Translations under genes and position numbers: made by a program
Assembly (NCBI GenBank): GCA_010671905.1
Contig: JAAHII010000001.1
Location: 1,674,001 to 1,738,000 of the forward strand
DNA from: Leptolyngbya sp. SIOISBB
GTDB lineage: Bacteria; Cyanobacteriota; Cyanobacteriia; Phormidesmidales; Phormidesmidaceae
Direction of reading: 5' to 3'
Length of the DNA stretch: 64,000 bases
Notes under the pieces: generated by a model
Databases searched by the model: none
Told to the model about the DNA's origin: nothing
Seen by the model: only the letters and a program-made list of their open reading frames with translations
Shown: piece after piece, positions 1-64,000 of the stretch
How positions within the stretch are numbered: position 1 is the stretch's first letter
How the letters are laid out: each line of letters begins with the position of its first letter

Positions 1-1
1 G

Positions 2-694
2 TTGACCCTGCTGGAAGCGATGCTGGCAGCGGATGTGAAGCAGTTTGTCTTTTCCTCAACCTGTGCGATTTACGGCCCACCTAAAACGGTGCCGATTCCC
101 GAAGATCATCCCAAAAATCCCATCAGTCCCTATGCCTCTAGCAAGCTGATGGTAGAGGAAATGCTGAAGGATTTCTCCGCCGCCTATGGATTGAGTGCCG
201 TCGTGTTTCGCTACTTCAATGCAGCGGGTGCTGACCCAGAAGGACGACTGGGCGAAGATCATCAGCCAGAAACCCACTTAATTCCTCTAGTGTTGCAAGC
301 CGCTTTGGGTCGCCGCGACAACATTGCCATGTTTGGCACTGACTACGATACCCCTGACGGCACCTGCATCCGTGACTACATTCACGTGGCTGATCTAGCC
401 TCCGCTCACGTCCTCGGAGTGGAATATCTGATGAAAGGGGGCGATACGACCTTTATCAACTTGGGGAATGGCAATGGCTTTTCAGTTCGTGAAGTGATTG
501 AGACCGCACGACAAGTCACGGGCGAAGAGATTGTGGCCGTGGAACGCGATCGCCGCCCCGGTGATCCACCTCGTCTGATCGGCAGCAGCGACCAAGCCCG
601 TAACATTCTTGGCTGGCAACCCCAATATGCTGATTTGGCATCGATTATTGCCCATGCCTGGCAATGGCACCTATACCGACATGGGAAAGTTTAG
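2..694 (+). CDS. galE: UDP-glucose 4-epimerase, 5' end cut by window
   Basis: This is the C-terminal 230 residues of a short-chain dehydrogenase/reductase-type epimerase that interconverts UDP-glucose and UDP-galactose for polysaccharide and glycolipid synthesis. The YASSK string gives the catalytic YxxxK, and FSSTCAIYG supplies the serine/threonine part of the active site. RYFNAAGADPEGRLGE and the C-terminal GSSDQARNILGWQP are typical of GalE. The NAD-binding Rossmann GxxGxxG lies upstream of the window, so the TTG at position 2 is not the true start. A related NDP-sugar epimerase is possible, but the motifs fit GalE best. Confidence 0.88.
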   Translation: MTLLEAMLAADVKQFVFSSTCAIYGPPKTVPIPEDHPKNPISPYASSKLMVEEMLKDFSAAYGLSAVVFRYFNAAGADPEGRLGEDHQPETHLIPLVLQAALGRRDNIAMFGTDYDTPDGTCIRDYIHVADLASAHVLGVEYLMKGGDTTFINLGNGNGFSVREVIETARQVTGEEIVAVERDRRPGDPPRLIGSSDQARNILGWQPQYADLASIIAHAWQWHLYRHGKV

Positions 695-1020
695 GCTGCC
701 GAGTGCAACGTTGGGACTTGTCTCAATCGAGAGCTGAGTGATCCGAAGAGCTCTCATCCAACTATGGTGCGTGGAATCAGCGCTTTCCGCAGTTTCATCA
801 GATCGCTCAGGATGGTTGCAACCGCTTTCTGGCAGGCATTCCACATTCCAACTTCCGCACTCTGCTATAAGTTCGCAGCCAAAAGTGAATCCGAAGGCGA
901 AGCGCTAAAATTGACGCCCCAAGGGGTAGGGAATGTCCCCGAACGAGATTCAACAAAAAACGCCCCGGTTAAGGGGCGTTGGATTTCACGCATGAAACAC
1001 TCAAGGAACAGAGAATGACA
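695..1020. other. Intergenic region between galE and sigma factor gene
   Basis: The two flanking genes converge here. I see no convincing gene. An 84-codon plus-strand frame (764-1018) has no ribosome binding site, no recognisable motif, and runs through the terminator at 959-980. The sigma factor terminator is the only clear element. Confidence 0.5.
954..980 (-). terminator. Rho-independent terminator of sigma factor gene
   Basis: On the minus strand AACGCCCC and GGGGCGTT form an 8-bp stem around a 6-base loop, followed at once by a run of T (AAAAAA on the plus strand at 955-960). It lies about 40 bases past the sigma factor stop codon. Confidence 0.8.
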
Positions 1021-2005
1021 CTAGCTGGCGAGGTAGCCTCGCACGTTGCTCTTCCGGCGACGCAGATGCTTAAGCGCTTGTTGCTCAAGCTGACGGACTC
1101 GTTCGCGGCTGATATTCAACCGATTGCCGACCTTAGCAAGAGATAACTCGTTGCCGTCGTTAAGGCCATACCGCAAGGTAATCACTTCTTGCTGTTGAGG
1201 CGTCAACTCAGCCAGCAGAGTACGAATATCCTGTTTCAGAGACTCGCGCACGGTGTAGTCTTCGGGTGAAGCTTTTTCGTCTTCGAGCAGCTCTTGCAAC
1301 TCGGTGTCCTGGTTATCACCAATGCGGACATCTAGCGAAATCGGCTGACGAGAAATGGTCAGATACTCTCGCACCTGAGCGACGTCCAGCTCTAAAGCTT
1401 CGGCAATTTCCGCTACGGTAGCGCTACGCCCCAGCTTTTGCGATAGCTCACGCTGCACGCGCTTGATTTTGTTGAGCTTTTCGGTGATGTGGATCGGCAA
1501 ACGAATCGTCCGAGCCTGCTGGGCGATCGCTCGCGTAATCGCCTGACGAATCCACCAGTAAGCATAGGTGGAGAACTTATAACCCTTGGTGGGGTCAAAC
1601 TTCTCGACACCGCGCTCCAGCCCCAAAAGTCCCTTCCTGAATCAAGTCAAGGAACTCCAGGTTGCGCTTCTGATACTTTTTAGCGATCGCCACTACCAAG
1701 CGGAGATTCGCCTCAATCATCTTGCGCTTGGCCCGCTCACCATGGCGCAGCAGTTGCTTCAATTCGTCGAGTGACAGGTTAGCGGCTTCAGCCCAGGCTT
1801 GGTAGCTAATTTCGTGCTCCTGCTCTGACTGCAAATTCTCACGAATCTCCAGCAGCTCCATCATGCTCTGAACCTGCTTGCCCAGAACAATTTCTTCTTC
1901 ATGAGTCAGCAGCGGCACCCGACCTATCTCATGTAGATAGGTGCGCACAGCGTCGGCGGAGAAAGGTACTTTAGTTTTCGATTTACGGGCATTCACTTTG
2001 GGCAT
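1021..2005 (-). CDS. Group 2 RpoD-like sigma factor, frame broken
   Basis: A sigma-70 family factor that directs RNA polymerase to promoters. It shows region 1.2 ([17 protein letters not shown]), region 2 ([25 protein letters not shown], then [21 protein letters not shown]), region 3, and a region 4 helix-turn-helix ([21 protein letters not shown]). The corrected length of 327 residues lacks the longer N-terminal part of a primary factor, suggesting group 2 (SigB/SigD type). The ATG at 2005 is chosen because GGAGG sits six bases before it; the frame is open to 2119 but without support. The frame breaks in the A4 run at 1625-1628: removing one base turns [12 protein letters not shown] into the universal [15 protein letters not shown]. 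Likely a sequencing error, otherwise a pseudogene. Confidence 0.88.
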
Positions 2006-2797
2006 GATTCGCCTCCACTGAAGATGCTGAAGTGGCCTTCCACAAGGGGGAAAAGCCATTTGACCGCTTATGCAGTCATGAACTCGGTACTGTCTATCTA
2101 AGCTGAAGCGCCAGAACAATTTTCAAGAAGGAGCTGTTATCACCCTGAAACAAGATTCACAGAAAGCCTGAGATATCTCGCCTGCGATCGACTCGCTTTA
2201 CACAAAACTCCAAACCGGAAAAGACGCAATACAAATCAGAAAAGACGAAATACGGAACCGTTATGAGTTTGGATCTCTATCTTAAAACAACTTATTCGTT
2301 GCGTAAAGTACTACAAGTGTAGTTTTTAAATCGGGCTTACAGTGTCCTGTACGAACAGTGTTCCCATTCAAAAATCCGGGATGTCTTATGTACACATGGT
2401 TTCATCATTGCCGATAACACCTCTTGGGACTGGGGGAGAACCACCCTGGAAAACCGTACAAATGTTTTAAGTCTTCGAAACTATACAGTTTAGTTTAGTT
2501 GAGGCCTGTATCCAGGGCATCATTGTTTCTAATCTTGTAATCACTCTATGAACTGGCTGTGATATCCCAGTGAAATTCAGATGACGATTTGCTGAGAATT
2601 GCTCTGAAACAGCCAAAGCCTTGCCGGAAGAGGGTTTGGCTGAGAAACTTTTTTTTCGATGAAGGTAAACAGGGGAGCTCTCGTTTCGCATCTATGAAAC
2701 CCATTCAGCGTATCGCTGGAAAAAAACGGCCTTTTCCCGCACGCTAGTGAGACACAAAATGACCACGGATTTACAAGGTTTTGTAAGGAGATTTCCT
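2006..2797. other. Long divergent intergenic region, ilvC leader
   Basis: 792 bases separate the divergent sigma factor and ilvC starts. The minus-strand 74-codon frame at 2467-2691 shows no family features and I do not call it. The ilvC-proximal 350 bases hold a hairpin plus T-run (2611-2656), consistent with a long transcribed leader or a small RNA. Confidence 0.4.
2611..2656 (+). terminator. Possible attenuator or small-RNA terminator before ilvC
   Basis: AGCCAAAGCC (2611-2620) pairs with GGGTTTGGCT (2632-2641) with one internal mismatch, and TTTTTTTT follows at 2649-2656. It reads toward ilvC, 140 bases before its start codon, so it could end a leader RNA or act as an attenuator. I did not find a branched-chain-rich leader peptide. 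Confidence 0.4.
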
Positions 2798-3793
2798 ATG
2801 GCTCGCATGTATTACGACAGCGATGCAAATCTCGATCTGCTGAATGGCAAAACCGTCGCCATTATTGGTTACGGTTCTCAAGGTCATGCTCATGCGCTCA
2901 ATCTCAAAGATAGCGGTGTGAACGTGATTGTCGGCCTGTATGAAGGCAGTCGCTCAACCGCGAAAGCCGAAGCCGAGGGCCTAACCGTCAAGCCGGTTGC
3001 GGATGCGGCTAAGCTAGCAGACTGGATTATGATTTTGCTGCCGGATGAAGTGCAAAAGCGAGTCTATGCCGACGATATCGCGCCTAACTTAGAGGCAGGC
3101 AATGTCCTTTCTTTTGCCCACGGTTTTAACATCAACTTTGGCCAAATCGTCCCCCCTGCCGAAGTTGATGTGGTGATGGTGGCTCCCAAGGGGCCAGGCC
3201 ACTTAGTGCGCCGCACCTATGCCGAAGGGCAAGGAGTTCCTTGTCTATTTGCTGTACAGCAAGACGCCTCGGGTAAAGCTCGAGACTTAGCAATGGCCTA
3301 CGCTAAAGGTATTGGTGGCACCCGTGGTGGTATTTTGGAAACCACCTTTCGCGAAGAGACCGAGACCGATCTGTTCGGCGAACAAGTGGTTCTCTGTGGC
3401 GGCCTGAGCGAACTGATCAAGTCAGGCTTTGAAACCTTGGTGAATGCTGGCTATCAGCCCGAATTGGCTTACTTTGAGTGCTTACATGAAGTGAAGCTGA
3501 TTGTAGATCTAGTGGTCGAAGGTGGCTTGGCCACAATGCGCGACAGTATTTCTAATACAGCTGAATACGGTGACTATACTCGCGGCCCTCGCATCATTAC
3601 TGACGAAACGCGGGCCGAAATGAAAAAAATTCTCAAAGAGATTCAGACGGGGCAGTTTGCCCGTGAGTTTGTTCTGGAAAATCAGTCTGGCAATGCCGGT
3701 TTCACAGCTATGCGTCGCCGCGAAGCCGAGCATCCCATCGAAGAAGTCGGTAAGGATCTCCGCGCCATGTTCAGCTGGCTGAAGAAGGTCTAA
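2798..3793 (+). CDS. ilvC: Ketol-acid reductoisomerase (NADP+)
   Basis: Second common enzyme of valine, leucine and isoleucine synthesis: it isomerises and reduces acetolactate or acetohydroxybutyrate using NADPH and Mg2+. The N-terminal Rossmann motif is [21 protein letters not shown]. The knotted C-terminal domain has the metal-binding [11 protein letters not shown] and the [12 protein letters not shown] helix. The 331-residue length is that of class I enzymes. The ATG at 2798 follows AAGGAG by seven bases, and the protein begins [12 protein letters not shown] as in cyanobacterial homologues; an upstream ATG at 2747 would add a non-homologous tail. Monocistronic, closed by the terminator at 3826. 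Confidence 0.97.
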
Positions 3794-3825
3794 TCTCACA
3801 TTTCGATCAACCCTCTTGGAGATTG

Positions 3826-3859
3826 GGAGAGAAGCGACATAAGTTTCTCTCCTTTTTTT
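3826..3859 (+). terminator. Rho-independent terminator of ilvC
   Basis: GGAGAGAA (3826-3833) pairs perfectly with TTCTCTCC (3845-3852), followed by seven T. It sits 33 bases past the ilvC stop. Confidence 0.85.
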
Positions 3860-3888
3860 GAGACAAAGAGCTGAAAAACTTGCGGACA

Positions 3889-4001
3889 GGGTTATAGCAG
3901 AATTCGGAATGCATAGTTCGGAGTTCGGAATTAAAAAGCTTACTAGAAAAAGCTTTCAGCGTTTTGAACTGTTCAGATCTAACTGCGACTTGCTATAACC
4001 C
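3889..4001. repeat. MITE-like element with 11-bp terminal inverted repeats
   Basis: GGGTTATAGCA at 3889-3899 is the exact reverse complement of TGCTATAACCC at 3991-4001. The interior contains three TTCGGA hexamers and no reading frame. The architecture resembles a miniature inverted-repeat element; no second copy is seen in this window. Confidence 0.45.
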
Positions 4002-4031
4002 CGCCAAAGACTTGATGCATACAGCAATGCT

Positions 4032-4092
4032 CTAAGGGCTGTCATCATGAAGTGGTCAGATCCTTGCCTCGACAGGGTGACAGCCCCTAGCC
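4032..4092. repeat. Dispersed 61-bp repeat, copy C (diverged)
   Basis: Begins CTAAGGGCTGTCATCAT and ends CAGCCCCTAGCC. It aligns without gaps over 61 positions to copies at 16328-16388 (same strand) and 49671-49731 (opposite strand). The ends are imperfect inverted repeats of each other. The flanking 34-bp extension shared by the other two copies is barely recognisable here. Noncoding, between ilvC and the perR-like gene. Confidence 0.65.
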
Positions 4093-4259
4093 TATGTACG
4101 AGATGCGAGCGCGACAAGGCTCATTCCTCAAGGTTTCCAGGATTCATTGATGATGCGCCTTAGTAAACCCAGCACAACCTGAATTAAGGGGTAAGCGACC
4201 AATTTCATGACTCTCTAGCACTTACCGTCCATGCCGCTTGTGTTGTACCTTGCGAAAAA

Positions 4260-4679
4260 TTATGTCTGGCAGCCTTTACACGTGCCATGGACGGTAACTT
4301 CATAGCCGTTCACTTGCCAATCTGAATTGAGGTGAGTGACGTCAATAGGCTGCAAGGTTTGCCAGGGAATGTCGGCGATCGCCCCACAACTCTGACACCG
4401 AAAATGATGGTGTGGCTCAACATTGGCATCGTAACGACAGCCCCCCTCATCTAGTAAGACTTCGCGGATTAGGCCCACCTCTTGCAAGGCCTGCAAACAG
4501 TTGTAAATCGTGGCCTGAGAAGACACTGGTGCATCTTGGTTCAGGTCATTCAAGATTTGCTCTGCCGTCGGATGATCGGTGCGCCCCAGTAAATTGGCAT
4601 ATACCGCAAATCGTTGGGGTGTGACCCGCAACCGTTTATCTTTGAGGGTCTGGACGATTTCCTCTGTTTGTCTCGACAT
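4260..4679 (-). CDS. perR: Fur-family repressor, PerR-like
   Basis: A 139-residue metal-dependent winged-helix regulator. The N-terminal part (RLRVTPQRFAVYANLL, HPTAEQI, SQATIYNCLQALQEVGLI) is the Fur DNA-binding domain. The C-terminal part has the HHHFRC metal ligands and two CxxC pairs (CQSC, CKGC) of the structural zinc site. The ATG at 4679 is preferred because AAGG lies before it; the upstream in-frame start adds eight residues without support. It is divergent from a peroxiredoxin gene, and that pairing argues for a peroxide-sensing PerR rather than the iron regulator Fur or zinc regulator Zur. The subfamily is an inference. Confidence 0.85.
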   Translation of the reverse strand: MSRQTEEIVQTLKDKRLRVTPQRFAVYANLLGRTDHPTAEQILNDLNQDAPVSSQATIYNCLQALQEVGLIREVLLDEGGCRYDANVEPHHHFRCQSCGAIADIPWQTLQPIDVTHLNSDWQVNGYEVTVHGTCKGCQT

Positions 4680-4730
4680 GGTTACCTTTCCGCTACGAAG
4701 CACTACTGGAACACAACACGCTATAAAGTG

Positions 4731-4844
4731 AGTAGCACCTACTTTATTAATAGCATTATCTTTTCTTAATCAGCTTCAGTTGAGATTCTTTTTATATTTT
4801 AAGTCATACAAATCGTTGATAAAATCCTAACTAAGAACTATTCT
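4731..4844. promoter_or_regulatory. Candidate PerR operators between perR and peroxiredoxin
   Basis: The AT-rich divergent intergenic region contains three short palindromes: GTAGCACCTAC (4732-4742), TAATAGCATTA (4748-4758) and AGAACTATTCT (4834-4844). PerR/Fur boxes are AT-rich inverted repeats, so these are reasonable candidates, but none is an exact match to a 7-1-7 box. Confidence 0.3.
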
Positions 4845-4965
4845 AATTAGAGCAGGGCGAGATTATCCTCGTCTGAGTTGATGGGCTGCTGCCACAAGCT
4901 TGGTCGGCTTGATCATGAGTGGGTAGCCCTTAATTAATTTAGCGTTCACTGTTAGGAGGTCTGTA

Positions 4966-5538
4966 ATGGCTGTAATCGAGAAGGTTCCTCACGTCGTATT
5001 TAAGACTCGCGTCCGCGACGAGTCGGTTGAGGGGCCTAACCCCTACCGTTGGCAAGACACCACGACTGAGGACATCTTTGCGGGTAAAAAGGTTGCTATT
5101 TTCTCTTTACCCGGTGCTTTTACTCCCACTTGCTCATCCAACCACTTGCCTCGTTATGAAGAGCTGTTCGATGAGTTCAAGGCCCTCGGCGTTGATGAAA
5201 TTTACTGCATCTCCGTCAACGACGCTTTCGTCATGTTCCAGTGGGGCAAGCAGCAGGGCGCTCAGAATGTGAAGCTGTTGCCCGATGGCAATGGCGAATT
5301 CACTCGCAAGATGGGCATGTTGGTTGAAAAGACCAACCTGGGCTTTGGCATGCGTTCTTGGCGCTATTCCATGGTGGTCAATGACATGACCGTTGAGAAG
5401 ATGTTCATCGAACCCGATTTCGGTGACAACTGCCCCACTGACCCCTTTGAGGTCTCTGATGCAGACACGATGTTGGCTTACCTCAAAGGCGAAAGTGCGC
5501 CTGGCGTATCTGCGCCTCGCAAGGAGTTCGTTGGCTAA
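4966..5538 (+). CDS. Type II peroxiredoxin (Prx5/PrxII family)
   Basis: A 190-residue thiol peroxidase that reduces hydrogen peroxide and alkyl hydroperoxides using glutaredoxin or thioredoxin. The signature PGAFTPTCS gives the peroxidatic cysteine at residue 56; the length and the [20 protein letters not shown] strand fit the Prx5-type redoxin family. AGGAGG lies seven bases before the ATG. It stands divergent from the PerR-like gene and is followed by a strong terminator, so it is probably a single-gene PerR target. Confidence 0.93.
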
Positions 5539-5573
5539 TTTTTGAGCGGTTTTCAGCGTCTCGGCGCGGAAGC

Positions 5574-5608
5574 GACTGGCTGTCTTTTAGGACAGTCAGT
5601 CGTTTTTT
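5574..5608 (+). terminator. Terminator of peroxiredoxin gene
   Basis: GACTGGCTGTC and GACAGTCAGTC form an 11-bp stem with one G-T pair around a six-base loop, followed by a T-run. Confidence 0.85.
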
Positions 5609-5700
5609 ATGCACAACATCGAAGCAGCTGGTGGCGATCGCTGGTCGTAAATCGCCGCAGCGATTGAGAAGTCCCCGAATCCGTCACACCTGCTACCGTA

Positions 5701-7059
5701 ATGGGCGACTTCACACTAGATGATGTAGCTGCTCGAAGTTGTGTCCCCGCTAAAAATGCTATGGTTCAGGCGCTTTCAGAAATTGCCCAGGCAAAAGGCA
5801 TTCACTACTTCCTAATTTCTTTTACCGACCTCTTTGGCGTGCAGCGCTCGAAGTTAGTGCCCGCTCAGAGCATCGATACGATGGCCGTCAATGGGGCTGG
5901 TTTTGCCGGTTTTGCAGCATGGCTAGACATGACTCCGGCAGACCCGGATATCTTGGCGATTCCTGACCCGAATAGTTTGTTCCAACTGCCGTGGCAGCCG
6001 GACGTGGCATGGATGCCGGCCGATCTCTATGGGGTCGATGGACAGCCGATCGCTCAAACTCCTCGTTTAGTGCTGAAACGCTTGCTAGCCCAAGCTGAAG
6101 CGGAGGGTTATCAGGTCTGTACGGGAGTCGAGTGTGAGTACTTTTTACTGAATGAGGACGGCAGTGATATTTCTGACAGCCGCGATCGCCAGTCCAAGCC
6201 TTGCTATGACCAACAAGCTCTCATGCGCCGCTATGACCTTATTCGAGAAATTTGCGACGGCATGTTGACGCTAGGTTGGGGACCTTATCAAAATGATCAC
6301 GAAGACGCCAATGGCCAGTTTGAGATGAATTGGACCTTTGACGAAGCGCTCATTACGGCGGACCGACAAGCATTCTTCCAATTTATGGTGAAGAGTATTG
6401 CCGAAAAACATGGATGGCAAGCAACCTTTAAGCCCAAGCCGTTTCCCCATCTGACGGGTAATGGCTGCCATGTGCATCTATCCGTGTGGGATCGAAATCG
6501 CACCACCAACCTCTTCCTCGATCCAGAAGGTGAGTTGGGCCTTTCTCCTTTGGCTTACCAGTTTATTGGTGGGGTGCTGCATTCGGGGGAAGCGCTATGC
6601 GCCTTTGCCAACCCCACAGTGAATTCGTATCGCCGGATTAATGCACCAGTGACGGCTTCAGGCGCAACGTGGTCACCCAATAGCCTTAGTTACAGCGGCA
6701 ACAACCGCACTCATACGATTCGCATTCCCGAGGCGGGACGATTTGAGCTACGACTCGCAGATGGCTCTGCAAATCCTTATTTATTGCCTGCCGCCCTGAT
6801 TGCCGCAGGGCTCGATGGCATGGCTAAGAAGCGCGATCCAGGGGCACGTCACGATAACAACACTTACACTGACCCGTTGCCACCGGATGCCGCGAAAATG
6901 CTACCCAAAAGTCTGCTCGATGCCCTGGTGCATTTAGAAAACAATGTGGTTTTACCCCAGAGCATGGGCAAGGAATTTACGACGTCCTACCTCAAACTGA
7001 AGCATCAGGCACTGCAAGAATACATGAGTCATATGGCACCCGGTAAAGCGATCGATTAG
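5701..7059 (+). CDS. Type III glutamate-ammonia ligase-like glutamine synthetase
   Basis: A 452-residue member of the glutamine synthetase superfamily that ligates glutamate with ammonia or an amine using ATP. Visible landmarks are FTDLFGVQRSKLVP, the metal-binding GVECEYFLL, NGCHVHLSVW, the ATP-site NPTVNSYRRINAP, and the late RIPEAGRFELRLADGSANPYL. The stretch GAGFAGFAAWLDMTPADPD is typical of the GlnT/GmaS-like branch, not of cyanobacterial GlnA (GSI) or the large GSIII GlnN. The substrate may be ammonia, methylamine or a polyamine. No good ribosome binding site precedes the ATG at 5701; ATG 5761 is an alternative. No GlnB-type neighbour is present. Confidence 0.85.
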   Translation: MGDFTLDDVAARSCVPAKNAMVQALSEIAQAKGIHYFLISFTDLFGVQRSKLVPAQSIDTMAVNGAGFAGFAAWLDMTPADPDILAIPDPNSLFQLPWQPDVAWMPADLYGVDGQPIAQTPRLVLKRLLAQAEAEGYQVCTGVECEYFLLNEDGSDISDSRDRQSKPCYDQQALMRRYDLIREICDGMLTLGWGPYQNDHEDANGQFEMNWTFDEALITADRQAFFQFMVKSIAEKHGWQATFKPKPFPHLTGNGCHVHLSVWDRNRTTNLFLDPEGELGLSPLAYQFIGGVLHSGEALCAFANPTVNSYRRINAPVTASGATWSPNSLSYSGNNRTHTIRIPEAGRFELRLADGSANPYLLPAALIAAGLDGMAKKRDPGARHDNNTYTDPLPPDAAKMLPKSLLDALVHLENNVVLPQSMGKEFTTSYLKLKHQALQEYMSHMAPGKAID

Positions 7060-7145
7060 TCGGAGGTCGCTATCTTTAGGATGTAATGCCATTGCTGTGT
7101 TCAGAGAAGATCTGGGTAAGGTGTAGCTAGTAACCTTTCTCAAAC

Positions 7146-7559
7146 ATGCTGCAAATCACTAACCGTACCGCTATTCCCGATCATGAAATTGAGTTCAGCG
7201 CGGTGCGATCGTCGGGTGCCGGTGGACAAAATGTGAATAAAGTCGCCTCGGCAATTCATTTGCGATTTGATATCAACGCCTCGTCCTTGCCGACCGTTCA
7301 TAAGGAACGATTGCTGCAACTCAGAGACCATCGCATTACCAAAGACGGCATTGTGGTGATCAAAGCGCAGGAGCACCGTACCCAAGAGCAAAATAAAGAA
7401 GCCGCGTTGAAACGGCTCAAACAGCTACTTCAAAGTGTTACTTATACACCGAAGAAACGAAAACCGACGAAGCCCTCAAAGAGCAGCGATCGCAAGCGCA
7501 TCGAGCGCAAGAAAAAGCGGGGTCAAAAGAAAGCTTTGCGCGGCAATGTTCGTCTGTAG
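7146..7559 (+). CDS. arfB: Alternative ribosome-rescue peptidyl-tRNA hydrolase, ArfB-like
   Basis: A 137-residue release-factor-like protein. Residues 24-33 (GAGGQNVNKV) carry the GGQ motif at 26-28 that hydrolyses peptidyl-tRNA. The last 40 residues are very rich in Lys and Arg (KKRKPTKPSKSSDRKR, ERKKKRGQKK), matching the basic tail that enters the empty mRNA channel of stalled ribosomes. It lacks the codon-recognition domains of RF1/RF2. It starts 86 bases after the glutamine synthetase gene. Confidence 0.9.
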   Translation: MLQITNRTAIPDHEIEFSAVRSSGAGGQNVNKVASAIHLRFDINASSLPTVHKERLLQLRDHRITKDGIVVIKAQEHRTQEQNKEAALKRLKQLLQSVTYTPKKRKPTKPSKSSDRKRIERKKKRGQKKALRGNVRL

Positions 7560-7719
7560 GAACAGTTTTGAGAGCGACAAATTTGAGCGGCGTTTTCAGG
7601 GCTTGGCATTACTGATTCACACTGACCTGTTGCCTTTTATTGATTAAAAACTTGGGCGCTGCATAATCAAGGGATGTCTTTGTGAGTACGTCCCATGGAA
7701 TGTCCTAACTGTCAATAAG

Positions 7720-8664
7720 TTACCAAAACAGGTGATTGAGCCAATTTTTTAGGGGTTTGGCACCCTGAGGCTCCCGATAATCACTGTTCAGTAGTTGGGA
7801 CAGAACAGTTTTAACTTGGTTCAACGCTTGATCGATATCGGCACGCTTAGGGCGAGTTTGCTGGGTAAACGTTAGCGGCGGGCCAAAGCGGAGAGTCAGC
7901 TGCTTGCGAAGAAATAAGGTTTGGGTGCCGGAGATCGCGACGGGGACAATTGGCACGCCAGAGCGTATGGCATAGAGCACGGTGCCCCGTTTAAGCGGTA
8001 AATGGAGTTGTCCTTCTTGCTCCCCTAATCGCCCTTCAGGAAACAGCATGATGCCGTCTCCTCGCTGCAAGATGGCTTGAACGGCCTGGTCAATCTGGCG
8101 CATTTGTTTGATCGAACTGCCGTTGGGCACATCGGTTTTGATCGCGGCGGCGAGATCTTGCAGGTCAGGGCGATCGCCCTCGGCCTGCTGCATCACCGCA
8201 ACTTCCTCTTTCCACCAGCGTTCGAGGGGAATCACCCCGCCCGCTTGGCCGACAATCCACCGCTTCCAGCGCTTGTTGTAGAGGGTTCGAGCATCCCCAA
8301 GAATGTAGTAATAGGGATGGGCCGGTACCGACGCCAAAATCAAAAACGGATCGAGGTGACTCAGGTGGTTCGCCACCAAGACCACAGGTCCTTGAGGAAT
8401 ATTGTCTGGAAGCTCAACCTGCACCCGAAATAGAAAGCGGATAAACCGCCGGAGCAACCAGCGTCGAAAACGACCACTGACTCGGAGATCGGCCTCGCCT
8501 TGAGCCACGACAGCAATATTGGCCAGTGCCGTTTGAGTATGACGCTGCACCTGCGGATGACGGGCAGCTGCCAAACCTTCCTGCACTCGCTGAATCACCG
8601 GAGGGGTGAGCTGAACAGTGGCTTGAGCGGATGAAGTCGACTCTGCCTTGGACGGCCCTTGCAT
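7720..8664 (-). CDS. 1-acyl-glycerol-3-phosphate acyltransferase (PlsC-like)
   Basis: A 314-residue membrane-associated acyltransferase for phosphatidic acid synthesis. The catalytic NHxxxxD motif is NHLSHLD at residues 99-105, and the substrate-binding FPEGRLG lies near residue 215. The N-terminal 60 residues are an extra segment without a clear domain. The insert between the two motifs (about residues 140-195) is longer than in minimal PlsC proteins. It follows hemC by 18 bases on the same strand and is probably cotranscribed. The exact acyl acceptor cannot be read from sequence. Confidence 0.85.
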   Translation of the reverse strand: MQGPSKAESTSSAQATVQLTPPVIQRVQEGLAAARHPQVQRHTQTALANIAVVAQGEADLRVSGRFRRWLLRRFIRFLFRVQVELPDNIPQGPVVLVANHLSHLDPFLILASVPAHPYYYILGDARTLYNKRWKRWIVGQAGGVIPLERWWKEEVAVMQQAEGDRPDLQDLAAAIKTDVPNGSSIKQMRQIDQAVQAILQRGDGIMLFPEGRLGEQEGQLHLPLKRGTVLYAIRSGVPIVPVAISGTQTLFLRKQLTLRFGPPLTFTQQTRPKRADIDQALNQVKTVLSQLLNSDYREPQGAKPLKNWLNHLFW

Positions 8665-8682
8665 GCTAAACAGTCCGACGAT

Positions 8683-9657
8683 CTACCGATTCGTCGCGTT
8701 GATTTCGTCCAAAATGGCTTTAGCACCTTGGCCACGGACGGTTTTTGCCAACGCTGTGCCCATAGCCTCAGCTTCGGCAGGGGTACCTTGAATCTCTTCC
8801 CTAATTAGGGTCTGACCATCGAGGCTAGCAACCAAGCCAGTCAAGGTTAGGGTGTCGCCCGCTAAGACGGTGTTGACACCGATAGGCACCTGACAGCCAC
8901 CTTCTAGCTCCCGTAAAAAGGCGCGTTCGGCCAGACAACGATAGGCGGTGACGCTATGTTCTAGCGTTTTAATGACGTTAAGGATGTCAGTATCGTCCTC
9001 GCGGCACTCAATCCCCAGCGCACCTTGCCCCACCGCATGGAGAGAAATTTCGGCAGGAATATTTTGATGAATGCGATCGCCCATGCCCAATCGCTCTAGT
9101 CCCGCAACGGCCAGGATGATGGCATCGTATTGACCTTCATCCAGCTTGCGGAGGCGCGTATTCAGGTTGCCGCGAATGTCTTTGAACGTAAGGTGGGGAA
9201 AATGGTGCCGCAGTTGTGCTAACCGCCGGAGTGAAGAAGTGCCGATGACCGCGCCTTCTGGCAGAGTGTTTAACTGCTTGTCTTGATGCTTTGCGTGGAC
9301 AACCAGCGCATCAGCGGGATCTTCCCGTTCCGTAATGCAGCCCAGCATAAGCCCATCGGGCAAGCGGGTCGGTAAATCTTTGAGGGAATGTACGGCAAAA
9401 TCGATAGTGCCTTGCAACATGCCGTCTTCTAGTTCTTGGGTAAACAAGCCCTTGTCGCCAATTTTCGACAATGAGACATCCAGCACTTTGTCGCCCTGAG
9501 TGTCCATGGTAGTGACTTCAAAAGTCACCTCAGGGAACTGTTTTTGTAATTCGTCACGGACCCAGTGGGTTTGCACGAGGGCAAGTTGACTCTTGCGAGA
9601 ACCAATGCGGATGGTGCGAGTAGGAGTGGTGGTAGGCGTCGGAACCGTTGAAGTCAT
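8683..9657 (-). CDS. hemC: Hydroxymethylbilane synthase (porphobilinogen deaminase)
   Basis: Condenses four porphobilinogen molecules into hydroxymethylbilane for heme, chlorophyll and bilin synthesis. Residues 17-28 ([12 protein letters not shown]) are the typical N-terminal start of the fold, [11 protein letters not shown] is the substrate-binding loop, and GGCQVPIG carries the cysteine (residue 255) that anchors the dipyrromethane cofactor. The length of 324 is usual, with a short Thr/Pro-rich N-terminal extension. First gene of a likely two-gene transcript with the acyltransferase. Confidence 0.96.
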
Positions 9658-9798
9658 GGAAACTTATTGGCTTGCTAAAGTCGTCTAGGTATTGATATTG
9701 CGCAGAAAAACTGCAAGATCTTAAGACTACCGCAATTGTTTCCCCTTTCTGTTTTTGGTGGAGGGGACTGTTAACGAACGTGAAGCTGCCCCCTAATT

Positions 9799-11112
9799 AT
9801 GGTCAAACCATTTTCCTTATCTTGGCGTCACTGGCTGGTGGCGATCGCCCTCACCGCCAGCAGTTGGGCAGGACTACCACGGCTCGTCTGGGCACAGCTA
9901 TCACCGGTCTTGGTTGAGCAGTTCCTCGCCGATCCGCAATTCTCTGAGCCCCGTGACCCGTTACTCCCCGACTTGCTGGTGGAGCGTCCCCTCAGCCCCC
10001 TGGAGAAACTGGCTCTAGAAGCGGAACTCGATGAACTGGCTCTAGAAACCGAAGCCCGCTATCTGGAAGAGGGGGCTGCGGAGTCCATCTTTATCGATTG
10101 GATGCGGGAAGTCCGACTGCGGCGCATTTTGGGCTACGAGGCTGAGTTGGCAGCGATACAGCGGGTGGGCTTGCGGATGTGGGAAAATTCGCGAGCTGAG
10201 GAAATCCAACTGCTGTCCCTGCGCCTGCGAGAGATTCAGGCCGATCTGTTGACGCAACAACCGCTCAATGTGGAATTGTTTGAAGAGGTCGTCGCCGCCT
10301 TTGAAGTGTTGCGCGATGTGGATTCAGCGGTTTCTGTGTATGAAACCTTGCTAGAGCGGGCCATCCAATCGGGCGATCGCGATGAACAGCAGCGGTTACT
10401 TGAAAATCTGGCCAGCCTGCGAGAAAACTGGTTTCGCTTTGAGCCAGCCGCCGCCACTTACCAGACCCTTCTCACATTTGCGGGCAATGATTTAGAGGAA
10501 ATCGAGTACCTGAAAGGAGTTATTCGAAATTATCAAGATTTGGAAGAATTGCAAGCGGCCATTGAATTTCAGCGCCGCCTCGCCAGCAAATATGAACAAA
10601 CGCTCCAACCACAGCTGATTCCATCGCTGACATTAGCCATTGCCCGCAATTATCGTGGCTTAGACAGTTTGACCGAGGCTCAAACATATTACTCGGCGAC
10701 ATATTCCGGAGCCCTGGCTCAGGGGCAAACTGATGTTGCGAGCGACGCGTTGCAAGACCTGGCAGATCTTTACCTAGAGGATGAGCAACTGGAAGATGTG
10801 TTGTATCTCTATGAACAACGCCTCGCGGTGGAACAGCTTTCTTATAACGGCTATGGCCTGATGCAAACGTTCGATAATTTAGGTCGATTTTACGAAGCAC
10901 AAGACCTGCCTGACAACGCGATCGCCGCTTATAAAGAAGCCCTGATTATTGCTGAGCGATTGAACTATCGAGACGGCTATTTTAAGTTCCGGCTGCAGGC
11001 TCTCTTATACGAGCAAGATCGCCTGGAAGTCATGCCCTTAGACCAACATTTGGCCAATCCTGTCGGGGCTTTGCAAGATCCGAATCTATGGATTGGCAAT
11101 CGTCGCTTTTAA
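9799..11112 (+). CDS. Exported helical-repeat (TPR-like) protein
   Basis: A 437-residue protein of unknown function. Residues 1-33 form a signal peptide (SWRHWLVAIALTAS, cleavage likely after LVWAQ). The rest is almost all alpha-helical and acidic, with TPR-like helix pairs (DVDSAVSVYETLLERAI, QDLADLYLEDEQLEDVLYLYEQRL, DNLGRFYEAQDLPDNAIAAYKEALIIAE). It probably acts as a periplasmic or thylakoid-lumen scaffold. Divergent from hemC, with about 140 bases between. The family is seen in cyanobacteria but has no assigned partner that I can name. Confidence 0.75.
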   Translation: MVKPFSLSWRHWLVAIALTASSWAGLPRLVWAQLSPVLVEQFLADPQFSEPRDPLLPDLLVERPLSPLEKLALEAELDELALETEARYLEEGAAESIFIDWMREVRLRRILGYEAELAAIQRVGLRMWENSRAEEIQLLSLRLREIQADLLTQQPLNVELFEEVVAAFEVLRDVDSAVSVYETLLERAIQSGDRDEQQRLLENLASLRENWFRFEPAAATYQTLLTFAGNDLEEIEYLKGVIRNYQDLEELQAAIEFQRRLASKYEQTLQPQLIPSLTLAIARNYRGLDSLTEAQTYYSATYSGALAQGQTDVASDALQDLADLYLEDEQLEDVLYLYEQRLAVEQLSYNGYGLMQTFDNLGRFYEAQDLPDNAIAAYKEALIIAERLNYRDGYFKFRLQALLYEQDRLEVMPLDQHLANPVGALQDPNLWIGNRRF

Positions 11113-11169
11113 GACTGTTGGGTCAGCATACATTGCCCGAAGCTGACTCGTGAGTCCACCACAGCAACC

Positions 11170-11213
11170 ATAATCCTGATGAACAAATTCTATAATCCTG
11201 ATGAACAGATTCT
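11170..11213. repeat. Tandem duplication of a 22-bp unit
   Basis: Two adjacent 22-base units beginning ATAATCCTGATGAACA differ at one position (A/G at base 17). Noncoding, between convergent genes. Confidence 0.8.
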
Positions 11214-11290
11214 ATAAAATCTAAGAGTTTAAGAGCCGAAAATCAAAGCCCTAGCGCGCACTGTTGATGTCTGTTTTCACGGCGCTTCCA

Positions 11291-11881
11291 TTAGTCGTCA
11301 GCTTCTAGCTCAGTCAAGGCATAGCGAGCGATCGCGAGACTCAGGCGCGCTTGCTCTAGGGCCGACAATTCTGACCACTCAACCGTACGAATCGACTGCG
11401 CCACGGAGTCAGCCGGATCATCGGCACCACTGCGCATTGCCAAAGCCATCGGCCGGGCCATGACTTGCAAATCATCCGCCGCAAAATCGGTGACGATAGC
11501 TTGAGTTGCCGTCACCATTTGGTCAATCAGCGCCTGCCCGCTGCTAGCAGCCTCTTGGACCTGCGTCGCTAACTGCGCTAGGAGTTGCTGTGGCATGCGC
11601 GTACCAAACTTTTGCGTCAACGTTTTTAGCAAGCTCGTCTCAGGTGCCTCCCACAGAGCCGCTGCTAGCGCAGACACTTGAGACCATTGAGAGGCCATGG
11701 CCAAATCATCGCCGAGGTCATTGACCACATCTTGTTCAAGCTGATCAAGATACTGGGTCGTGGCTGAACTGTAAGGATGCCAGGGCAAACTCGGTGCCGA
11801 TCCCAAAACTGAGTGCAGCAGATCGAGTTGAGCTTGCTGCTGGGCGTTGACGGGAGTAGCGGGATTGGTTGACTCATTCAT
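11291..11881 (-). CDS. Hypothetical acidic protein
   Basis: 196 residues, no recognised domain, no signal peptide or membrane segment. The composition is Ala-, Gln- and Asp-rich and mostly helical (LSALEQARLSLAIARYALTELE at the C-terminus). An early segment reads LGSAPSLPWHPYSS. It lies on the same strand as the CHAT-FHA and PP2C genes but is separated by about 390 bases, so cotranscription is uncertain. Confidence 0.65.
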   Translation of the reverse strand: MNESTNPATPVNAQQQAQLDLLHSVLGSAPSLPWHPYSSATTQYLDQLEQDVVNDLGDDLAMASQWSQVSALAAALWEAPETSLLKTLTQKFGTRMPQQLLAQLATQVQEAASSGQALIDQMVTATQAIVTDFAADDLQVMARPMALAMRSGADDPADSVAQSIRTVEWSELSALEQARLSLAIARYALTELEADD

Positions 11882-11967
11882 AATGATGTTCTCAGTAAGG
11901 GATGCACCAACATAAGTTGCATGGGCGCGATGTCAAAACAGCCAGTTCCTGAATTGGCTGAGATTAG

Positions 11968-12108
11968 CTACAAACGCTCTACCGACAGTTCCGCATAAAA
12001 CAAAATAAAGTTGCCGTTAAAGAAAACGCCAGCCAGCACTGCAGATTTATCCAGAGCCGATGCAACGTCAAAATCATAGATCAGCTTGAGCGCCTCGATT
12101 ACCCTCAC
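11968..12108 (-). CDS. Possible small ORF or gene remnant, 46 codons
   Basis: An open frame starting GTG at 12108 and ending TAG at 11968. It encodes a hydrophobic/acidic mix with protein-like texture (IEALKLIYDFDVASALDK, then GVFFNGNFILFYAELSVERL). No ribosome binding site precedes the GTG. It could be a small protein or the C-terminal remnant of a decayed gene. I do not recognise the family. Confidence 0.3.
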   Translation of the reverse strand: MRVIEALKLIYDFDVASALDKSAVLAGVFFNGNFILFYAELSVERL

Positions 12109-12267
12109 CGAAAGGGTGGTTTAGATTGCCCCATCCGCATTCTGGGCACTTTACCAAATCTTGACCGTCGCAACAGTCAGACTCGAACGATAAGTCTCTT
12201 AAATCCGTATGTCGTCAAATTCTCAGGTAATTAATTCAACCTCTGCAGACCAGATCACGGAGGGTTC

Positions 12268-13873
12268 CTAGTCTTCGACAATGAATTCCATCAGCCGTCC
12301 TTGAGGACTCCCAAAGCGCAGTCGGGTACCGGATTGCAAGCAGATTTCTTGACGATGCAGTTGCTGCCACTCATCTGTTTGCTGACAAAAAGTCCCGTAG
12401 CGGGAATCGTCTCTCAAGTAATAAGCGACAGACTTTTTCTGCCCCTGGGTCTTTAGCTTGTCGACAAAAGATCTCAGCATGATTACCCGAAACCCAGGGT
12501 TCGGGAATCACCACATCGTTCTCAGGGCGACGACCGATGCGGAGCATGCCGCCATAAAGGTACCAAGCTAAATGCGGCTCATCCACTGCCCGAATAACCG
12601 CAATCGGGCTATTAGGGCAGGCTTCGCCTGGCAACCGAGTAATATCGGCGTCTTGATCGGCCAACACCTGGCTATCAAAATCGGGATGTCGATACAAAAC
12701 CGGCAGAGTCCAAGCGGGCTGATTGAATTTGTAGAGGGTCAGCAGATGTTGACGGGCGATCGCGATGGCCCGATCAACTGGGTTGCGCTCGGCCAAAGCT
12801 TGAGCAAACACTTGAATAAAGCTTAAGGCTTCATCGTCTGCGATCGCATCACGCATGGCAATCACCGCCGGTACACCATGGTGTAATAATACTTCGGCTA
12901 AGCTACTACGGGCCATGGGGCGCTGGTCTTGCTGGTCAGGGCGAGCACCCCAGCAGGTATTAAACACCGCCAATTTCACCTGATTGAGTAGCAGCAATTG
13001 GGCGAGTTCTGTACCGCTTAAGGTCGATTCAGCTTGCAGATAAATCAGGCCCCCATCCGGCGCCGGAATGCCATGTCCGGCATAAAAGAAGACGTTGTAC
13101 TGACCCTTATCAATCGTCTTGATCAACTCACTGGCCGGCGGCCGTACCAGCACATCAACCCGGCATGGAGCCGCCATCCGAGCGCTCAGACCCGATGTCC
13201 CTTCGCCGCTCAAAACCCGCTTGAGGAGATCGGCTTCTGATTCGAGCTGTAGAGTATCGGCCGCATCACGATCGCCGGGCACGTCGGGTTCTCCGAGCAC
13301 CAGCAAGACACTGAGAGCCTGATCGAGAGTGATGTCAGCCAGGGGATCAACATCACTGGTGGTACGACTAAACCGAATGTAGTCATTCAACGACATGGCT
13401 TGTCGGCCTGATTGAGGCTGCATGATTTCCCACGGCAAGCCGATCAGGTCAGGATCCCGAATATCCAGACAGAGCGACAGCGGATTCCCCTGGCCCATCG
13501 CAATACCTAAACTATGGTCAAGGCTGCCTTTAATCGCCCCAGCAAATAGCCACTGCCAGAGTTTGACGCCAAGGGTTTGCATCAACCGGCCAGAATACCC
13601 TTGCACACCCCCATCGGGGGATTTCAGCAGTTCGGGAGTCACCACCTGAGGTACATAGGAGGTCGGGACATGGGGCACAGGTGGTAGCCCCCGTAGCGAA
13701 AAGAGCTCTAGCCAGCTTTGCCAGAGCTGATTGAGTTCATCAGACCAGGGGCGATCGTGATGCACATAGCCGCCAGGGTAAGGGGCTTCGACCACCCAAA
13801 TCGCATAGTGAGGAGTTTCAGCATTTGCCAGACGCTCAATGGCAATACGCAGGCGGGTAGGCTCTGACATCAA
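12268..13873 (-). CDS. CHAT-domain protease fused to FHA domain, frame broken
   Basis: Corrected length 534 residues. The CHAT (caspase HetF-associated with TPRs) domain spans roughly residues 90-410: FFYAGHG supplies the catalytic His (residue 267) and FNTCWGA the Cys (residue 307). From about residue 440 an FHA phosphothreonine-binding domain follows: GMLRIGRRPENDVVIP, then SGNHAEI, YYLRDDSRYGTF. The frame breaks inside the FHA in the T5 run at 12434-12438 (A5 on the coding strand); deleting one base joins both halves exactly. It lies just downstream of a PP2C phosphatase on the same strand, suggesting a phosphorylation-dependent protease circuit. Targets are unknown. Confidence 0.85.
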
Positions 13874-13975
13874 AAACCGCTAGAGTCAAAACAAGGGGAC
13901 GGGGTAGATGCTCCCTCAGGGTTTCCTTACTAGGCACGACCCATTAGGACGGCTCCGGAATCATTTCAAACATCG

Positions 13976-16225
13976 TTAGTCAATACACAATCCCTGTTGA
14001 GGGATAGATGTGTCAAGTAACGGGCTGGTTAAGGTGGAAACATCTGATTGGAGCAACCAACCTTGATCGCCCGGCAAGGCCGGTGGTAGGGGCAGATTAC
14101 TCGTGGTATCAGTCACTGCCGAGGGACTAGACGCAGACTCATCGACTGCTTGGGCGGGGCTTGGCGTCGCCGCTGAACAGACTTGTAAGCGCACCCACAG
14201 CTGTCCATCAGGGATCTGTTGACGACTCACCACCTGTACAACACTCTGCGCTGATAATAACCGTTTGGGCAGATCAACCGCATTGGGTGGGGCCGTGGTC
14301 GGTGGCGATGTCGTCGTGATGAGAATAGCGGTAGCCGTGGGATCAGACAGTTGATTGACTAGCCGGTAATCGCCGACAGACAAGCTGTCAATCGATGGCT
14401 CTTCGGTGGCCGGGGGCGGTGCCGAAGGCGACAGAACAGTGCCTTCAGGGTTATCTGATGCATTGATGGTGGTGGCTGCGCGACGCTGCCACCACTGCCA
14501 CCCCAGGGCACCAACAATGCCAATGAGGCCCGCCACCAACACACTGGTCATCACGAGTGGCCACCCTCGAGATTTTCCCGACGGCACTGATGAGGAGCGC
14601 ACGGTAGTGGGCGTTGGCATCACCGCAGGCGCCGTCACCGGACGAGCGGTAACGTCTGGAACGGCTCGGTGCAAAGCCGCAACGAACTGTACGGGCACTG
14701 GCGCGATCGCCAGCACGGATTGAGGACTCAGCCGCAATAACCCCACCGTCACGTTGTCATGGCCATTGTGGGTATTGGCTAAAGTAATCAGTTGCTGAGC
14801 GGCCTTCGCAACATCGCGATCGCCCTGCAACACCGGTAACAGCTCTGATGACCAAAGTTGGTCGACCAAATCGTGATCGCTCAGACCATCCGAGCAGAGC
14901 AAAATCAAACTATCTGCAGCGATGGAAAAGAGTTGGACAGTGGGATGTAGATGGCTCGTAGCGGCCATCCCCAAAGCTTGAACTAAGGCTCCTGATCCAG
15001 GATGTCGCAGCGCTTCCGAATACAGTTCTAGGCCCAAGCGCATATCTCGCACTGCCACGTCATCATCCAGGGTTAGCTGACGGCAGTTGTGAGATCGCAC
15101 TCGATAGGCCCGGCTATCGCCCAAATGCGCCACATAGAGACGCCCCCGGTGCACCAGTGCCAGGACAATGGTCGTCCCCATACGGCCCCGTTCTCGCCGG
15201 TGATCAGCATCGTTCCGTTCGGTGATAACCTGGTTAGCGGTCAGCAAGGCCTCCTTGAGCGCCTGCACAATTTCCGGATGAGCCGCGTCATTGCGCACGA
15301 GCCATGGTTGTAGCGCCTGGGTTACTTCAGCGATCGCGCTGTACGAGGCCACATCCCCCCCTTCGTGGCCCCCAACGCCATCACACACCACGAGCAGCGG
15401 TGCGGGCGTCAGTTGATGGTCAGTCTCCGCCTGCAACCCCATCGCTTGAGCAGTGCCACTGGGCGGAAAACAGGCATCTTCGTTGCGTTGTCGAGTCGGG
15501 CCCTGATCAGAATAGGCGGCGAGCTGCACCTGCATTGGGCACTGGGCCGCTTGCTGCTCTAACGCTTGAGCAAGAGAGTGGATTAGGCCGCCGATGTGGC
15601 CCTGCCCGGCCATCAACTGCTGCGTTAATTGCGTCAAATACTCCCGAATAGGCCGAGCCGCAGTTGCGACGAGTCCTTGCCAGTGCTGGCCTAAATCGCT
15701 TAAAGCGGGGGGCACCTGACTCACCGATAAAGACAAGAACCGTACATCTTCGCCATCGACCCGTACCAGCTGCTGATCCAAAAGACAATGAGCCACTTGC
15801 TGATCAAGGCAGGGCTGCCAAAGCTGAGCCACTTGCCAAAGCCAGGTTAGCTGCACGATCGCGGCGGCCTGAGGCCAAGCCTTTAGGAGAGTCGGCAGCA
15901 GTACCGGAGCCGTGTCTGAATGAGGCTGGCCTTGTAACGGCACCTCTTCGAGCAGTAACAGTGGCGTTTGACCGTCAGGATGCAATACCTGCGTAAACGG
16001 TCGGGGAATCGCCATCAAGTAAGGCGATAACGCCAAATAGGGCAGCGCTGCCTTGGGCACTGCTGGCAACGGCGGTGGCGCTAACTGAGGCTGTGTGTCT
16101 AACAGTAGGGGAAACTGGATGACCCGATAGCGCTGTGCCAGGTAACTGCCTGCAGGCAAGGGCGCGTCAACGTCTCCTTGAGCCCACAGATAACGGTGCA
16201 CCAGCGGCAATTGCGAATTCGGCAT
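13976..16225 (-). CDS. Membrane-anchored PP2C/PPM serine/threonine phosphatase
   Basis: 749 residues. The N-terminal 235 residues have no recognised domain, though they may be a degenerate kinase-like or scaffold region. The PPM phosphatase spans about 237-495 with metal-binding motifs RNEDACF, VCDGVGGHEGG, GTTIVLALV, HLGDSRAYR, LCSDGLSD and HDNVTVGLL. A single membrane helix follows at about 553-579 (WPLVMTSVLVAGLIGIVGALGW), then a Pro/Thr/Ser-rich 170-residue region probably outside the cytoplasm. The ATG at 16225 is chosen over an upstream in-frame start because residues before it look non-coding. It precedes the CHAT-FHA gene by about 100 bases, likely in one operon. Confidence 0.88.
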   Translation of the reverse strand: MPNSQLPLVHRYLWAQGDVDAPLPAGSYLAQRYRVIQFPLLLDTQPQLAPPPLPAVPKAALPYLALSPYLMAIPRPFTQVLHPDGQTPLLLLEEVPLQGQPHSDTAPVLLPTLLKAWPQAAAIVQLTWLWQVAQLWQPCLDQQVAHCLLDQQLVRVDGEDVRFLSLSVSQVPPALSDLGQHWQGLVATAARPIREYLTQLTQQLMAGQGHIGGLIHSLAQALEQQAAQCPMQVQLAAYSDQGPTRQRNEDACFPPSGTAQAMGLQAETDHQLTPAPLLVVCDGVGGHEGGDVASYSAIAEVTQALQPWLVRNDAAHPEIVQALKEALLTANQVITERNDADHRRERGRMGTTIVLALVHRGRLYVAHLGDSRAYRVRSHNCRQLTLDDDVAVRDMRLGLELYSEALRHPGSGALVQALGMAATSHLHPTVQLFSIAADSLILLCSDGLSDHDLVDQLWSSELLPVLQGDRDVAKAAQQLITLANTHNGHDNVTVGLLRLSPQSVLAIAPVPVQFVAALHRAVPDVTARPVTAPAVMPTPTTVRSSSVPSGKSRGWPLVMTSVLVAGLIGIVGALGWQWWQRRAATTINASDNPEGTVLSPSAPPPATEEPSIDSLSVGDYRLVNQLSDPTATAILITTTSPPTTAPPNAVDLPKRLLSAQSVVQVVSRQQIPDGQLWVRLQVCSAATPSPAQAVDESASSPSAVTDTTSNLPLPPALPGDQGWLLQSDVSTLTSPLLDTSIPQQGLCID

Positions 16226-16327
16226 ATGGGGCGATCGCCTCAAGCATCGGGAACTGAGTGGGGGTAACAAAGCCCTCACTCAAGATACGAAATTATGCCA
16301 CAGCTATCGGCAACGTTGGCACGATCG

Positions 16328-16422
16328 CTAGGGACTGTCATCATTTAGCGGTCAAATCCTGATGCTGAAGGCGGTTCAGCCCCTAGCTAGGTTTATGGAG
16401 CGGGCGCGGTAATGTCTACACC
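16328..16422. repeat. Dispersed 95-bp repeat, copy A
   Basis: Starts CTAGGGACTGTCATCATTTA, contains CAGCCCCTAGCTAG at its middle, continues GCGGGCGCGG, and ends ACACC. The same 95-base unit occurs inverted at 49637-49731 with equal length and substitutions only. The 61-base core recurs at 4032-4092. Confidence 0.75.
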
Positions 16423-16454
16423 AATAGCGCTCTGGTTTTAATTGATGACGCACC

Positions 16455-16802
16455 CTAGGCTGGCCCTTCTGCCTCTGAAACCACTCGTGGCAATCCCATG
16501 CTGTAGTTCAGCGCTCGCGTTTTCAGGTTATAGCTGATTTCTCCAGCTTGCAGTTGCTCTTTGATGAAATGCTCTAGGTCGGAGCCAATGCGCCGCAAGT
16601 TGTAATCAGTCAGTTCACTGGTGCCAGCGGCAGCCACTAGACGCTCAAACTCAGCATTCACCTTCTGCAGGGCTTCGTCACTCCAGATGAACTCGTTATC
16701 GGGGTCAACATCCAGGGTCAGCACCGATTCACTAGGGACTAACTCATCGTCAATAACTTCAGCAGCGTAGATCAAGACGTGACGAGTGGTCGATTTCAGC
16801 AT
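16455..16802 (-). CDS. ndhM: NAD(P)H-quinone oxidoreductase subunit M
   Basis: A 115-residue oxygenic-photosynthesis-specific subunit of the cyanobacterial NDH-1 complex, which carries out respiration and cyclic electron flow in the thylakoid membrane. The signature stretches are MLKSTTRHVLIYAAEV, LTLDVDPDNEFIWSDEAL and TDYNLRRIGSDLEHFI, all typical of NdhM. It has no membrane segment, as expected for a peripheral-arm subunit. It stands alone, as ndhM usually does in cyanobacteria. Confidence 0.95.
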   Translation of the reverse strand: MLKSTTRHVLIYAAEVIDDELVPSESVLTLDVDPDNEFIWSDEALQKVNAEFERLVAAAGTSELTDYNLRRIGSDLEHFIKEQLQAGEISYNLKTRALNYSMGLPRVVSEAEGPA

Positions 16803-17044
16803 GAGCCCTTCAGTTCAATGATGGTCAAATAAATCTGTTGCCATTGTAAAGGCAGAGCGATCGCTCTTCTGATAGAGATTCATAAGGGGAGTCATAACTT
16901 GCCCCATCAGGCAAATGCAGCAGTGCGTTTAGGGTCAATCAGTTTCCCCAGCCAGCCCATCAGCAAGGTTGAGCGGCCTAACATAGCGACGCCTGAGTTT
17001 CACAGAGGGGGCTTCTCCTTCACAATGGGAGAAACGACAAAATT

Positions 17045-18274
17045 ATGTCCCTGCTGTTTTCATCTACTGCTATGACGCATTCGCTCGATGGTATTCTCAA
17101 CCGGGCTCTCGAAGGCCACGATATCAGTCCCACTGAAGGGCTAGAGTTGCTGCTAACCCAAGATCCAACGGCGATCGCGGCTATTCGTGCGACAGCGGAT
17201 GAGTTACGGCAGCGGCAAACCGGCAACACCGTGACCTATGTGATCAACCGGAATCTCAACTTTACAAATATCTGTGAGCAGCACTGTAGTTTTTGTGCGT
17301 TTCGCCGCGATGCGGGTGATGACGGAGAGTTTTGGTTAGATTGGGGCGCTATGCGCGAAAAGGCCACTGCCGCTGTCGCCCAAGGAGCCACGGAGATTTG
17401 TATGCAAGGGGGACTCAACCCCACGGCCAAGGTGAATGGCAGCAGTCTGCAGTATTACGTCCAACTCATCCGCAACATCAAGGACGCTTGGCCACAATTG
17501 CACCTACACGCTTTTTCCCCCCAAGAAGTGCAATTTATCGCCCGCGAGGATCGCTTGAGCTATACCAAGGTCATCACCGCCCTCAAAGCCGCCGGAGTCG
17601 GGTCGCTACCGGGCACAGCGGCAGAGGTGCTAGATGATGAAGTGCGGCGGGTCCTCTGCCCAGAAAAAATTGACAGCGACACATGGCTCAAAATTGTCGG
17701 GTTAGCGCATCAGTTGGGGCTCACCACCACGAGTACGATGCTTTGCGGTCACATCGAGACCCCCATGCAGCAAATCACCCATTTCGAAAAACTGCGGCAA
17801 TTACAACAGCAAGCGATCGCGCAATCTACCCCAGCCCGGATCACCGAATTCATTTTGCTGCCCTTTGTCGGACAGTCCGCGCCCAAACCCCTGCGGCGAC
17901 GTGTGGGTCGCGATCAGCCGGTATTGCAGGACGTCCTACAGTTAACGGCTGTGTCGCGGATTTACCTAGGCAATTGGATTCCGAATCATCAGCCGAGTTG
18001 GGTCAAGCTGGGACTAGCGGGAGCGATCGAGGCCCTTCGCTGGGGTTGCAACGACATTGGCGGCACCCTCATGGAAGAACACATTACGACGATGGCTGGT
18101 GCGCAAGGCGGCACTTGCCTGACCGTGGATGACCTACAGGGGGCGATCGCATCACTTGATCGTCCCCACCAACAGCGCGACACGCTCTATCGCCCCGTGA
18201 TATCTGGCCCCTCCACCTCGATGGGAAACACCGCTCCCGCCCGGCAATCCCTGAGCCACAAGCGCACTGCCTGA
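17045..18274 (+). CDS. cofH: FO synthase subunit 2 (radical SAM)
   Basis: A 409-residue radical SAM enzyme that joins tyrosine-derived and 5-amino-6-ribitylaminouracil units toward 8-hydroxy-5-deazaflavin (FO). The iron-sulfur motif is CEQHCSFC (Cys 77, 81, 84), followed by CMQGGLNP and the late [18 protein letters not shown], characteristic of CofH. Cyanobacteria use FO as antenna pigment of DNA photolyase, and many lack F420. The partner CofG is not in this window. The N-terminal start is uncertain: ATG 17045 or ATG 17072. The C-terminal 30 residues overlap the convergent gene at 18187. Confidence 0.93.
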
Positions 18275-18825
18275 CCGGTAATGCCGTCGCTACTTTCCTG
18301 AGGCGGTGTCGGCGGACGCGTTACTTGTTCGGCTCCAGCCAGCCGCGAAAACATCAAAGTCAAACGCCAACCATCCGTCGTCGGCACCAAAAACAGCCAG
18401 TGATACAGCTCTAGCATGATCACTTCGGTGTCTTGATATTGGCGCTCTAGGGTGGTGAAGAAAACTTGTTGCGCAGCGTCGTTTCCCACCGGCTCAAAGG
18501 CCAGCGTTTCAAGGGGCAACGGTTCAAATTCAGCGCGTCCGGCCAACAGCACCGTGCCAAAATCGGTATCATCCGGGGTTGCCCCCAGGGTGCGGCGGGC
18601 GACTCGGTTGGCATAACTGGGCAAATCGCGCAGCAGTCCGGCTGTCAAGCTTTCCAGATCATCAGGGCACACCATGGGCGGACGCAAAAATGGCGTTGTC
18701 GACTCACTGGCCACTGCACTAGGGGCTGGAGCAATTGTCGCGATCGCGGTTGCCAGCCAGCCCCAACTCAGGGCTGACAATAGCCTCACCACAGGGTTGC
18801 GAGTCTTGGTTCCCAGCATTAGCAA
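18187..18825 (-). CDS. Exported conserved cyanobacterial protein
   Basis: 212 residues with a signal peptide (hydrophobic [22 protein letters not shown], cleavage near ASES) and no recognised enzymatic motif. The mature part has one cysteine in PMVCPDDLE and a conserved-looking C-terminus [19 protein letters not shown]. It overlaps the end of cofH by 88 bases tail to tail. I do not recognise a named function. Confidence 0.75.
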
Positions 18826-19035
18826 ATCTTGCGTCCAGCTCTCTACAGCAGTCCATGTGCCAATAACCTATCCTAGGCCATGGCCAAATACCAACTACAT
18901 TCACTAAGACAGATTGCAACGTTGGATGCTCGAAATCTCATATTCTTAGTATCCTTATCGGAAAATCCAATTCGGGATTCAACGTAAAGGCATAACAGTC
19001 CGTAACCTACGGGTCATCGGTGAGGAGTTTTGGGA

Positions 19036-22000
19036 ATGGTTAAGGTGCAAAATCGCTCTTTATTCGTCTTGGTATTAGGGGTAGCCTGCCTTGCCCCACC
19101 GGTCTTAGCTGACTCCGGCGCGGCCCGCTTGGCTCAAGCGATCGACAACCCCGATACGGTTGACAATCCCGAAACTGAGGCGGCACCCGCCCCCACATCG
19201 CCAGAAACGACGGCTGGAGATGCGACAGCACCTGTTTTCAAGGCTCCTGCTGATGGTTTAGCGGCAGGGGCCAGCCTCACGATTGAGGGATCCTCTAGCA
19301 TGTCGACCATTACCCGATCGCTGGTACAAGCTTTTGAACAAAAGTATCCCAATGCCAGCGTGACGGTGGTTGAGCAACCCTCGGAAATCGCGCTCCAAAA
19401 TTTGCAGGCCGGCAAAGCTGAACTCGTCGCGATCGGTCGGACCCTCACGGATGAACAAAAAGCCGCAGGGTTCATACCTGTCTCAGTCAGCCGCGAAAAA
19501 ATTGCCGTCATCATCGGCGCTGACAATCCGTTTACCGGACAGCTAGAGGCCACCGATTTTGTCAATATTTTTTGGGGAACGGTGACCAACTGGCAGCAGT
19601 TAGGCGGTCCCGATCTCCCCATTCGCTTCATTGATCGACCAGAAACGAGCGATACCCGAGTGTCTTTAGGGGAATACGAAATTTTTGGGGGTGACCTGAG
19701 TGCTGGTGAAGGGGGCGTCCCCGTGGCAGAAGACAGCACTGCTGAAGTGGTTGCGGCCTTGGGGGACAACGGGATTGGTTATGCGATCGCCAGCCAAGTA
19801 TTAGATCAGGAGAATGTCCGAGTATTGCCGATGTATGGCACCACTCCAGACGATCCCCTCTATCCCTACTCGCAACCCCGTAACTATGTGTATCTGAGCA
19901 GTACGCCGCTATCACCGACAGCCGAGGCATTTCTAGCTTTGGCGACAGATTCTGAGGGGCAAGCCGTCGTCGAAGAAGCCAAAGCGGCCGAAGCTGCTGA
20001 GGTTGCCGTCGCCGATTTGCCAGACCAGATATCGGCTGTTCGACCGGACGGTCAGGGATTTGTGACCGGCGATCGCGAGGGCAACCTCAATTTTTGGAAT
20101 GCCGATGGCACGTCTGGGAGTGACGCAGTGCCGGCCCATACTGGCCCCATCACCGCGCTCGCATTTAGTCCCGACGGTCAACGCCTCGTCAGCGGGGGCG
20201 CTGATAGCACCGTGCGCTGGTGGGATGCAGCAGGAGCACCGGTGGGCGATCCCATTAATTCTGGAAATGGCCCCGTCACTAGCATCGTGATGCAACCCGA
20301 CGGCAGCTTTTTCAGCGCAACCAACAGCGGAGTCTGGCAACGATGGGATGCAGAAGGCAATCCCGTTGGTGACGCGATCGCTGGCCACGAAGGAGCTGTA
20401 CGAGATATGGTCCTGAGTCCTGATGGCAACACCCTAATTACCAGTGGTGATGACGGCACCATTCGCCGATGGAACGTGGCTGATGGGACTCCGCAAGGTG
20501 CGCCCCTCACGGGGCATCAAGGCCCCGTACAAGCATTATCCGTACAGCCCGATGGGAGGATCTTTTCTGGCGGGGCCGACAATACGGTGCGGCAGTGGGC
20601 GCCAGATGGCACCCCCATTGGGGAACCCCTCACCATGCCTGGCCCCGTCAATGCGATCGCCACGAATGCTGAAGGCAACAGCATTGCGGTAGGAGATGCC
20701 ACTGGCGCGCTGCAATACCTCTCCGGTGACGGCGTACCGGTTGGCGAACCACTGACTGATGTGGGTGCTCCGGTAGATGATCTGGCTTTCACCCCTGATG
20801 GGCAACAACTGGTGGTGAGTGCTAGCGATGCCCCACAATTGCGCGATAGTACGGGGCAAATCATTGCGGGCTCTGACTCGGGGACAGACAGTGCAACTAG
20901 TGATGAGACGGTGGGCAATCTCCCCCCTCAGTTGCAGGATTTTTGGACACAGTTACAGGGCTTACCGCCTCAAGTTTTGTGGATTCTGCCCCTAGCGGCA
21001 TTAGCGCTGCTATTAATGGGACTGCTCCGCAGTTTCCGCCAAGAAGAAGAAGGCTTCATGGATGAGGATGACGTCACAGAACTTCCTCCAACCGAAACTG
21101 CTGTTGGGGCCGCCACTGATGTCGATAGTTTTGACGCTGACGATTTCTCCGCAGATGACTTTCAAGCCAGTGATGATCGGCAACCAGCCACAGAGCGCCC
21201 GACAACATCCGCTGCAGGCTTTGCCTCTGATATTGCTGCAGAGCCGCTTGATCCCTCATTAGCACAAGCAAAACAAACGTTGCAAGAAGGCGTGAGTCTC
21301 GGGAATGCCGGGCGCTATCAAGCGGCGTTGGACAACTTCAATAAGGCGATCGAACTCGCCGATCTGGAGCGCTTGAAAGCCGCCGCGGCTGGAACCACCC
21401 TGGTTGGGGCCAGTGCCGTCATTGCTCGTGGTTTAGCCCGTCGAGGCTCCGCCTTGGCCAATTTGGGCCGCTCTGATGAAGCACTCAAAAGCCTGAATCG
21501 AGCTTTGGAAATGGATCCCAACGACGCTGCGGCTTGGATTGGCAAGGGCAATGTCTTTATTCCCATGGGACAACTCGATGAAGCGCTCTTTTGCTTTGAT
21601 AAAGCGATCGAATTAAATCCGAATCTCGCGGCCGCTTGGCAAGGCAAAGGCAAAACCCTGCAAAAAATGGGGCGCGATGCCGAAGCCCGCAACTGTTTCC
21701 AGCAGGCAGAATCCCTAGGAAGAATTAGTGAAGACATTCCTCTCGACTTAGGGACGCCAGCGGTTACACCGCCAGCAAATCGTGCTTCCGGAGCAAGAGA
21801 CACCAGCGATCAAGCAGGGACAAAGTCATCTGAGCCTTCCTCGTCGAGTCTAGCAATAGAACCCGATCCTCTGTCTGCAACCATTCCAGCAGCGGACGAC
21901 GATTTGCCGTTACCACCGGCATCGCAAATCACACCGACGCCCGCCGAGGCGGATCTGCCTTTAGATGCGCCCATCGGACCGATGGGGCTCACACCTTCTG

Positions 22001-22630
22001 AACCAGTGAGCCCACCGATTTCTGATGAACCATTATCGCCAGAGTTGTTGTCTGCCATCAGTGATCTGCCGCCAACAGATCAAACGATGGGAGATACCGT
22101 CATCCAGGTCGCTGCGGAGTCATCAACTGCGCCATCAATGATTACGCCTACGGAGCCGCTTCCAGACACCCCTGAAACCGCTGTTCCCGAAGAACTCTTG
22201 CAAGCGGTTGATACCTTGCCTTCAGAGCCAGAAGATGCCGATCCGAATTCACCTTTGACCAATCCCCTCAGCGTGCCGCCTGAGGTAGAAGCTATTCTGA
22301 CAGGGGATTCAGAAATTCCAGCAACCGAAGAAACGGCAATGAGTGCAGCCGCAGATCCCTTAGCGGCATCAGCGGCGGATGACACCACAGTGGCCCCTGA
22401 CATCATCATCGGCATCGGCAAACCGGGGAGTTGTGCCCGATCAACCTGCCCCCGAAGATGATGCGGCAGCATTAGCTGGGCTACCACCAGAGGTTTTAGA
22501 AGCACTTCAAAGCATTCCCGCTGATTCACCTGATAGTTTTGATTTACCAACAACTCCCACAACTCAGCCACCTTCCTTACCGGCCAATCCTCTAATTACT
22601 GATGAAGATGATGAAGACTTGTTGCCATAA
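19036..22630 (+). CDS. Phosphate-binding-like, WD40, transmembrane, TPR sensor protein; frame broken
   Basis: Corrected length about 1197 residues. A signal peptide (1-27) is followed by a type 2 periplasmic-binding domain of the PstS class at about 75-315 (SLTIEGSSSMSTITRSLVQA, GIGYAIASQ). Seven WD40-like blades span about 329-614, each with a PDG or EG turn (PITALAFSPDG, AVRDMVLSPDG). A membrane helix at about 644-665 precedes TPRs at 741-894 and a long acidic Pro-rich tail. With one membrane span the binding domain and propeller should be extracytoplasmic and the TPRs cytoplasmic. The start at ATG 19036 lies eight bases after GAGGAG. The frame breaks near the G4 run at 22424-22427; removing one base adds 67 residues of the same composition. 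Confidence 0.85.
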
Positions 22631-22977
22631 GTCACATAATTGCAGAAGGCGAATTGCTGATCGTAGAGATGAAGGTTTTCCTGGCTAGGACTTTCAGGGG
22701 TTTGAATGGGTTTCCGTTATCTGTAAATGACTACACCAGTCCTGCACTGCTGAATATAGGTTAAACCTCTGGCTAGCTGAGTGCCCTGATTGAACAGGGC
22801 ACTCAGCTAGCGGGGTTAGGCCATCTCGTGTTTGTCTGGCAACGTCATTTCGGGAGAGCTTTAGAAAAGTACGAGTGTGGCGATCGCTCCAACATGTGGA
22901 CGGCTCATCCCAACGTGAATGCCTGCGATCCCCTCCAAGGTTTTGCCCCCATTCAGCCTGTACCCAAGCTAACAACG
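22631..22977. other. Intergenic region between convergent genes
   Basis: 347 bases without a convincing gene. The main element is the perfect palindrome at 22773-22810, which probably ends both flanking transcripts. Confidence 0.5.
22773..22810. terminator. Bidirectional terminator-like perfect palindrome
   Basis: CTAGCTGAGTGCCCTG and CAGGGCACTCAGCTAG form a perfect 16-bp stem around ATTGAA. It lies between convergent genes. A T-run is missing, so it may instead be a recognition palindrome. Confidence 0.6.
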
Positions 22978-23511
22978 CTAATCCAGAGCAAACGAGTCCA
23001 GAAAAGTTTGTGAGACTTCTGGTGTGCTCTCGCCTTCAGGGGTAACCACTAAAACTTGATAGAGCCGGTTATCCACCAGGTAAATGCGCGAATTGATGGT
23101 TGCTGTCTGGTCTTGGTTGGCCGTCGCGTTAATGACCAGAGATCGCCCAGGATTCCCTTCCAGGTCAATGACCTCCTCACTCACCAAGGTACCGCCCAAA
23201 TTAGTCACGGCACCATCGCGGCTGCTATCTAGCAACACTTGTGGATCAGTCTGCTCGATAATCTCGGATGGATAGTCAGAATAGGCAACGACATAGGCCG
23301 TATCATCGGTTTCTGCCGTAAATGTATAGATATCGACTGGCCCAACCGGAGTCTCAACAGATTGTTGCGTTTCTTCAAAGGGTGCGGGTGCAGCGATCGA
23401 AAACTGCCCGGTTTCAGACGCAAAGGCTTCCGGAGTAGGTGGATTAGCACCATTACAGGCAGTGAGCATTAACGCACCGACAAGTAGCCACTGGGAAAGT
23501 CGATATTTCAT
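22978..23511 (-). CDS. Predicted lipoprotein, unknown function
   Basis: 177 residues from ATG 23511 (the frame is open to 23538, but the lipoprotein signal fits this start). The lipobox LTAC ends a short hydrophobic helix (WLLVGALML). The mature part is a small alpha/beta domain with VDIYTFTAETDDTAYVVAYSDYP and IYLVDNRLYQVLVVTPEGE, resembling small exported proteins that sense or bind surface ligands. Not recognised further. Located 60 bases downstream of rsgA on the same strand. Confidence 0.75.
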   Translation of the reverse strand: MKYRLSQWLLVGALMLTACNGANPPTPEAFASETGQFSIAAPAPFEETQQSVETPVGPVDIYTFTAETDDTAYVVAYSDYPSEIIEQTDPQVLLDSSRDGAVTNLGGTLVSEEVIDLEGNPGRSLVINATANQDQTATINSRIYLVDNRLYQVLVVTPEGESTPEVSQTFLDSFALD

Positions 23512-23574
23512 CACACCTACAAAGATTGAAAAATTCAACGGATTTATGGATACGAATATGCCGCTTAAGCAGGA

Positions 23575-24720
23575 TTACTCCAATTCTGAGAAAGCATCGC
23601 TGTCTTCCAACGCTTTCAGATCATCAAGGTTGCCATCCAACTCATAGCGTAAGTCTTCAAGGGACTGTTTACGACTCCGACGAGATACTCGACGATACTT
23701 CTTAGCTTGTAGTCGAGGCTCCTTTTGCACTTGACCATCATTCGCAATCTTAAGTTTAAAAGCCGCATCCGGTGTAGCGGAATCCTGGACGGCCTGGGCT
23801 TGGGTCTCACATTCTGCCAATAGCTGCCGATAATCATCGTACCGTTCCCAGTCTTGGGAAACGACACAACCTGGTTCTCCTCGATGTAAACAATCCGTAA
23901 ACTGACATTGTTGATCCATCAACTGAGTGCGAATTTCTGGAAAACAGGCACCAAGTTGTTGAGGTAGACAGGCGATATCAGGTTGATTAAAACCTGGAGT
24001 ATCTGCCAGCAAGCCACCTTGAGGAAGGTCAAACAGCTCAACATGACGAGTCGTATGTCGTCCTCTACCGAGTTTGCCTGAGACAGCACTGACGCGGAGC
24101 TGAGCGGCTGGGATAAGGGTGTTTATGAGGCTGGATTTACCCACTCCGGAAGGGCCAGAAATGATGGTGGTACGCTCTCGTAACGCGCTTCTCAGGGATT
24201 CTAAACCCAACTTTTCTTGCACGCTAACGAGTTGTGGCTGATATCCCCAGCCAGCTAACCGTTGTTGCCAATCAGCTTGGGTTCTGGCCCCAACTAAATC
24301 GCGTTTATTCAAACAGAGGCTAATCGCCAAACCAGTCAACTCTGCTTTGACCAAAAAACGTGTGAGTTGATGGCAATCTAAATCCGGCTCAGCGATCGCA
24401 AACACCAGCATGATTTGGTCAGCATTCGCCACGGGGGGGCGATCTAGTTGGGTAGCCCGAGGTAGCACTGAAGCAATCGCACCTCGCTGACCCGCCCAAT
24501 CAGGCTCTTCTACCTGAACGTGATCCCCAACCATCACTTGTTGTCCGACTTTCTTAAGTCGGGCACGACGAGTACAAAGTAACTGCGAGACCGGTAATTG
24601 CCTTGACCCCAAAATATCGGCCCGGAACTTTACCAGGTAGTAATTAGCCTGCACCGCAATCACCGTACCCAACAGATAATCGCCCGGCAAGGTTGAGAAA
24701 TCAACAGCAGAAGACGTCAT
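23575..24720 (-). CDS. rsgA: Small-subunit ribosome biogenesis GTPase
   Basis: A circularly permuted GTPase that helps mature the 30S subunit. It has an N-terminal OB fold, then G motifs in permuted order: NKRD (138-141, G4), GPSGVGKSS (189-197, G1), DTPGF (240-244, G3), and a C-terminal zinc-binding cluster (CQFTDCLHRGEPGC). A basic then acidic tail of about 50 residues extends beyond the usual end. The start is placed at ATG 24720 (MTSSAVDF); the upstream frame to 24774 lies within the TusA-like gene. It overlaps the end of that gene by a few bases, so translation is probably coupled. Confidence 0.93.
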   Translation of the reverse strand: MTSSAVDFSTLPGDYLLGTVIAVQANYYLVKFRADILGSRQLPVSQLLCTRRARLKKVGQQVMVGDHVQVEEPDWAGQRGAIASVLPRATQLDRPPVANADQIMLVFAIAEPDLDCHQLTRFLVKAELTGLAISLCLNKRDLVGARTQADWQQRLAGWGYQPQLVSVQEKLGLESLRSALRERTTIISGPSGVGKSSLINTLIPAAQLRVSAVSGKLGRGRHTTRHVELFDLPQGGLLADTPGFNQPDIACLPQQLGACFPEIRTQLMDQQCQFTDCLHRGEPGCVVSQDWERYDDYRQLLAECETQAQAVQDSATPDAAFKLKIANDGQVQKEPRLQAKKYRRVSRRSRKQSLEDLRYELDGNLDDLKALEDSDAFSELE

Positions 24721-24724
24721 AAAA

Positions 24725-24988
24725 TCATGACCGCGTATTGCGTACCTGCAAGGCGTAGTAACGGTCTTGTTCAATCAGCTGTTCAATGACGTAGCCGTCC
24801 ATCTTGAGGCTGTTGGGCACTTGGGCGACGGGTTCGCCGCTGTCAATCCAAACTTCTAGTAGCGCGTCAGCGGGCATCTGCTGCAATTGCAGCTTGGTGC
24901 GGACAAAATTAATGGGGCAAGGCGTGCCTCGCAGGTCTAGTTGACGATCTGGAACCGCTTTAGCTGAATCTGGTCTAGCCTCACTCAT
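24725..24988 (-). CDS. TusA/SirA-family sulfur-carrier-like protein
   Basis: An 87-residue protein with the TusA fold signature [17 protein letters not shown], where the cysteine is the expected persulfide carrier. The second proline of the usual CPxP motif is replaced (CPIN), so transfer chemistry may differ. The start overlaps the dnaJ stop (ATGA), and the end touches rsgA, so the order dnaJ-tusA-like-rsgA looks like one translationally coupled unit. Confidence 0.85.
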
Positions 24989-26115
24989 CCGCGAAACAAG
25001 CCCCCCAAAAAGCCCTCAATTCCCCCACCTTTGCTGACGCGATCGCCCCGCATCTCAGCCAACTTTTCGACGAGTTCTCGCTCTTCTGGTTTTAGTCGAG
25101 CCGGAATTTGTACCTGTACTGTAATCAGGTGGTTGCCACGACTCACGGGGTTACCCAGTTTAGGTACACCTCGATTCTCCAACGTTAAGACGGTATTGGG
25201 TTGAGTGCCAGACGGCACCTCTAGATCAACTTTGCCATCGACCGTATCAACCTCAATCTTGGCCCCCAAGATGGCTTGCAAATAAGTGATTTTCAGATCC
25301 GAGAGTACGTTGATCCCATCACGGCGGAAATGGTCATCCTCCTCAACAAACAGGTAGACATACAGATCACCGGCAGTCCCCCCTTTCTGACCAGCATCTC
25401 CTTCACCCGAAACCCGCAGACGAGTGCCATTATCAACGCCTGCCGGAATCGTAATTTTCAGCTTCTTACTTTCTTGCAACTGACCACTGCCACCACAGAC
25501 TTCGCAGCGCTCTTCGACCATCTCTCCCGTACCGTTGCAGGTCGGGCAAGCAGAAACTTGGGCGAAGCTACCAAAGGGAGTGCGTGTCGTCCGTCGCACC
25601 TGGCCACTGCCATTACAAGTACTGCAGGTAACAGGACGAGTTCCGGGTTTAGCGCCCGAGCCGTTACAGGTGTCACAGACCTCTAAGTGCCCAATTTTGA
25701 TCTCTTTTTCACCCCCAAACACGGCGTCTTTAAAGCTCAGTTTGAGATCTAATCGCAGATCATCACCACGAGTCGGGCCACGGCGGCGAGAACCGGCCGA
25801 AGCACCCCCAAACCCACCAAAAAAGCTCTCAAAGATATCAGCGAACCCACCCATGTCGCCCATATCTTGGAAGCCTGCACCCCCACCAGCCGCACTACCC
25901 ACTCCAGCTTCGCCAAAGCGATCGTAGCGAGCCCGAACTTCTGGTTCTGAAAGCACCTCATAAGCGCGATTGACCTCTTTAAAGAGCTCTTCTGCGCCCG
26001 CTTCTTTATTAACGTCGGGATGATATTTTCGAGCAAGGCGGCGATAGGCTCGTTTTATTTCCTCTTGGTCGGCGCTTCGAGAAACACCAAGCAATTCATA
26101 GTAATCACGGGCCAT
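24985..26115 (-). CDS. dnaJ: Chaperone DnaJ (Hsp40, type I)
   Basis: 376 residues. The J domain (1-70) has the HPD motif in RKYHPDVNK that stimulates DnaK ATPase. A Gly/Phe-rich linker ([17 protein letters not shown]) is followed by four zinc-binding CxxCxGxG motifs ([32 protein letters not shown]) and the substrate-binding C-terminal domains. It lies about 100 bases downstream of dnaK. The set grpE-dnaK-dnaJ is in order on the minus strand. Confidence 0.97.
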
Positions 26116-26218
26116 GGGCGTCTATTGTCAGTGCTGAATCAATATTACGATACATGAAACTATTGTATGGGACGTAACCTAGGTTGAAATCACGACTTGC
26201 TTCAAGAGACTAAAAGCG

Positions 26219-28174
26219 TTAGTCAATCGCTTCGTAGTCAGCAGTAATTGTCGCGTCCATGTCGATGTTATCACTTGCCTCTTGAGGCTCTGCGGGTTGC
26301 GCGATCGTATCAGCGTCTTGCACAGGCACATCCACGTTGAAATCAACAGCATTTTCATCCGGCTCAGTCTGCTTATACAAGGTTGCGCCAATATCAAATA
26401 GCGCTTGTTGCAGTCCGTCCATCGCACCGCGTAACTCTTCGGGAGAAACTCCTTTGTCCTGCATCGCGACCCGGAGCTCAGTGGCTTTTTCTTCTGCTGA
26501 AGCTTTTAGTACGGCATCCATCAACTCGCTATTGTCGCGCATAGTTGCTTCGTAGCTGTAGAAAAGATTGTCCGCCTGATTTACCAGGTCAGCCACCTGT
26601 CGCCGCCGTTCGTCTTCATCGGCAAAGTCTTCGGCCTCTAGCCGCATTTTCTCTACTTCATCTTGGCTAAGACCACCGGTATTGGTAATCCGGATACTCT
26701 GGGCCCGGCCAGTGCCTTTATCCCGCGCCGACACTTGTAAAATACCGTCGGCATCAATCTCAAAAGAGACTTCAATTTGAGGCACGCCTCGGGGTGCTGG
26801 GGGGATGCCAGTGAGCTGGAACTTACCCAGACTCTTATTATCCTTAGCCATGGCCCGCTCGCCTTGGAGCGCATGGACCTCAACAGAGGTCTGGCCATCC
26901 GTTGCCGTAGAAAAGATTTGAGATTTACTCGTGGGAATCGTCGTATTGCGCTCAATGACTTTGGTAAACACCTCGCCCAGGGTTTCGATACCCAAGGATA
27001 GTGGCGTCACATCCAACAACAAGAGATCTTTAACTTCACCGCCTAGTACTCCAGCCTGAATCGATGCTCCTAAAGCCACCGCTTCATCCGGGTTGACGGA
27101 GCGATCGGGAGCTTGCCCACCAAAGAATTCGGAAATTGCTGACTGCACTGCTGGAATCCGGGTCGAGCCCCCAACCAACAAAATCCGATCAATCGCGTCA
27201 GGTGAGAGATCAGCATCCTTAAGCGCCTGTTTAACTGGCTGTAGGGTGCCGTCGATCAAGTCATTAGCATGTTGTTCAAATTGAGCCCGGCTAAGACTCA
27301 TTTCTAAATGCTTAGGGCCAGTATCGTCAGCCGTGATGAAGGGCAAGTTAATCGAGGTCGTCTGCATAGAAGACAGTTCGATCTTGGCTTTTTCAGCGGC
27401 TTCCCGAATCCGTTGCAAAGCCATGCGATCAGCAGACAAGTCAAGGCCTTCGGTTTCACGAAAAGCTTCAATCATCCATTGCGCGATCGCGTTATCAAAG
27501 TCATCTCCCCCCAGGTGATTATTGCCAGAGGTCGCTCTCACCTCAAAGACACCATCCCCCAGCTGCAGAATCGAGACGTCAAAGGTGCCGCCGCCGAGGT
27601 CAAACACCAAAATGGTTTGTTCTTGGTCTTGTTTATCAAGGCCGTAGGCCAGCGCCGCAGCTGTGGGCTCATTGATAATTCGTAGGACTTCCAAGCCCGC
27701 AATGGTCCCGGCATCTTTAGTTGCCTGACGTTGGGCGTCGGTAAAATAGGCGGGTACTGTGATGACGGCTTGCGTGACTTCTTCTCCCAGATAGGCCTCA
27801 GCGTCCTGCTTGAGTTTTTGCAGGATCATCGCTGAAACTTCTTGAGGTGTGTAAGTAGTCCCACGAATTTCAACATCAACGGTTTTATCGCGACCCGATA
27901 CGCAAACATAAGGGACACGTGATCGCTCAGTTTCGGTATCGTCCCAACGACGGCCAATAAAGCGCTTGATACTATAGACCGTGTTTTCTGCGTTGGTTAC
28001 AGCTTGCCGTTTGGCAAGTTGTCCTACCAGACGCTCCCCATTTTTGCCAAAACCAACAATGCTTGGAGTTGTTCTGCCTCCTTCAATGTTAGTAATCACA
28101 AGCGGTTGCCCACCTTCTAAAACGGCAACACAACTATTGGTAGTTCCCAGGTCAATTCCGATGACTTTTCCCAT
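26219..28174 (-). CDS. dnaK: Chaperone DnaK (Hsp70)
   Basis: 651 residues. The nucleotide-binding domain shows [25 protein letters not shown] and the adenosine motif [13 protein letters not shown]. The substrate-binding domain follows after the linker [18 protein letters not shown]. The C-terminal tail is acidic and does not end in EEVD, as is normal for bacteria. Cyanobacteria carry several dnaK paralogues; linkage to grpE and dnaJ suggests the DnaK2-type housekeeping copy (an inference). Confidence 0.97.
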
Positions 28175-28574
28175 AACTCGCAGCTTCTTACGATTCGGAT
28201 GAATGTACAGGAGCGTTTTCGCAACTTAACGTTAGCTCATCTTCCAAGAAATCACCTAAGAAACTAGATATTCTCCTGGATCTGCCTCCCTTAGTGTTTA
28301 ACGTTCCCAAAATGAATCTCGGGTCTTTAACGTCACCACAAAAGATCTCCATTTGGGCACTAGACAACTACTCAGCAGCAACCGCTTCGGTCATGCTCTG
28401 GGATAGAAATGTAGCAACGCAAACTTCTCCAACAAAGTTCACCATCGATCACGGCAACAACGTCATTATCGGCTGCCATCAAAACATTACACAGTTGATG
28501 AGTTCAACTAACTGCCAGCGAATGCAATGGTTTACCTATATAGAACACTTAGCGCTACTTATCCACAGGGATTA
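28175..28574. other. dnaK-grpE intergenic region
   Basis: 400 bases between two genes on the same strand, long for an operon, so dnaK probably has its own promoter. I saw no CIRCE element (TTAGCACTC with inverted partner). A 94-codon plus-strand frame (28294-28578) looks non-coding: no ribosome binding site and no domain. Confidence 0.45.
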
Positions 28575-29306
28575 TTAGCTCTCTGCCACAGCAGCATCAC
28601 TCGTGTCATTACTTGTGGGTTCGGGGGGCGCCGCCACTTTGACCATAGCGTGTCGCAATACGCGATCGCCAATTATGTAACCCCTCACCAACTCCTCAAT
28701 CACGGTACCTTCCGGATGTTGGTCCGTGGGTTCTCGCATGACTGCTTCATGTAGATTGGGGTCAAACTCTTGACCTTCGGCCCGCATCGCAGAAACTCCT
28801 AGGCGTTTTAAGCAGTCCACTAGTTGCTTATAAACGCTCTGGTAACTCTTGTGGATGGTCATTTCGGCCTCAGTTTGAGGCTTGATCTGAGCCCGTGCCC
28901 GCTCGAAATTATCGATCACCGGCAGCAATTCAGTAATGGTATTGCGCTTGATTTGGACTTCCTGATCATCCCGCTCCTTGCTGTTGCGACGGCGGTAGTT
29001 CTCAAAGTCAGCCGCGATGCGCATATATTGACTTGTTCGTTCTTCCAATTGAGCCTTCATGGTGTTGATTTCGGCCTGCCAATCGGCAGGCCCAACACCT
29101 TCACCAGCAACGGCTTCAGAAGTACTTCCGGCAGCTTGGGTCAGTTCCTCAACCGAACTTTCCGTAAAAGCCCCTTCTACGTCAATATCAATGGCACCAT
29201 CTTCTACTCGAAGTTCTTCCACATCGTCTAAAGGCTTTTCTTCAGCCACATTGAAGTTTTCTGGAGAAGTGTCTGTGGGTCGAGATTCGTCAACCATGTC
29301 GCTCAT
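28575..29306 (-). CDS. grpE: Nucleotide exchange factor GrpE
   Basis: 243 residues. An acidic disordered N-terminal 80 residues is followed by a long coiled coil (EINTMKAQLEERTSQYMRIAADFENYRRR) and a C-terminal beta-wing domain with GVSAMRAEGQEFDPNLHEAVMR. It releases ADP from DnaK. First gene of the chaperone cluster; ATG 29306 and ATG 29297 are both possible starts. Confidence 0.95.
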   Translation of the reverse strand: MSDMVDESRPTDTSPENFNVAEEKPLDDVEELRVEDGAIDIDVEGAFTESSVEELTQAAGSTSEAVAGEGVGPADWQAEINTMKAQLEERTSQYMRIAADFENYRRRNSKERDDQEVQIKRNTITELLPVIDNFERARAQIKPQTEAEMTIHKSYQSVYKQLVDCLKRLGVSAMRAEGQEFDPNLHEAVMREPTDQHPEGTVIEELVRGYIIGDRVLRHAMVKVAAPPEPTSNDTSDAAVAES

Positions 29307-30050
29307 AACCTAAAAGTTCTACACAGGGTCATGCACTCCTGCCCTTGATTCAAGAGCGCCAGTGCCTATGCCAATAAAGGACTACTATGAAAAGCTACCA
29401 ATTTATTGCGCTGATAGACCACTAATGTTAGCTGCTAATCAGCTCACAGCCTAGTGCATATCAGTTTGGCATTCAAATCACTTCAGCAAAGCTCGTCCTC
29501 TTACCCTAAAGTTGCCCGCAATCGAGCAATTATTTGCCATGTTTTATTGAAGATCGCTATGGGCTAGCTGCAGCATACATGAACTAGCGAGGCTGTTGCC
29601 CTTAATCAAGAGCCACAATATCAGACACCACGGTCTATTCAAGTCTGCACTGCTTGAGTTGTCGTAGTGTCTTTAGGGCCAATAGCAACCAAGGCCCCAA
29701 CATCTTGCTCAAATGCCCGATTTTAAAACCCCTCGCGATAACTAGCTGAGATCCCCCATTGTCCTTGTGAAATTTAGATGGCAAAGCATCAGGCAATCCA
29801 AAGTTGACATCCCTTAACAAAGCCGACTGTTTAGAGCGCAGACTTGTGAGGGGGAAGCTATTATCAACCCATCTCAGTCTTGACCGGTGAGTGACATCAA
29901 CTGAAATTCAACTTAACCGAAACAGTTGTGCTGACTCATCGCAGTCTTGATTGATGACATCGCAAGGCTTTGAGGGCACACTATTGCCGTGCATCTTGCC
30001 AAATCCTTTCGGTTCTGCCGATTTATTCATTTAGACCCCTTGCATCCGCT
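29307..30050. other. Divergent intergenic region between grpE and pilB
   Basis: 744 bases holding the promoters of grpE (minus) and the pil genes (plus). The 61-codon minus frame at 29635-29820 looks spurious. An imperfect direct repeat near pilB is listed separately. No CIRCE element seen. Confidence 0.45.
29870..29961. repeat. Imperfect direct repeat upstream of pilB
   Basis: CATCTCAGTCTTGA with a downstream GTGACATC (29870-29898) is echoed by CATCGCAGTCTTGA with GATGACATC (29937-29961). The copies start 67 bases apart and lie within 180 bases of the pilB start, so they could be paired regulator sites. Confidence 0.45.
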
Positions 30051-32054
30051 ATGACGAATTCTTCACAGCGCCGCGCTCTTGTTTTACAACGTAGTTTTTC
30101 CCCGTTTGGTAACAAGCTGATTCAATCAGGCTTGGTGGATGGGGAACAGATGCAGCAGGCTTTAGCGGAAAGCCGTCGCTCAGGCCGAGCCTTGACTGAT
30201 GTGTTGGAATCTCTGACTGGGCAGCAGCTTTCGCCTGAACTAGTTCGTCAATATAAGAAGCAACAGTTATTTGAACTCAAAATCCTTTACGGCATTGAAT
30301 CTGTTGATCCAGAGTTGGATTCATTATCGTCTAATCAAATTGGACAGTTTATTGACACCCTGATTCCAGTTGATATTTGTCGTCGCCATCAACTCGTGCC
30401 GCTATCCAAAGACGAAGGTGACGACCCTTCGGTCTTGGTCGCGATGGTTGATCCAGAAAATTTGGAAGCACAAGATGATTTGAATCGGATTTTGCGGCCT
30501 CAAGGCTTGCGCCTGCGCCGTATGGTAATCACCGTAGAAGATTATCAGCGCCTGATCTCGGGCTATTTAGACGAGAAAGTGGCGAAAGAAAAGCAGCGTG
30601 ACATGGAACAGGCTGTCGATGTGCAGTCCGATTTGGAGGATTTAGACTTCGACGAATCTGCACTCCAGGACGTTAACGAAGAGGAATCCGATCTCAATGA
30701 GGCCTTACAAGATGCGGGAGCGGCTCCGGTCATCGCCTTAGCCAACAAAATCTTGGTCAAAGCACTGCAAGAAGGCGTTTCGGACATTCATATTGAACCC
30801 CAAGAGGAATTCTTACGCATTCGTTTTCGCAAAGATGGTGTGTTGCGTGAGTCTTTCCCCAAGTTCCCGAAGAAGATTATTCCTGCCGTCACGGCTCGTT
30901 TCAAAATTATTTCCGAATTGGACATTGCTGAACGACGGATGCCGCAGGATGGACGCATCCGCCGGATGTTTCAGGGACGCAAAATCGACTTTCGGGTGAG
31001 TACACTGCCCAGCCGCTATGGCGAAAAGATCGTGCTGCGGATTCTAGATAATTCCTCAACTCAGTTGGGTATTGACAAACTGATTACAGACGAAGCATCT
31101 CTAAAAGCAGTACGAGAGATGGCTTCACGGCCATATGGCCTAATTTTGGTGACAGGGCCAACCGGTTCAGGTAAGACAACGACTCTATATTCTTTGCTCG
31201 CTGAACGGAATGATCCGGCCATCAATATCAGCACGGCAGAAGATCCGATTGAATATGCGTTACCAGGAATTACGCAAGTACAGGTCATCCGTGAAAAAGG
31301 CATGGACTTTGCCTCAATTTTGCGCGCCTTTTTGCGGCAAGATCCGGATGTCATTCTGGTGGGTGAGACCCGTGACCCCGAAACTGCCAAAACTGCGATC
31401 GAAGCGGCACTGACAGGACACTTGGTGTTGACCACCTTGCACACAAATGATGCCGCTGGTGCGATCGCGCGTCTTGAAGAAATGGGCATGGAAGGTTTTC
31501 AGGTATCCAGTTCGCTGATCGGCGTGTTGGCTCAGCGCCTGATGCGGAAAGTTTGCACCGAATGCAGCATTCCTTATACGCCAAATGCAGAAGAACTCGC
31601 TCGGTTTGGCCTCTCCGCAGCAGGAGATTCCGAGCTCACCATCTATAAGGCCAACGTCCTATCCGTCGATCAAATCAATGACGCCAAAGCGACAGGAACC
31701 TTTTGTGAGACTTGCCAAGGCGTGGGCTATAAGGGCCGAGTCGGGGTTTACGAGGTCATGCAAATGACCGAGACCCTCCAAAAACTGGTGTCCGAAGGTG
31801 TGCCCACGGAACAGATGAAAGAAGTGGCTGTGGAAGAAGGGATGAAAACCTTGCTGGCCTACAGTCTAGATTTGGTTCGTCAAGGATATACCACCCTTGA
31901 TGAGGTCGAGCGAGTGACCTTCACTGACACCGGTTTAGAAGCCGAACTCAAAGCTCGGCGGAAGAGTTCTCTGACCTGCGAAAACTGCCAAGCTGAGCTG
32001 CAGCAAGACTGGTTGGACTGCCCCTATTGCCTGACCCCCCGCTTTAAGTCCTAG
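30051..32054 (+). CDS. pilB: Type IV pilus extension ATPase PilB
   Basis: 667 residues from ATG 30051 (MTNSSQRR); the open frame upstream to 29970 has no homology-like character. The N-terminal MshEN/T2SSE domain precedes the ATPase core with Walker A GPTGSGKTTT, an Asp box (STAEDPIEYALPGI), Walker B (DPDVILVGETRD) and the His box (GHLVLTTLHTND). Two cysteine pairs (CTECSIPYT, CETCQGVGYKGR) form the zinc site typical of PilB, and a second C-terminal zinc-ribbon-like tail (CENCQ, CPYC) ends the protein. It powers pilus assembly for motility and DNA uptake. Confidence 0.96.
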   Translation: MTNSSQRRALVLQRSFSPFGNKLIQSGLVDGEQMQQALAESRRSGRALTDVLESLTGQQLSPELVRQYKKQQLFELKILYGIESVDPELDSLSSNQIGQFIDTLIPVDICRRHQLVPLSKDEGDDPSVLVAMVDPENLEAQDDLNRILRPQGLRLRRMVITVEDYQRLISGYLDEKVAKEKQRDMEQAVDVQSDLEDLDFDESALQDVNEEESDLNEALQDAGAAPVIALANKILVKALQEGVSDIHIEPQEEFLRIRFRKDGVLRESFPKFPKKIIPAVTARFKIISELDIAERRMPQDGRIRRMFQGRKIDFRVSTLPSRYGEKIVLRILDNSSTQLGIDKLITDEASLKAVREMASRPYGLILVTGPTGSGKTTTLYSLLAERNDPAINISTAEDPIEYALPGITQVQVIREKGMDFASILRAFLRQDPDVILVGETRDPETAKTAIEAALTGHLVLTTLHTNDAAGAIARLEEMGMEGFQVSSSLIGVLAQRLMRKVCTECSIPYTPNAEELARFGLSAAGDSELTIYKANVLSVDQINDAKATGTFCETCQGVGYKGRVGVYEVMQMTETLQKLVSEGVPTEQMKEVAVEEGMKTLLAYSLDLVRQGYTTLDEVERVTFTDTGLEAELKARRKSSLTCENCQAELQQDWLDCPYCLTPRFKS

Positions 32055-32134
32055 CGTTTGAAAAAACAAGCGTAATTTAGTGAGTCCTGTACTCATTAAC
32101 GATGCCCTAAAGACAATCAATATAAGGTGATGCC

Positions 32135-33259
32135 ATGGAATTGATGATTGAAGACTTGATGGAAGAAGTAATCGAGCGGGGAGGATCAGATCTGCACCTC
32201 TCGGCAGGCCTTCCTCCTTATATTCGGATTAGTGGTAAGCTCACGCCGACTGAACATGAGCCGATGAGTCCAGAAGCTTGTCAGAGGCTCATCTTCAGTA
32301 TGTTGAATAATAGCCAGCGCAAAAATCTAGAGCAGACTTGGGAACTCGACTGTTCTTACGGAGTCAAGGGACTCGCGCGCTTTCGGGTCAACGTATACAA
32401 AGATCGAGGCACTTATGCGGCTTGTTTACGAGCCCTAAGTTCAAAGATCCCCAGTATGGATCTGCTGGGATTGCCGCCTATCGTGCGTGAGCTATCAGAA
32501 AAGCCACGGGGGCTCATCTTGGTGACAGGGCCAACTGGTTCGGGTAAATCAACTACTCTGGCCTCGATGATCAATGAAATCAATTTGACTCGACCAGAGC
32601 ATATCTTGACTGTCGAAGATCCGATTGAATTTGTCTACGAGCCGGTCAAAAGCTTGATTCACCAACGACAAATTGGTGAAGACACGAAGAGTTTTGGAAA
32701 CGCTTTGAAAGCTGCTCTTAGGGAAGACCCAGACGTGATTCTGGTGGGTGAGATGCGAGATTTGGAAACGATCTCTTTGGCGATCTCTGCCGCTGAAACT
32801 GGCCACTTAGTGTTTGGGACCTTACACACCAGTTCAGCTTCCCAAACGGTTGATCGGATGGTCGATGTATTTCCCCCAGAGCAGCAAACCCAGGTACGGG
32901 TACAATTGTCGAACTCACTAGTAGCTGTTTTGAGCCAGTGTTTAGTGCCTAAGGCCAATCCCAAACCTGGGGAATTTGGTCGCGTCATGGCACAAGAGAT
33001 CATGGTGGTCACACCAGCTATCTCTAACTTGATTCGCGAGGGTAAAACCGCTCAGATTTATGGTGCGATTCAGACGGGTGGACGATTAGCCATGCAGACT
33101 TTGGAGAAGGTTTTAGCAGATCTGTACAAAGCTGGGACGATCAGCTTCGACTCAGCCATGGCGAAGACATCACGTCCTGATGAATTGCAGAGACTGTTGG
33201 AAGGTGCTGGGAATCCGGCTGCTGGCAAGCAACAGGCAGCGGCTGGTCGCCGTCGATAA
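32135..33259 (+). CDS. pilT: Type IV pilus retraction ATPase PilT
   Basis: 374 residues. Walker A is GPTGSGKSTT, the Asp box VEDPIEFVYEP, Walker B DPDVILVGEMRDLET and the His box GHLVFGTLHT. The AIRNLIRE-like retraction motif appears as AISNLIREGK. The ATG follows AAGGTG. It retracts pili for twitching motility. 80 bases downstream of pilB, same strand, so pilB-pilT-pilC is likely one transcript. Confidence 0.96.
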   Translation: MELMIEDLMEEVIERGGSDLHLSAGLPPYIRISGKLTPTEHEPMSPEACQRLIFSMLNNSQRKNLEQTWELDCSYGVKGLARFRVNVYKDRGTYAACLRALSSKIPSMDLLGLPPIVRELSEKPRGLILVTGPTGSGKSTTLASMINEINLTRPEHILTVEDPIEFVYEPVKSLIHQRQIGEDTKSFGNALKAALREDPDVILVGEMRDLETISLAISAAETGHLVFGTLHTSSASQTVDRMVDVFPPEQQTQVRVQLSNSLVAVLSQCLVPKANPKPGEFGRVMAQEIMVVTPAISNLIREGKTAQIYGAIQTGGRLAMQTLEKVLADLYKAGTISFDSAMAKTSRPDELQRLLEGAGNPAAGKQQAAAGRRR

Positions 33260-33512
33260 GGGCTACTCAATCGCTCAGTATTTTCAGTATTTACAATTGA
33301 CGATCTAAGATATTGGGCGATTATTCACTTGTCGTTTTCGCCAAGTGTCACGGAAATAAAGACTCAATCGTTTCCTTGAAACAGTTTGAAAACTGTGTGC
33401 TAACGTATCGGCATTAGAATAAGCCAGCGGATGCGCACATTGGTTTACCAGTCTACATTGAAGGGAGATACATTTCTCCCAAATCTGTTTTGATCATTGA
33501 TGCCTGAAAGTT

Positions 33513-34733
33513 ATGCCTACTTACGTTGCTACCGGACGAGATAGTGCAGGTCGCGAGCGCAAAGAAAAAGTTGCTGCGTCAAATCCTAACGAAGCCCGAA
33601 ATTTACTGAAAGATCAAGGGCTTTTTATTCAGGATTTGAAAGAGGAGCGGAGCTTCAGTCTCTCCCCAGATGAACTTAAAATGGCGCTCACGTCAGTTTC
33701 GGTAAAAGATAAAGCTGTTTTCTCACGTCAGTTTGCGGCTTTAGTGAATGCTGGTGTAGCACTGGTGCGAGGGCTAGGGGTACTTTCTGAAGAATGCCCC
33801 AATCCTAAACTTAAGCGAGCCTTAGAAGAAATTAATAGCGACGTGCAGCAGGGTACCAGTCTCTCAGAGTCGATGAGCAAGCATCCTAGTTGCTTCGATA
33901 AGCTCTACGTGAGCCTTGTGCAGGCAGGTGAGGTTGGTGGTGTACTCGATGAAGTACTGAATCGCTTGGCCAAACTGTTAGAAGATTTGAATCGGTTACA
34001 GAATCAAATCAAGTCAGCGATGGCTTATCCGGTGACGGTTTCAATTCTAGCGACCATCATTTTTGTCGCAATGACGGTCTTTTTATTGCCCACATTCGCT
34101 GAGATTTTTGAAGAACTCAACGCTGATTTGCCTCTTTTCACGAGGATTATGCTCAATATCAGCAATTTTTTGCAGCAATGGTATAACTGGGTAATTATTG
34201 TTGGGATAGGTTTCTCAGTTGCGTTTATCTATCGGCGTTACTACGCTACTGAGCATGGCGAGCGTACGATTGATAGCTTGTTTCTCAAGCTGCCATTGTT
34301 TGGTGATTTGGTGCAAAAAACGGCCACTGCAAGGTTTTGCCGCACATTTGGTTCCCTATCTCGCTCTGGTGTACCGATTTTGACATCGTTGGAAATTGTT
34401 CGAGATACTGCGGGTAACCGAATCATTTCTGATGCGATCGACGAAGCCAGAGATGAGATTCAAACGGGAGGGATGATTAGTCTCGCGCTGCAAAAGCATC
34501 GCGTTTTTCCGGCAATGGCTATCCAGATGATTAGCATTGGTGAAGAAACTGGAGAACTGGATTCAATGCTGATGAAAGTGGCTGACTTCTACGAAGATGA
34601 AGTTGAACAAGCAGTGAAGGCTCTGACGAGCATTATGGAGCCTTTTATGATCGTGATTTTGGGTGGCATGGTAGGGTCTATTCTCATATCTATGTATTTG
34701 CCGATGTTCAAAATTATGGAAGTCGTTGGTTAA
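33513..34733 (+). CDS. pilC: Type IV pilus inner-membrane platform protein PilC
   Basis: 406 residues of the GspF/PilC family. Two repeated cytoplasmic T2SSF domains (about 65-190 and 270-390) are linked by membrane helices (YPVTVSILATIIFVAMTVFLLP, WVIIVGIGFSVAFIY, IMEPFMIVILGGMVGSILISMYLPM). The motifs FSRQFAALVNAGVALVRGL and FCRTFGSLSRSGVPILTSL mark the two repeats. It couples PilB/PilT to pilin assembly in the membrane. The 253-base gap after pilT contains two small hairpins (about 33326-33344 and 33381-33396). Confidence 0.95.
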   Translation: MPTYVATGRDSAGRERKEKVAASNPNEARNLLKDQGLFIQDLKEERSFSLSPDELKMALTSVSVKDKAVFSRQFAALVNAGVALVRGLGVLSEECPNPKLKRALEEINSDVQQGTSLSESMSKHPSCFDKLYVSLVQAGEVGGVLDEVLNRLAKLLEDLNRLQNQIKSAMAYPVTVSILATIIFVAMTVFLLPTFAEIFEELNADLPLFTRIMLNISNFLQQWYNWVIIVGIGFSVAFIYRRYYATEHGERTIDSLFLKLPLFGDLVQKTATARFCRTFGSLSRSGVPILTSLEIVRDTAGNRIISDAIDEARDEIQTGGMISLALQKHRVFPAMAIQMISIGEETGELDSMLMKVADFYEDEVEQAVKALTSIMEPFMIVILGGMVGSILISMYLPMFKIMEVVG

Positions 34734-35240
34734 GAATCTCCCGCCGTTGGATGAGAACAGTTGTCTAACTGACGCTGAGGGCCTATTTGGAGAGGTGTCA
34801 GGTAATCTATCTTTCTATGACTGGCTTAGAAGTGATTGCCTTGGCTTGGGCAAACATGCCTAGAGCTTAGTTTTGTTCGTCAATGATACGACGAAGGATT
34901 CTCGAAATGAGCGCCTTTAAGCCGGCTGCAAATATTGCTGAACAAGCCATTGAACTGTTTCACCAGCAAAGTACTGATGGTTGGCTGGTTCCAACAATTG
35001 GCTTGGTGTCAAAAAAAGCCAACTCACCGTCACACTCTAAGTTCGGTATACCCATTACATATTTCGGTCATGACACTTTACAATTAGCAATGCTGCCAAT
35101 TTTTGAAGTTAGCGTATGTGTATTCTGACAGCCAGAGTGCAAACGCTCCAACTTGGGCAGCAAAGATACCGTCGAGTGCCTATCATTAATTCATACTGAT
35201 AGTCACCATTGGCTTGTCGCACAGAAACTAGAGAGCAGTT
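34734..35240. other. Intergenic region before EF-G gene
   Basis: 507 bases. A plus-strand frame at 34883-35128 (81 codons, internal ATG at 34907 beginning MSAFKPAANIAEQAIELF) has a coding-like first half, then a less convincing second half, no clear ribosome binding site and no recognised family. It may be a short unknown gene or a remnant. Otherwise this is the fusA promoter region. Confidence 0.3.
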
Positions 35241-37328
35241 ATGAAAAAGGACCTTACACGCTATCGCAACATTGGCATTTTTGCCCACGTGGATGCTGGT
35301 AAAACCACCACGACCGAGCGCATTTTGAAGCTCACCGGCAAAATCCACAAGATTGGTGAGGTGCATGAAGGTGCGGCAACTACTGACTTCATGGAGCAGG
35401 AGCAAGAGCGGGGCATTACGATTCAGTCTGCGGCAACCTCTTGCTTCTGGAATGACCACCAACTCAACATTATTGATACCCCTGGGCACGTTGACTTTAC
35501 AATTGAAGTGTATCGTTCTCTGAAGGTCCTTGATGGTGGTGTGGGCGTATTTTGTGGTTCCGGTGGAGTGGAGCCGCAATCTGAAACCAACTGGCGCTAC
35601 GCTAACGATTCCAAAGTGGCCCGGATTATTTATGTCAACAAACTAGATCGAACTGGGGCTGACTTTTATCGGGTGGTTAAGCAAGTCGACGAGGTTTTAG
35701 CAGCCAAGCCTCTGGTCATGGTGCTACCGATCGGGACTGAAAATGATTTTGTCGGCGTCGTTGATCTTCTCACCCGTAAGGCTTGGGTATGGGATGACAC
35801 GGGTATACCAGAAAACTACGAGATCAAAGATGTTCCTGAGGACATGAAGGAGCAGGTAGAAGAATACCGTGAAGCGATGGTGGAGCTGGCGGTGGAACAA
35901 GACGAAGAAATCTTGATGAAGTATCTCGAAGGTGAAGAAGTCACCAACGAAGACATCAAGCAGTGCATCCGCAAAGGCACTCGTAACTTGACCTTCTTCC
36001 CAACTTTCTGTGGGTCTTCCTTTAAGAACAAAGGCGTCCAAAATGTATTGGATGCGGTGGTCGATTATCTACCAGCACCGAACGAAGTGCCCCCACAGCC
36101 AGAGGTTGACCTTGAAGGCAATGAAACAGGTAAGTTTGCCTACGTTGATCCTGAGAAACCTTTTCGATCGCTCGCGTTCAAGATCATGGACGATCGCTTT
36201 GGCTCCCTAACCTTTACCCGGATTTATTCTGGCGTCATTAGCAAAGGCGACACTGTCCTCGATACGGCGACTGGCAAAACCGAGCGAGTGGGCCGCATTG
36301 TTGAAATGCATGCCAACTCCCGAGAGGAAGTGGAAGCGGCTCAAGCGGGCGATATTGTCGCACTCGTGGGTCTTAAGAATGTGCAAACAGGGCATACCCT
36401 TTGCGATCCGAAGGACCCTGCGACTCTGGAACCCATGGTGTTCCCAGAGCCAGTAATTTCTGTGGCAGTGGAGCCGAAGAAGAAAGGCGACAACGAGAAG
36501 ATGGGCATGGCCCTGAGCAAAATGGTTCAGGAAGATCCCTCCTTCTATGTTGAAACTGACCAGGAAAGTGGTGAGACCATCATGAAGGGAATGGGCGAAC
36601 TGCACTTGGACATTAAAGTCGACATCTTGAAGCGGACCCACGGCGTTGAAGTCGAAGTGGGTAAACCCCAAGTGGCTTATCGTGAAGCCATTACGAAGGT
36701 CTTCAACGATAGCTATACCCATAAGAAGCAGTCCGGTGGTTCTGGTCAGTTTGCCAAGATTGACTACACGATTGAGCCGGCTGAGACTGGTGTAGGTTTT
36801 GAGTTCGAGTCTAAAGTAACGGGTGGTAATGTCCCTCGTGAATTCTGGCCAGCAGTACAAAAAGGCTTTGAGACCAGCATTGATAAGGGGCCTTTGGCGG
36901 GCTTCCCAGTAGTTGACTTAAAGGTGACGTTGAAGGATGGCGGCTTCCACCCCGTTGACTCTTCAGCGATCGCGTTTGAAATCGCTGCTAAGGCTGCTTA
37001 CCGACAGTCTCTGCCAAAAGCTGGCATCCAGCTGCTAGAGCCCATCATGAAGGTCGACGTCTTTACGCCCGATGACTACATGGGTGACGTAATCGGTGAC
37101 CTCAACCGCCGTCGCGGCATGATTCTCGGGCAAGATACTGGCCCTACTGGGGTACGCATCAAGGCTGAAGCACCTTTGAGTGAAATGTTCGGCTACATTG
37201 GTGACCTGCGGACGATGACTTCTGGACGCGGCCAGTTCTCGATGACCTTCTCTCACTATTCACCTTGTCCCAGCAATGTGGCTGAGGTGGTTATCAAAGA
37301 GGCGAAGGAGCGCGCTGAAGCCTCTTAG
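35241..37328 (+). CDS. Elongation factor G paralogue
   Basis: 695 residues with all five EF-G domains. G motifs are AHVDAGKTT (G1), GITI (G2), DTPGHVDF (G3) and NKLD (G4). The segment [20 protein letters not shown] and the acidic insert [24 protein letters not shown] match the stand-alone cyanobacterial EF-G-like paralogue rather than the copy in the rpsL-rpsG-fusA-tuf operon. Here there are no ribosomal protein neighbours. It may act in translocation or ribosome recycling under certain conditions; which is unknown. A strong terminator follows. Confidence 0.9.
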
Positions 37329-37357
37329 GGGATTGGCCGACTCAAGTAGTTTTTCAC

Positions 37358-37401
37358 ATACACAAAAAGCGAGGGATAAATATCCCTCGCTTTTTGTGTA
37401 T
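37358..37401. terminator. Strong terminator after EF-G paralogue
   Basis: A perfect 21-2-21 palindrome whose arms contain AAAAAGCGAGGG and CCCTCGCTTTTT. The GC stem plus terminal T5 works in both directions. Confidence 0.85.
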
Positions 37402-38271
37402 CTACAGCGTTTCCCTGTTGGGTGAGGTACGGATTCAGATTTGAGACTCAATAACAGCAAGAATTTCAGAGCTTACACTGCACCTTACAGGAGCGAGAGC
37501 CGCTGTATGCCCGCCAAAGCTGATGCGTGGTAATAGCTATTGGAGCAGCAAAGCAAGAAATATCTTAGAAGCCAAAAAGAGTTCAGCATTGGCGCCAAAC
37601 TCTTTTTAAGCTTTCGAACTACTGATTTTCAAACTTGGCAAAATGTACTTAACTAGCGTTTACGAGGGTTTTACTTACTAGGTTTACAACGCCTGACAAC
37701 ACCTTTAATGATATCCAATGACTCGAGACTAACTCGAAAGCCCTTCATTTGTGTCGTTTTACGTTAATTCAGCACCATTCCAGAGACTGCAAGCTATTCA
37801 AACTTTCCGTTTTCAGTGGCTTGCACGAGATATTTAGTTGTTTGTTTCTTACTTATTAAGTTAGCACATTCGCCTTAGGAAAGAAGGAGGTTAATGCAAG
37901 TTAATTCTGACTTAAAGAAAGATTTACGCTTGTATAATTTTCGCGAGGCACTTGCCAAAAACCAGTGAATAACGTTTGGTTGGCTGGTTGCTGGGTTTTG
38001 TCGGCAGCGCCCAAAATCATGGTGGGTTTGGCAATGAGCTTTACCTTTGCTATCTCAGCAAGGATTTGGTCGCGATAGGAGACGCTGTCTGGTGCAGTCC
38101 TGAGTGGCGCCCCACCTGATCTTCGCGCATCAGTTAGTAATGGGTTACAAATGCTTGCCAAGGTCACTGTTTTGAGGACTCGACAGCTATCTTGGGCTTG
38201 GCAATGAGCGATCGCGAGTCCCATATCTGCGGCTGAGCGATCGCGGCCACCTTTGTCGCTCAGCAGTTGCC
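37402..38271. other. Intergenic region with small candidate ORFs
   Basis: 870 bases, AT-rich in its first half. A 24-residue plus ORF with a strong AGGAGG (listed separately) overlaps a minus frame of 107 codons (37901-38224) that has no ribosome binding site or known family. The last 100 bases carry two HIP1 sites before the NfeD-like gene. Confidence 0.35.
37894..37968 (+). CDS. Candidate small ORF with strong ribosome binding site
   Basis: AGGAGG ends three bases before ATG 37894; the frame runs 24 codons (MQVNSDLKKDLRLYNF at its start) to TGA at 37966-37968. The spacing is short for efficient initiation. It could be a small basic peptide or the surviving 5' end of a decayed gene. Confidence 0.3.
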   Translation: MQVNSDLKKDLRLYNFREALAKNQ

Positions 38272-39042
38272 ATGTTGTTTAGCCTTGCTAACTTGCCCTA
38301 TTGGATTTTCTTGGGGGCAGGGATTGTTCTGTTCTTAATTGTGATTGTGTCTGGTGGTGGGGATGACGACCTGGATCTGGATGCTGATGTGGATGCCGAC
38401 CTGGATATTGATCCTGATCTTGAGGTTGACATCGACCTTGATAGCGACACCACCTTCAACTTAGATGCTGATTTCGAGGGGGGCGGTGAGGGGTTGAGTC
38501 CCTTACAAGTTTTGACTTGGTTTGGCGTGGGACGAACGCCGCTGATCTTATTGCTAGCGATGGATTTGACCCTGTGGGGTCTCATGGGTTGGGTACTGAA
38601 TGTAGCACTAGCCGAAGTCCTAGGCAGTCCTCCGATGGGGGTGGGAGCCATGGGCGTTTTTTGCGGTTCGCTGGCATTTGCCCTATGGGTTGGGAGTCTG
38701 CTCTCGCGACCCATAGGCAAAATTCTTGCAGCCTTTGGCGAAGAGACTAGTGGTGATCGTCTGGTGGGATGTTTAGGCACCGTGACCTCGGCCTTTGTGC
38801 CCTTAGAAAGCGCTGGCAAAATCGGTCAAGTCGACGTCAAAGATGCTGCCGCCAACTTTGTGACGGTGAGTGCCAAACTGCCTGATTGGGCAACCATTAC
38901 CCTACGGCGGGGCGCCAAAGTAATGGTTATTGATCACTCGGGCGGATATTACCTGGTCATTGCCCAAAACAGTATTGATCAAACCCGATGGCTCAGTGGT
39001 GAATCGCTTCCGTCTGACCCATCGTCCCTAAAACCTGACTAA
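38272..39042 (+). CDS. NfeD/YqiJ-like membrane protein
   Basis: 256 residues. A membrane helix at about 10-28 is followed by a remarkable Asp-rich stretch (about 31-70, alternating D-x-D such as DVDADLDIDPDLEVDIDLD). Two more helices follow (about 90-140), then a C-terminal OB-fold-like beta domain (VGCLGTVTSAFVP, RRGAKVMVIDHSGGYYLV). The gene ends 24 bases before a flotillin gene; NfeD-like and flotillin proteins are a known functional pair in membrane microdomains. Confidence 0.82.
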   Translation: MLFSLANLPYWIFLGAGIVLFLIVIVSGGGDDDLDLDADVDADLDIDPDLEVDIDLDSDTTFNLDADFEGGGEGLSPLQVLTWFGVGRTPLILLLAMDLTLWGLMGWVLNVALAEVLGSPPMGVGAMGVFCGSLAFALWVGSLLSRPIGKILAAFGEETSGDRLVGCLGTVTSAFVPLESAGKIGQVDVKDAAANFVTVSAKLPDWATITLRRGAKVMVIDHSGGYYLVIAQNSIDQTRWLSGESLPSDPSSLKPD

Positions 39043-39066
39043 TCGTAGAGTTGCAATGAGGCGCTT

Positions 39067-41016
39067 ATGTTGTTCTGGCTGACCCTAATTCAATCTTTGC
39101 CGACACTGCCTGACCTAGAGTTCGAAACGAATCGAGAATTCGTTGAGATTGAACCAGGGGTAGCGATCGCTGAGATTCCCCTAAGATCGTCACCCACTAT
39201 CGGCCAATTAGGTGGGTTAGGCGTATTGGCCTCGGGCAGCGTCGTGTTCTTCATCGTGTTGCTGCTATTTGCCGTCATTGCCTATACCCGCGTTTATGTC
39301 ATTACCCCCACCAACGAAGCCTTTGTGAAAACGGGCGGGGTCGTGCGTAAGCAAAAGAAGGTGGTCTTGAATGGTGGCTGCGTGGTGTTGCCCGGATTTC
39401 ACGAACTCACCCGCGTGCCCCTGCGAGAACTGTCGATTGATGTGGAGCGCACTGGCAAACTGGCGGTTCGCACTCAAGATTATTTGCGGGCCGACATGCG
39501 AGTCACTTTCTACGTGTGCATCAATGCCTCTGAGGATGATGTCTTGACCGCTGCGGCCCGCCTTTCCCGCAGTGGCCAGATTACTCCCGAAGATATTAAA
39601 AATGCGCTGGAAAAACGGGCAGATGACGGCATTCGCGCCGCCGCTAAAACTAAAACCCTGGCCGAGATCGATTCTGACAAACTAGGGTTTGCGCAGGAAG
39701 TCCTCAACCTGATCGAACCCGACTTAAAAAAGGTGGGTCTCACCCTCAATAACCTGGCCATTTCTGAAATTGAGGAAAGCGACACCTACGACACCAATAA
39801 CTTCTTCGATGCCCAGGGGGTGCGCTTGCGGACAGAAACCATTCAGCGCTCCATTCAACAAAAGCGCGAGGTGGAATTGGCGACACGGGTCGAGATTGAG
39901 CAAAAGGAACTGGATGCCGAGAAGCGATCGCTCGACATTGCCCGCGATAAAGAGGATGCCAAGCAGGCCCAGATCCTGGAACTCGAGTCTTTGAAGGCGG
40001 AACGAGAACGAGAGATTCAAGAAAAGCGTGATCGAGAAGCGGCCACAGCTCAGCGCACCAAAATTTTGCAAGAGCAGTCGGTCGAGGAAGAAGAGATTCA
40101 GCGGCAGCTCAGTGTACGGCAAAAACAAATTGCGGCCGATATTGAACTCGAAGAACAACAAAAAGCGTTGAAAATCACCCAGGCCCAACAGCGAGAAGAA
40201 TCCGACGTGGCGGAAGTCAATCGCCAGAAAGCCGTGGATTCGGCCCAATATTTAGCTCTAGTCGATATCGCGGAAGCTGAGAGAGCCTCCAAAGTGGCCC
40301 AGCAGGAGGCCGCGATCGCGATCGTCGAACAAGAGCGAAACCGGTTTATGGCAGAAGCCGAACGGGCCCAGGCCGAAGCAGCTGTACAAACGGCAACCTC
40401 GGTCGAGCAAGCCGAACGAGAGCAGCGATTGGCCGTCATTGCGGCCGAACAAGAAGCCCAGGAACGCCGAATTGCGGATCAAAACGTCGTGGAAATCGAC
40501 GTTTTCCGCAAGCGGCGACAAGCCGAAATCGCCAGACAAACCTCAGAGCTAGAGGCCGAAGCCATTCGCACATTAGCCCAAGCCGAACTGGACAAAGCCT
40601 TGGCCTTAGCCCAAGGACAGCAAGCTAATATCGAAGCCCGCAACGCCATTAGCACACCCAACCTCACCGCCGAAGTACTTGCGCAAATCTGGCCACAACT
40701 CGCCGAGCGCCTCCCAGAAGTGCTGAGTGCGTTAGCGCCGCAGCCCGGAGTCATCGGTGATGCCCGCATCTATGCCTTTCCCGGTGGGAATGGCGATAAC
40801 AACGGGGCAACGCCTGGCGACATCAACAAACTCCTGCTCTCCACTAGCGGCCTATCCCTCATCAACAGCCTGCTTGAAGAAGGCAAACTCGGTACAGTGA
40901 TTGGGCAGGTCAAAGCTTTGCTTCAAAATGAAACAGTGGCAGCAGCGAATGACGCTAGTGAGATTGCGGCGCCCTCCGAGACCATCGTCTCTCTGGATGA
41001 TGGCTCGGCTAGTTGA
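39067..41016 (+). CDS. Flotillin-like SPFH protein (YqiK type)
   Basis: 649 residues. An N-terminal membrane helix (about 50-78) precedes the SPFH/band 7 domain (about 85-250, with TRVYVITPTNEAFVKTGG and the DMRVTFYVCINASEDDV strand). A long charged coiled coil follows (250-520, rich in EA and KR repeats such as EAERAQAEAAVQTA). The C-terminal 130 residues are Gly/Asn/Asp-rich. Flotillins oligomerise and organise lipid domains. Translationally close to the NfeD-like gene. Confidence 0.9.
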   Translation: MLFWLTLIQSLPTLPDLEFETNREFVEIEPGVAIAEIPLRSSPTIGQLGGLGVLASGSVVFFIVLLLFAVIAYTRVYVITPTNEAFVKTGGVVRKQKKVVLNGGCVVLPGFHELTRVPLRELSIDVERTGKLAVRTQDYLRADMRVTFYVCINASEDDVLTAAARLSRSGQITPEDIKNALEKRADDGIRAAAKTKTLAEIDSDKLGFAQEVLNLIEPDLKKVGLTLNNLAISEIEESDTYDTNNFFDAQGVRLRTETIQRSIQQKREVELATRVEIEQKELDAEKRSLDIARDKEDAKQAQILELESLKAEREREIQEKRDREAATAQRTKILQEQSVEEEEIQRQLSVRQKQIAADIELEEQQKALKITQAQQREESDVAEVNRQKAVDSAQYLALVDIAEAERASKVAQQEAAIAIVEQERNRFMAEAERAQAEAAVQTATSVEQAEREQRLAVIAAEQEAQERRIADQNVVEIDVFRKRRQAEIARQTSELEAEAIRTLAQAELDKALALAQGQQANIEARNAISTPNLTAEVLAQIWPQLAERLPEVLSALAPQPGVIGDARIYAFPGGNGDNNGATPGDINKLLLSTSGLSLINSLLEEGKLGTVIGQVKALLQNETVAAANDASEIAAPSETIVSLDDGSAS

Positions 41017-41067
41017 GGGGCGACTTCGGCCACTGTTCTACCCCTGCCAAACACTAGCAGGCTAGAT

Positions 41068-41926
41068 TCAAATATTCCAAGGCAGGGGTGCAGCATCAGC
41101 ATCAGATTCACGCTCAAGCGATCGCTGGGCCTCTAGTCCTTGAAAGTCAAAGAGCTGCGAATCGGCTAAATGACTTTCCGATACATGCTGCAAACTGCGA
41201 AAAATGGAATCGACTCGTCCCGGTGATTCCCGTTCCCATTGAGTCAACATTTGCTTAATTTGCACCCGTTGCAGATTGTCCTGTGATCCACATAGTTTGC
41301 AAGGAATGATGGGGAACTGCCGCTGTCGGGCGTAACGAGCAATGACTTTTTCGGGGCAGTAGGCTAGGGGGCGAATCACGATATGGCAGCGATCGTCCGT
41401 CAATAGCTTGGGCGGCATCGCTTTCATGCGCCCCCCGTGAAACATGTTGAGAAAAAACGTTTCTAAAATGTCATCTCGATGATGTCCGAGGGCAATTTTG
41501 GTCACCCCTTCTTCTGCAGCGACCCGATACAGTGCCCCCCGCCGCAACCGTGAGCAGAGACCACACATCGTCTTGCCTTCAGGAATGACCCGCTTCACCA
41601 CGCTGTAAGTGTCTTGCTCCACAATGCGAAACGGCACCCCAATTTCGGTCAAGTACTCTGGCAATACTTGGGTCGGAAAATCCGGTTGCTTTTGGTCCAA
41701 ATTTACTGCCAACAGGTCAAATTTAACTGGGGCGCTGCGCTGCAGGCTCATCAGCAGATCCAGCATCGTGTAGGAGTCTTTGCCCCCCGACAGACACACC
41801 ATCACCTTGTCGCCGTCTTGAATCATGCCGTAGTCATGGATGGCTTTACCGACCTGCCCTCTCAACCACGCTTGCAGTTTTTTTGAATGTTTTGGAAGGC
41901 GATACGGATACAGGTACTGCAGTCAT
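41068..41926 (-). CDS. ttcA: tRNA 2-thiocytidine biosynthesis-type protein TtcA, frame broken
   Basis: Corrected length 285 residues. The PP-loop ATPase motif is [13 protein letters not shown], and [10 protein letters not shown] plus CKLCGSQ provide the iron-sulfur and thiolation cysteines. It thiolates C32 of tRNA in bacteria. The core frame opens at a TTG (41865), but with one base removed from the T7 run at 41878-41884 it joins an upstream frame beginning at ATG 41926 and reading [19 protein letters not shown], exactly as expected for the family. Probable sequencing error; otherwise an N-terminal truncation starting at TTG. Confidence 0.88.
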
Positions 41927-42127
41927 AAAAAAGCAATAGAGTAGGAGAACAGGGACAAGTGCAACAGATTTCATTGTATGAATGGACGATCGCTCAACTC
42001 AAGAGGAACGGAACTCAGAGCACAGAAATCTCCTGTTCGCCCTCTCATTGATATCCCCTTTTCACTCATCCACTCTCCTAACCATCCCCAGTGATACCCT
42101 ATTAAAGCCGTCAAATCATTCTCATCA

Positions 42128-42757
42128 ATGCTGACCCTTTCAACTCCTGCCACAATGACAAACCTGGCGACCTTATGGTCGTTGGAGAAATTTGTCTGGG
42201 CGGACTATCGGGTGGCGGTTCTTTTTACCGTTTTTTTGCCCCTCATCCTCTTGATTTGGGCTTTTGTGCAAAAAAACGAGAGCATTCAACGGCTGCTGGT
42301 GATTTACTGGCGGGTGGCCAGCTTGTTGATGATTACGGTTTACCTCATGATTGGTGGGTTGACTTTCAGCTTCATCACCGGTTTGATGGCGCGAATTTTG
42401 ATTCCTCTCAGTCTCTGGTTTTGGGAAGATCTGAATGAAGAAATTCGTGAACAGCCCAATTCAGTTCTCCGGTTTTTATTTGTGGCCTGGCGCTGGGCCG
42501 TCAGCGTCTACAGTCTCGCTGGCGCGATATTCATGGCACTGTATATTCCCTGTGCGTTTTCGCTAGACCGATTTGCTGCCGAGGCGTGTCAGACCTGGAT
42601 TCAACCCCCTCTGTTGTATAAGGAAATCCTGCATGGAGGCTATACCAACGGGTTTCTCGCCTTCTTTGGCATTGTCGGCCTCGTCATTTATTTATTAGTG
42701 CTGGGCTATTTTGTATTCGTACGGCTGGGGCGTCAGGGGCGCTCGGCCATGAATTGA
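42128..42757 (+). CDS. DUF3177-type multi-spanning membrane protein
   Basis: 209 residues with about five hydrophobic segments (VAVLFTVFLPLILLIWAF, ASLLMITVYLMIGGLTF, AVSVYSLAGAIFMALYIP, FFGIVGLVIYLLVLGYFVFV). The overall pattern WADYRVAVLFTVFLPL, FWEDLNEEIREQ matches DUF3177, a family confined to cyanobacteria and plastids with no known function. ATG 42155 is an alternative start. The next gene begins 16 bases later. Confidence 0.8.
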   Translation: MLTLSTPATMTNLATLWSLEKFVWADYRVAVLFTVFLPLILLIWAFVQKNESIQRLLVIYWRVASLLMITVYLMIGGLTFSFITGLMARILIPLSLWFWEDLNEEIREQPNSVLRFLFVAWRWAVSVYSLAGAIFMALYIPCAFSLDRFAAEACQTWIQPPLLYKEILHGGYTNGFLAFFGIVGLVIYLLVLGYFVFVRLGRQGRSAMN

Positions 42758-42773
42758 GGAGCGAGATCGCGCC

Positions 42774-43076
42774 ATGACTGCTATGCTCCCCATCCAACGG
42801 CTCGAACAGTACACCTTTCGCTTTCCACAAGAAGTGTTGATGGTCAACGCTCAAGTGGATGGCGAAGAAGACTTTATCGTGGTCTTCCGCGGCTTTTCCA
42901 GCTCGCTGGTGAATCCCACGGCGGCCGACCCCGAAGTCCCTGTCCTCTCGGCAGCAGCGGTCATTGAAACCATCGATCGCCTGCAAGGGCCGTACAATCC
43001 CGACAATCCTCAATATCTTGAGCAAGCGATTCCGTGGAGTACCTTTAGCGATCGCCTCACCGAACTCGGCCTCTAG
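42774..43076 (+). CDS. Small conserved cyanobacterial protein (DUF7734-like)
   Basis: 100 residues. The pattern QEVLMVNAQVDGEEDFIVVF, then RGFSSSLVNPT and IDRLQGPYNPDNPQYLEQ resembles a small cyanobacterial/plant family of unknown function. GAGGAG lies at about 42756 ahead of the ATG, overlapping the end of the DUF3177 gene, so the two are probably cotranscribed. Confidence 0.75.
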   Translation: MTAMLPIQRLEQYTFRFPQEVLMVNAQVDGEEDFIVVFRGFSSSLVNPTAADPEVPVLSAAAVIETIDRLQGPYNPDNPQYLEQAIPWSTFSDRLTELGL

Positions 43077-43101
43077 CATTTCTTCAATGCTCTCATCGTC
43101 A

Positions 43102-43497
43102 TTACACAGCGGTCTTAGGATGAGGCGTCAGCCAGCGTAGCCACAGCCATCCTAAAAAGCAGCCGATCGCGTAATAGGGAAAATCTCCCCAGGTAAAGGC
43201 ATTGCCTAACACCAATCGCCCTGGCAGAGTCGCGCGAATTGCTTGCAGCCAAATCGGTTGCCAAAGTTGCAAAAACTCCAGCAGGCCAGTGGTCAGAAAA
43301 ACGAGGAGGGCGATCGCTGCCGGACTTAACCGGGGCCAGATCAGGGCCACCAATAGCATCCAAAAGATTTCGTAGGGAATACCGCCGAAGGCATCGTTAA
43401 GCCACATTCTTCCTGGCCCTGGATAAAACTTGGTGACCAGACCAAACGGCACAATGAACGTGATACTGAGCAAAAGCTGCCGTCTGTACTTGCTCAT
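43102..43497 (-). CDS. DUF2809-like small membrane protein
   Basis: 131 residues with four hydrophobic segments; YPGPGRMWLNDAFGGIPYEIFWMLL is the characteristic family segment. Function unknown. Convergent with the DUF7734-like gene 25 bases away. Confidence 0.75.
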   Translation of the reverse strand: MSKYRRQLLLSITFIVPFGLVTKFYPGPGRMWLNDAFGGIPYEIFWMLLVALIWPRLSPAAIALLVFLTTGLLEFLQLWQPIWLQAIRATLPGRLVLGNAFTWGDFPYYAIGCFLGWLWLRWLTPHPKTAV

Positions 43498-43885
43498 GAA
43501 GAGTTACCTAATTCTGTTTTTTCAGTCTTGGTAGCATGCCCAAAACTCTATACCTTCTATATCCACACTTTATTGAAGGAAATGAGCAGAGTCTTTGCCC
43601 CCACCTCAAGATACGGATTGTTCTCTATGGCGATTGGCGTTTTTGGTCGGCACTGGCGATCGCTAACAGTCTGAAAAGGTCTCCTCAGGCCTGTTTTAGC
43701 CCCTCACCCAAAAGCTGCCCTACAGAACGAGCATCAGCACGACAGGCACTCAGTGCTTGGGTTAAACACGATTTTCACCCACCTAAATTCGGTGCCATCA
43801 GTCCCCAATATCTGCTCCGAAACACCCCGTTCTGTGGCACTCTGAAGAAAGTGACAGTACAAATCTTCATTTAGCACTCAGGGCC
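43498..43885. other. Intergenic region upstream of ispG
   Basis: 388 bases. A plus frame of 112 codons (43536-43874) has no ribosome binding site and a composition unlike the neighbours; I do not call it. It presumably contains the ispG promoter. Confidence 0.4.
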
Positions 43886-45110
43886 ATGCAAACCCTTCCT
43901 TCCCCCCCCGCTTCAACCCCGATTGATACTGCTTTTGACACGACTATTCATCGTCGCAAAACTCGGCCGGTGCCCGTTGGCGACGTCACCATTGGCGGTG
44001 GCGCTCCGGTGATCGTGCAATCCATGATTAATGAAGACACCTTAGACATTGAGGGCTCTATCGCTGGGATCCGCCGATTGCATGAGATTGGGTGTGAGAT
44101 TGTGCGGGTGACGGTCCCTAGCATGGCCCATGCCAAAGCCCTGGCCACGATTCGTGAAAAGCTCAAAACCACCTATCAGCCGGTGCCCTTGGTGGCAGAT
44201 GTCCATCACAACGGCATGAAGATTGCCCTGGAAGTTGCTAAGCACGTTGATAATGTACGGATCAACCCCGGCCTCTACGTCTTTGAGAAACCTCAGACTG
44301 GGCGCACCGAATATTCCCCCAATGAGTTTCAGGAAATTGGCGACAAAATTCGGGAGACTTTAGAGCCTCTAGTCGTATCCCTCAGAGATCAAGGGAAATC
44401 GATGCGGATTGGGGTTAATCATGGTTCCCTAGCGGAGCGCATGCTCTTCACCTATGGCGATACGCCAGAAGGGATGGTGGAATCAGCTCTAGAATTCATT
44501 CACATCTGTGAATCGCTCAACTTTCAAAATCTGGTAATTTCCCTCAAAGCTTCGCGAGTGCCCGTCATGTTGGCGGCCTATCGCCCTCATGGTCAAGCGG
44601 ATGAATGAGTTAGGGATGGACTATCCACTGCATCTTGGCGTCACTGAAGCGGGAGACGGTGAATATGGCCGGATCAAATCCACTGCGGGAATTGGCACAC
44701 TTTTGGCCGAAGGTATCGGTGATACCATTCGCGTTTCACTAACGGAAGCGCCTGAAAAAGAAATCCCTGTTTGCTACAGCATTTTGCAAGCGCTGGGCCT
44801 GCGCAAAACCATGGTGGAGTATGTGGCCTGTCCGTCTTGTGGGCGGACATTGTTCAACCTAGAAGATGTCCTGCACGAAGTTCGTGAAGCTACGAACCAT
44901 TTAACGGGTTTAGATATTGCAGTGATGGGTTGCATCGTGAATGGCCCTGGTGAGATGGCTGATGCCGACTACGGTTATGTGGGCAAAAATCCTGGCTATA
45001 TCTCGCTCTATCGGGGTCGCGAAGAAATCAAAAAGGTCCCTGAAGATCAGGGGGTCGCCGAACTCATTAACTTGATCAAAGATGATGGTCGTTGGGTTGA
45101 TCCTGACTAG
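43886..45110 (+). CDS. ispG: 4-hydroxy-3-methylbut-2-enyl diphosphate synthase, frame broken
   Basis: Penultimate-step enzyme of the MEP isoprenoid pathway, reducing the cyclic diphosphate MEcPP with a [4Fe-4S] cluster, ferredoxin-dependent in cyanobacteria. Corrected length 407 residues. [22 protein letters not shown] begins the TIM barrel; the cluster ligands are CPSCGRT and [10 protein letters not shown]. The frame breaks in the C3 run near 44583-44585: removing one C turns AAYRPHGQ into [18 protein letters not shown], restoring the family sequence. Since the enzyme is essential in cyanobacteria, a base-calling error is far more likely than a true mutation. Confidence 0.93.
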
Positions 45111-45318
45111 CACCAGCAACTAGCGATGGCCGTTGTTTACAATTTGTGACAAGCCTTGATCAGCGCTGATGAAGTTGGGATATTTTCTGGCACAGTCACT
45201 CAGAAAATTTTCAGATTGACTGGCTATGATGAGGCCATCTGGGGTTACAGGTAACTAGCCAAACAACCCAGGATGCTTGTGTTAGATTGAGCTTAACTGC
45301 CGACGGAACTAGAAATTT

Positions 45319-46608
45319 ATGGCGATCGCAAAGCGAGGATTGGTCTTGGGCGCAACGGCTGTAGCTGTTGCCGGTGTGATTGTGACAGGCGCTGGACTTC
45401 ACCTGTCTCAAAGCAAAGCCTTCTTTGAAGAAAGTCCCAAGGAAGTCATTGATGAAGTCTGGCAGTTAATTGACAATACTTACGTCGACGCGACGTTTAA
45501 TCAGACGGACTGGGAAGCCGTGCGTACGGAATATCTCGGCCGCGAGTACAGTTCCCAAGAGGCGGCCTACGATGCTGTGCGGGAAATGCTGGAACTGTTG
45601 GAAGATCCTTACACCCGCTTCATGGATCCCCAAGAGTTTCGCAACATGCAGATTGATACGTCTGGCGAACTCACTGGGGTTGGCATCCAAATTACCCAAG
45701 AAGAGGAAACCGACGAGATCGTTGTTGTCGCGCCTATTGAGGATACGCCGGCCTTTGAAGCGGGTCTCCGATCTCAAGACATCATCGTCCAAATCGACGG
45801 CGAAAGTACTGAAGGTATGGAGCTGAACGATGCCGTCAGTTTAATTCGTGGCCCAGTTGGGTCTGATGTTACTTTGACGGTACGCCGCGATGACAAATTA
45901 ATCGATTTTGACCTGACACGGGCCCGGATCGAAATCCATCCGGTACGTTATTCCGTCAATGCCGATCCAGAAGGGCCAATTGGTTACATTCGTCTGACTC
46001 AGTTCAGCAGCAATGCGGCAGCTGAGATGGAAGACGCCATTGCGGATCTAGAGTCGCAGAACGTCGTTGGGTACGTCCTCGACTTGCGGTCCAATCCTGG
46101 TGGCCTGCTTTATTCCAGCATTGAAATTGCTCGTATGTGGCTCGATGAAGGCGGTATCGTCTCTACTGTCAACCGTCAGGGAGTCGCCGATGAAGAATTT
46201 GCAAATAATCGTGCCCTGACGGATAAACCGCTAGTTGTGCTCGTTGATGGAGGTTCCGCGAGTGCCAGTGAAATTCTGTCAGGAGCCTTGCAAGATAATG
46301 ACCGGGCCCAACTGGTGGGTACCCAAACCTTTGGCAAGGGCCTGGTGCAGTCGGTACGCAGTTTGCCCGATGGGTCTGGGGTCGCCATCACCATTGCCAA
46401 GTACTTAACCCCTAGCGGTCGTGATATCAATCAGCAGGGTATTGAGCCTGATATCTCGGTTGAGCTGTCTGAAGAACAACAAGAAGAACTCTCGGATAAC
46501 CGCGATCGCATTGGCACCCTCGAAGATCCACAGTACCGCCGCGCTCAAGAGTTGTTGCTGCAGACTGTCCGAGCTGGCCAAAATACAGCCATTGAGCCGC
46601 AACAGTAA
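45319..46608 (+). CDS. C-terminal processing peptidase (S41, PDZ)
   Basis: 429 residues. An N-terminal signal or anchor helix (GLVLGATAVAVAGVIVTGAG) is followed by the tail-specific protease fold with a PDZ domain (GVGIQITQEEET to VSLIRGPVGSDVTLTV). The catalytic Ser lies in DGGSASASEILSGAL and the Lys in FGKGLVQS. Cyanobacteria have CtpA, CtpB and CtpC; CtpA matures the D1 protein. Which paralogue this is cannot be settled from sequence alone, so no symbol is given. Confidence 0.92.
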   Translation: MAIAKRGLVLGATAVAVAGVIVTGAGLHLSQSKAFFEESPKEVIDEVWQLIDNTYVDATFNQTDWEAVRTEYLGREYSSQEAAYDAVREMLELLEDPYTRFMDPQEFRNMQIDTSGELTGVGIQITQEEETDEIVVVAPIEDTPAFEAGLRSQDIIVQIDGESTEGMELNDAVSLIRGPVGSDVTLTVRRDDKLIDFDLTRARIEIHPVRYSVNADPEGPIGYIRLTQFSSNAAAEMEDAIADLESQNVVGYVLDLRSNPGGLLYSSIEIARMWLDEGGIVSTVNRQGVADEEFANNRALTDKPLVVLVDGGSASASEILSGALQDNDRAQLVGTQTFGKGLVQSVRSLPDGSGVAITIAKYLTPSGRDINQQGIEPDISVELSEEQQEELSDNRDRIGTLEDPQYRRAQELLLQTVRAGQNTAIEPQQ

Positions 46609-46839
46609 CTCTCTGGACTCAGGCTTGAGAGAGCGGCCTTGGTGACTTGTTGCTTCAAGATTGCGCTTCTTGTTGCTTCAAGATTGCGTTAGACGGGCTG
46701 GCATTTACCAGCCCGAATCAATCCAACACGCTTAGCGATCGCTTCTCCCTGAGTAGAATACGGCCCCCATTTTTCGGTGGCTGTCACCGCATCGAGTTCA
46801 GCCTCTGCCACGATTTGACAGTTTTCGGAGGCAACTTTT
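46609..46839. repeat. Short direct repeat and hairpin after ctp gene
   Basis: A 20-bp sequence beginning CTTGTTGCTTCAAG occurs at 46646-46665 and 46669-46688. It is followed by CGGGCTGG/CCAGCCCG (46694-46715), an 8-bp hairpin with no T-run that may be the ctp terminator. Confidence 0.55.
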
Positions 46840-47124
46840 ATGACGTACCAAGCAGCAACAGTCATCAACGCTTTCTCTAAAGGACTGCAATTATCCTATA
46901 GCAGGCACCCGCAATTAGCCTCAAGAACTAGCCAAGAGGTCCTTTTATACAAAGGATTCAGCGATTCATTTTCAACCTCGAACCTAACGCTCACTGTGGT
47001 TGCAGCCTCAGTAGCAATAGCGATCGCCATTTGGATACGGCTGTTCTTCACCGCTGCGGGTCGCCCCAATCAGAGTCGAAATCACAACGCACTGATTTTT
47101 GGCAATGCCATTTTTGCTATCTAG
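46840..47124 (+). CDS. Questionable small ORF, possible broken DUF7734-like gene
   Basis: 94 codons. GGAGG lies nine bases before the ATG, which favours a real start. The segment SQEVLLYKGFSDS recalls the RGFSSS region of the small protein at 42774, but after that the sequence turns into a hydrophobic stretch without further similarity. The last 117 bases overlap the convergent pilin-like gene. Could be a short membrane peptide or a decayed gene. Confidence 0.3.
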   Translation: MTYQAATVINAFSKGLQLSYSRHPQLASRTSQEVLLYKGFSDSFSTSNLTLTVVAASVAIAIAIWIRLFFTAAGRPNQSRNHNALIFGNAIFAI

Positions 47125-47568
47125 GGTGACGGTACTGAGCCGATATAGGACCTCCCCTTGGAACCCAAACTTCACATAGTAAGTACCACCACTTTGGGCC
47201 AAAGTCGTATCGGCTAAATCTAGTACTACTTTGTCATTCAGGGCTTTCCAACCTTGGGCATCTTGCCAAGGTGTCGTATCAGGATGGATTGTCCACTCTA
47301 GATGATCGCCGACATCGCGCAAGCTAAACCGCCAAGTCGCCCGATGAGTCATTGCCTCATTTTGAGCTTGCAGAATGCCCTGACGCAATTCATCACTGGC
47401 AGCGCTCACTTCACGAGTTGTCCAAAACTTCAGCCAACTGGGAGTTGCGATCGCCGCCAGGATGCCAATAATGACGATGGTGACCAACACTTCTAATACC
47501 GTAAACCCCAGTGGCGATAGCGCCCGCCGTCTACATCGTCCCCTAACTGGGCAGCTCCAATATGCCAT
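47008..47568 (-). CDS. Type IV pilin-like / GspH-type pseudopilin
   Basis: 186 residues. A short basic leader ends at Gly 21, followed by FTVLEVLVTIVIIGILAAIATP, the class III prepilin signal with Glu at position 5 of the mature protein. The C-terminal globular part has one late cysteine (NQCVVISTLIGATRSGEE). Probably a minor pilin cleaved by PilD and assembled by the PilB/PilC system encoded 15 kb away. Confidence 0.88.
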   Translation of the reverse strand: MAYWSCPVRGRCRRRALSPLGFTVLEVLVTIVIIGILAAIATPSWLKFWTTREVSAASDELRQGILQAQNEAMTHRATWRFSLRDVGDHLEWTIHPDTTPWQDAQGWKALNDKVVLDLADTTLAQSGGTYYVKFGFQGEVLYRLSTVTLDSKNGIAKNQCVVISTLIGATRSGEEQPYPNGDRYCY

Positions 47569-47733
47569 TTTGCCGCACCCTAAATCTCTCTGTCAGAGTG
47601 CCCGGAGTTATCTGAAGGCTGACACCCCCCTCAGGCCGATCATTTCATCAACGAGCGTCCTGCCTTTTAGCCATCAGCTTTGCAGCATCCACACAATTTC
47701 TTTGAGGTAGCTGGGGGAATGACCAAGCAATTT

Positions 47734-49137
47734 TTAGACTGCCTTGGCAGTGGCCGCATAAGGAAATGGGGCAATCACTTGATGGGCTTCTAACCAGCGG
47801 GCCACTTGGAGAATTTTGGCCTCTTGATACGGAGCCGCCACAATTTGGACGCCCACCGGGAGGGAGCCAGCTTGTGAAACGGGTACAGAGAGCGCTGGTA
47901 AACCGATAAACGACAAGGGTTGCGTGTACAAACCGAGGTGCGGGCGCACTAACACAGGTTGACCATCGATCATCATGGTTTCTTGGTCGATAAAAGGCGC
48001 AATGCAGGGAGTCGTCGGCGCAATCAAAATATCCACTTGCTCAAAGACCGCTCGCACCTGCATTTGAAACCAGCGCCGCAATCGCTGGGCCTGTAAATAC
48101 CAACTTTGGGGCATCAAGGCTCCGGCCACAAAGCGATCGCGAGTGGCGGGGTCAAAATCCATCAGCCGCGTTTTGAGGCGAGGCAGATGCAGTTGACTGC
48201 CTTCACTCGCTGTGATCAGATAAGCTGCCGCTCTAGCTCTAGCAGCCTCTGGCAAAACCACTTTTTGTGAAATCCTCAGTGCCTTGGTGACGCTGGCTAG
48301 AGCCGATGCGGCTTCGGGCTGCAAACCCTGCTCAAAATGATCCCCTAGCAAAGCAATTTTTAAGCCATTAATCCCGTCTTCTAAAGTTGCCGAAGTCGAC
48401 ATTGGGGGCAGCTCAGTACAGACTGGGTCACGGATATCTTTTCCCTGCATCGCGTCAAAGCTTAAGGCAATATCTCGTACTGATCGGGCGAACGGGCCGA
48501 TGTGGTCTAAGCTCGCGGAAAATAGCGCTGTTCCTGCTCGGGAGAGCCTACCGTAAGTGGGCTTGAGGCCGTAAACGCCGCACAGTCCAGCTGGTACGCG
48601 AATGGAGCCGTTGGTATCAGACCCTAAGGTTAAAGGAACTAGCTGAGCGGCGATCGCCGCTGCCGAACCACCTGATGACCCACCGGCCACTCGTTTAGGC
48701 GCATGGGGATTCGGAGTGGCGCCGTAGTGATGATTGACGGCAACAAAGCCGTAGGCATACTCATCCATATTCAGGGCACCCACCAGAATGGCCCCTGCCT
48801 GCTCTAGCCGGGCGATCGCGGTGGCATCCTGAGTGGCGGGGGAATTGTCACAATTGATTTTGGAGCCCGCCAAGGTAACGGTACCGGCGATATCGAAAAG
48901 ATTTTTCACTGCAAAGGGGACCCCAGCTAATGGTCCTAAAGACCGACCTGCTTGCCTGGCTTGGTCAACTTGTTGGGCTCGCTGCAAGGCGCGTTCTGCC
49001 ACCGTGGTGGTAAAACAGTTCAAAGCACGATCACGCTGATCAAGATCCTGCAGGGTTTGTTCGACTATGGCTTGGGCAGTGATGTCACCCTGTTGAACGG
49101 CGGCGGCGATCGCCGTGGCGTCAATCAATGAAGACAT
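47734..49137 (-). CDS. AtzE-like amidase (amidase signature family)
   Basis: 467 residues. The Ser-cisSer-Lys triad is Lys 78 (FAVKNLFD), Ser 154 (AGGSSGGS) and Ser 178 (LGSDTNGS). The family pattern GSDTNGSIRVPAGLCGVYGLKPTYGR and the adjacent small AtzG-like gene point to the AtzE (1-carboxybiuret hydrolase) group rather than GatA; a generic amidase role is possible. It hydrolyses an amide to release ammonia, so a role in nitrogen scavenging is plausible. No AtzF-type allophanate hydrolase is seen in this window. Confidence 0.82.
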   Translation of the reverse strand: MSSLIDATAIAAAVQQGDITAQAIVEQTLQDLDQRDRALNCFTTTVAERALQRAQQVDQARQAGRSLGPLAGVPFAVKNLFDIAGTVTLAGSKINCDNSPATQDATAIARLEQAGAILVGALNMDEYAYGFVAVNHHYGATPNPHAPKRVAGGSSGGSAAAIAAQLVPLTLGSDTNGSIRVPAGLCGVYGLKPTYGRLSRAGTALFSASLDHIGPFARSVRDIALSFDAMQGKDIRDPVCTELPPMSTSATLEDGINGLKIALLGDHFEQGLQPEAASALASVTKALRISQKVVLPEAARARAAAYLITASEGSQLHLPRLKTRLMDFDPATRDRFVAGALMPQSWYLQAQRLRRWFQMQVRAVFEQVDILIAPTTPCIAPFIDQETMMIDGQPVLVRPHLGLYTQPLSFIGLPALSVPVSQAGSLPVGVQIVAAPYQEAKILQVARWLEAHQVIAPFPYAATAKAV

Positions 49138-49200
49138 AAGAGAAGGGCCTCATCAGCGTTACGGCTCAGTCCGAATCAATAAACGATCCCCCCAAGGATT

Positions 49201-49413
49201 CTAGGGCTTAAACGTTGGGGCTGGTTCAATCGTGTCGGGCAACTCAAATTCCAATACGGGCTGAGCGATCGCCATGACGCGGACAAAATTTTCGACCACT
49301 TGCGGGTGTATTGACTCAGGCAAGGGCAACCCTAATAGTTGCGTCATTTGTTCCACATAAGCCTGAACCTCAAAACTATCGTGATCGCCACCTGCTTGCC
49401 TTAGCGAAGTCAT
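49201..49413 (-). CDS. AtzG-like small subunit (DUF4089)
   Basis: 70 residues with the pattern VQAYVEQMTQLLGLPLPESIHPQVVENF and ending PDTIEPAPTFKP, typical of the AtzG family that forms a heterotetramer with AtzE by analogy with GatC-GatA. It begins 64 bases upstream of the amidase on the same strand. Confidence 0.8.
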   Translation of the reverse strand: MTSLRQAGGDHDSFEVQAYVEQMTQLLGLPLPESIHPQVVENFVRVMAIAQPVLEFELPDTIEPAPTFKP

Positions 49414-50289
49414 AGCAACTCTCGGGATAAAGCGTCCTTCTTAGCTAACAGGTTAGGTGGGATGAAATCAAGCGATCGTGTCTGGATGGCGATCGTTAGC
49501 AAACCCATACCCAAAGCTTGGGTTTGTCCAATCCGTCAGACATTAGGTCAGTCGCTGCATGGAGCAGACAATCAGCCATCCATAAATCAAGCTAATCATC
49601 CTAGGGCGCGTCATCAATCAAACTCGAAAACCTTGCGGTATAAGTATCACCGCGCCCGCCCTGTAAATCTAGCTAGGGGCTGAACCGCTTTCTGCATCAG
49701 GATTCAGGCTCTAAATGATGACAGCCCCTAGAGAGCTAAATCAACATAAATATACTTCACAAAAATAAATACCTTAAGGGGCTATCGACTTACTCACCAG
49801 TAAAAGCCTCCAATAATGAGCTTCGTTGTATTATCCAGTTAGAGGATCGAAAAGGACTTTGTCGAAAATTGAATTGCTTTCACATAATGATTTCCTGTCT
49901 TGTTCTTCTTTGAAATCCCAACATCTTCTAGGCAATAAAAAGCATTCTCTATAAATTCAAGGCCTGTTTTCATGTATTTAGATTCTTCAAATCACTTATT
50001 TAAAGAAGATTTTTGGTTTGAGACAAAAAGGATTTCGAAGCGGCTATGATCGTCAAGGTAATCGTTCCTCGGCATTCGGATGCATTTTGCAATATGTGAA
50101 TATGGCGACCTTTTTGGCATTGAATTGATTTTTTTGGGCACTATGCTGCAGGGAAAGTCCCGGGGATGGTCATAATTCGGTAACCTGTAGTGGTTATTGA
50201 TTAAGAGGGCTGAAAGTCATCAAGAGGAGGTAGGTTTTTCGCTCTGTTTGAGTGAACTAGCCGACTGCTCGACTTCATTGGAGTTAGCA
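49414..50289. other. Intergenic region before ABC transporter
   Basis: 876 bases holding repeat copy B (49637-49731) and an AT-rich half (about 49740-50200) before the ABC transporter. No gene or recognisable riboswitch seen; likely the osmotically controlled promoter region. Confidence 0.45.
49637..49731. repeat. Dispersed 95-bp repeat, copy B (inverted)
   Basis: The reverse complement begins CTAGGGGCTGTCATCATTTA and aligns without gaps to copy A. The 34-base extension (GCGGGCGCGG then TATACC) is conserved too. It lies between the AtzG-like gene and the betaine transporter. Confidence 0.75.
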
Positions 50290-51537
50290 ATGCCAAGTTC
50301 ACAACCTAAAATCAAGATAGAAAATCTGGTTAAAATTTACGGCAAAAATCCGACCCATGCCCTAAAGCTTTTTCGGGAAGGAGGGAATCGGGATGACATT
50401 TTGCAAGCGACGGGCCATGTGTTGGGAGTCGCCGATGTTTCGCTCTCCATTGCGGAAGGGGAACTGTTTGTCATTATGGGCCTCTCAGGTTCCGGCAAGT
50501 CGACTTTGGTGCGGTGTCTCAATCGTTTGATTGAACCGACCAGCGGCCATGTTTACATCGATGGCGAAGATGTTGCCAAGGTCGATTTGCCCCGGCTACG
50601 AGAGGTGCGTCGCACCCAGATCTCGATGGTCTTTCAGCGATTTGGTCTGTTTCCCCATAAGTCAGTTTTAGAAAATACTGAATACGGCTTGAAAATGCGG
50701 GGCATTCCCGTTGAGGAGCGCCGACAAAAAGCGCTCGAGACCCTCGAAATTGTCGGACTGCAAAAGTGGGCTGATTACTCACCCAGTTCTCTTAGTGGGG
50801 GCATGCAGCAACGGGTGGGGTTGGCTCGGGCACTGGCAACGGATGCGCCGATTCTGTTAATGGACGAAGCCTTTAGCGCTCTCGATCCGTTGATTCGCCG
50901 GGAGATGCAAGACGAGTTGATGCGGTTACAAACCGAATTGCATCGCACCATTGTGTTTATCAGTCACGACATTCAAGAAGCGCTGAAAATTGGCGATCGC
51001 GTAGCCATCATGAAGGATGGTTATCTAGTCCAAGTGGGTACGCCAGAAGAAATTATCACCAACCCGGTGGATGATTACATTGTGGCCTTTACTCAAGATG
51101 TGAACCGAGCTCAGGTCTTAAAGACGGGCTCGATTGTGCGACAAACGGTGCCCTTTATCTTGGGGCAGGGGTCAGCCCGCGCCGCGTTGGAAGATATGCA
51201 AACCCACCAACGCCGTCGCATGCACGTGGTTGACCGCCAGGGTAAACCCGTTGGCATACTCAATCGTAAAGATCTTGAAAGCGCCGTACAAAGCGGTGTT
51301 GAAGAGGTGGAATCGGTCATGCGGACAGATTTCCCCACGGTGGAAGCCTCGACTAGCCTGGAAGAAATTTTCCACCTCGCTCAATATGGCGCTCCCATCG
51401 CGGTGGTTAACCGCAAAGGCAAGTTTAAGGGCGTAGTCGAGCAGTCCGATATTCTCGCCAGCATTGGACGCCTTAGCCAGGGCGCTGAGAATGAGGGTAC
51501 CGCAACCGAGTCCCGACTTGGCCCAGTGGCTGTTTGA
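50290..51537 (+). CDS. proV: Glycine betaine/proline ABC transporter ATP-binding subunit
   Basis: 415 residues from ATG 50290 (MPSSQPKI), with GGAG six bases before; the open frame extends upstream to 50197 without homology. ABC motifs: Walker A GLSGSGKST, Q-loop MVFQRFGLFPH, signature LSGGMQQRVG, Walker B PILLMDEAFSALDPL. Two C-terminal CBS domains (about 280-400) are the likely ionic-strength sensor, as in OpuA. First gene of proVWX, which imports compatible solutes. Confidence 0.93.
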   Translation: MPSSQPKIKIENLVKIYGKNPTHALKLFREGGNRDDILQATGHVLGVADVSLSIAEGELFVIMGLSGSGKSTLVRCLNRLIEPTSGHVYIDGEDVAKVDLPRLREVRRTQISMVFQRFGLFPHKSVLENTEYGLKMRGIPVEERRQKALETLEIVGLQKWADYSPSSLSGGMQQRVGLARALATDAPILLMDEAFSALDPLIRREMQDELMRLQTELHRTIVFISHDIQEALKIGDRVAIMKDGYLVQVGTPEEIITNPVDDYIVAFTQDVNRAQVLKTGSIVRQTVPFILGQGSARAALEDMQTHQRRRMHVVDRQGKPVGILNRKDLESAVQSGVEEVESVMRTDFPTVEASTSLEEIFHLAQYGAPIAVVNRKGKFKGVVEQSDILASIGRLSQGAENEGTATESRLGPVAV

Positions 51538-51657
51538 TCGAGCGGCGGTTGTTTACCACCAGGTCGCTAATCGGTGTGCCCTGACGACAGTTCCGCGCCA
51601 CCGTTGGTCATCGGAGTCGGTCAGCCGCCCAGCCTCAACTGTAATTTTCTTGAAATC

Positions 51658-52620
51658 ATGGATACTGCAATTCAAGACTTTTTTAACTGGTTATTTCTCA
51701 ACCAGTCGACGGAGATTATTCCGTTGGGCGATTGGATTTCGACAGCAGTGGATTGGATTGTGACCAACTTCCGCTGGATGTTTCAAATTATCCGAGTCCC
51801 CATTAGCCAAACCCTCAATGGGATTGAGGCGTTCTTGCAAGCAGTGCCCCCGGTTATTTTTCTGGCAGTGCTGGGGTTATTTGCCTGGCAATTTGCCAGT
51901 CGTAATCTAGCCATCTTTAGTGTGCTGGCTATGACCTTTGTGGGGTTGATGGGCGCTTGGCCAGAAACCATGACCACCTTGTCACTGGTGATCACGGCGG
52001 TCGTGCTGTGCATTTTGGTCGGTTTACCATTGGGCATCGCCTCTGCCCGCAGTGATCGGGTTGAGGCCGCCATTCGACCGATCTTGGACGCGATGCAAAC
52101 GCTGCCCGCTTTTGTCTACCTGGTGCCGGTGGTCATGCTATTTGGCACCGGCAAGGTGCCAGGGGTCATTGTGACCTTTATTTTTGCAGTGCCCCCGCTG
52201 ATCCGCCTGACTAACATCGGCATTCGTCAAGTTTCGTTGGAAACGATTGAAGCGGCCCAGTCTTTTGGCTCAACACCGAGACAAATGCTCTGGGAAGTGC
52301 AAATTCCGCTGGCGATGCCGACTATTTTAGCGGGCATCAACCAGTCCATTATGCTGGCACTGTCGATGGTCGTGATTGCCTCATTGATTGCAGTCGAAGG
52401 GTTAGGCCAAATGGTTAACCGGGGCATTGGCCGCTTAGATGTAGGTCTGGCAGCAGTGGGCGGACTCGGCATTGTTATCATGGCCGTTGTGCTCGATCGC
52501 CTGACCCAAGGGATTGGCCACTCGTCTCAGAGCGGCGTGTCTTGGCAAGATAGGGGCCCAGTCGGGGCCATTCGCAAGGCTCTGGGTAAACGTCCTCAGT
52601 CTCCAACGGTGACCCCTTAA
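51658..52620 (+). CDS. proW: Glycine betaine/proline ABC transporter permease
   Basis: 320 residues from ATG 51658 (MDTAIQDFF). About six membrane segments include VIFLAVLGLFAWQFAS, LSLVITAVVLCILVGLPLGIAS and VIASLIAVEGLGQMVNRG. The cytoplasmic EAA loop is ETIEAAQSFGSTPRQMLWEVQIPLAMP, which contacts the ATPase. An N-terminal amphipathic part resembles other ProW proteins. Confidence 0.93.
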   Translation: MDTAIQDFFNWLFLNQSTEIIPLGDWISTAVDWIVTNFRWMFQIIRVPISQTLNGIEAFLQAVPPVIFLAVLGLFAWQFASRNLAIFSVLAMTFVGLMGAWPETMTTLSLVITAVVLCILVGLPLGIASARSDRVEAAIRPILDAMQTLPAFVYLVPVVMLFGTGKVPGVIVTFIFAVPPLIRLTNIGIRQVSLETIEAAQSFGSTPRQMLWEVQIPLAMPTILAGINQSIMLALSMVVIASLIAVEGLGQMVNRGIGRLDVGLAAVGGLGIVIMAVVLDRLTQGIGHSSQSGVSWQDRGPVGAIRKALGKRPQSPTVTP

Positions 52621-52709
52621 GCGTTTTTTGATCACGACCCCTGATAAGTCTTTTGGCACCTTTGAGACTGGGTCACTCATGTTTTTTGTACTCAATTTTT
52701 TGAAGCATT

Positions 52710-53810
52710 ATGGTTTTTAATTTCAATCTATTCACTTTTTCAGTTCCCACTCAAAAGCTGGGCCTAGCGGCTACCTTGGCGCTGGCGATCGCGGGCGTAT
52801 CCGCCTGCGGCTCTGGCGAGCAAGCCACCGATGCAGACGGGGAATCGGGCGAAACGACGGAAGAAACCGCCACTGCAACGGAAATGCCAGGAGAAGGGAT
52901 CGGCGTCACCCCCGGTTATGCCGTGTTGGAAGAACTCTTTCAAACCGAGATCGTCAATATTGGTCTAGAGCGCATGGGGTACACCATTGAATCCCCCAAA
53001 GAGCTGGAATACGCCACGCTGCACGTGGATACTGCTAACGGCGGTATCACCTATACTTCTGCCCACTGGGAAACGCTGCACGAAGAGTTTTACACCAACA
53101 GCGGCGGTGACGAAGCGTTAGAACGCACGGGCACCTATATTGCCAATGTGCTGCAGGGCTACAAAATCGATCAAGCCACGGCGGAAGAATACGACATCAC
53201 TTCCCTTGACCAGCTGCAAGATCCGGAGATTGCAGCTTTGTTTGATACCGATGGGGATGGCAAGGCCAACCTCACCGGCTGTAACCCTGGTTGGGGCTGT
53301 GAACTGGTGATTGAGCACCAACTGGATGAATATGGTTTGCGCGACACCGTGCAGCATGACCAAGGCCAGTATTTTGCCCTGATTGCCGACACGATTACCC
53401 GCTACGAGCAGGGTGAACCGATCCTGTACTATACCTGGACTCCCCTGTGGGTGAGTGGTGTACTCAAAGACGGTGAGGATGTCACCTGGTTAGAAGTGCC
53501 TTATACCAGCCTGCCAGAGGCCCAGGCTGAGGTCACCGAAGAGGAGACGAGTGCTGAAGGCAAAAATTTGGGCTTTGCCGTTGACCAACAGGTGATTTTG
53601 GCTAACCAAGCGTTCGTGGATGAAAATCCGGCCGCTACCAAGTTCTTTGAGTTGGTAGAAGTCCCCATTGACGATATCAGTGCGCAAAATCAGCTCATGC
53701 AGGATGGCGAAGATACCCCAGAGCAAATTCGGGAACATGCCGAAGCTTGGGTCGCAGACAATCAGGCCTTATTTGATGGATGGATTGAAGAGGCGATCGC
53801 GACTCAGTAA
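52710..53810 (+). CDS. proX: Glycine betaine-type substrate-binding lipoprotein
   Basis: 366 residues. The lipobox VSAC places the lipidated Cys at 33. An acidic Thr/Glu-rich linker (about 34-65) precedes an OpuAC-type binding domain (about 70-360), with an aromatic-rich ligand pocket suggested by YTSAHWETLHEEFY, GCNPGWGCE and YYTWTPLWVS. The tail ends in a long helix. Third gene of the operon, 89 bases after proW and before a strong terminator. The exact ligand (betaine, proline or proline betaine) is not determined. Confidence 0.93.
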   Translation: MVFNFNLFTFSVPTQKLGLAATLALAIAGVSACGSGEQATDADGESGETTEETATATEMPGEGIGVTPGYAVLEELFQTEIVNIGLERMGYTIESPKELEYATLHVDTANGGITYTSAHWETLHEEFYTNSGGDEALERTGTYIANVLQGYKIDQATAEEYDITSLDQLQDPEIAALFDTDGDGKANLTGCNPGWGCELVIEHQLDEYGLRDTVQHDQGQYFALIADTITRYEQGEPILYYTWTPLWVSGVLKDGEDVTWLEVPYTSLPEAQAEVTEEETSAEGKNLGFAVDQQVILANQAFVDENPAATKFFELVEVPIDDISAQNQLMQDGEDTPEQIREHAEAWVADNQALFDGWIEEAIATQ

Positions 53811-54233
53811 ACCGATCAATTGAGCAACGTCACCCCATCCCGCCAGGATGAATTCGTCCTGGCGGGATTCCTGTATCGCTAAAATCCTCAGTCCGCAAGG
53901 CATCCAACCCTACACCTTGCGATGAAAGCCGTGATCTGGATCATGGGGGGCTCAGACCACAAACACCAAATTCTCAACGCATTCTTGGGAGTTACTGCGG
54001 TTGTTTTACCTAGCCGCGTTCCCAGCCCCCAGAATGAAAAGAACCTTTTTTGCCTTACTACTTATCCTTGCCAGCATCGAACCGCTTGCAAGACCCACTA
54101 ACCGCTATCAACCCGCCCTGGCCGGACAGGCTATGAGTGTAGTCGGCTAACTACTCGTTAATTTGCCGTTCCTAGAATTCAGCTCAGTAACGGACAACAT
54201 CGGATTAATGTATTTAGGGATGAAAACAGACTT
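53811..54233. other. Intergenic region between convergent genes
   Basis: 423 bases. After the terminator there is a 38-codon plus frame (54034-54150) starting MKRTFFALLLILAS, which looks like a signal peptide followed by about 20 residues, but it lacks a ribosome binding site. It is possibly a small secreted peptide, more likely chance. Confidence 0.4.
53837..53868 (+). terminator. Terminator of proVWX operon
   Basis: ATCCCGCCAGGA and TCCTGGCGGGAT form a perfect 12-bp stem with an 8-base loop. T-tract weak (TTCCTGT). Confidence 0.75.
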
Positions 54234-55289
54234 CTAACTCGCTAGCTTCTGGGCGCGAAGTTGGCCACAGGCGGCGTCTTTTTCGAGGCCTCGTGAATAG
54301 CGGACGCTGACTGCTACATTTCGGTTCTTGAGTTCGTCGACAAAGGCTTGAATTTGATGATCGCTAGGACGCTGGTAGTCGACCTCGCTGATCGGATTGT
54401 AGGGAATGAGGTTAACGTGACTCTGAAAGCCCCCCACCATCTCAGCCAGTTCCGACGCATGATGGGGCAAATCATTCAGGCCAGATAGCAAAATGTATTC
54501 GAAACTGATGCGTCGGCCAGTGGTGCGGACATAGTCGTAACATTCTTCAATCAGTTCGGCAAAAGGATACTTGCGCGCACTGGGGATGAGCATTTCTCGC
54601 AATGATTGGTTAGAGGCGTGCAAACTGACGGCCAGGGTCACCTGCAGATGTTCTTCACCCAGGCGACGAATTTGCCCCGGAATGCCGACGGTAGAGACGG
54701 TGATCGATCGCTGACCGATGCCGACATCTTGATTGAGCGATCGCACCGCTTTCACGACATTGGGTGCATTTAGCAACGGCTCGCCCATGCCCATAAATAC
54801 AATATTGCTGACCCGCTGACCAAAATCTTCCTGCACGGTCAACACCTGATCCACAATTTCGTGGGTCTCCAAATTGCGCAAAAAGCCCCCTTTTCCCGTA
54901 GCGCAAAAGTCACAGGCCATCGGACATCCCACCTGCGAGGAAACACACACCGTCAGCCGCTTTTCAGTTGGAATACCTACCGTTTCAATAATGCTGCCAT
55001 CGGTCAACTTGAGCAGATACTTGATCGTGCCGTCGGGTGCGACTGAACGAAAGTGCAGCTGCGATCGCCCCACCGGTACATCGGCCACTTCAGCTCGCCA
55101 AGCTTTAGAGAACACAGTAATATCCATCAAGCTGCGAGCATATTTACCATAAATCCATTGATGCAGTTGCTTGCCCCGATAAGCAGGCTGCCCTTGCGCC
55201 TTTACCCAATCGGTAAGTTCGTCGAGCGAAAGGCCCAATAACGGTTTCACGGCGGCACTGGCCGCGGTTTTGGTAGCAATAGAAGACAT
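54234..55289 (-). CDS. rlmN: 23S rRNA/tRNA adenine-C2 methyltransferase
   Basis: 351 residues from ATG 55289. A radical SAM enzyme that methylates A2503 of 23S rRNA and A37 of some tRNAs. The iron-sulfur motif is CPMACDFC (Cys 122, 126, 129), with GMGEPLLN and the SAM-binding [14 protein letters not shown]. The conserved methylation cysteine is near the C-terminus in DAACGQL. Stand-alone gene. Confidence 0.95.
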
Positions 55290-55560
55290 GGCGTTGCTCA
55301 AGATCATGCCTATCCATCCTATTACTGCTGAGCCGAAACGAACATGCCGGGAAGGTTGAGTGATTGCCGACTTCGTGCAGATAATCCTGTACAGACAGTC
55401 GGATGACCTGGTTTCAACAATCGAGAACGTCTTTAACCGCAGAGTCGTCAGTCATCACCAGCAACAATCCCTTAAAATTTGTGATTGGGTAGCTGACTTG
55501 CACATAGGACTGGGCCAAGGTGCAAGTACCCAAAATCGCAAAGCAGTTTGGAGAGGCAGA

Positions 55561-55767
55561 ATGGAAACAGTTAATTGTGCAGAAGCCTGTAAGAATGGCT
55601 GCATTTTGGGCGATAAATGCCCCAATTTGGAATATAAGGAACAGGCTTCCAAGTTCATCGAAGAAACGTCACTTGACCAGATGCTGACAATGGCTGATGA
55701 AGCCGTCCGCCGCAAAATGATGGAACGCGCTTCCCAGCCTCCCAAATGGGTCTTACCAGAGGATTAA
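55561..55767 (+). CDS. Small Cys-rich conserved protein
   Basis: 68 residues. ATG 55561 is preferred: GGAGAGG lies just before it, and the upstream open frame (from 55360) has no protein-like character. The N-terminal cluster CAEACKNGCILGDKCPN (four Cys) suggests a metal-binding or redox site; the C-terminal half is an amphipathic helix ending PPKWVLPED. I recognise it as a small conserved cyanobacterial type but cannot name a function. Confidence 0.7.
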   Translation: METVNCAEACKNGCILGDKCPNLEYKEQASKFIEETSLDQMLTMADEAVRRKMMERASQPPKWVLPED

Positions 55768-56040
55768 TGCTGCTGGCTTCTCATCAATTCCCTCAAATGG
55801 CTTGAATGCTTTCTTATGAGGGCAATCTGGCTAAAGTTTCTAGACGACCGTTCTGGGTCTATGCCGTTAGCCGTCAAACTCTAGAGTGAACCACGCTGAC
55901 TTCTCTCTAGCTTGACTGAGATGATCTTGAGTTATCTCCGAGGGGCAGATAAAAACATCTGGGGTGTGCTCTCAACAGTCATCCCGACACAAATTACCGA
56001 GATGTCTATTTTCATGTGACTTGTTCACGCTCAATCCTCT

Positions 56041-57587
56041 ATGGCCGCAGAATCTGTCACAGTTCAAACCATTAGAAAGTATGCTGATGCGCTGCAACAG
56101 TGCACCACAGAAAATGACGTGGCAGATGTTTTGAAAGTCTTCTTGGCTCGCGATCGCGTCCAAGCATGTTTACAACAACATGAGGCCACCCCAGAATCAG
56201 CTCTAATCTGGCTAATAGAGCTGGATCAGCAATTGCAATCCCTCGCCTCAGAAATAGCAAGGCACCCAGAATTGTTGCGATGGCGCAGGAGCATTCAGCC
56301 GTCAGAAAAACAGTGGTGGTGGTATGCCACGCCAAAGGCGGAAGGTTTTTGGCATCAACTTGACTGGCTGTGGAACGCTGCTTCATTGGTATGTCTAGCA
56401 GCCTTTGCTAGTTATTTAACTGCCTTTACCGCTAAGTTTGCGGTGGGCGGATTTGATCTGTTGAAATCGTTTGGGCTGATCGGCAACGGTACCGTGGCAG
56501 TCCTAATTTTGACGAGCCTGACTCAATCAGGCCGCAAAATCTTGATCAAACTTCTGGAACGTCTCAACGTTTCCCCGAAATATCACAGTGAAGTGACTTT
56601 TTTTGCGTCAGCTTTGTTGCTGGTCAGTGCGATCGCCCTGCAAGCCAACTTGTCACACCTTGGGCAGTACTACTACACCCAAGGGGCCAAAAACTTCACT
56701 GAACGACGCTTCATTCCAGCAGAGAAACAACTCCGCCAATCCCTTGAACTGCAGCCTGATAATGGTAATGCCCACTTGATTCTGGGGCGCATTTACGAAA
56801 TTCAGGAAGATCTAGAAGGGGCTCGAGCAGAATATAATTTGGCCCTGCAAAATAATACAGTTCTGGCCTATAACAATTTGGGCCGCTTGCTCATTGCCGA
56901 TGAAAACTATCGCCAAGCAGAAGCACTCCTGATCAAAGGCCTCAGCGTGGCGCAATCCGCAGCCACTGAAGAGTATGAAACATTATTTGTACTCCACAAA
57001 AATTTGGGCTGGGCACAACTCAAGCAACTGCGACATTCGTTAGCCCTGGCTAATTTAGAACAGGCTGCCCTGATCAATCAAACACACCTCAATAATTTGA
57101 GAGGTGGTGAAGTGGACTGTATCTTATCCGATGTGCTGGAGCAATTGGAATGGGGGGAAGAATCCCCTTACTGCAGCTAAAGCCTGTATCGAACAAGCCA
57201 CGTTTGAAACGGCCTTGGATCATGAATGGTTTATCGATGCGCAAAATCGAATCCATCGCTTAGAAAAACAGCCTGCTAGTGCCAGTAGTGGGGCGAATCT
57301 GCCCGCTGCTGCCGGACTCGCTCCAGGGGGCGGCGGTGGCCTTGTCCCAAATCGTAGAAACCCGCCGACTCGTACGGGAGGGCAGCGATAGAGTCGTCTT
57401 GTCGGTAGCCCAGCCAGAAATGAATGAGATACGAGAGCTGACTAAATCCATGACTAAAAATTGCGGGGAATTGAGCGATCACCCTCCTTTCAGGCCCTTT
57501 ACGCATCTCGCCTCTGGTCACTGTTTAGAGCGCCACGCTTTTGAGTGGACATATCGGGCACAGTATCTAGCTGAGACGTCTAGATAG
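56041..57587 (+). CDS. Membrane-anchored TPR protein, frame broken twice
   Basis: Corrected length 514 residues. An N-terminal soluble part (1-100), two or three membrane segments (about 120-205: LVCLAAFASYLTAFTAKF, SALLLVSAIALQANL), then TPRs (about 225-370: YYTQGAKNFTERRFIPAEKQLRQSL, NLGWAQLKQLRHSLALANLEQA) and a C-terminal domain (VALSQIVETRRLVREGSD, RAQYLAETSR). Two frame breaks: the G6 run at 57152-57157 and the A5 run at 57264-57268. Deleting one base at each gives a continuous protein to 57587. Function unknown; TPR proteins scaffold complexes. Confidence 0.75.
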
Positions 57588-57617
57588 ATGGGCTAACTTT
57601 ATTCCAGGCGTTAGCCG

Positions 57618-59609
57618 TCAGTTGTCGCTATTGCCTGAGGTCGACAAAAGTTGCGCAGAGTCTCCTTCAGGCTTATGGGTGTCATCAGCCGTCGCGACCA
57701 TCACCATTGACGGTGTTTCCGACCGAAATACGGGTAGATCAAACCAGAAGGTCGTGCCCACGCCGACTTCACTCACCAAATGCACTTGACTACTGTGCTT
57801 CTCAACGATGTTTTTCACAATCGAAAGACCGAGACCTGTACCTTCTAGGGTGTGAACGCGATTCTCGACTCGGAAAAAGCGATCAAAAATAGCTTCCTGG
57901 TCTTCCGAGGCAATACCAATACCGGTATCACACACTTCAAGCCGAATAAACTCATCGAGGCTGTCAGGATGGTTTTGATGGGGCAGGCAATAGGCCCGAA
58001 TCATCACCTGGCCGCCCGCCTCGGTGAACTTTAGAGAATTGCCAATCAAGTTACCCAACACCTGTAAGAGCAAGTCATAATTGCCCCGCACGGGAGATAA
58101 TTTGGGCTCAATATCGTGATGCAGGCTAACTTTTTTATCGCGGGCGTTGAGCTGATAAGTCCTTAGGGTTTGCTCAATCGGTTGGGCGACCTCAACTTCG
58201 CCAAACTGGTACCGGCGATTTGATTCTAAACGTGACAAGTCAAGAACATCGTTGACTAGACGGGTGAGGCGATCGGTTTCGTGATTCGTCGTTTCTAAAA
58301 ACTCTTGCCGCTCTTCAGAACTTAAGTCATCGCCATACTCATGCAAGGTTTCGATGAACGATTTGATGTTGAAGAGGGGGGTGCGCAACTCGTGGGATAC
58401 GTTACTGATGAATTGACTTTTGGCCTCATTGAGGGCAACTTCGCGCGTCACATCCTGCACGGTAATGGCAATGCCTTTAACGTTTTCTCGCGATTGGTCA
58501 AGTACGGTATTCAGCAGAACTCGGATGGTGCGACTGGTGGGTTCCGTCAACACGATCCGAAACTCCATGCCCCCTGATTCGCCTGCTGTGGCCATGAATA
58601 GAGGCCGCGTCAATTGCACTCTGACGGCATTGGGAAAGTGTTGCAGCACTGTAGTATCCGAGAGATCACGATTTTCCCAACCAAACATTCGGCGGGCCGC
58701 TGGGTTGACTAACACGACATGCATGTTGGTATCCAGCAGGATAGCCCCATCTGCAAAGGTGGAAACCAGGGTTTCGAGTTTGGCTTTCTCGGCAGTAAGT
58801 TCCTCAATATTCTGCTCTTCGTAGCGCTCTAGGCGCTCAGCCATATCGTTAAAGCTATAAATCAGTTCACCCAGTTCGCCACCCAAGGGCAAATCAACGC
58901 GCTGCTTGAAGTTTCCAGCGGCAATATTTTTCACCCCGGTTAACAGTTCTTTAATGGGTTGGGTAATGGTGAGGGCGTTGAAGACTGCCCCCAAAATGAC
59001 CATCGCCCAGATAGAGACAAAGACAGCTACCGTGACATCTCGCGTCAGGTTTGACGAAGCCACAACCGTCGGATTGGGGTTGATGCCGAGGGCCAGCACG
59101 CCCAAATAATTGCCGTCATATTTGATGGGCACAAACACATCGGTCACTTCCCCTGCGGGGGTGGGATGCTGCCTGACAAAGGGCAAATTGGCATTCCGGG
59201 CATAGTTGTCTGGCAACTGCATGCGACGGCGTAACGTCAGTGAATTTTGCACAGAGGCATCTGAGTAAGGAATGCCGAAGTAAACAGCGCCATCGTCGTC
59301 GGCGTAGAGCATGTATCGAACACTCGACGTGCTCTGGTAGAAGCTGTAAGAAAACCGAGCCAGCTCTTCGCGATCGCCCTCATAAACTAGCGGAGCAACG
59401 TTGGCTGACAGGAGTAATCCCAAATCGCGGCTAAATCGAGTGTCGTTGAGACGGGCATCTTGCTGAATGGAATTCACCGCCCAAAACGTTAATCCGCTCA
59501 TCAGCAGAGACACCACTAAAGTGGCACCTGCCAACAGACGAGTCTGTAGCGTAAAATCACGCCACCAACTCATCAAAACATCACGAACTTTTTTGAGCAG
59601 GCTGATCAA
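57618..59609 (-). CDS. nblS: Sensor histidine kinase NblS (Hik33/DspA)
   Basis: 663 residues. Two membrane helices near residues 23-45 and 195-215 flank an extracytoplasmic region; a HAMP domain, a PAS domain (about 280-390, DTNMHVVLVNPAARRMFG) and the H box FISNVSHELRTPLFNIKSFIE follow. The ATP-binding domain has NLIGNSLKFTE, DTGIGI and GTGLGLSIV. NblS is the conserved cyanobacterial stress sensor, signalling through RpaB to control high-light and phycobilisome genes including nblA; nblA lies 1.2 kb away, divergent. Confidence 0.92.
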   Translation of the reverse strand: MISLLKKVRDVLMSWWRDFTLQTRLLAGATLVVSLLMSGLTFWAVNSIQQDARLNDTRFSRDLGLLLSANVAPLVYEGDREELARFSYSFYQSTSSVRYMLYADDDGAVYFGIPYSDASVQNSLTLRRRMQLPDNYARNANLPFVRQHPTPAGEVTDVFVPIKYDGNYLGVLALGINPNPTVVASSNLTRDVTVAVFVSIWAMVILGAVFNALTITQPIKELLTGVKNIAAGNFKQRVDLPLGGELGELIYSFNDMAERLERYEEQNIEELTAEKAKLETLVSTFADGAILLDTNMHVVLVNPAARRMFGWENRDLSDTTVLQHFPNAVRVQLTRPLFMATAGESGGMEFRIVLTEPTSRTIRVLLNTVLDQSRENVKGIAITVQDVTREVALNEAKSQFISNVSHELRTPLFNIKSFIETLHEYGDDLSSEERQEFLETTNHETDRLTRLVNDVLDLSRLESNRRYQFGEVEVAQPIEQTLRTYQLNARDKKVSLHHDIEPKLSPVRGNYDLLLQVLGNLIGNSLKFTEAGGQVMIRAYCLPHQNHPDSLDEFIRLEVCDTGIGIASEDQEAIFDRFFRVENRVHTLEGTGLGLSIVKNIVEKHSSQVHLVSEVGVGTTFWFDLPVFRSETPSMVMVATADDTHKPEGDSAQLLSTSGNSDN

Positions 59610-59759
59610 CGCTATCTCCAGCTAGCAAATTAGTGACAGAATCGAGCCTCAGATCACTCAGGGCTCTGCATTCAACAAATCTCGGATGGCCTTATACTGG
59701 CCCATGATTGTGCATAAAAAGCCGCTTCTATTGTGGCATGCTGACCGAGGTTGGCGAAT

Positions 59760-59774
59760 ATCCTACCGTAGGAT
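59760..59774. promoter_or_regulatory. Short perfect palindrome before ABC-2 permease
   Basis: ATCCTAC and GTAGGAT flank one central base (7-1-7), 21 bases before the permease ATG and about 150 bases before nblS on the other strand. Possible operator; no known regulator matched. Confidence 0.35.
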
Positions 59775-59795
59775 CAGGTGTCGAGGTTACCCTTT

Positions 59796-60575
59796 ATGGT
59801 ATTCAAAATTGGGCAAGAAACGATCGCCATTGCGCAAAGGATTTGGCAGGAACTATTGCGACGACGACGCAGCCTGATCTTTTGGGCCGTGTTTCCCGTA
59901 TTAATGCTGGTAATGAATAGTCTGATTTTGGCCGAACGAGCCCAAATTGAGATCGCCGAGGCTTACCAACAGGCAGCCGCACCAACGTTGGTGGGCGCGG
60001 CCCTCTTTTTTAGTTGCTTAGGGGGCAGTGTGGCCACAGTAGTCTCCGAACGCGAACAACAAACTCTGAAACGGTTATTCCTTTCTCCTCTAAATGGTAT
60101 GGCCTACTTTTTGGGGATTTTTGTTGCCCACTGCGGCATTGGCTTCGCGCAAGCCCTCTTGGTGTGGATGATCGCGATCGCGGTCGGCGCCGAATTCACC
60201 GGTTCTTTTCTGCTAGCCCTGTTGATTATCGTGCTTAGCATTGCCGCATACGTGGGATTGGGGTTTATTTTGGGTACCCAACTCGCCCAGCGTACCGAAG
60301 ATGTCAACGCCTTGGTCGCGGCCTTTGGCGTGCCATTACTATTGCTGGGTGGAGCATTCCTACCCATTCGTCTATTTCCCGATACGCTGTTGTCTCTAGC
60401 GGCGTACAACCCGGTCTACCACATGATTTTGGCCCTGCAGGGAGCCGTCACCAACACTGATGCAGAAGAGGCGATCACGCCACACCTAATCTTCCTTAGC
60501 AGCTTTGCCGGCGTGATGGTTTTGGCCGGGTGGGGAGCTTATCGACGGATGCTGCACTTAGAGCGGCAACTATAA
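59796..60575 (+). CDS. ABC-2 type transporter permease
   Basis: 259 residues from ATG 59796 (GTG 59778 also possible). Six hydrophobic segments (SLIFWAVFPVLMLVMNSLIL, TLVGAALFFSCLGGSVATVV, FLGIFVAHCGIGFAQALLVWMIAI, FLLALLIIVLSIAAYVGLGFI, ALVAAFGVPLLLLGGAFLPI, LIFLSSFAGVMVLAG) and the family-typical LFPDTLLSLAAYNPVYHMI. An ATP-binding partner is not adjacent. The substrate is unknown. It lies between nblS and nblA. Confidence 0.85.
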   Translation: MVFKIGQETIAIAQRIWQELLRRRRSLIFWAVFPVLMLVMNSLILAERAQIEIAEAYQQAAAPTLVGAALFFSCLGGSVATVVSEREQQTLKRLFLSPLNGMAYFLGIFVAHCGIGFAQALLVWMIAIAVGAEFTGSFLLALLIIVLSIAAYVGLGFILGTQLAQRTEDVNALVAAFGVPLLLLGGAFLPIRLFPDTLLSLAAYNPVYHMILALQGAVTNTDAEEAITPHLIFLSSFAGVMVLAGWGAYRRMLHLERQL

Positions 60576-60616
60576 ATACTCAAATTCTTCTTCCAAGAAA
60601 TTTAAGCCTTGAAACG

Positions 60617-60661
60617 GTAGCCTATTTGTCAGTCCACAGCCAAATCGTAGCCTATTTGTCA
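60617..60661 (+). promoter_or_regulatory. Phased direct repeats upstream of nblA
   Basis: GTAGCCTATTTGTCA occurs at 60617-60631 and again at 60647-60661, exactly 30 bases apart (close to three helical turns). An AT-rich element TTTACATTTTGTAA follows at 60669-60682, which partly resembles an HLR1 half site. All lie 120-190 bases upstream of nblA. Candidate binding sites for the NblS/RpaB or a nitrogen regulator. Confidence 0.5.
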
Positions 60662-60802
60662 AATTCTTTTTACATTTTGTAAGATGTTTGCAATCACTTG
60701 CGGATAGTTGAGGCGATCGCGGGTAGAAAAGACACAACTTGCGAGTAAATCTGTCTCAACAGTTCTTTGCAAGCGTTGTTTCTCAAGTTGGATGATTGAA
60801 CG

Positions 60803-60991
60803 ATGAACGAACCGACGCAACTCACTTTGGAGCAAAAGTTTAGTTTGCGCTCCTTTGAAACCCAGGTCGACAAGATGAGTCATGAGCAAGCCCAAGAATT
60901 CTTGGTCAAGCTCTACGAACAAATGATGATGCGTGAAACGATGTACAAGCAGTTCTTGAAGCACGAGTGGGGTCTTGACTCCGCCGCGTAA
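60803..60991 (+). CDS. nblA: Phycobilisome degradation adaptor NblA
   Basis: 62 residues. The segments LTLEQKFSLRSFETQV, MSHEQAQEFLVKLYEQMMMRE and YKQFLKHEWGL are the NblA family pattern: two helices that insert into phycobiliproteins and recruit a Clp protease. It is induced by nutrient starvation. The start is well placed; no strong Shine-Dalgarno is seen. Located 1.2 kb from the divergent nblS, whose product regulates it. Confidence 0.95.
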   Translation: MNEPTQLTLEQKFSLRSFETQVDKMSHEQAQEFLVKLYEQMMMRETMYKQFLKHEWGLDSAA

Positions 60992-61375
60992 AGGACTTGT
61001 TTCAACGTTTGTCGACTGCTTAGAAAGGTTCGGCCTCCTTCTCTCGCTAAGTTCTGCTCAGAATTGAGCCGGGGATGGCGGGGCGTTTACCTTCTTCCTC
61101 ACTAAAAATCTTTAAACTCAAATTTTTATACGGCATGAGTTTCTGTTGGTGGATGTTGCAATCAGTTAGCGCTCTTTAGAGAGACTGTCTTACCAATCCT
61201 GTTCGCTACAGATTGAACTGTGTACTGGGCTGTATCGGGAAATCACCAAATTAATTCGTAACTCCACACACCGCAGTGGCAGGACAAATGTCTAAGGCGT
61301 TATCAACTTCGCATTGATGCTGACGCTCAAATGCATCATGATAGGGACGCTAGCGCTCTGTGGAGTAGCCTTTTG
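60992..61375. other. Intergenic region between nblA and Usp gene
   Basis: 384 bases with no recognisable gene. No clear terminator for nblA found by eye. The Usp gene promoter should lie here. Confidence 0.4.
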
Positions 61376-62254
61376 ATGTTTCAGAAAGCCCTGATTAGCA
61401 CCGATTTAACCGACGGCCTTGATCGTTTGGGATACACCGTTGCCAGCCTAGTGGAGAGCGGTTTTACGCAGATCACCTTTTTTCACAACGTCACTATTGA
61501 AATTGATCGCAGTGTTCCCAGAGTCGATGAAGATGCGGTTGTGGCGGCCCAGGCGCACCTGAGCGAAGTCATCCAAGATGCTCCAGAAGGCGTTGATGTC
61601 AAGGTGATTGTGAGTGGTGGTAAAGCCAGTAACAATATTTTGCAGAAGGTGGAGCTGACGGGCTGCGAAGTGCTCTTTTTAGGCATGCCCACCCGCAACA
61701 TTCTGTCCGAGAAACTCTTTGGCAGCACCACTATGAAATTGGTCGAGCAAACGCCCGTACCGATGATGATTATGCGGCCACAGTTAGTTTCCACGTTTAC
61801 GACGGAGGAATTATCGATCCGCTGTCGCAATTTGTTTCGGTATTTGCTGATTCCTTATGATGGCACTGTCGGTTCTACAGAGTTTCTCAACACCCTCAAA
61901 ACTCGAATTCAGGCATCTCCCCCGCCTGCCGAACATCAATACTGGCTGATCTGGGTCGTTGATGACAACATTCGGCGAGAATTACAGGGAGATCACCCCA
62001 TACGGGATGCCCAGGAGCGCCTGGAGAAGGCTGCAGAGGGGCTAAGGGCACTCAATCTCAAGGTTGAAACTCTTGTCATCGAGGGTGACCCCCTGACAGA
62101 AATCTTACAAGCCGCTGACCGCTACGATATTGGTGCGATCGCCACCTCTTCCCGTGGCATTGGCGGATTATTACGCTGGTCAGTCCCCAGCCTCACTCGT
62201 GAGATTTTGCGCCACAGTTGGCACCCGGTTTTGTATTTTCCTAAGCAAGATTGA
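61376..62254 (+). CDS. Universal stress protein with two Usp domains
   Basis: 292 residues from ATG 61376 (MFQKALIST; GGAG lies ten bases before). The first Usp domain is about 1-140; the second (about 155-292) begins RYLLIPYDGTVGSTEFLN and ends with YDIGAIATSSRGIGGLLRW and a Trp/His-rich tail, a variant of the ATP-binding G2xG9G(S/T) motif. Such tandem UspA proteins bind nucleotide in stress responses; target unknown. Confidence 0.87.
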   Translation: MFQKALISTDLTDGLDRLGYTVASLVESGFTQITFFHNVTIEIDRSVPRVDEDAVVAAQAHLSEVIQDAPEGVDVKVIVSGGKASNNILQKVELTGCEVLFLGMPTRNILSEKLFGSTTMKLVEQTPVPMMIMRPQLVSTFTTEELSIRCRNLFRYLLIPYDGTVGSTEFLNTLKTRIQASPPPAEHQYWLIWVVDDNIRRELQGDHPIRDAQERLEKAAEGLRALNLKVETLVIEGDPLTEILQAADRYDIGAIATSSRGIGGLLRWSVPSLTREILRHSWHPVLYFPKQD

Positions 62255-62320
62255 GCTTATCTCTAGAAGATCACAACCCAAACAGTATTCAACTGGAGTG
62301 CCATAGCCTCAAGAATCCGG

Positions 62321-63440
62321 CTAATCGGTATCGAGATACAGTGACTCTAGATGCTGCAAGACCTTTTCTTTCAAGTTGCGGTTGAGTTCATCACGCAACA
62401 TTTTTTTGCTGAAATTAGCACTGCCGACCGAAGGGTGAGTGCGGGCTGACATGACCCAATTTTGCAGCATCTTTTGCTGTGGGTCGGCAATACTACAAGT
62501 GACTACGTGGGCACATTTCTGAGGCTCCTGGGTGGAAAAATAGAGCACTTTGTATTCCCCATTTTTGCCTAGGTGAAAAGCAATCTCTTGTCCTGAATGA
62601 GTTTTTAAGTCCAGAAAGCAAGGCAGCCATCGCGGCCCGTGTTTGGGATTGTAAAGCACGGTTAGCCAGAGCGCCATCGGATGTGGGGACATGGTGCAAA
62701 TAAACGTGTTGTAACGAGTACTCTGCAGCCGTTTGACGATTTCTTCTGGGGGCATCATGACCCACAAGGTTGACACTGATCCTTTACTACTTTGGAGAAT
62801 ATGCGGAAAAACAATTTCAGCAATCGGCTTATTGGGCGGCCAAGACGTAAAGCGACAAATGTCGCTCTCAGTGGTGGAGAGAGCGTCTGGTGGCACTCCG
62901 GGGGATTTTTCCCGCTCCGGCTTCGGAGCAATTGGGACACGGGATAGGGTCGCCCCAATCCGCTGTCCCATGCGAAATCCTGACCCATAACGCTGTTCGA
63001 GGGGCTCCAGAGCCTTGAGAACGGCAACAATATTTTGCGGCCGTTTGTCCACCTGTTTTTCCAGACAGCTCATCACTAAGTTGTCCAACAGGTTCGGAAT
63101 GTTGGCCTCCGGTGCCGATTGAGTCATTGGGGTTGGCGGCTCTGTATGATGCACTTTGTACCAGCCCCCAAAAGTATGGCTGGTGGCCCGTAAAGGTAGT
63201 TGCCCCGTCAGCATTTGGTACATTAAGATACCTAAGCTGTAGATGTCGGAACGATTATCCAGCTCTTTGCCTTCCATTTGCTCCGGCGAGGCATAGGCCA
63301 ACGTTCCCATAAAAGAACTGGTTTGTTCACTGTCAGCCTGCATCAGCTTAGCGATACCAAAATCAAGGATTTTTGCGAGTTCCCCCAGGGTGGCATCTTG
63401 GGTGACCCAGGGCTGATTCAATGTGATGAGATAAAAATTA
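62321..63440 (-). pseudogene. Serine/threonine protein kinase C-terminal part, interrupted by IS
   Basis: At least 366 codons. It starts within the kinase domain at the activation loop (AKILDFGIAKL, MGTLAYASPEQMEG, SDIYSLGILMYQMLTG), keeps the C-lobe to about residue 150 (CLEKQVDKRPQNIVAVLKAL), and then has an unrelated 210-residue C-terminal region (FICTMSPHPMALW, HLESLYLDTD) of unknown type. The N-lobe, with the Gly-rich loop, catalytic Lys and HRD loop, is missing: sequence upstream changes into an ISAs1-type element near 63430-63445. The intact N-lobe presumably continues beyond the window on the far side of the element. Confidence 0.75.
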
Positions 63441-64000
63441 AGCTGTAAGGCACCCGTATCGTTGATGTTGCGATGAACCTTATAGAAGCCCTACAGACCG
63501 TCCCTGACTATCGTCATGCTCGTGGGAAACGCCATCCGCTGTGGATCATTTTGGTGTTCATTGTGATGGGAAATTTAGCGGGTTATCGAGGGAATCGCCC
63601 CCTAGAGGAGTTTGCGCAACGCTACGGTTCCGAGGTAGCTGACTTATTGCAGATTGACCTTGACGCGGTACCGTCCTTTTCGACCTTCCGGCGAGCCCAT
63701 ATCGGGCTTGACTTTGCCGCGCTCAGCGACGCCTTTGTTCAATGGATGCGCCAGTATCTCACGGTAGACGAGGATGTATATGCCATTGACGGGAAGCGGA
63801 TTCGACAACCCATCACCGACGATGACGGCAAAACGCGCTTTGTCGGACTCGTCAGTGTCTTTGCTCAAGCCCAAGGGATCACCGTCGATTTAGCCGCGCT
63901 GACCCCCACCGACAATAGCGAGTTGAAGGTTGTGCAGTATCTGTTAGAGAAACTCCACTTGAGCGGAGTGGCTTTCAGCCTGGATGCGCTTCACGCGCAA
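63440..64000 (+). mobile_element. ISAs1-family insertion sequence, left part
   Basis: The element begins somewhere around 63430-63445, where the kinase reading frame ends, and runs off the window. The left end appears to lie about 30 bases before the transposase ATG, a short distance typical of compact IS. The terminal inverted repeat and target duplication cannot be confirmed without the right end. Confidence 0.7.
63473..64000 (+). CDS. ISAs1-family transposase, 3' end cut by window
   Basis: 176 codons are visible from ATG 63473. The N-terminal domain starts MNLIEALQTVPDYRHARGKR and the DDE catalytic domain shows the first Asp in YAIDGKRIR and the second in SLDALHAQ. The Glu of the DDE triad would lie beyond the window. 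No in-frame stop is seen, so this copy may be active. Confidence 0.88.
   Translation, partial: MNLIEALQTVPDYRHARGKRHPLWIILVFIVMGNLAGYRGNRPLEEFAQRYGSEVADLLQIDLDAVPSFSTFRRAHIGLDFAALSDAFVQWMRQYLTVDEDVYAIDGKRIRQPITDDDGKTRFVGLVSVFAQAQGITVDLAALTPTDNSELKVVQYLLEKLHLSGVAFSLDALHAQ

Follow-up and report, generated by a model that had tools for sequence, protein, structure and literature searches.

What could a cyanobacterium do with one protein that joins a PstS-like periplasmic binding domain (PBP), a WD40 propeller, a membrane helix and TPRs? The gene for such a protein (the main ORF) lies in the 64,000-nucleotide stretch of Leptolyngbya sp. SIOISBB analysed here (the window; GenBank assembly GCA_010671905.1, contig JAAHII010000001.1, positions 1,674,001 to 1,738,000 of the forward strand). 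An earlier note, made from the DNA letters alone, interpreted the product as an anion or phosphate sensor that signals by assembly rather than by kinase activity. Both ingredients have precedents. Transmembrane receptors that work with a solute-binding domain, or contain one, are described in PMC9602780, and a survey records WD40 proteins in bacteria, with enrichment in cyanobacteria (PMC5587647).

Domains, topology and C-terminal end

The order of signal peptide, PstS-like PBP, seven WD40 blades, one helix, TPRs and acidic tail, as first read from the sequence, is confirmed in one ORF (19036-22461) by Pfam, hydropathy and AlphaFold2 (Table 1). Pfam matches were obtained for PBP_like_2 (PF12849; residues 77-305, E 1.7e-29, 103.8 bits against a cut-off of 27), WD40 (PF00400; E 2.1e-33, 113.7 bits) and TPR_1 (E 1.3e-25, 88.5 bits). 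Hydropathy analysis revealed two hydrophobic segments, one belonging to the signal peptide, of which the cleavage site was judged by eye, and one forming the membrane helix. No kinase, cyclase, methyl-accepting or other enzyme domain was found among the best 25 of 59 Pfam matches and all 25 NCBIfam matches.

Table 1 Features of the main ORF and its out-of-frame end (positions in the window)
Feature	Position	Strand	Remarks
Main ORF	19036..22461	+	ATG start at 19036, stop ending at 22461, 1141 aa; another in-frame start, TTG, 6 nt upstream
Sec-type signal peptide	19036..19110	+	Residues about 1-25; hydrophobic segment 8-26, mean KD 2.03; orthologues start similarly
PstS-like periplasmic binding domain (PBP_like_2)	19264..19983	+	Residues 77-316; anion loops changed: GSSSM, PSEIA, AIGR, DRPETSDTR
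Seven-bladed WD40 propeller	20020..20847	+	Residues about 329-604; Pfam, repeat profile, AlphaFold2, VIA-align
Single transmembrane helix	20971..21027	+	Residues 646-664; Arg residues directly behind (C-terminus inside)
TPR region	21316..21720	+	Residues about 761-895; four TPR_1 stretches; helical in AlphaFold2 model, modest confidence
Acidic Pro-rich cytosolic tail, main frame	21721..22458	+	Residues 896-1141; last part beyond the frame change
Tail motif copy	22033..22071	+	LSPELLSAISDLP
Tail motif copy	22183..22221	+	VPEELLQAVDTLP
C-terminal end of ancestral protein, out of frame with main ORF	22379..22630	+	Conserved motif LPPEVLEALQSIPADSPDSF at 22481-22540

Seven blades were counted between the PBP and the helix with a repeat profile, which was derived from a loose pattern and has only 4 seed repeats. 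Structure prediction of the full-length protein, proposed in the earlier note, was performed with AlphaFold2 on a 4-sequence alignment of the main ORF and three relatives. It gave a confident propeller (pLDDT mostly 82-93), a weak PBP and TPRs of modest confidence. In VIA-align comparisons residues 329-604 resembled the seven-bladed WD40 structure 2ymu (Z 38.8, rmsd 1.7, 282 aligned), the seven-bladed 7bie (Z 38.6) and the WD40 domain of PkwA, 5yzv (Z 36.4), and the propeller on which the first interpretation depended is thus retained in the predicted structure. The PBP part was poor in both AlphaFold models, made with 4-sequence alignments (mean pLDDT 45.8 when modelled alone), and its fold is therefore assigned from sequence homology.

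With a signal peptide ahead and one helix behind them, the PBP and the propeller are predicted to face the periplasm or the lumen, and the TPRs the cytosol. This topology, already proposed in the earlier note, is supported by the signal peptide, the single helix and the domain order, which is kept in orthologues. The propeller has the same fold as those of bacterial seven-bladed WD40 proteins (2ymu, PkwA 5yzv; Z 36-39). Its position between signal peptide plus PBP and membrane helix would, however, place it outside the cytoplasm; the terms 'periplasm', 'signal peptide', 'PBP' and 'TPR' are absent from the main text of the survey (PMC5587647).

The C-terminal end required a correction. The whole of 19036-22630 had been assigned to a single protein, but this stretch measures 3595 nt, no multiple of three; the main frame ends at 22461, and 22379-22630 is read in another frame. 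The tail in the main frame (residues 896-1141) contains 42 D/E, 8 K/R and 42 Pro among its 246 residues. The out-of-frame part represents the last ~65 residues of the ancestral protein. Its motif, LPPEVxxALxxIPxxSPDS, was found by pattern in 19 of the 20 distinct orthologues with a complete tail, and as a near variant in the other (L078), either near the end of the long frame or before DUF4912. When 29 genomes were searched for the motif, 11 had a match below 1e-6, a single one in each case and always at this gene; these matches lie within frames of 1137-1296 aa in all 10 other matching genomes and in an 88-aa frame in the genome of the window. A programmed frameshift was set aside because the motif stands in one long frame in the other matching genomes. 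The out-of-frame tail is either a real recent indel or a sequence error (one assembly), and if the indel is real the copy in the window may be impaired.

Another candidate origin of the tail motif, as a copy of the leader before DUF4912 in a soluble protein of the same genome, was dropped on shuffle and profile results. This protein, with an N-terminal Rho_N and without a PBP, is the only DUF4912 match of the genome (C1:2175376; L159:1162-2241). A leader profile was made from 9 soluble and 22 receptor leaders (of 21 soluble DUF4912 loci, 11 fitted the pattern and 9 were used). It scored above shuffles in L003 (3/500) and L004 (2/500) but not clearly so in the window (95/500, 44/500), nor in L005, L006, L007 and L010; the match in L009 (15/500) concerned another stretch. 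The profile of the tail motif (A5) had no site at the soluble Rho_N-DUF4912 protein at E <= 1.

Relatives in other cyanobacteria

In a search of 95 genomes, near full-length matches with 64-75% identity were found in the five other genomes of the genus. A search for the domain order had been suggested in the earlier note. A single ORF with the PBP, 6-7 WD40 repeats and then the helix was present in 28 genomes, each with a distinct protein; the window and all five other searched genomes of its genus are among them. The family of the window, represented in the search by 57 genomes, accounts for all but one of these 28; the relatives that bear a name are Halomicronema sp. CCY15110 and two uncultured Halomicronema MAGs. 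TPRs were detected by profile as well in L005, L007, L009, L023 and L011. These findings bear on the suspicion, raised in the same note, that binding and WD40 parts are separate genes joined by an assembly error. The out-of-frame tail of the window does indicate that sequence errors are possible; nevertheless, with one ORF in 28 genomes, an artefact of assembly or gene joining is scarcely conceivable for the multi-domain frame, and for the order PBP-propeller-helix-TPR it is already refuted. One relative, in genome G047, lacks the PBP altogether (see below).

Phylogenetic analysis of 86 PBP domains placed the window in a clade of 26 rows (support 99/93), all with a full propeller and all from one family. 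Full-propeller proteins outside this clade are L081 (G010), which shares the C-terminal tail motif (3.5e-7), and L119 (G219, another family). The propeller label needs three changes on the PBP tree; a single propeller clade was not rejected (p-AU 0.362). Cut or split ORFs (L015, L026 and L027, the last reading as two frames in an incomplete genome) were left out of alignments and trees, and the duplicates L008, L011, L028 and L031 out of the tree, the loop comparison and the propeller-clade test. In three proteins (L068, L073, L074) a gap of 154-161 residues ahead of the helix contains no more than one to three WD40 repeats; such half propellers might pair.

On its sequence, the PBP belongs to a cyanobacterial subfamily, defined here by DRPxxS-D-T-R, in which a helix and cytosolic modules usually come next. 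The main ORF has the DRPxxS-D-T-R PBP and the single helix, and no C-terminal DUF4912. In the class, 243 of 388 genomes had a match, and up to six, to a profile of 24 PBP rows at E <= 1e-40, no more than seven candidates being scored in each genome; this count overstates the fused type because it includes free Sll0540-type proteins (1e-72 to 1e-81 in a smaller search). Forty regions outside the family of the window, with frames over 640 aa, were hand-picked from the top-scoring listed matches; in this biased sample, with three ORFs cut by the fetched end, PBP_like_2 was present in 40/40, DUF4912 in 39/40, and an acetyl-CoA synthetase and a WD40 propeller in one each. Fourteen listed matches had frames under 560 aa and fell outside the 40. 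Of the nine that were checked, contig ends truncate four, of which three already show a helix; the other five run into a stop, in two cases behind the helix and in three without a helix in the stretch read. As these five all come from draft genomes, broken frames and truly unfused copies are indistinguishable among them. Of 90 rows, four of them duplicates, 80 have a helix segment behind the PBP or the propeller.

The proteins of the window clade have the PBP subtype and the single helix in common with the cyanobacterial PBP-helix-DUF4912 proteins, but differ from them in having a propeller ahead of the helix and TPRs behind it. Furthermore, the orthologues of the genus of the window end soon after the C-terminal motif and carry no DUF4912. 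In g12, a related genus, a C-terminal DUF4912 is present in the orthologue L023 by profile and in other rows by alignment. In the PDB, DUF4912 had just two matches (E 0.49 and 0.9), and in the literature searched, which comprised neither subscription papers nor preprints, the domain appeared only in one plant transcriptome paper.

Other members of the family carry DUF4912 arrays, an acetyl-CoA synthetase (L067:5300-9091 and L137:638-4843) or TPRs plus a phosphorylase (L063). L067 aligns with 2p20 across the whole enzyme, including the ATP loop and the C-terminal Lys region, which we take to be functional motifs of acetyl-CoA synthetase. Each of four f11 genomes (G099, G132, G066 and G112; 79-93% complete) has a single ACAS_N match, in a frame of 1286-1428 aa in three of them and of 570 aa in G112, where the adjoining PBP frame meets a stop. 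The protein of G079 (L063:5262-9737, minus strand) has the order PBP-helix-TPR-phosphorylase in one frame of 1493 aa, and G253:C304 has a phosphorylase in a 1484-aa frame; both genomes hold other phosphorylase genes too. In L063 the lysine of GTGNMK, the PLP site, is replaced by Ile, and this phosphorylase is therefore probably inactive.

Several further arrangements were observed. L064:3731-8812, also from G079, encodes 1693 aa with a PBP, a helix, a long coiled coil and HHH repeats. PBP-helix proteins with TPR arrays were seen at L069:2750-6322 (TPRs by eye) and L076:3161-6625, each adjoining a PBP-helix neighbour of over 1560 aa, with a DUF4912 array in L069. In L201 (G285:C144), a 400-aa frame, the S-D-T PBP runs straight into another stretch, which we presume to resemble a BrnT-type toxin.

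The ligand pocket

In PstS the S-G-T loop binds phosphate. The closest solved relatives of the PBP are PstS-type: the best PDB match of the main ORF is Sll0540 of Synechocystis (9l8j; 3.3e-43, 238 residues), with which it has the PBP fold in common by sequence, and 4gd5 matches at 6.8e-21. Compared with PstS and Sll0540, the PBP of the window has kept the GSxS loop, one Arg and, in the third loop, R, S and T; it has S-D-T where they have S-G-T. GST, Gly in the second loop, SSR or ASR, and SGT are found in six free cyanobacterial Sll0540-type homologues, in which nothing follows the PBP; the main ORF, in contrast, encodes a membrane protein of 1141 aa with S-D-T, GR and Ala.

These replacements recur throughout the family. 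They were counted in 87 fused proteins and in 9 free ones (the 6 of Sll0540 type and 3 from the genome of the window). At the position of the SGT glycine the fused proteins have D (78), S (8) or E (1) and never G, which is found in 8/9 free proteins. The residue before Arg (SSR changed to GR) is G in 84 and A in 3 fused proteins versus S in 9/9 free ones, and the second-loop position is A in 81, G in 4 and another residue in 2, versus G in 9/9. An Asp before R-P and an Arg after T are present in 87/87 fused proteins. Among 24 PBPs of the family no variation occurs in the R of GR, in D-R-P, in S or in the last R, and hardly any in the D and T of S-D-T. That the loops changed jointly and in a conserved way suggests that a different ligand, or a different mode of binding, was selected for.

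A sensor of phosphate or a phosphate-like anion, with the Asp of S-D-T as putative acceptor of the HPO4 proton, agrees with the PstS-type relatives and with the retained Arg, Ser and Thr of the third loop. It is nevertheless improbable, as the SGT, the SSR and, in 81/87, the second-loop Gly are replaced in fused proteins, and the main ORF scores 73.2 bits with TIGR02136 (PstS subfamily) against a cut-off of 206.6. The surroundings of the gene point the same way: no pst gene was present among nine neighbours scanned by Pfam (two without any Pfam match), and the window holds 36 Pho-box-like sites versus 29.6 expected (largest shuffle 47), which is not above chance. One weak Pho-box-like match (three mismatches, other strand) overlaps the gene start. 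The phosphate part of the earlier proposal of a phosphate or anion sensor is thus unsupported; another anion is a possible ligand.

Receptor, scaffold and gene neighbourhood

By a slight lean, the main ORF is best explained as a single-pass membrane receptor-scaffold with a putative periplasmic ligand that signals by cytosolic docking. The PBP would close on a small ligand in the periplasm, probably anionic or zwitterionic, and not bound as PstS binds phosphate. The propeller may serve as a periplasmic platform for protein contacts, coupling ligand binding to envelope proteins or to oligomerisation. The helix would relay the change to the TPRs and to the disordered tail with its motifs, and these would recruit cytosolic partners; the output would be assembly, not phosphorylation. 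This explanation is in line with the domain order and topology, the 26-row clade, the C-terminal motif found always at this gene, and the modular cytosolic outputs that relatives carry behind one helix. Pocket residues that are conserved and replaced jointly are moreover what is expected of a selected pocket. Against it stand some S-D-T PBPs without a visible fusion (among the nine short frames checked) and the relative in G047. As to signalling by assembly instead of by a kinase, the absence of an enzyme domain among the matches inspected fits this idea, which we still infer.

The G047 relative (L079:1967-4969, minus strand) is a 1001-aa frame in which WD40, TPRs and DUF4912 were detected by profile; inspection by eye adds a start like that of a signal peptide, a helix and tandem copies of a similar tail motif. 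PBP_like_2 was absent from the best 25 of its 33 Pfam matches (weakest 5e-6), and no ORF of L079 matched the PBP profile. Since propeller, helix, TPRs, tail and DUF4912 are kept without the PBP, ligand sensing appears dispensable in that lineage. Such a loss would also suit a purely structural scaffold, in which the PBP senses no more. The protein would then hold cytosolic complexes at a site in the envelope, on the plasma or thylakoid membrane, with the propeller as periplasmic anchor. Tethering fits the relatives that hang whole enzymes (acetyl-CoA synthetase, the phosphorylase without PLP lysine) on the same PBP base. However, the pocket loops are among the most conserved parts of the domain and are replaced in concert, unlike those of a decayed pocket, and this explanation is considered rather unlikely.

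A receptor-scaffold of the kind preferred here resembles receptors with a solute-binding domain in using that domain outside the cytoplasm for signalling. The accessible text of PMC9602780 treats kinases, chemoreceptors, cyclases and the like, and no propeller, TPRs or DUF4912 were seen there. Sensor kinases with a PBP as sensor domain differ from the main ORF, which has no cytosolic kinase domain among the matches listed above. No description of an S-D-T PBP receptor family was found in the titles and abstract openings searched (subscription papers and preprints excluded), and the family of the main ORF, widespread in cyanobacteria, is as far as found apparently undescribed. It is an even call whether many cyanobacteria carry single-pass receptors of a class not yet described, each with a re-engineered, non-phosphate pocket by which a cytosolic assembly is controlled or positioned. 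The assemblies would be DUF4912 modules, TPRs with linear-motif tails, acetyl-CoA synthetase or the phosphorylase lacking its PLP lysine, and the branch of the window would have added an extracytoplasmic seven-bladed propeller. If so, cyanobacteria would possess a widespread kinase-free route for signalling or scaffolding from envelope to cytosol, central carbon enzymes would be tied to an outside-facing binding domain, and DUF4912 would obtain its first context in these bacteria. The ligand could then be identified by single-domain binding screens, and an extracytoplasmic WD40 propeller would be available for study.

The gene order around the main ORF is conserved in the genus as far as the DNA reaches. 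In a promoter and terminator scan 1 and 3 sites were found, under the shuffle means of 2.8 and 4.0, and of 27 stretches that matched a pattern in a search for viral copies none was confirmed. By Pfam, the upstream neighbours are CHAT-FHA, PP2C, NdhM and radical SAM-CofH_C, and the downstream ones RsgA, DnaJ and HSP70; the directly adjoining gene on each side has no Pfam match. The two large signalling-type genes upstream, at 12371-16279, encode the CHAT-FHA protein and the PP2C phosphatase and are conserved in L032 and L033.
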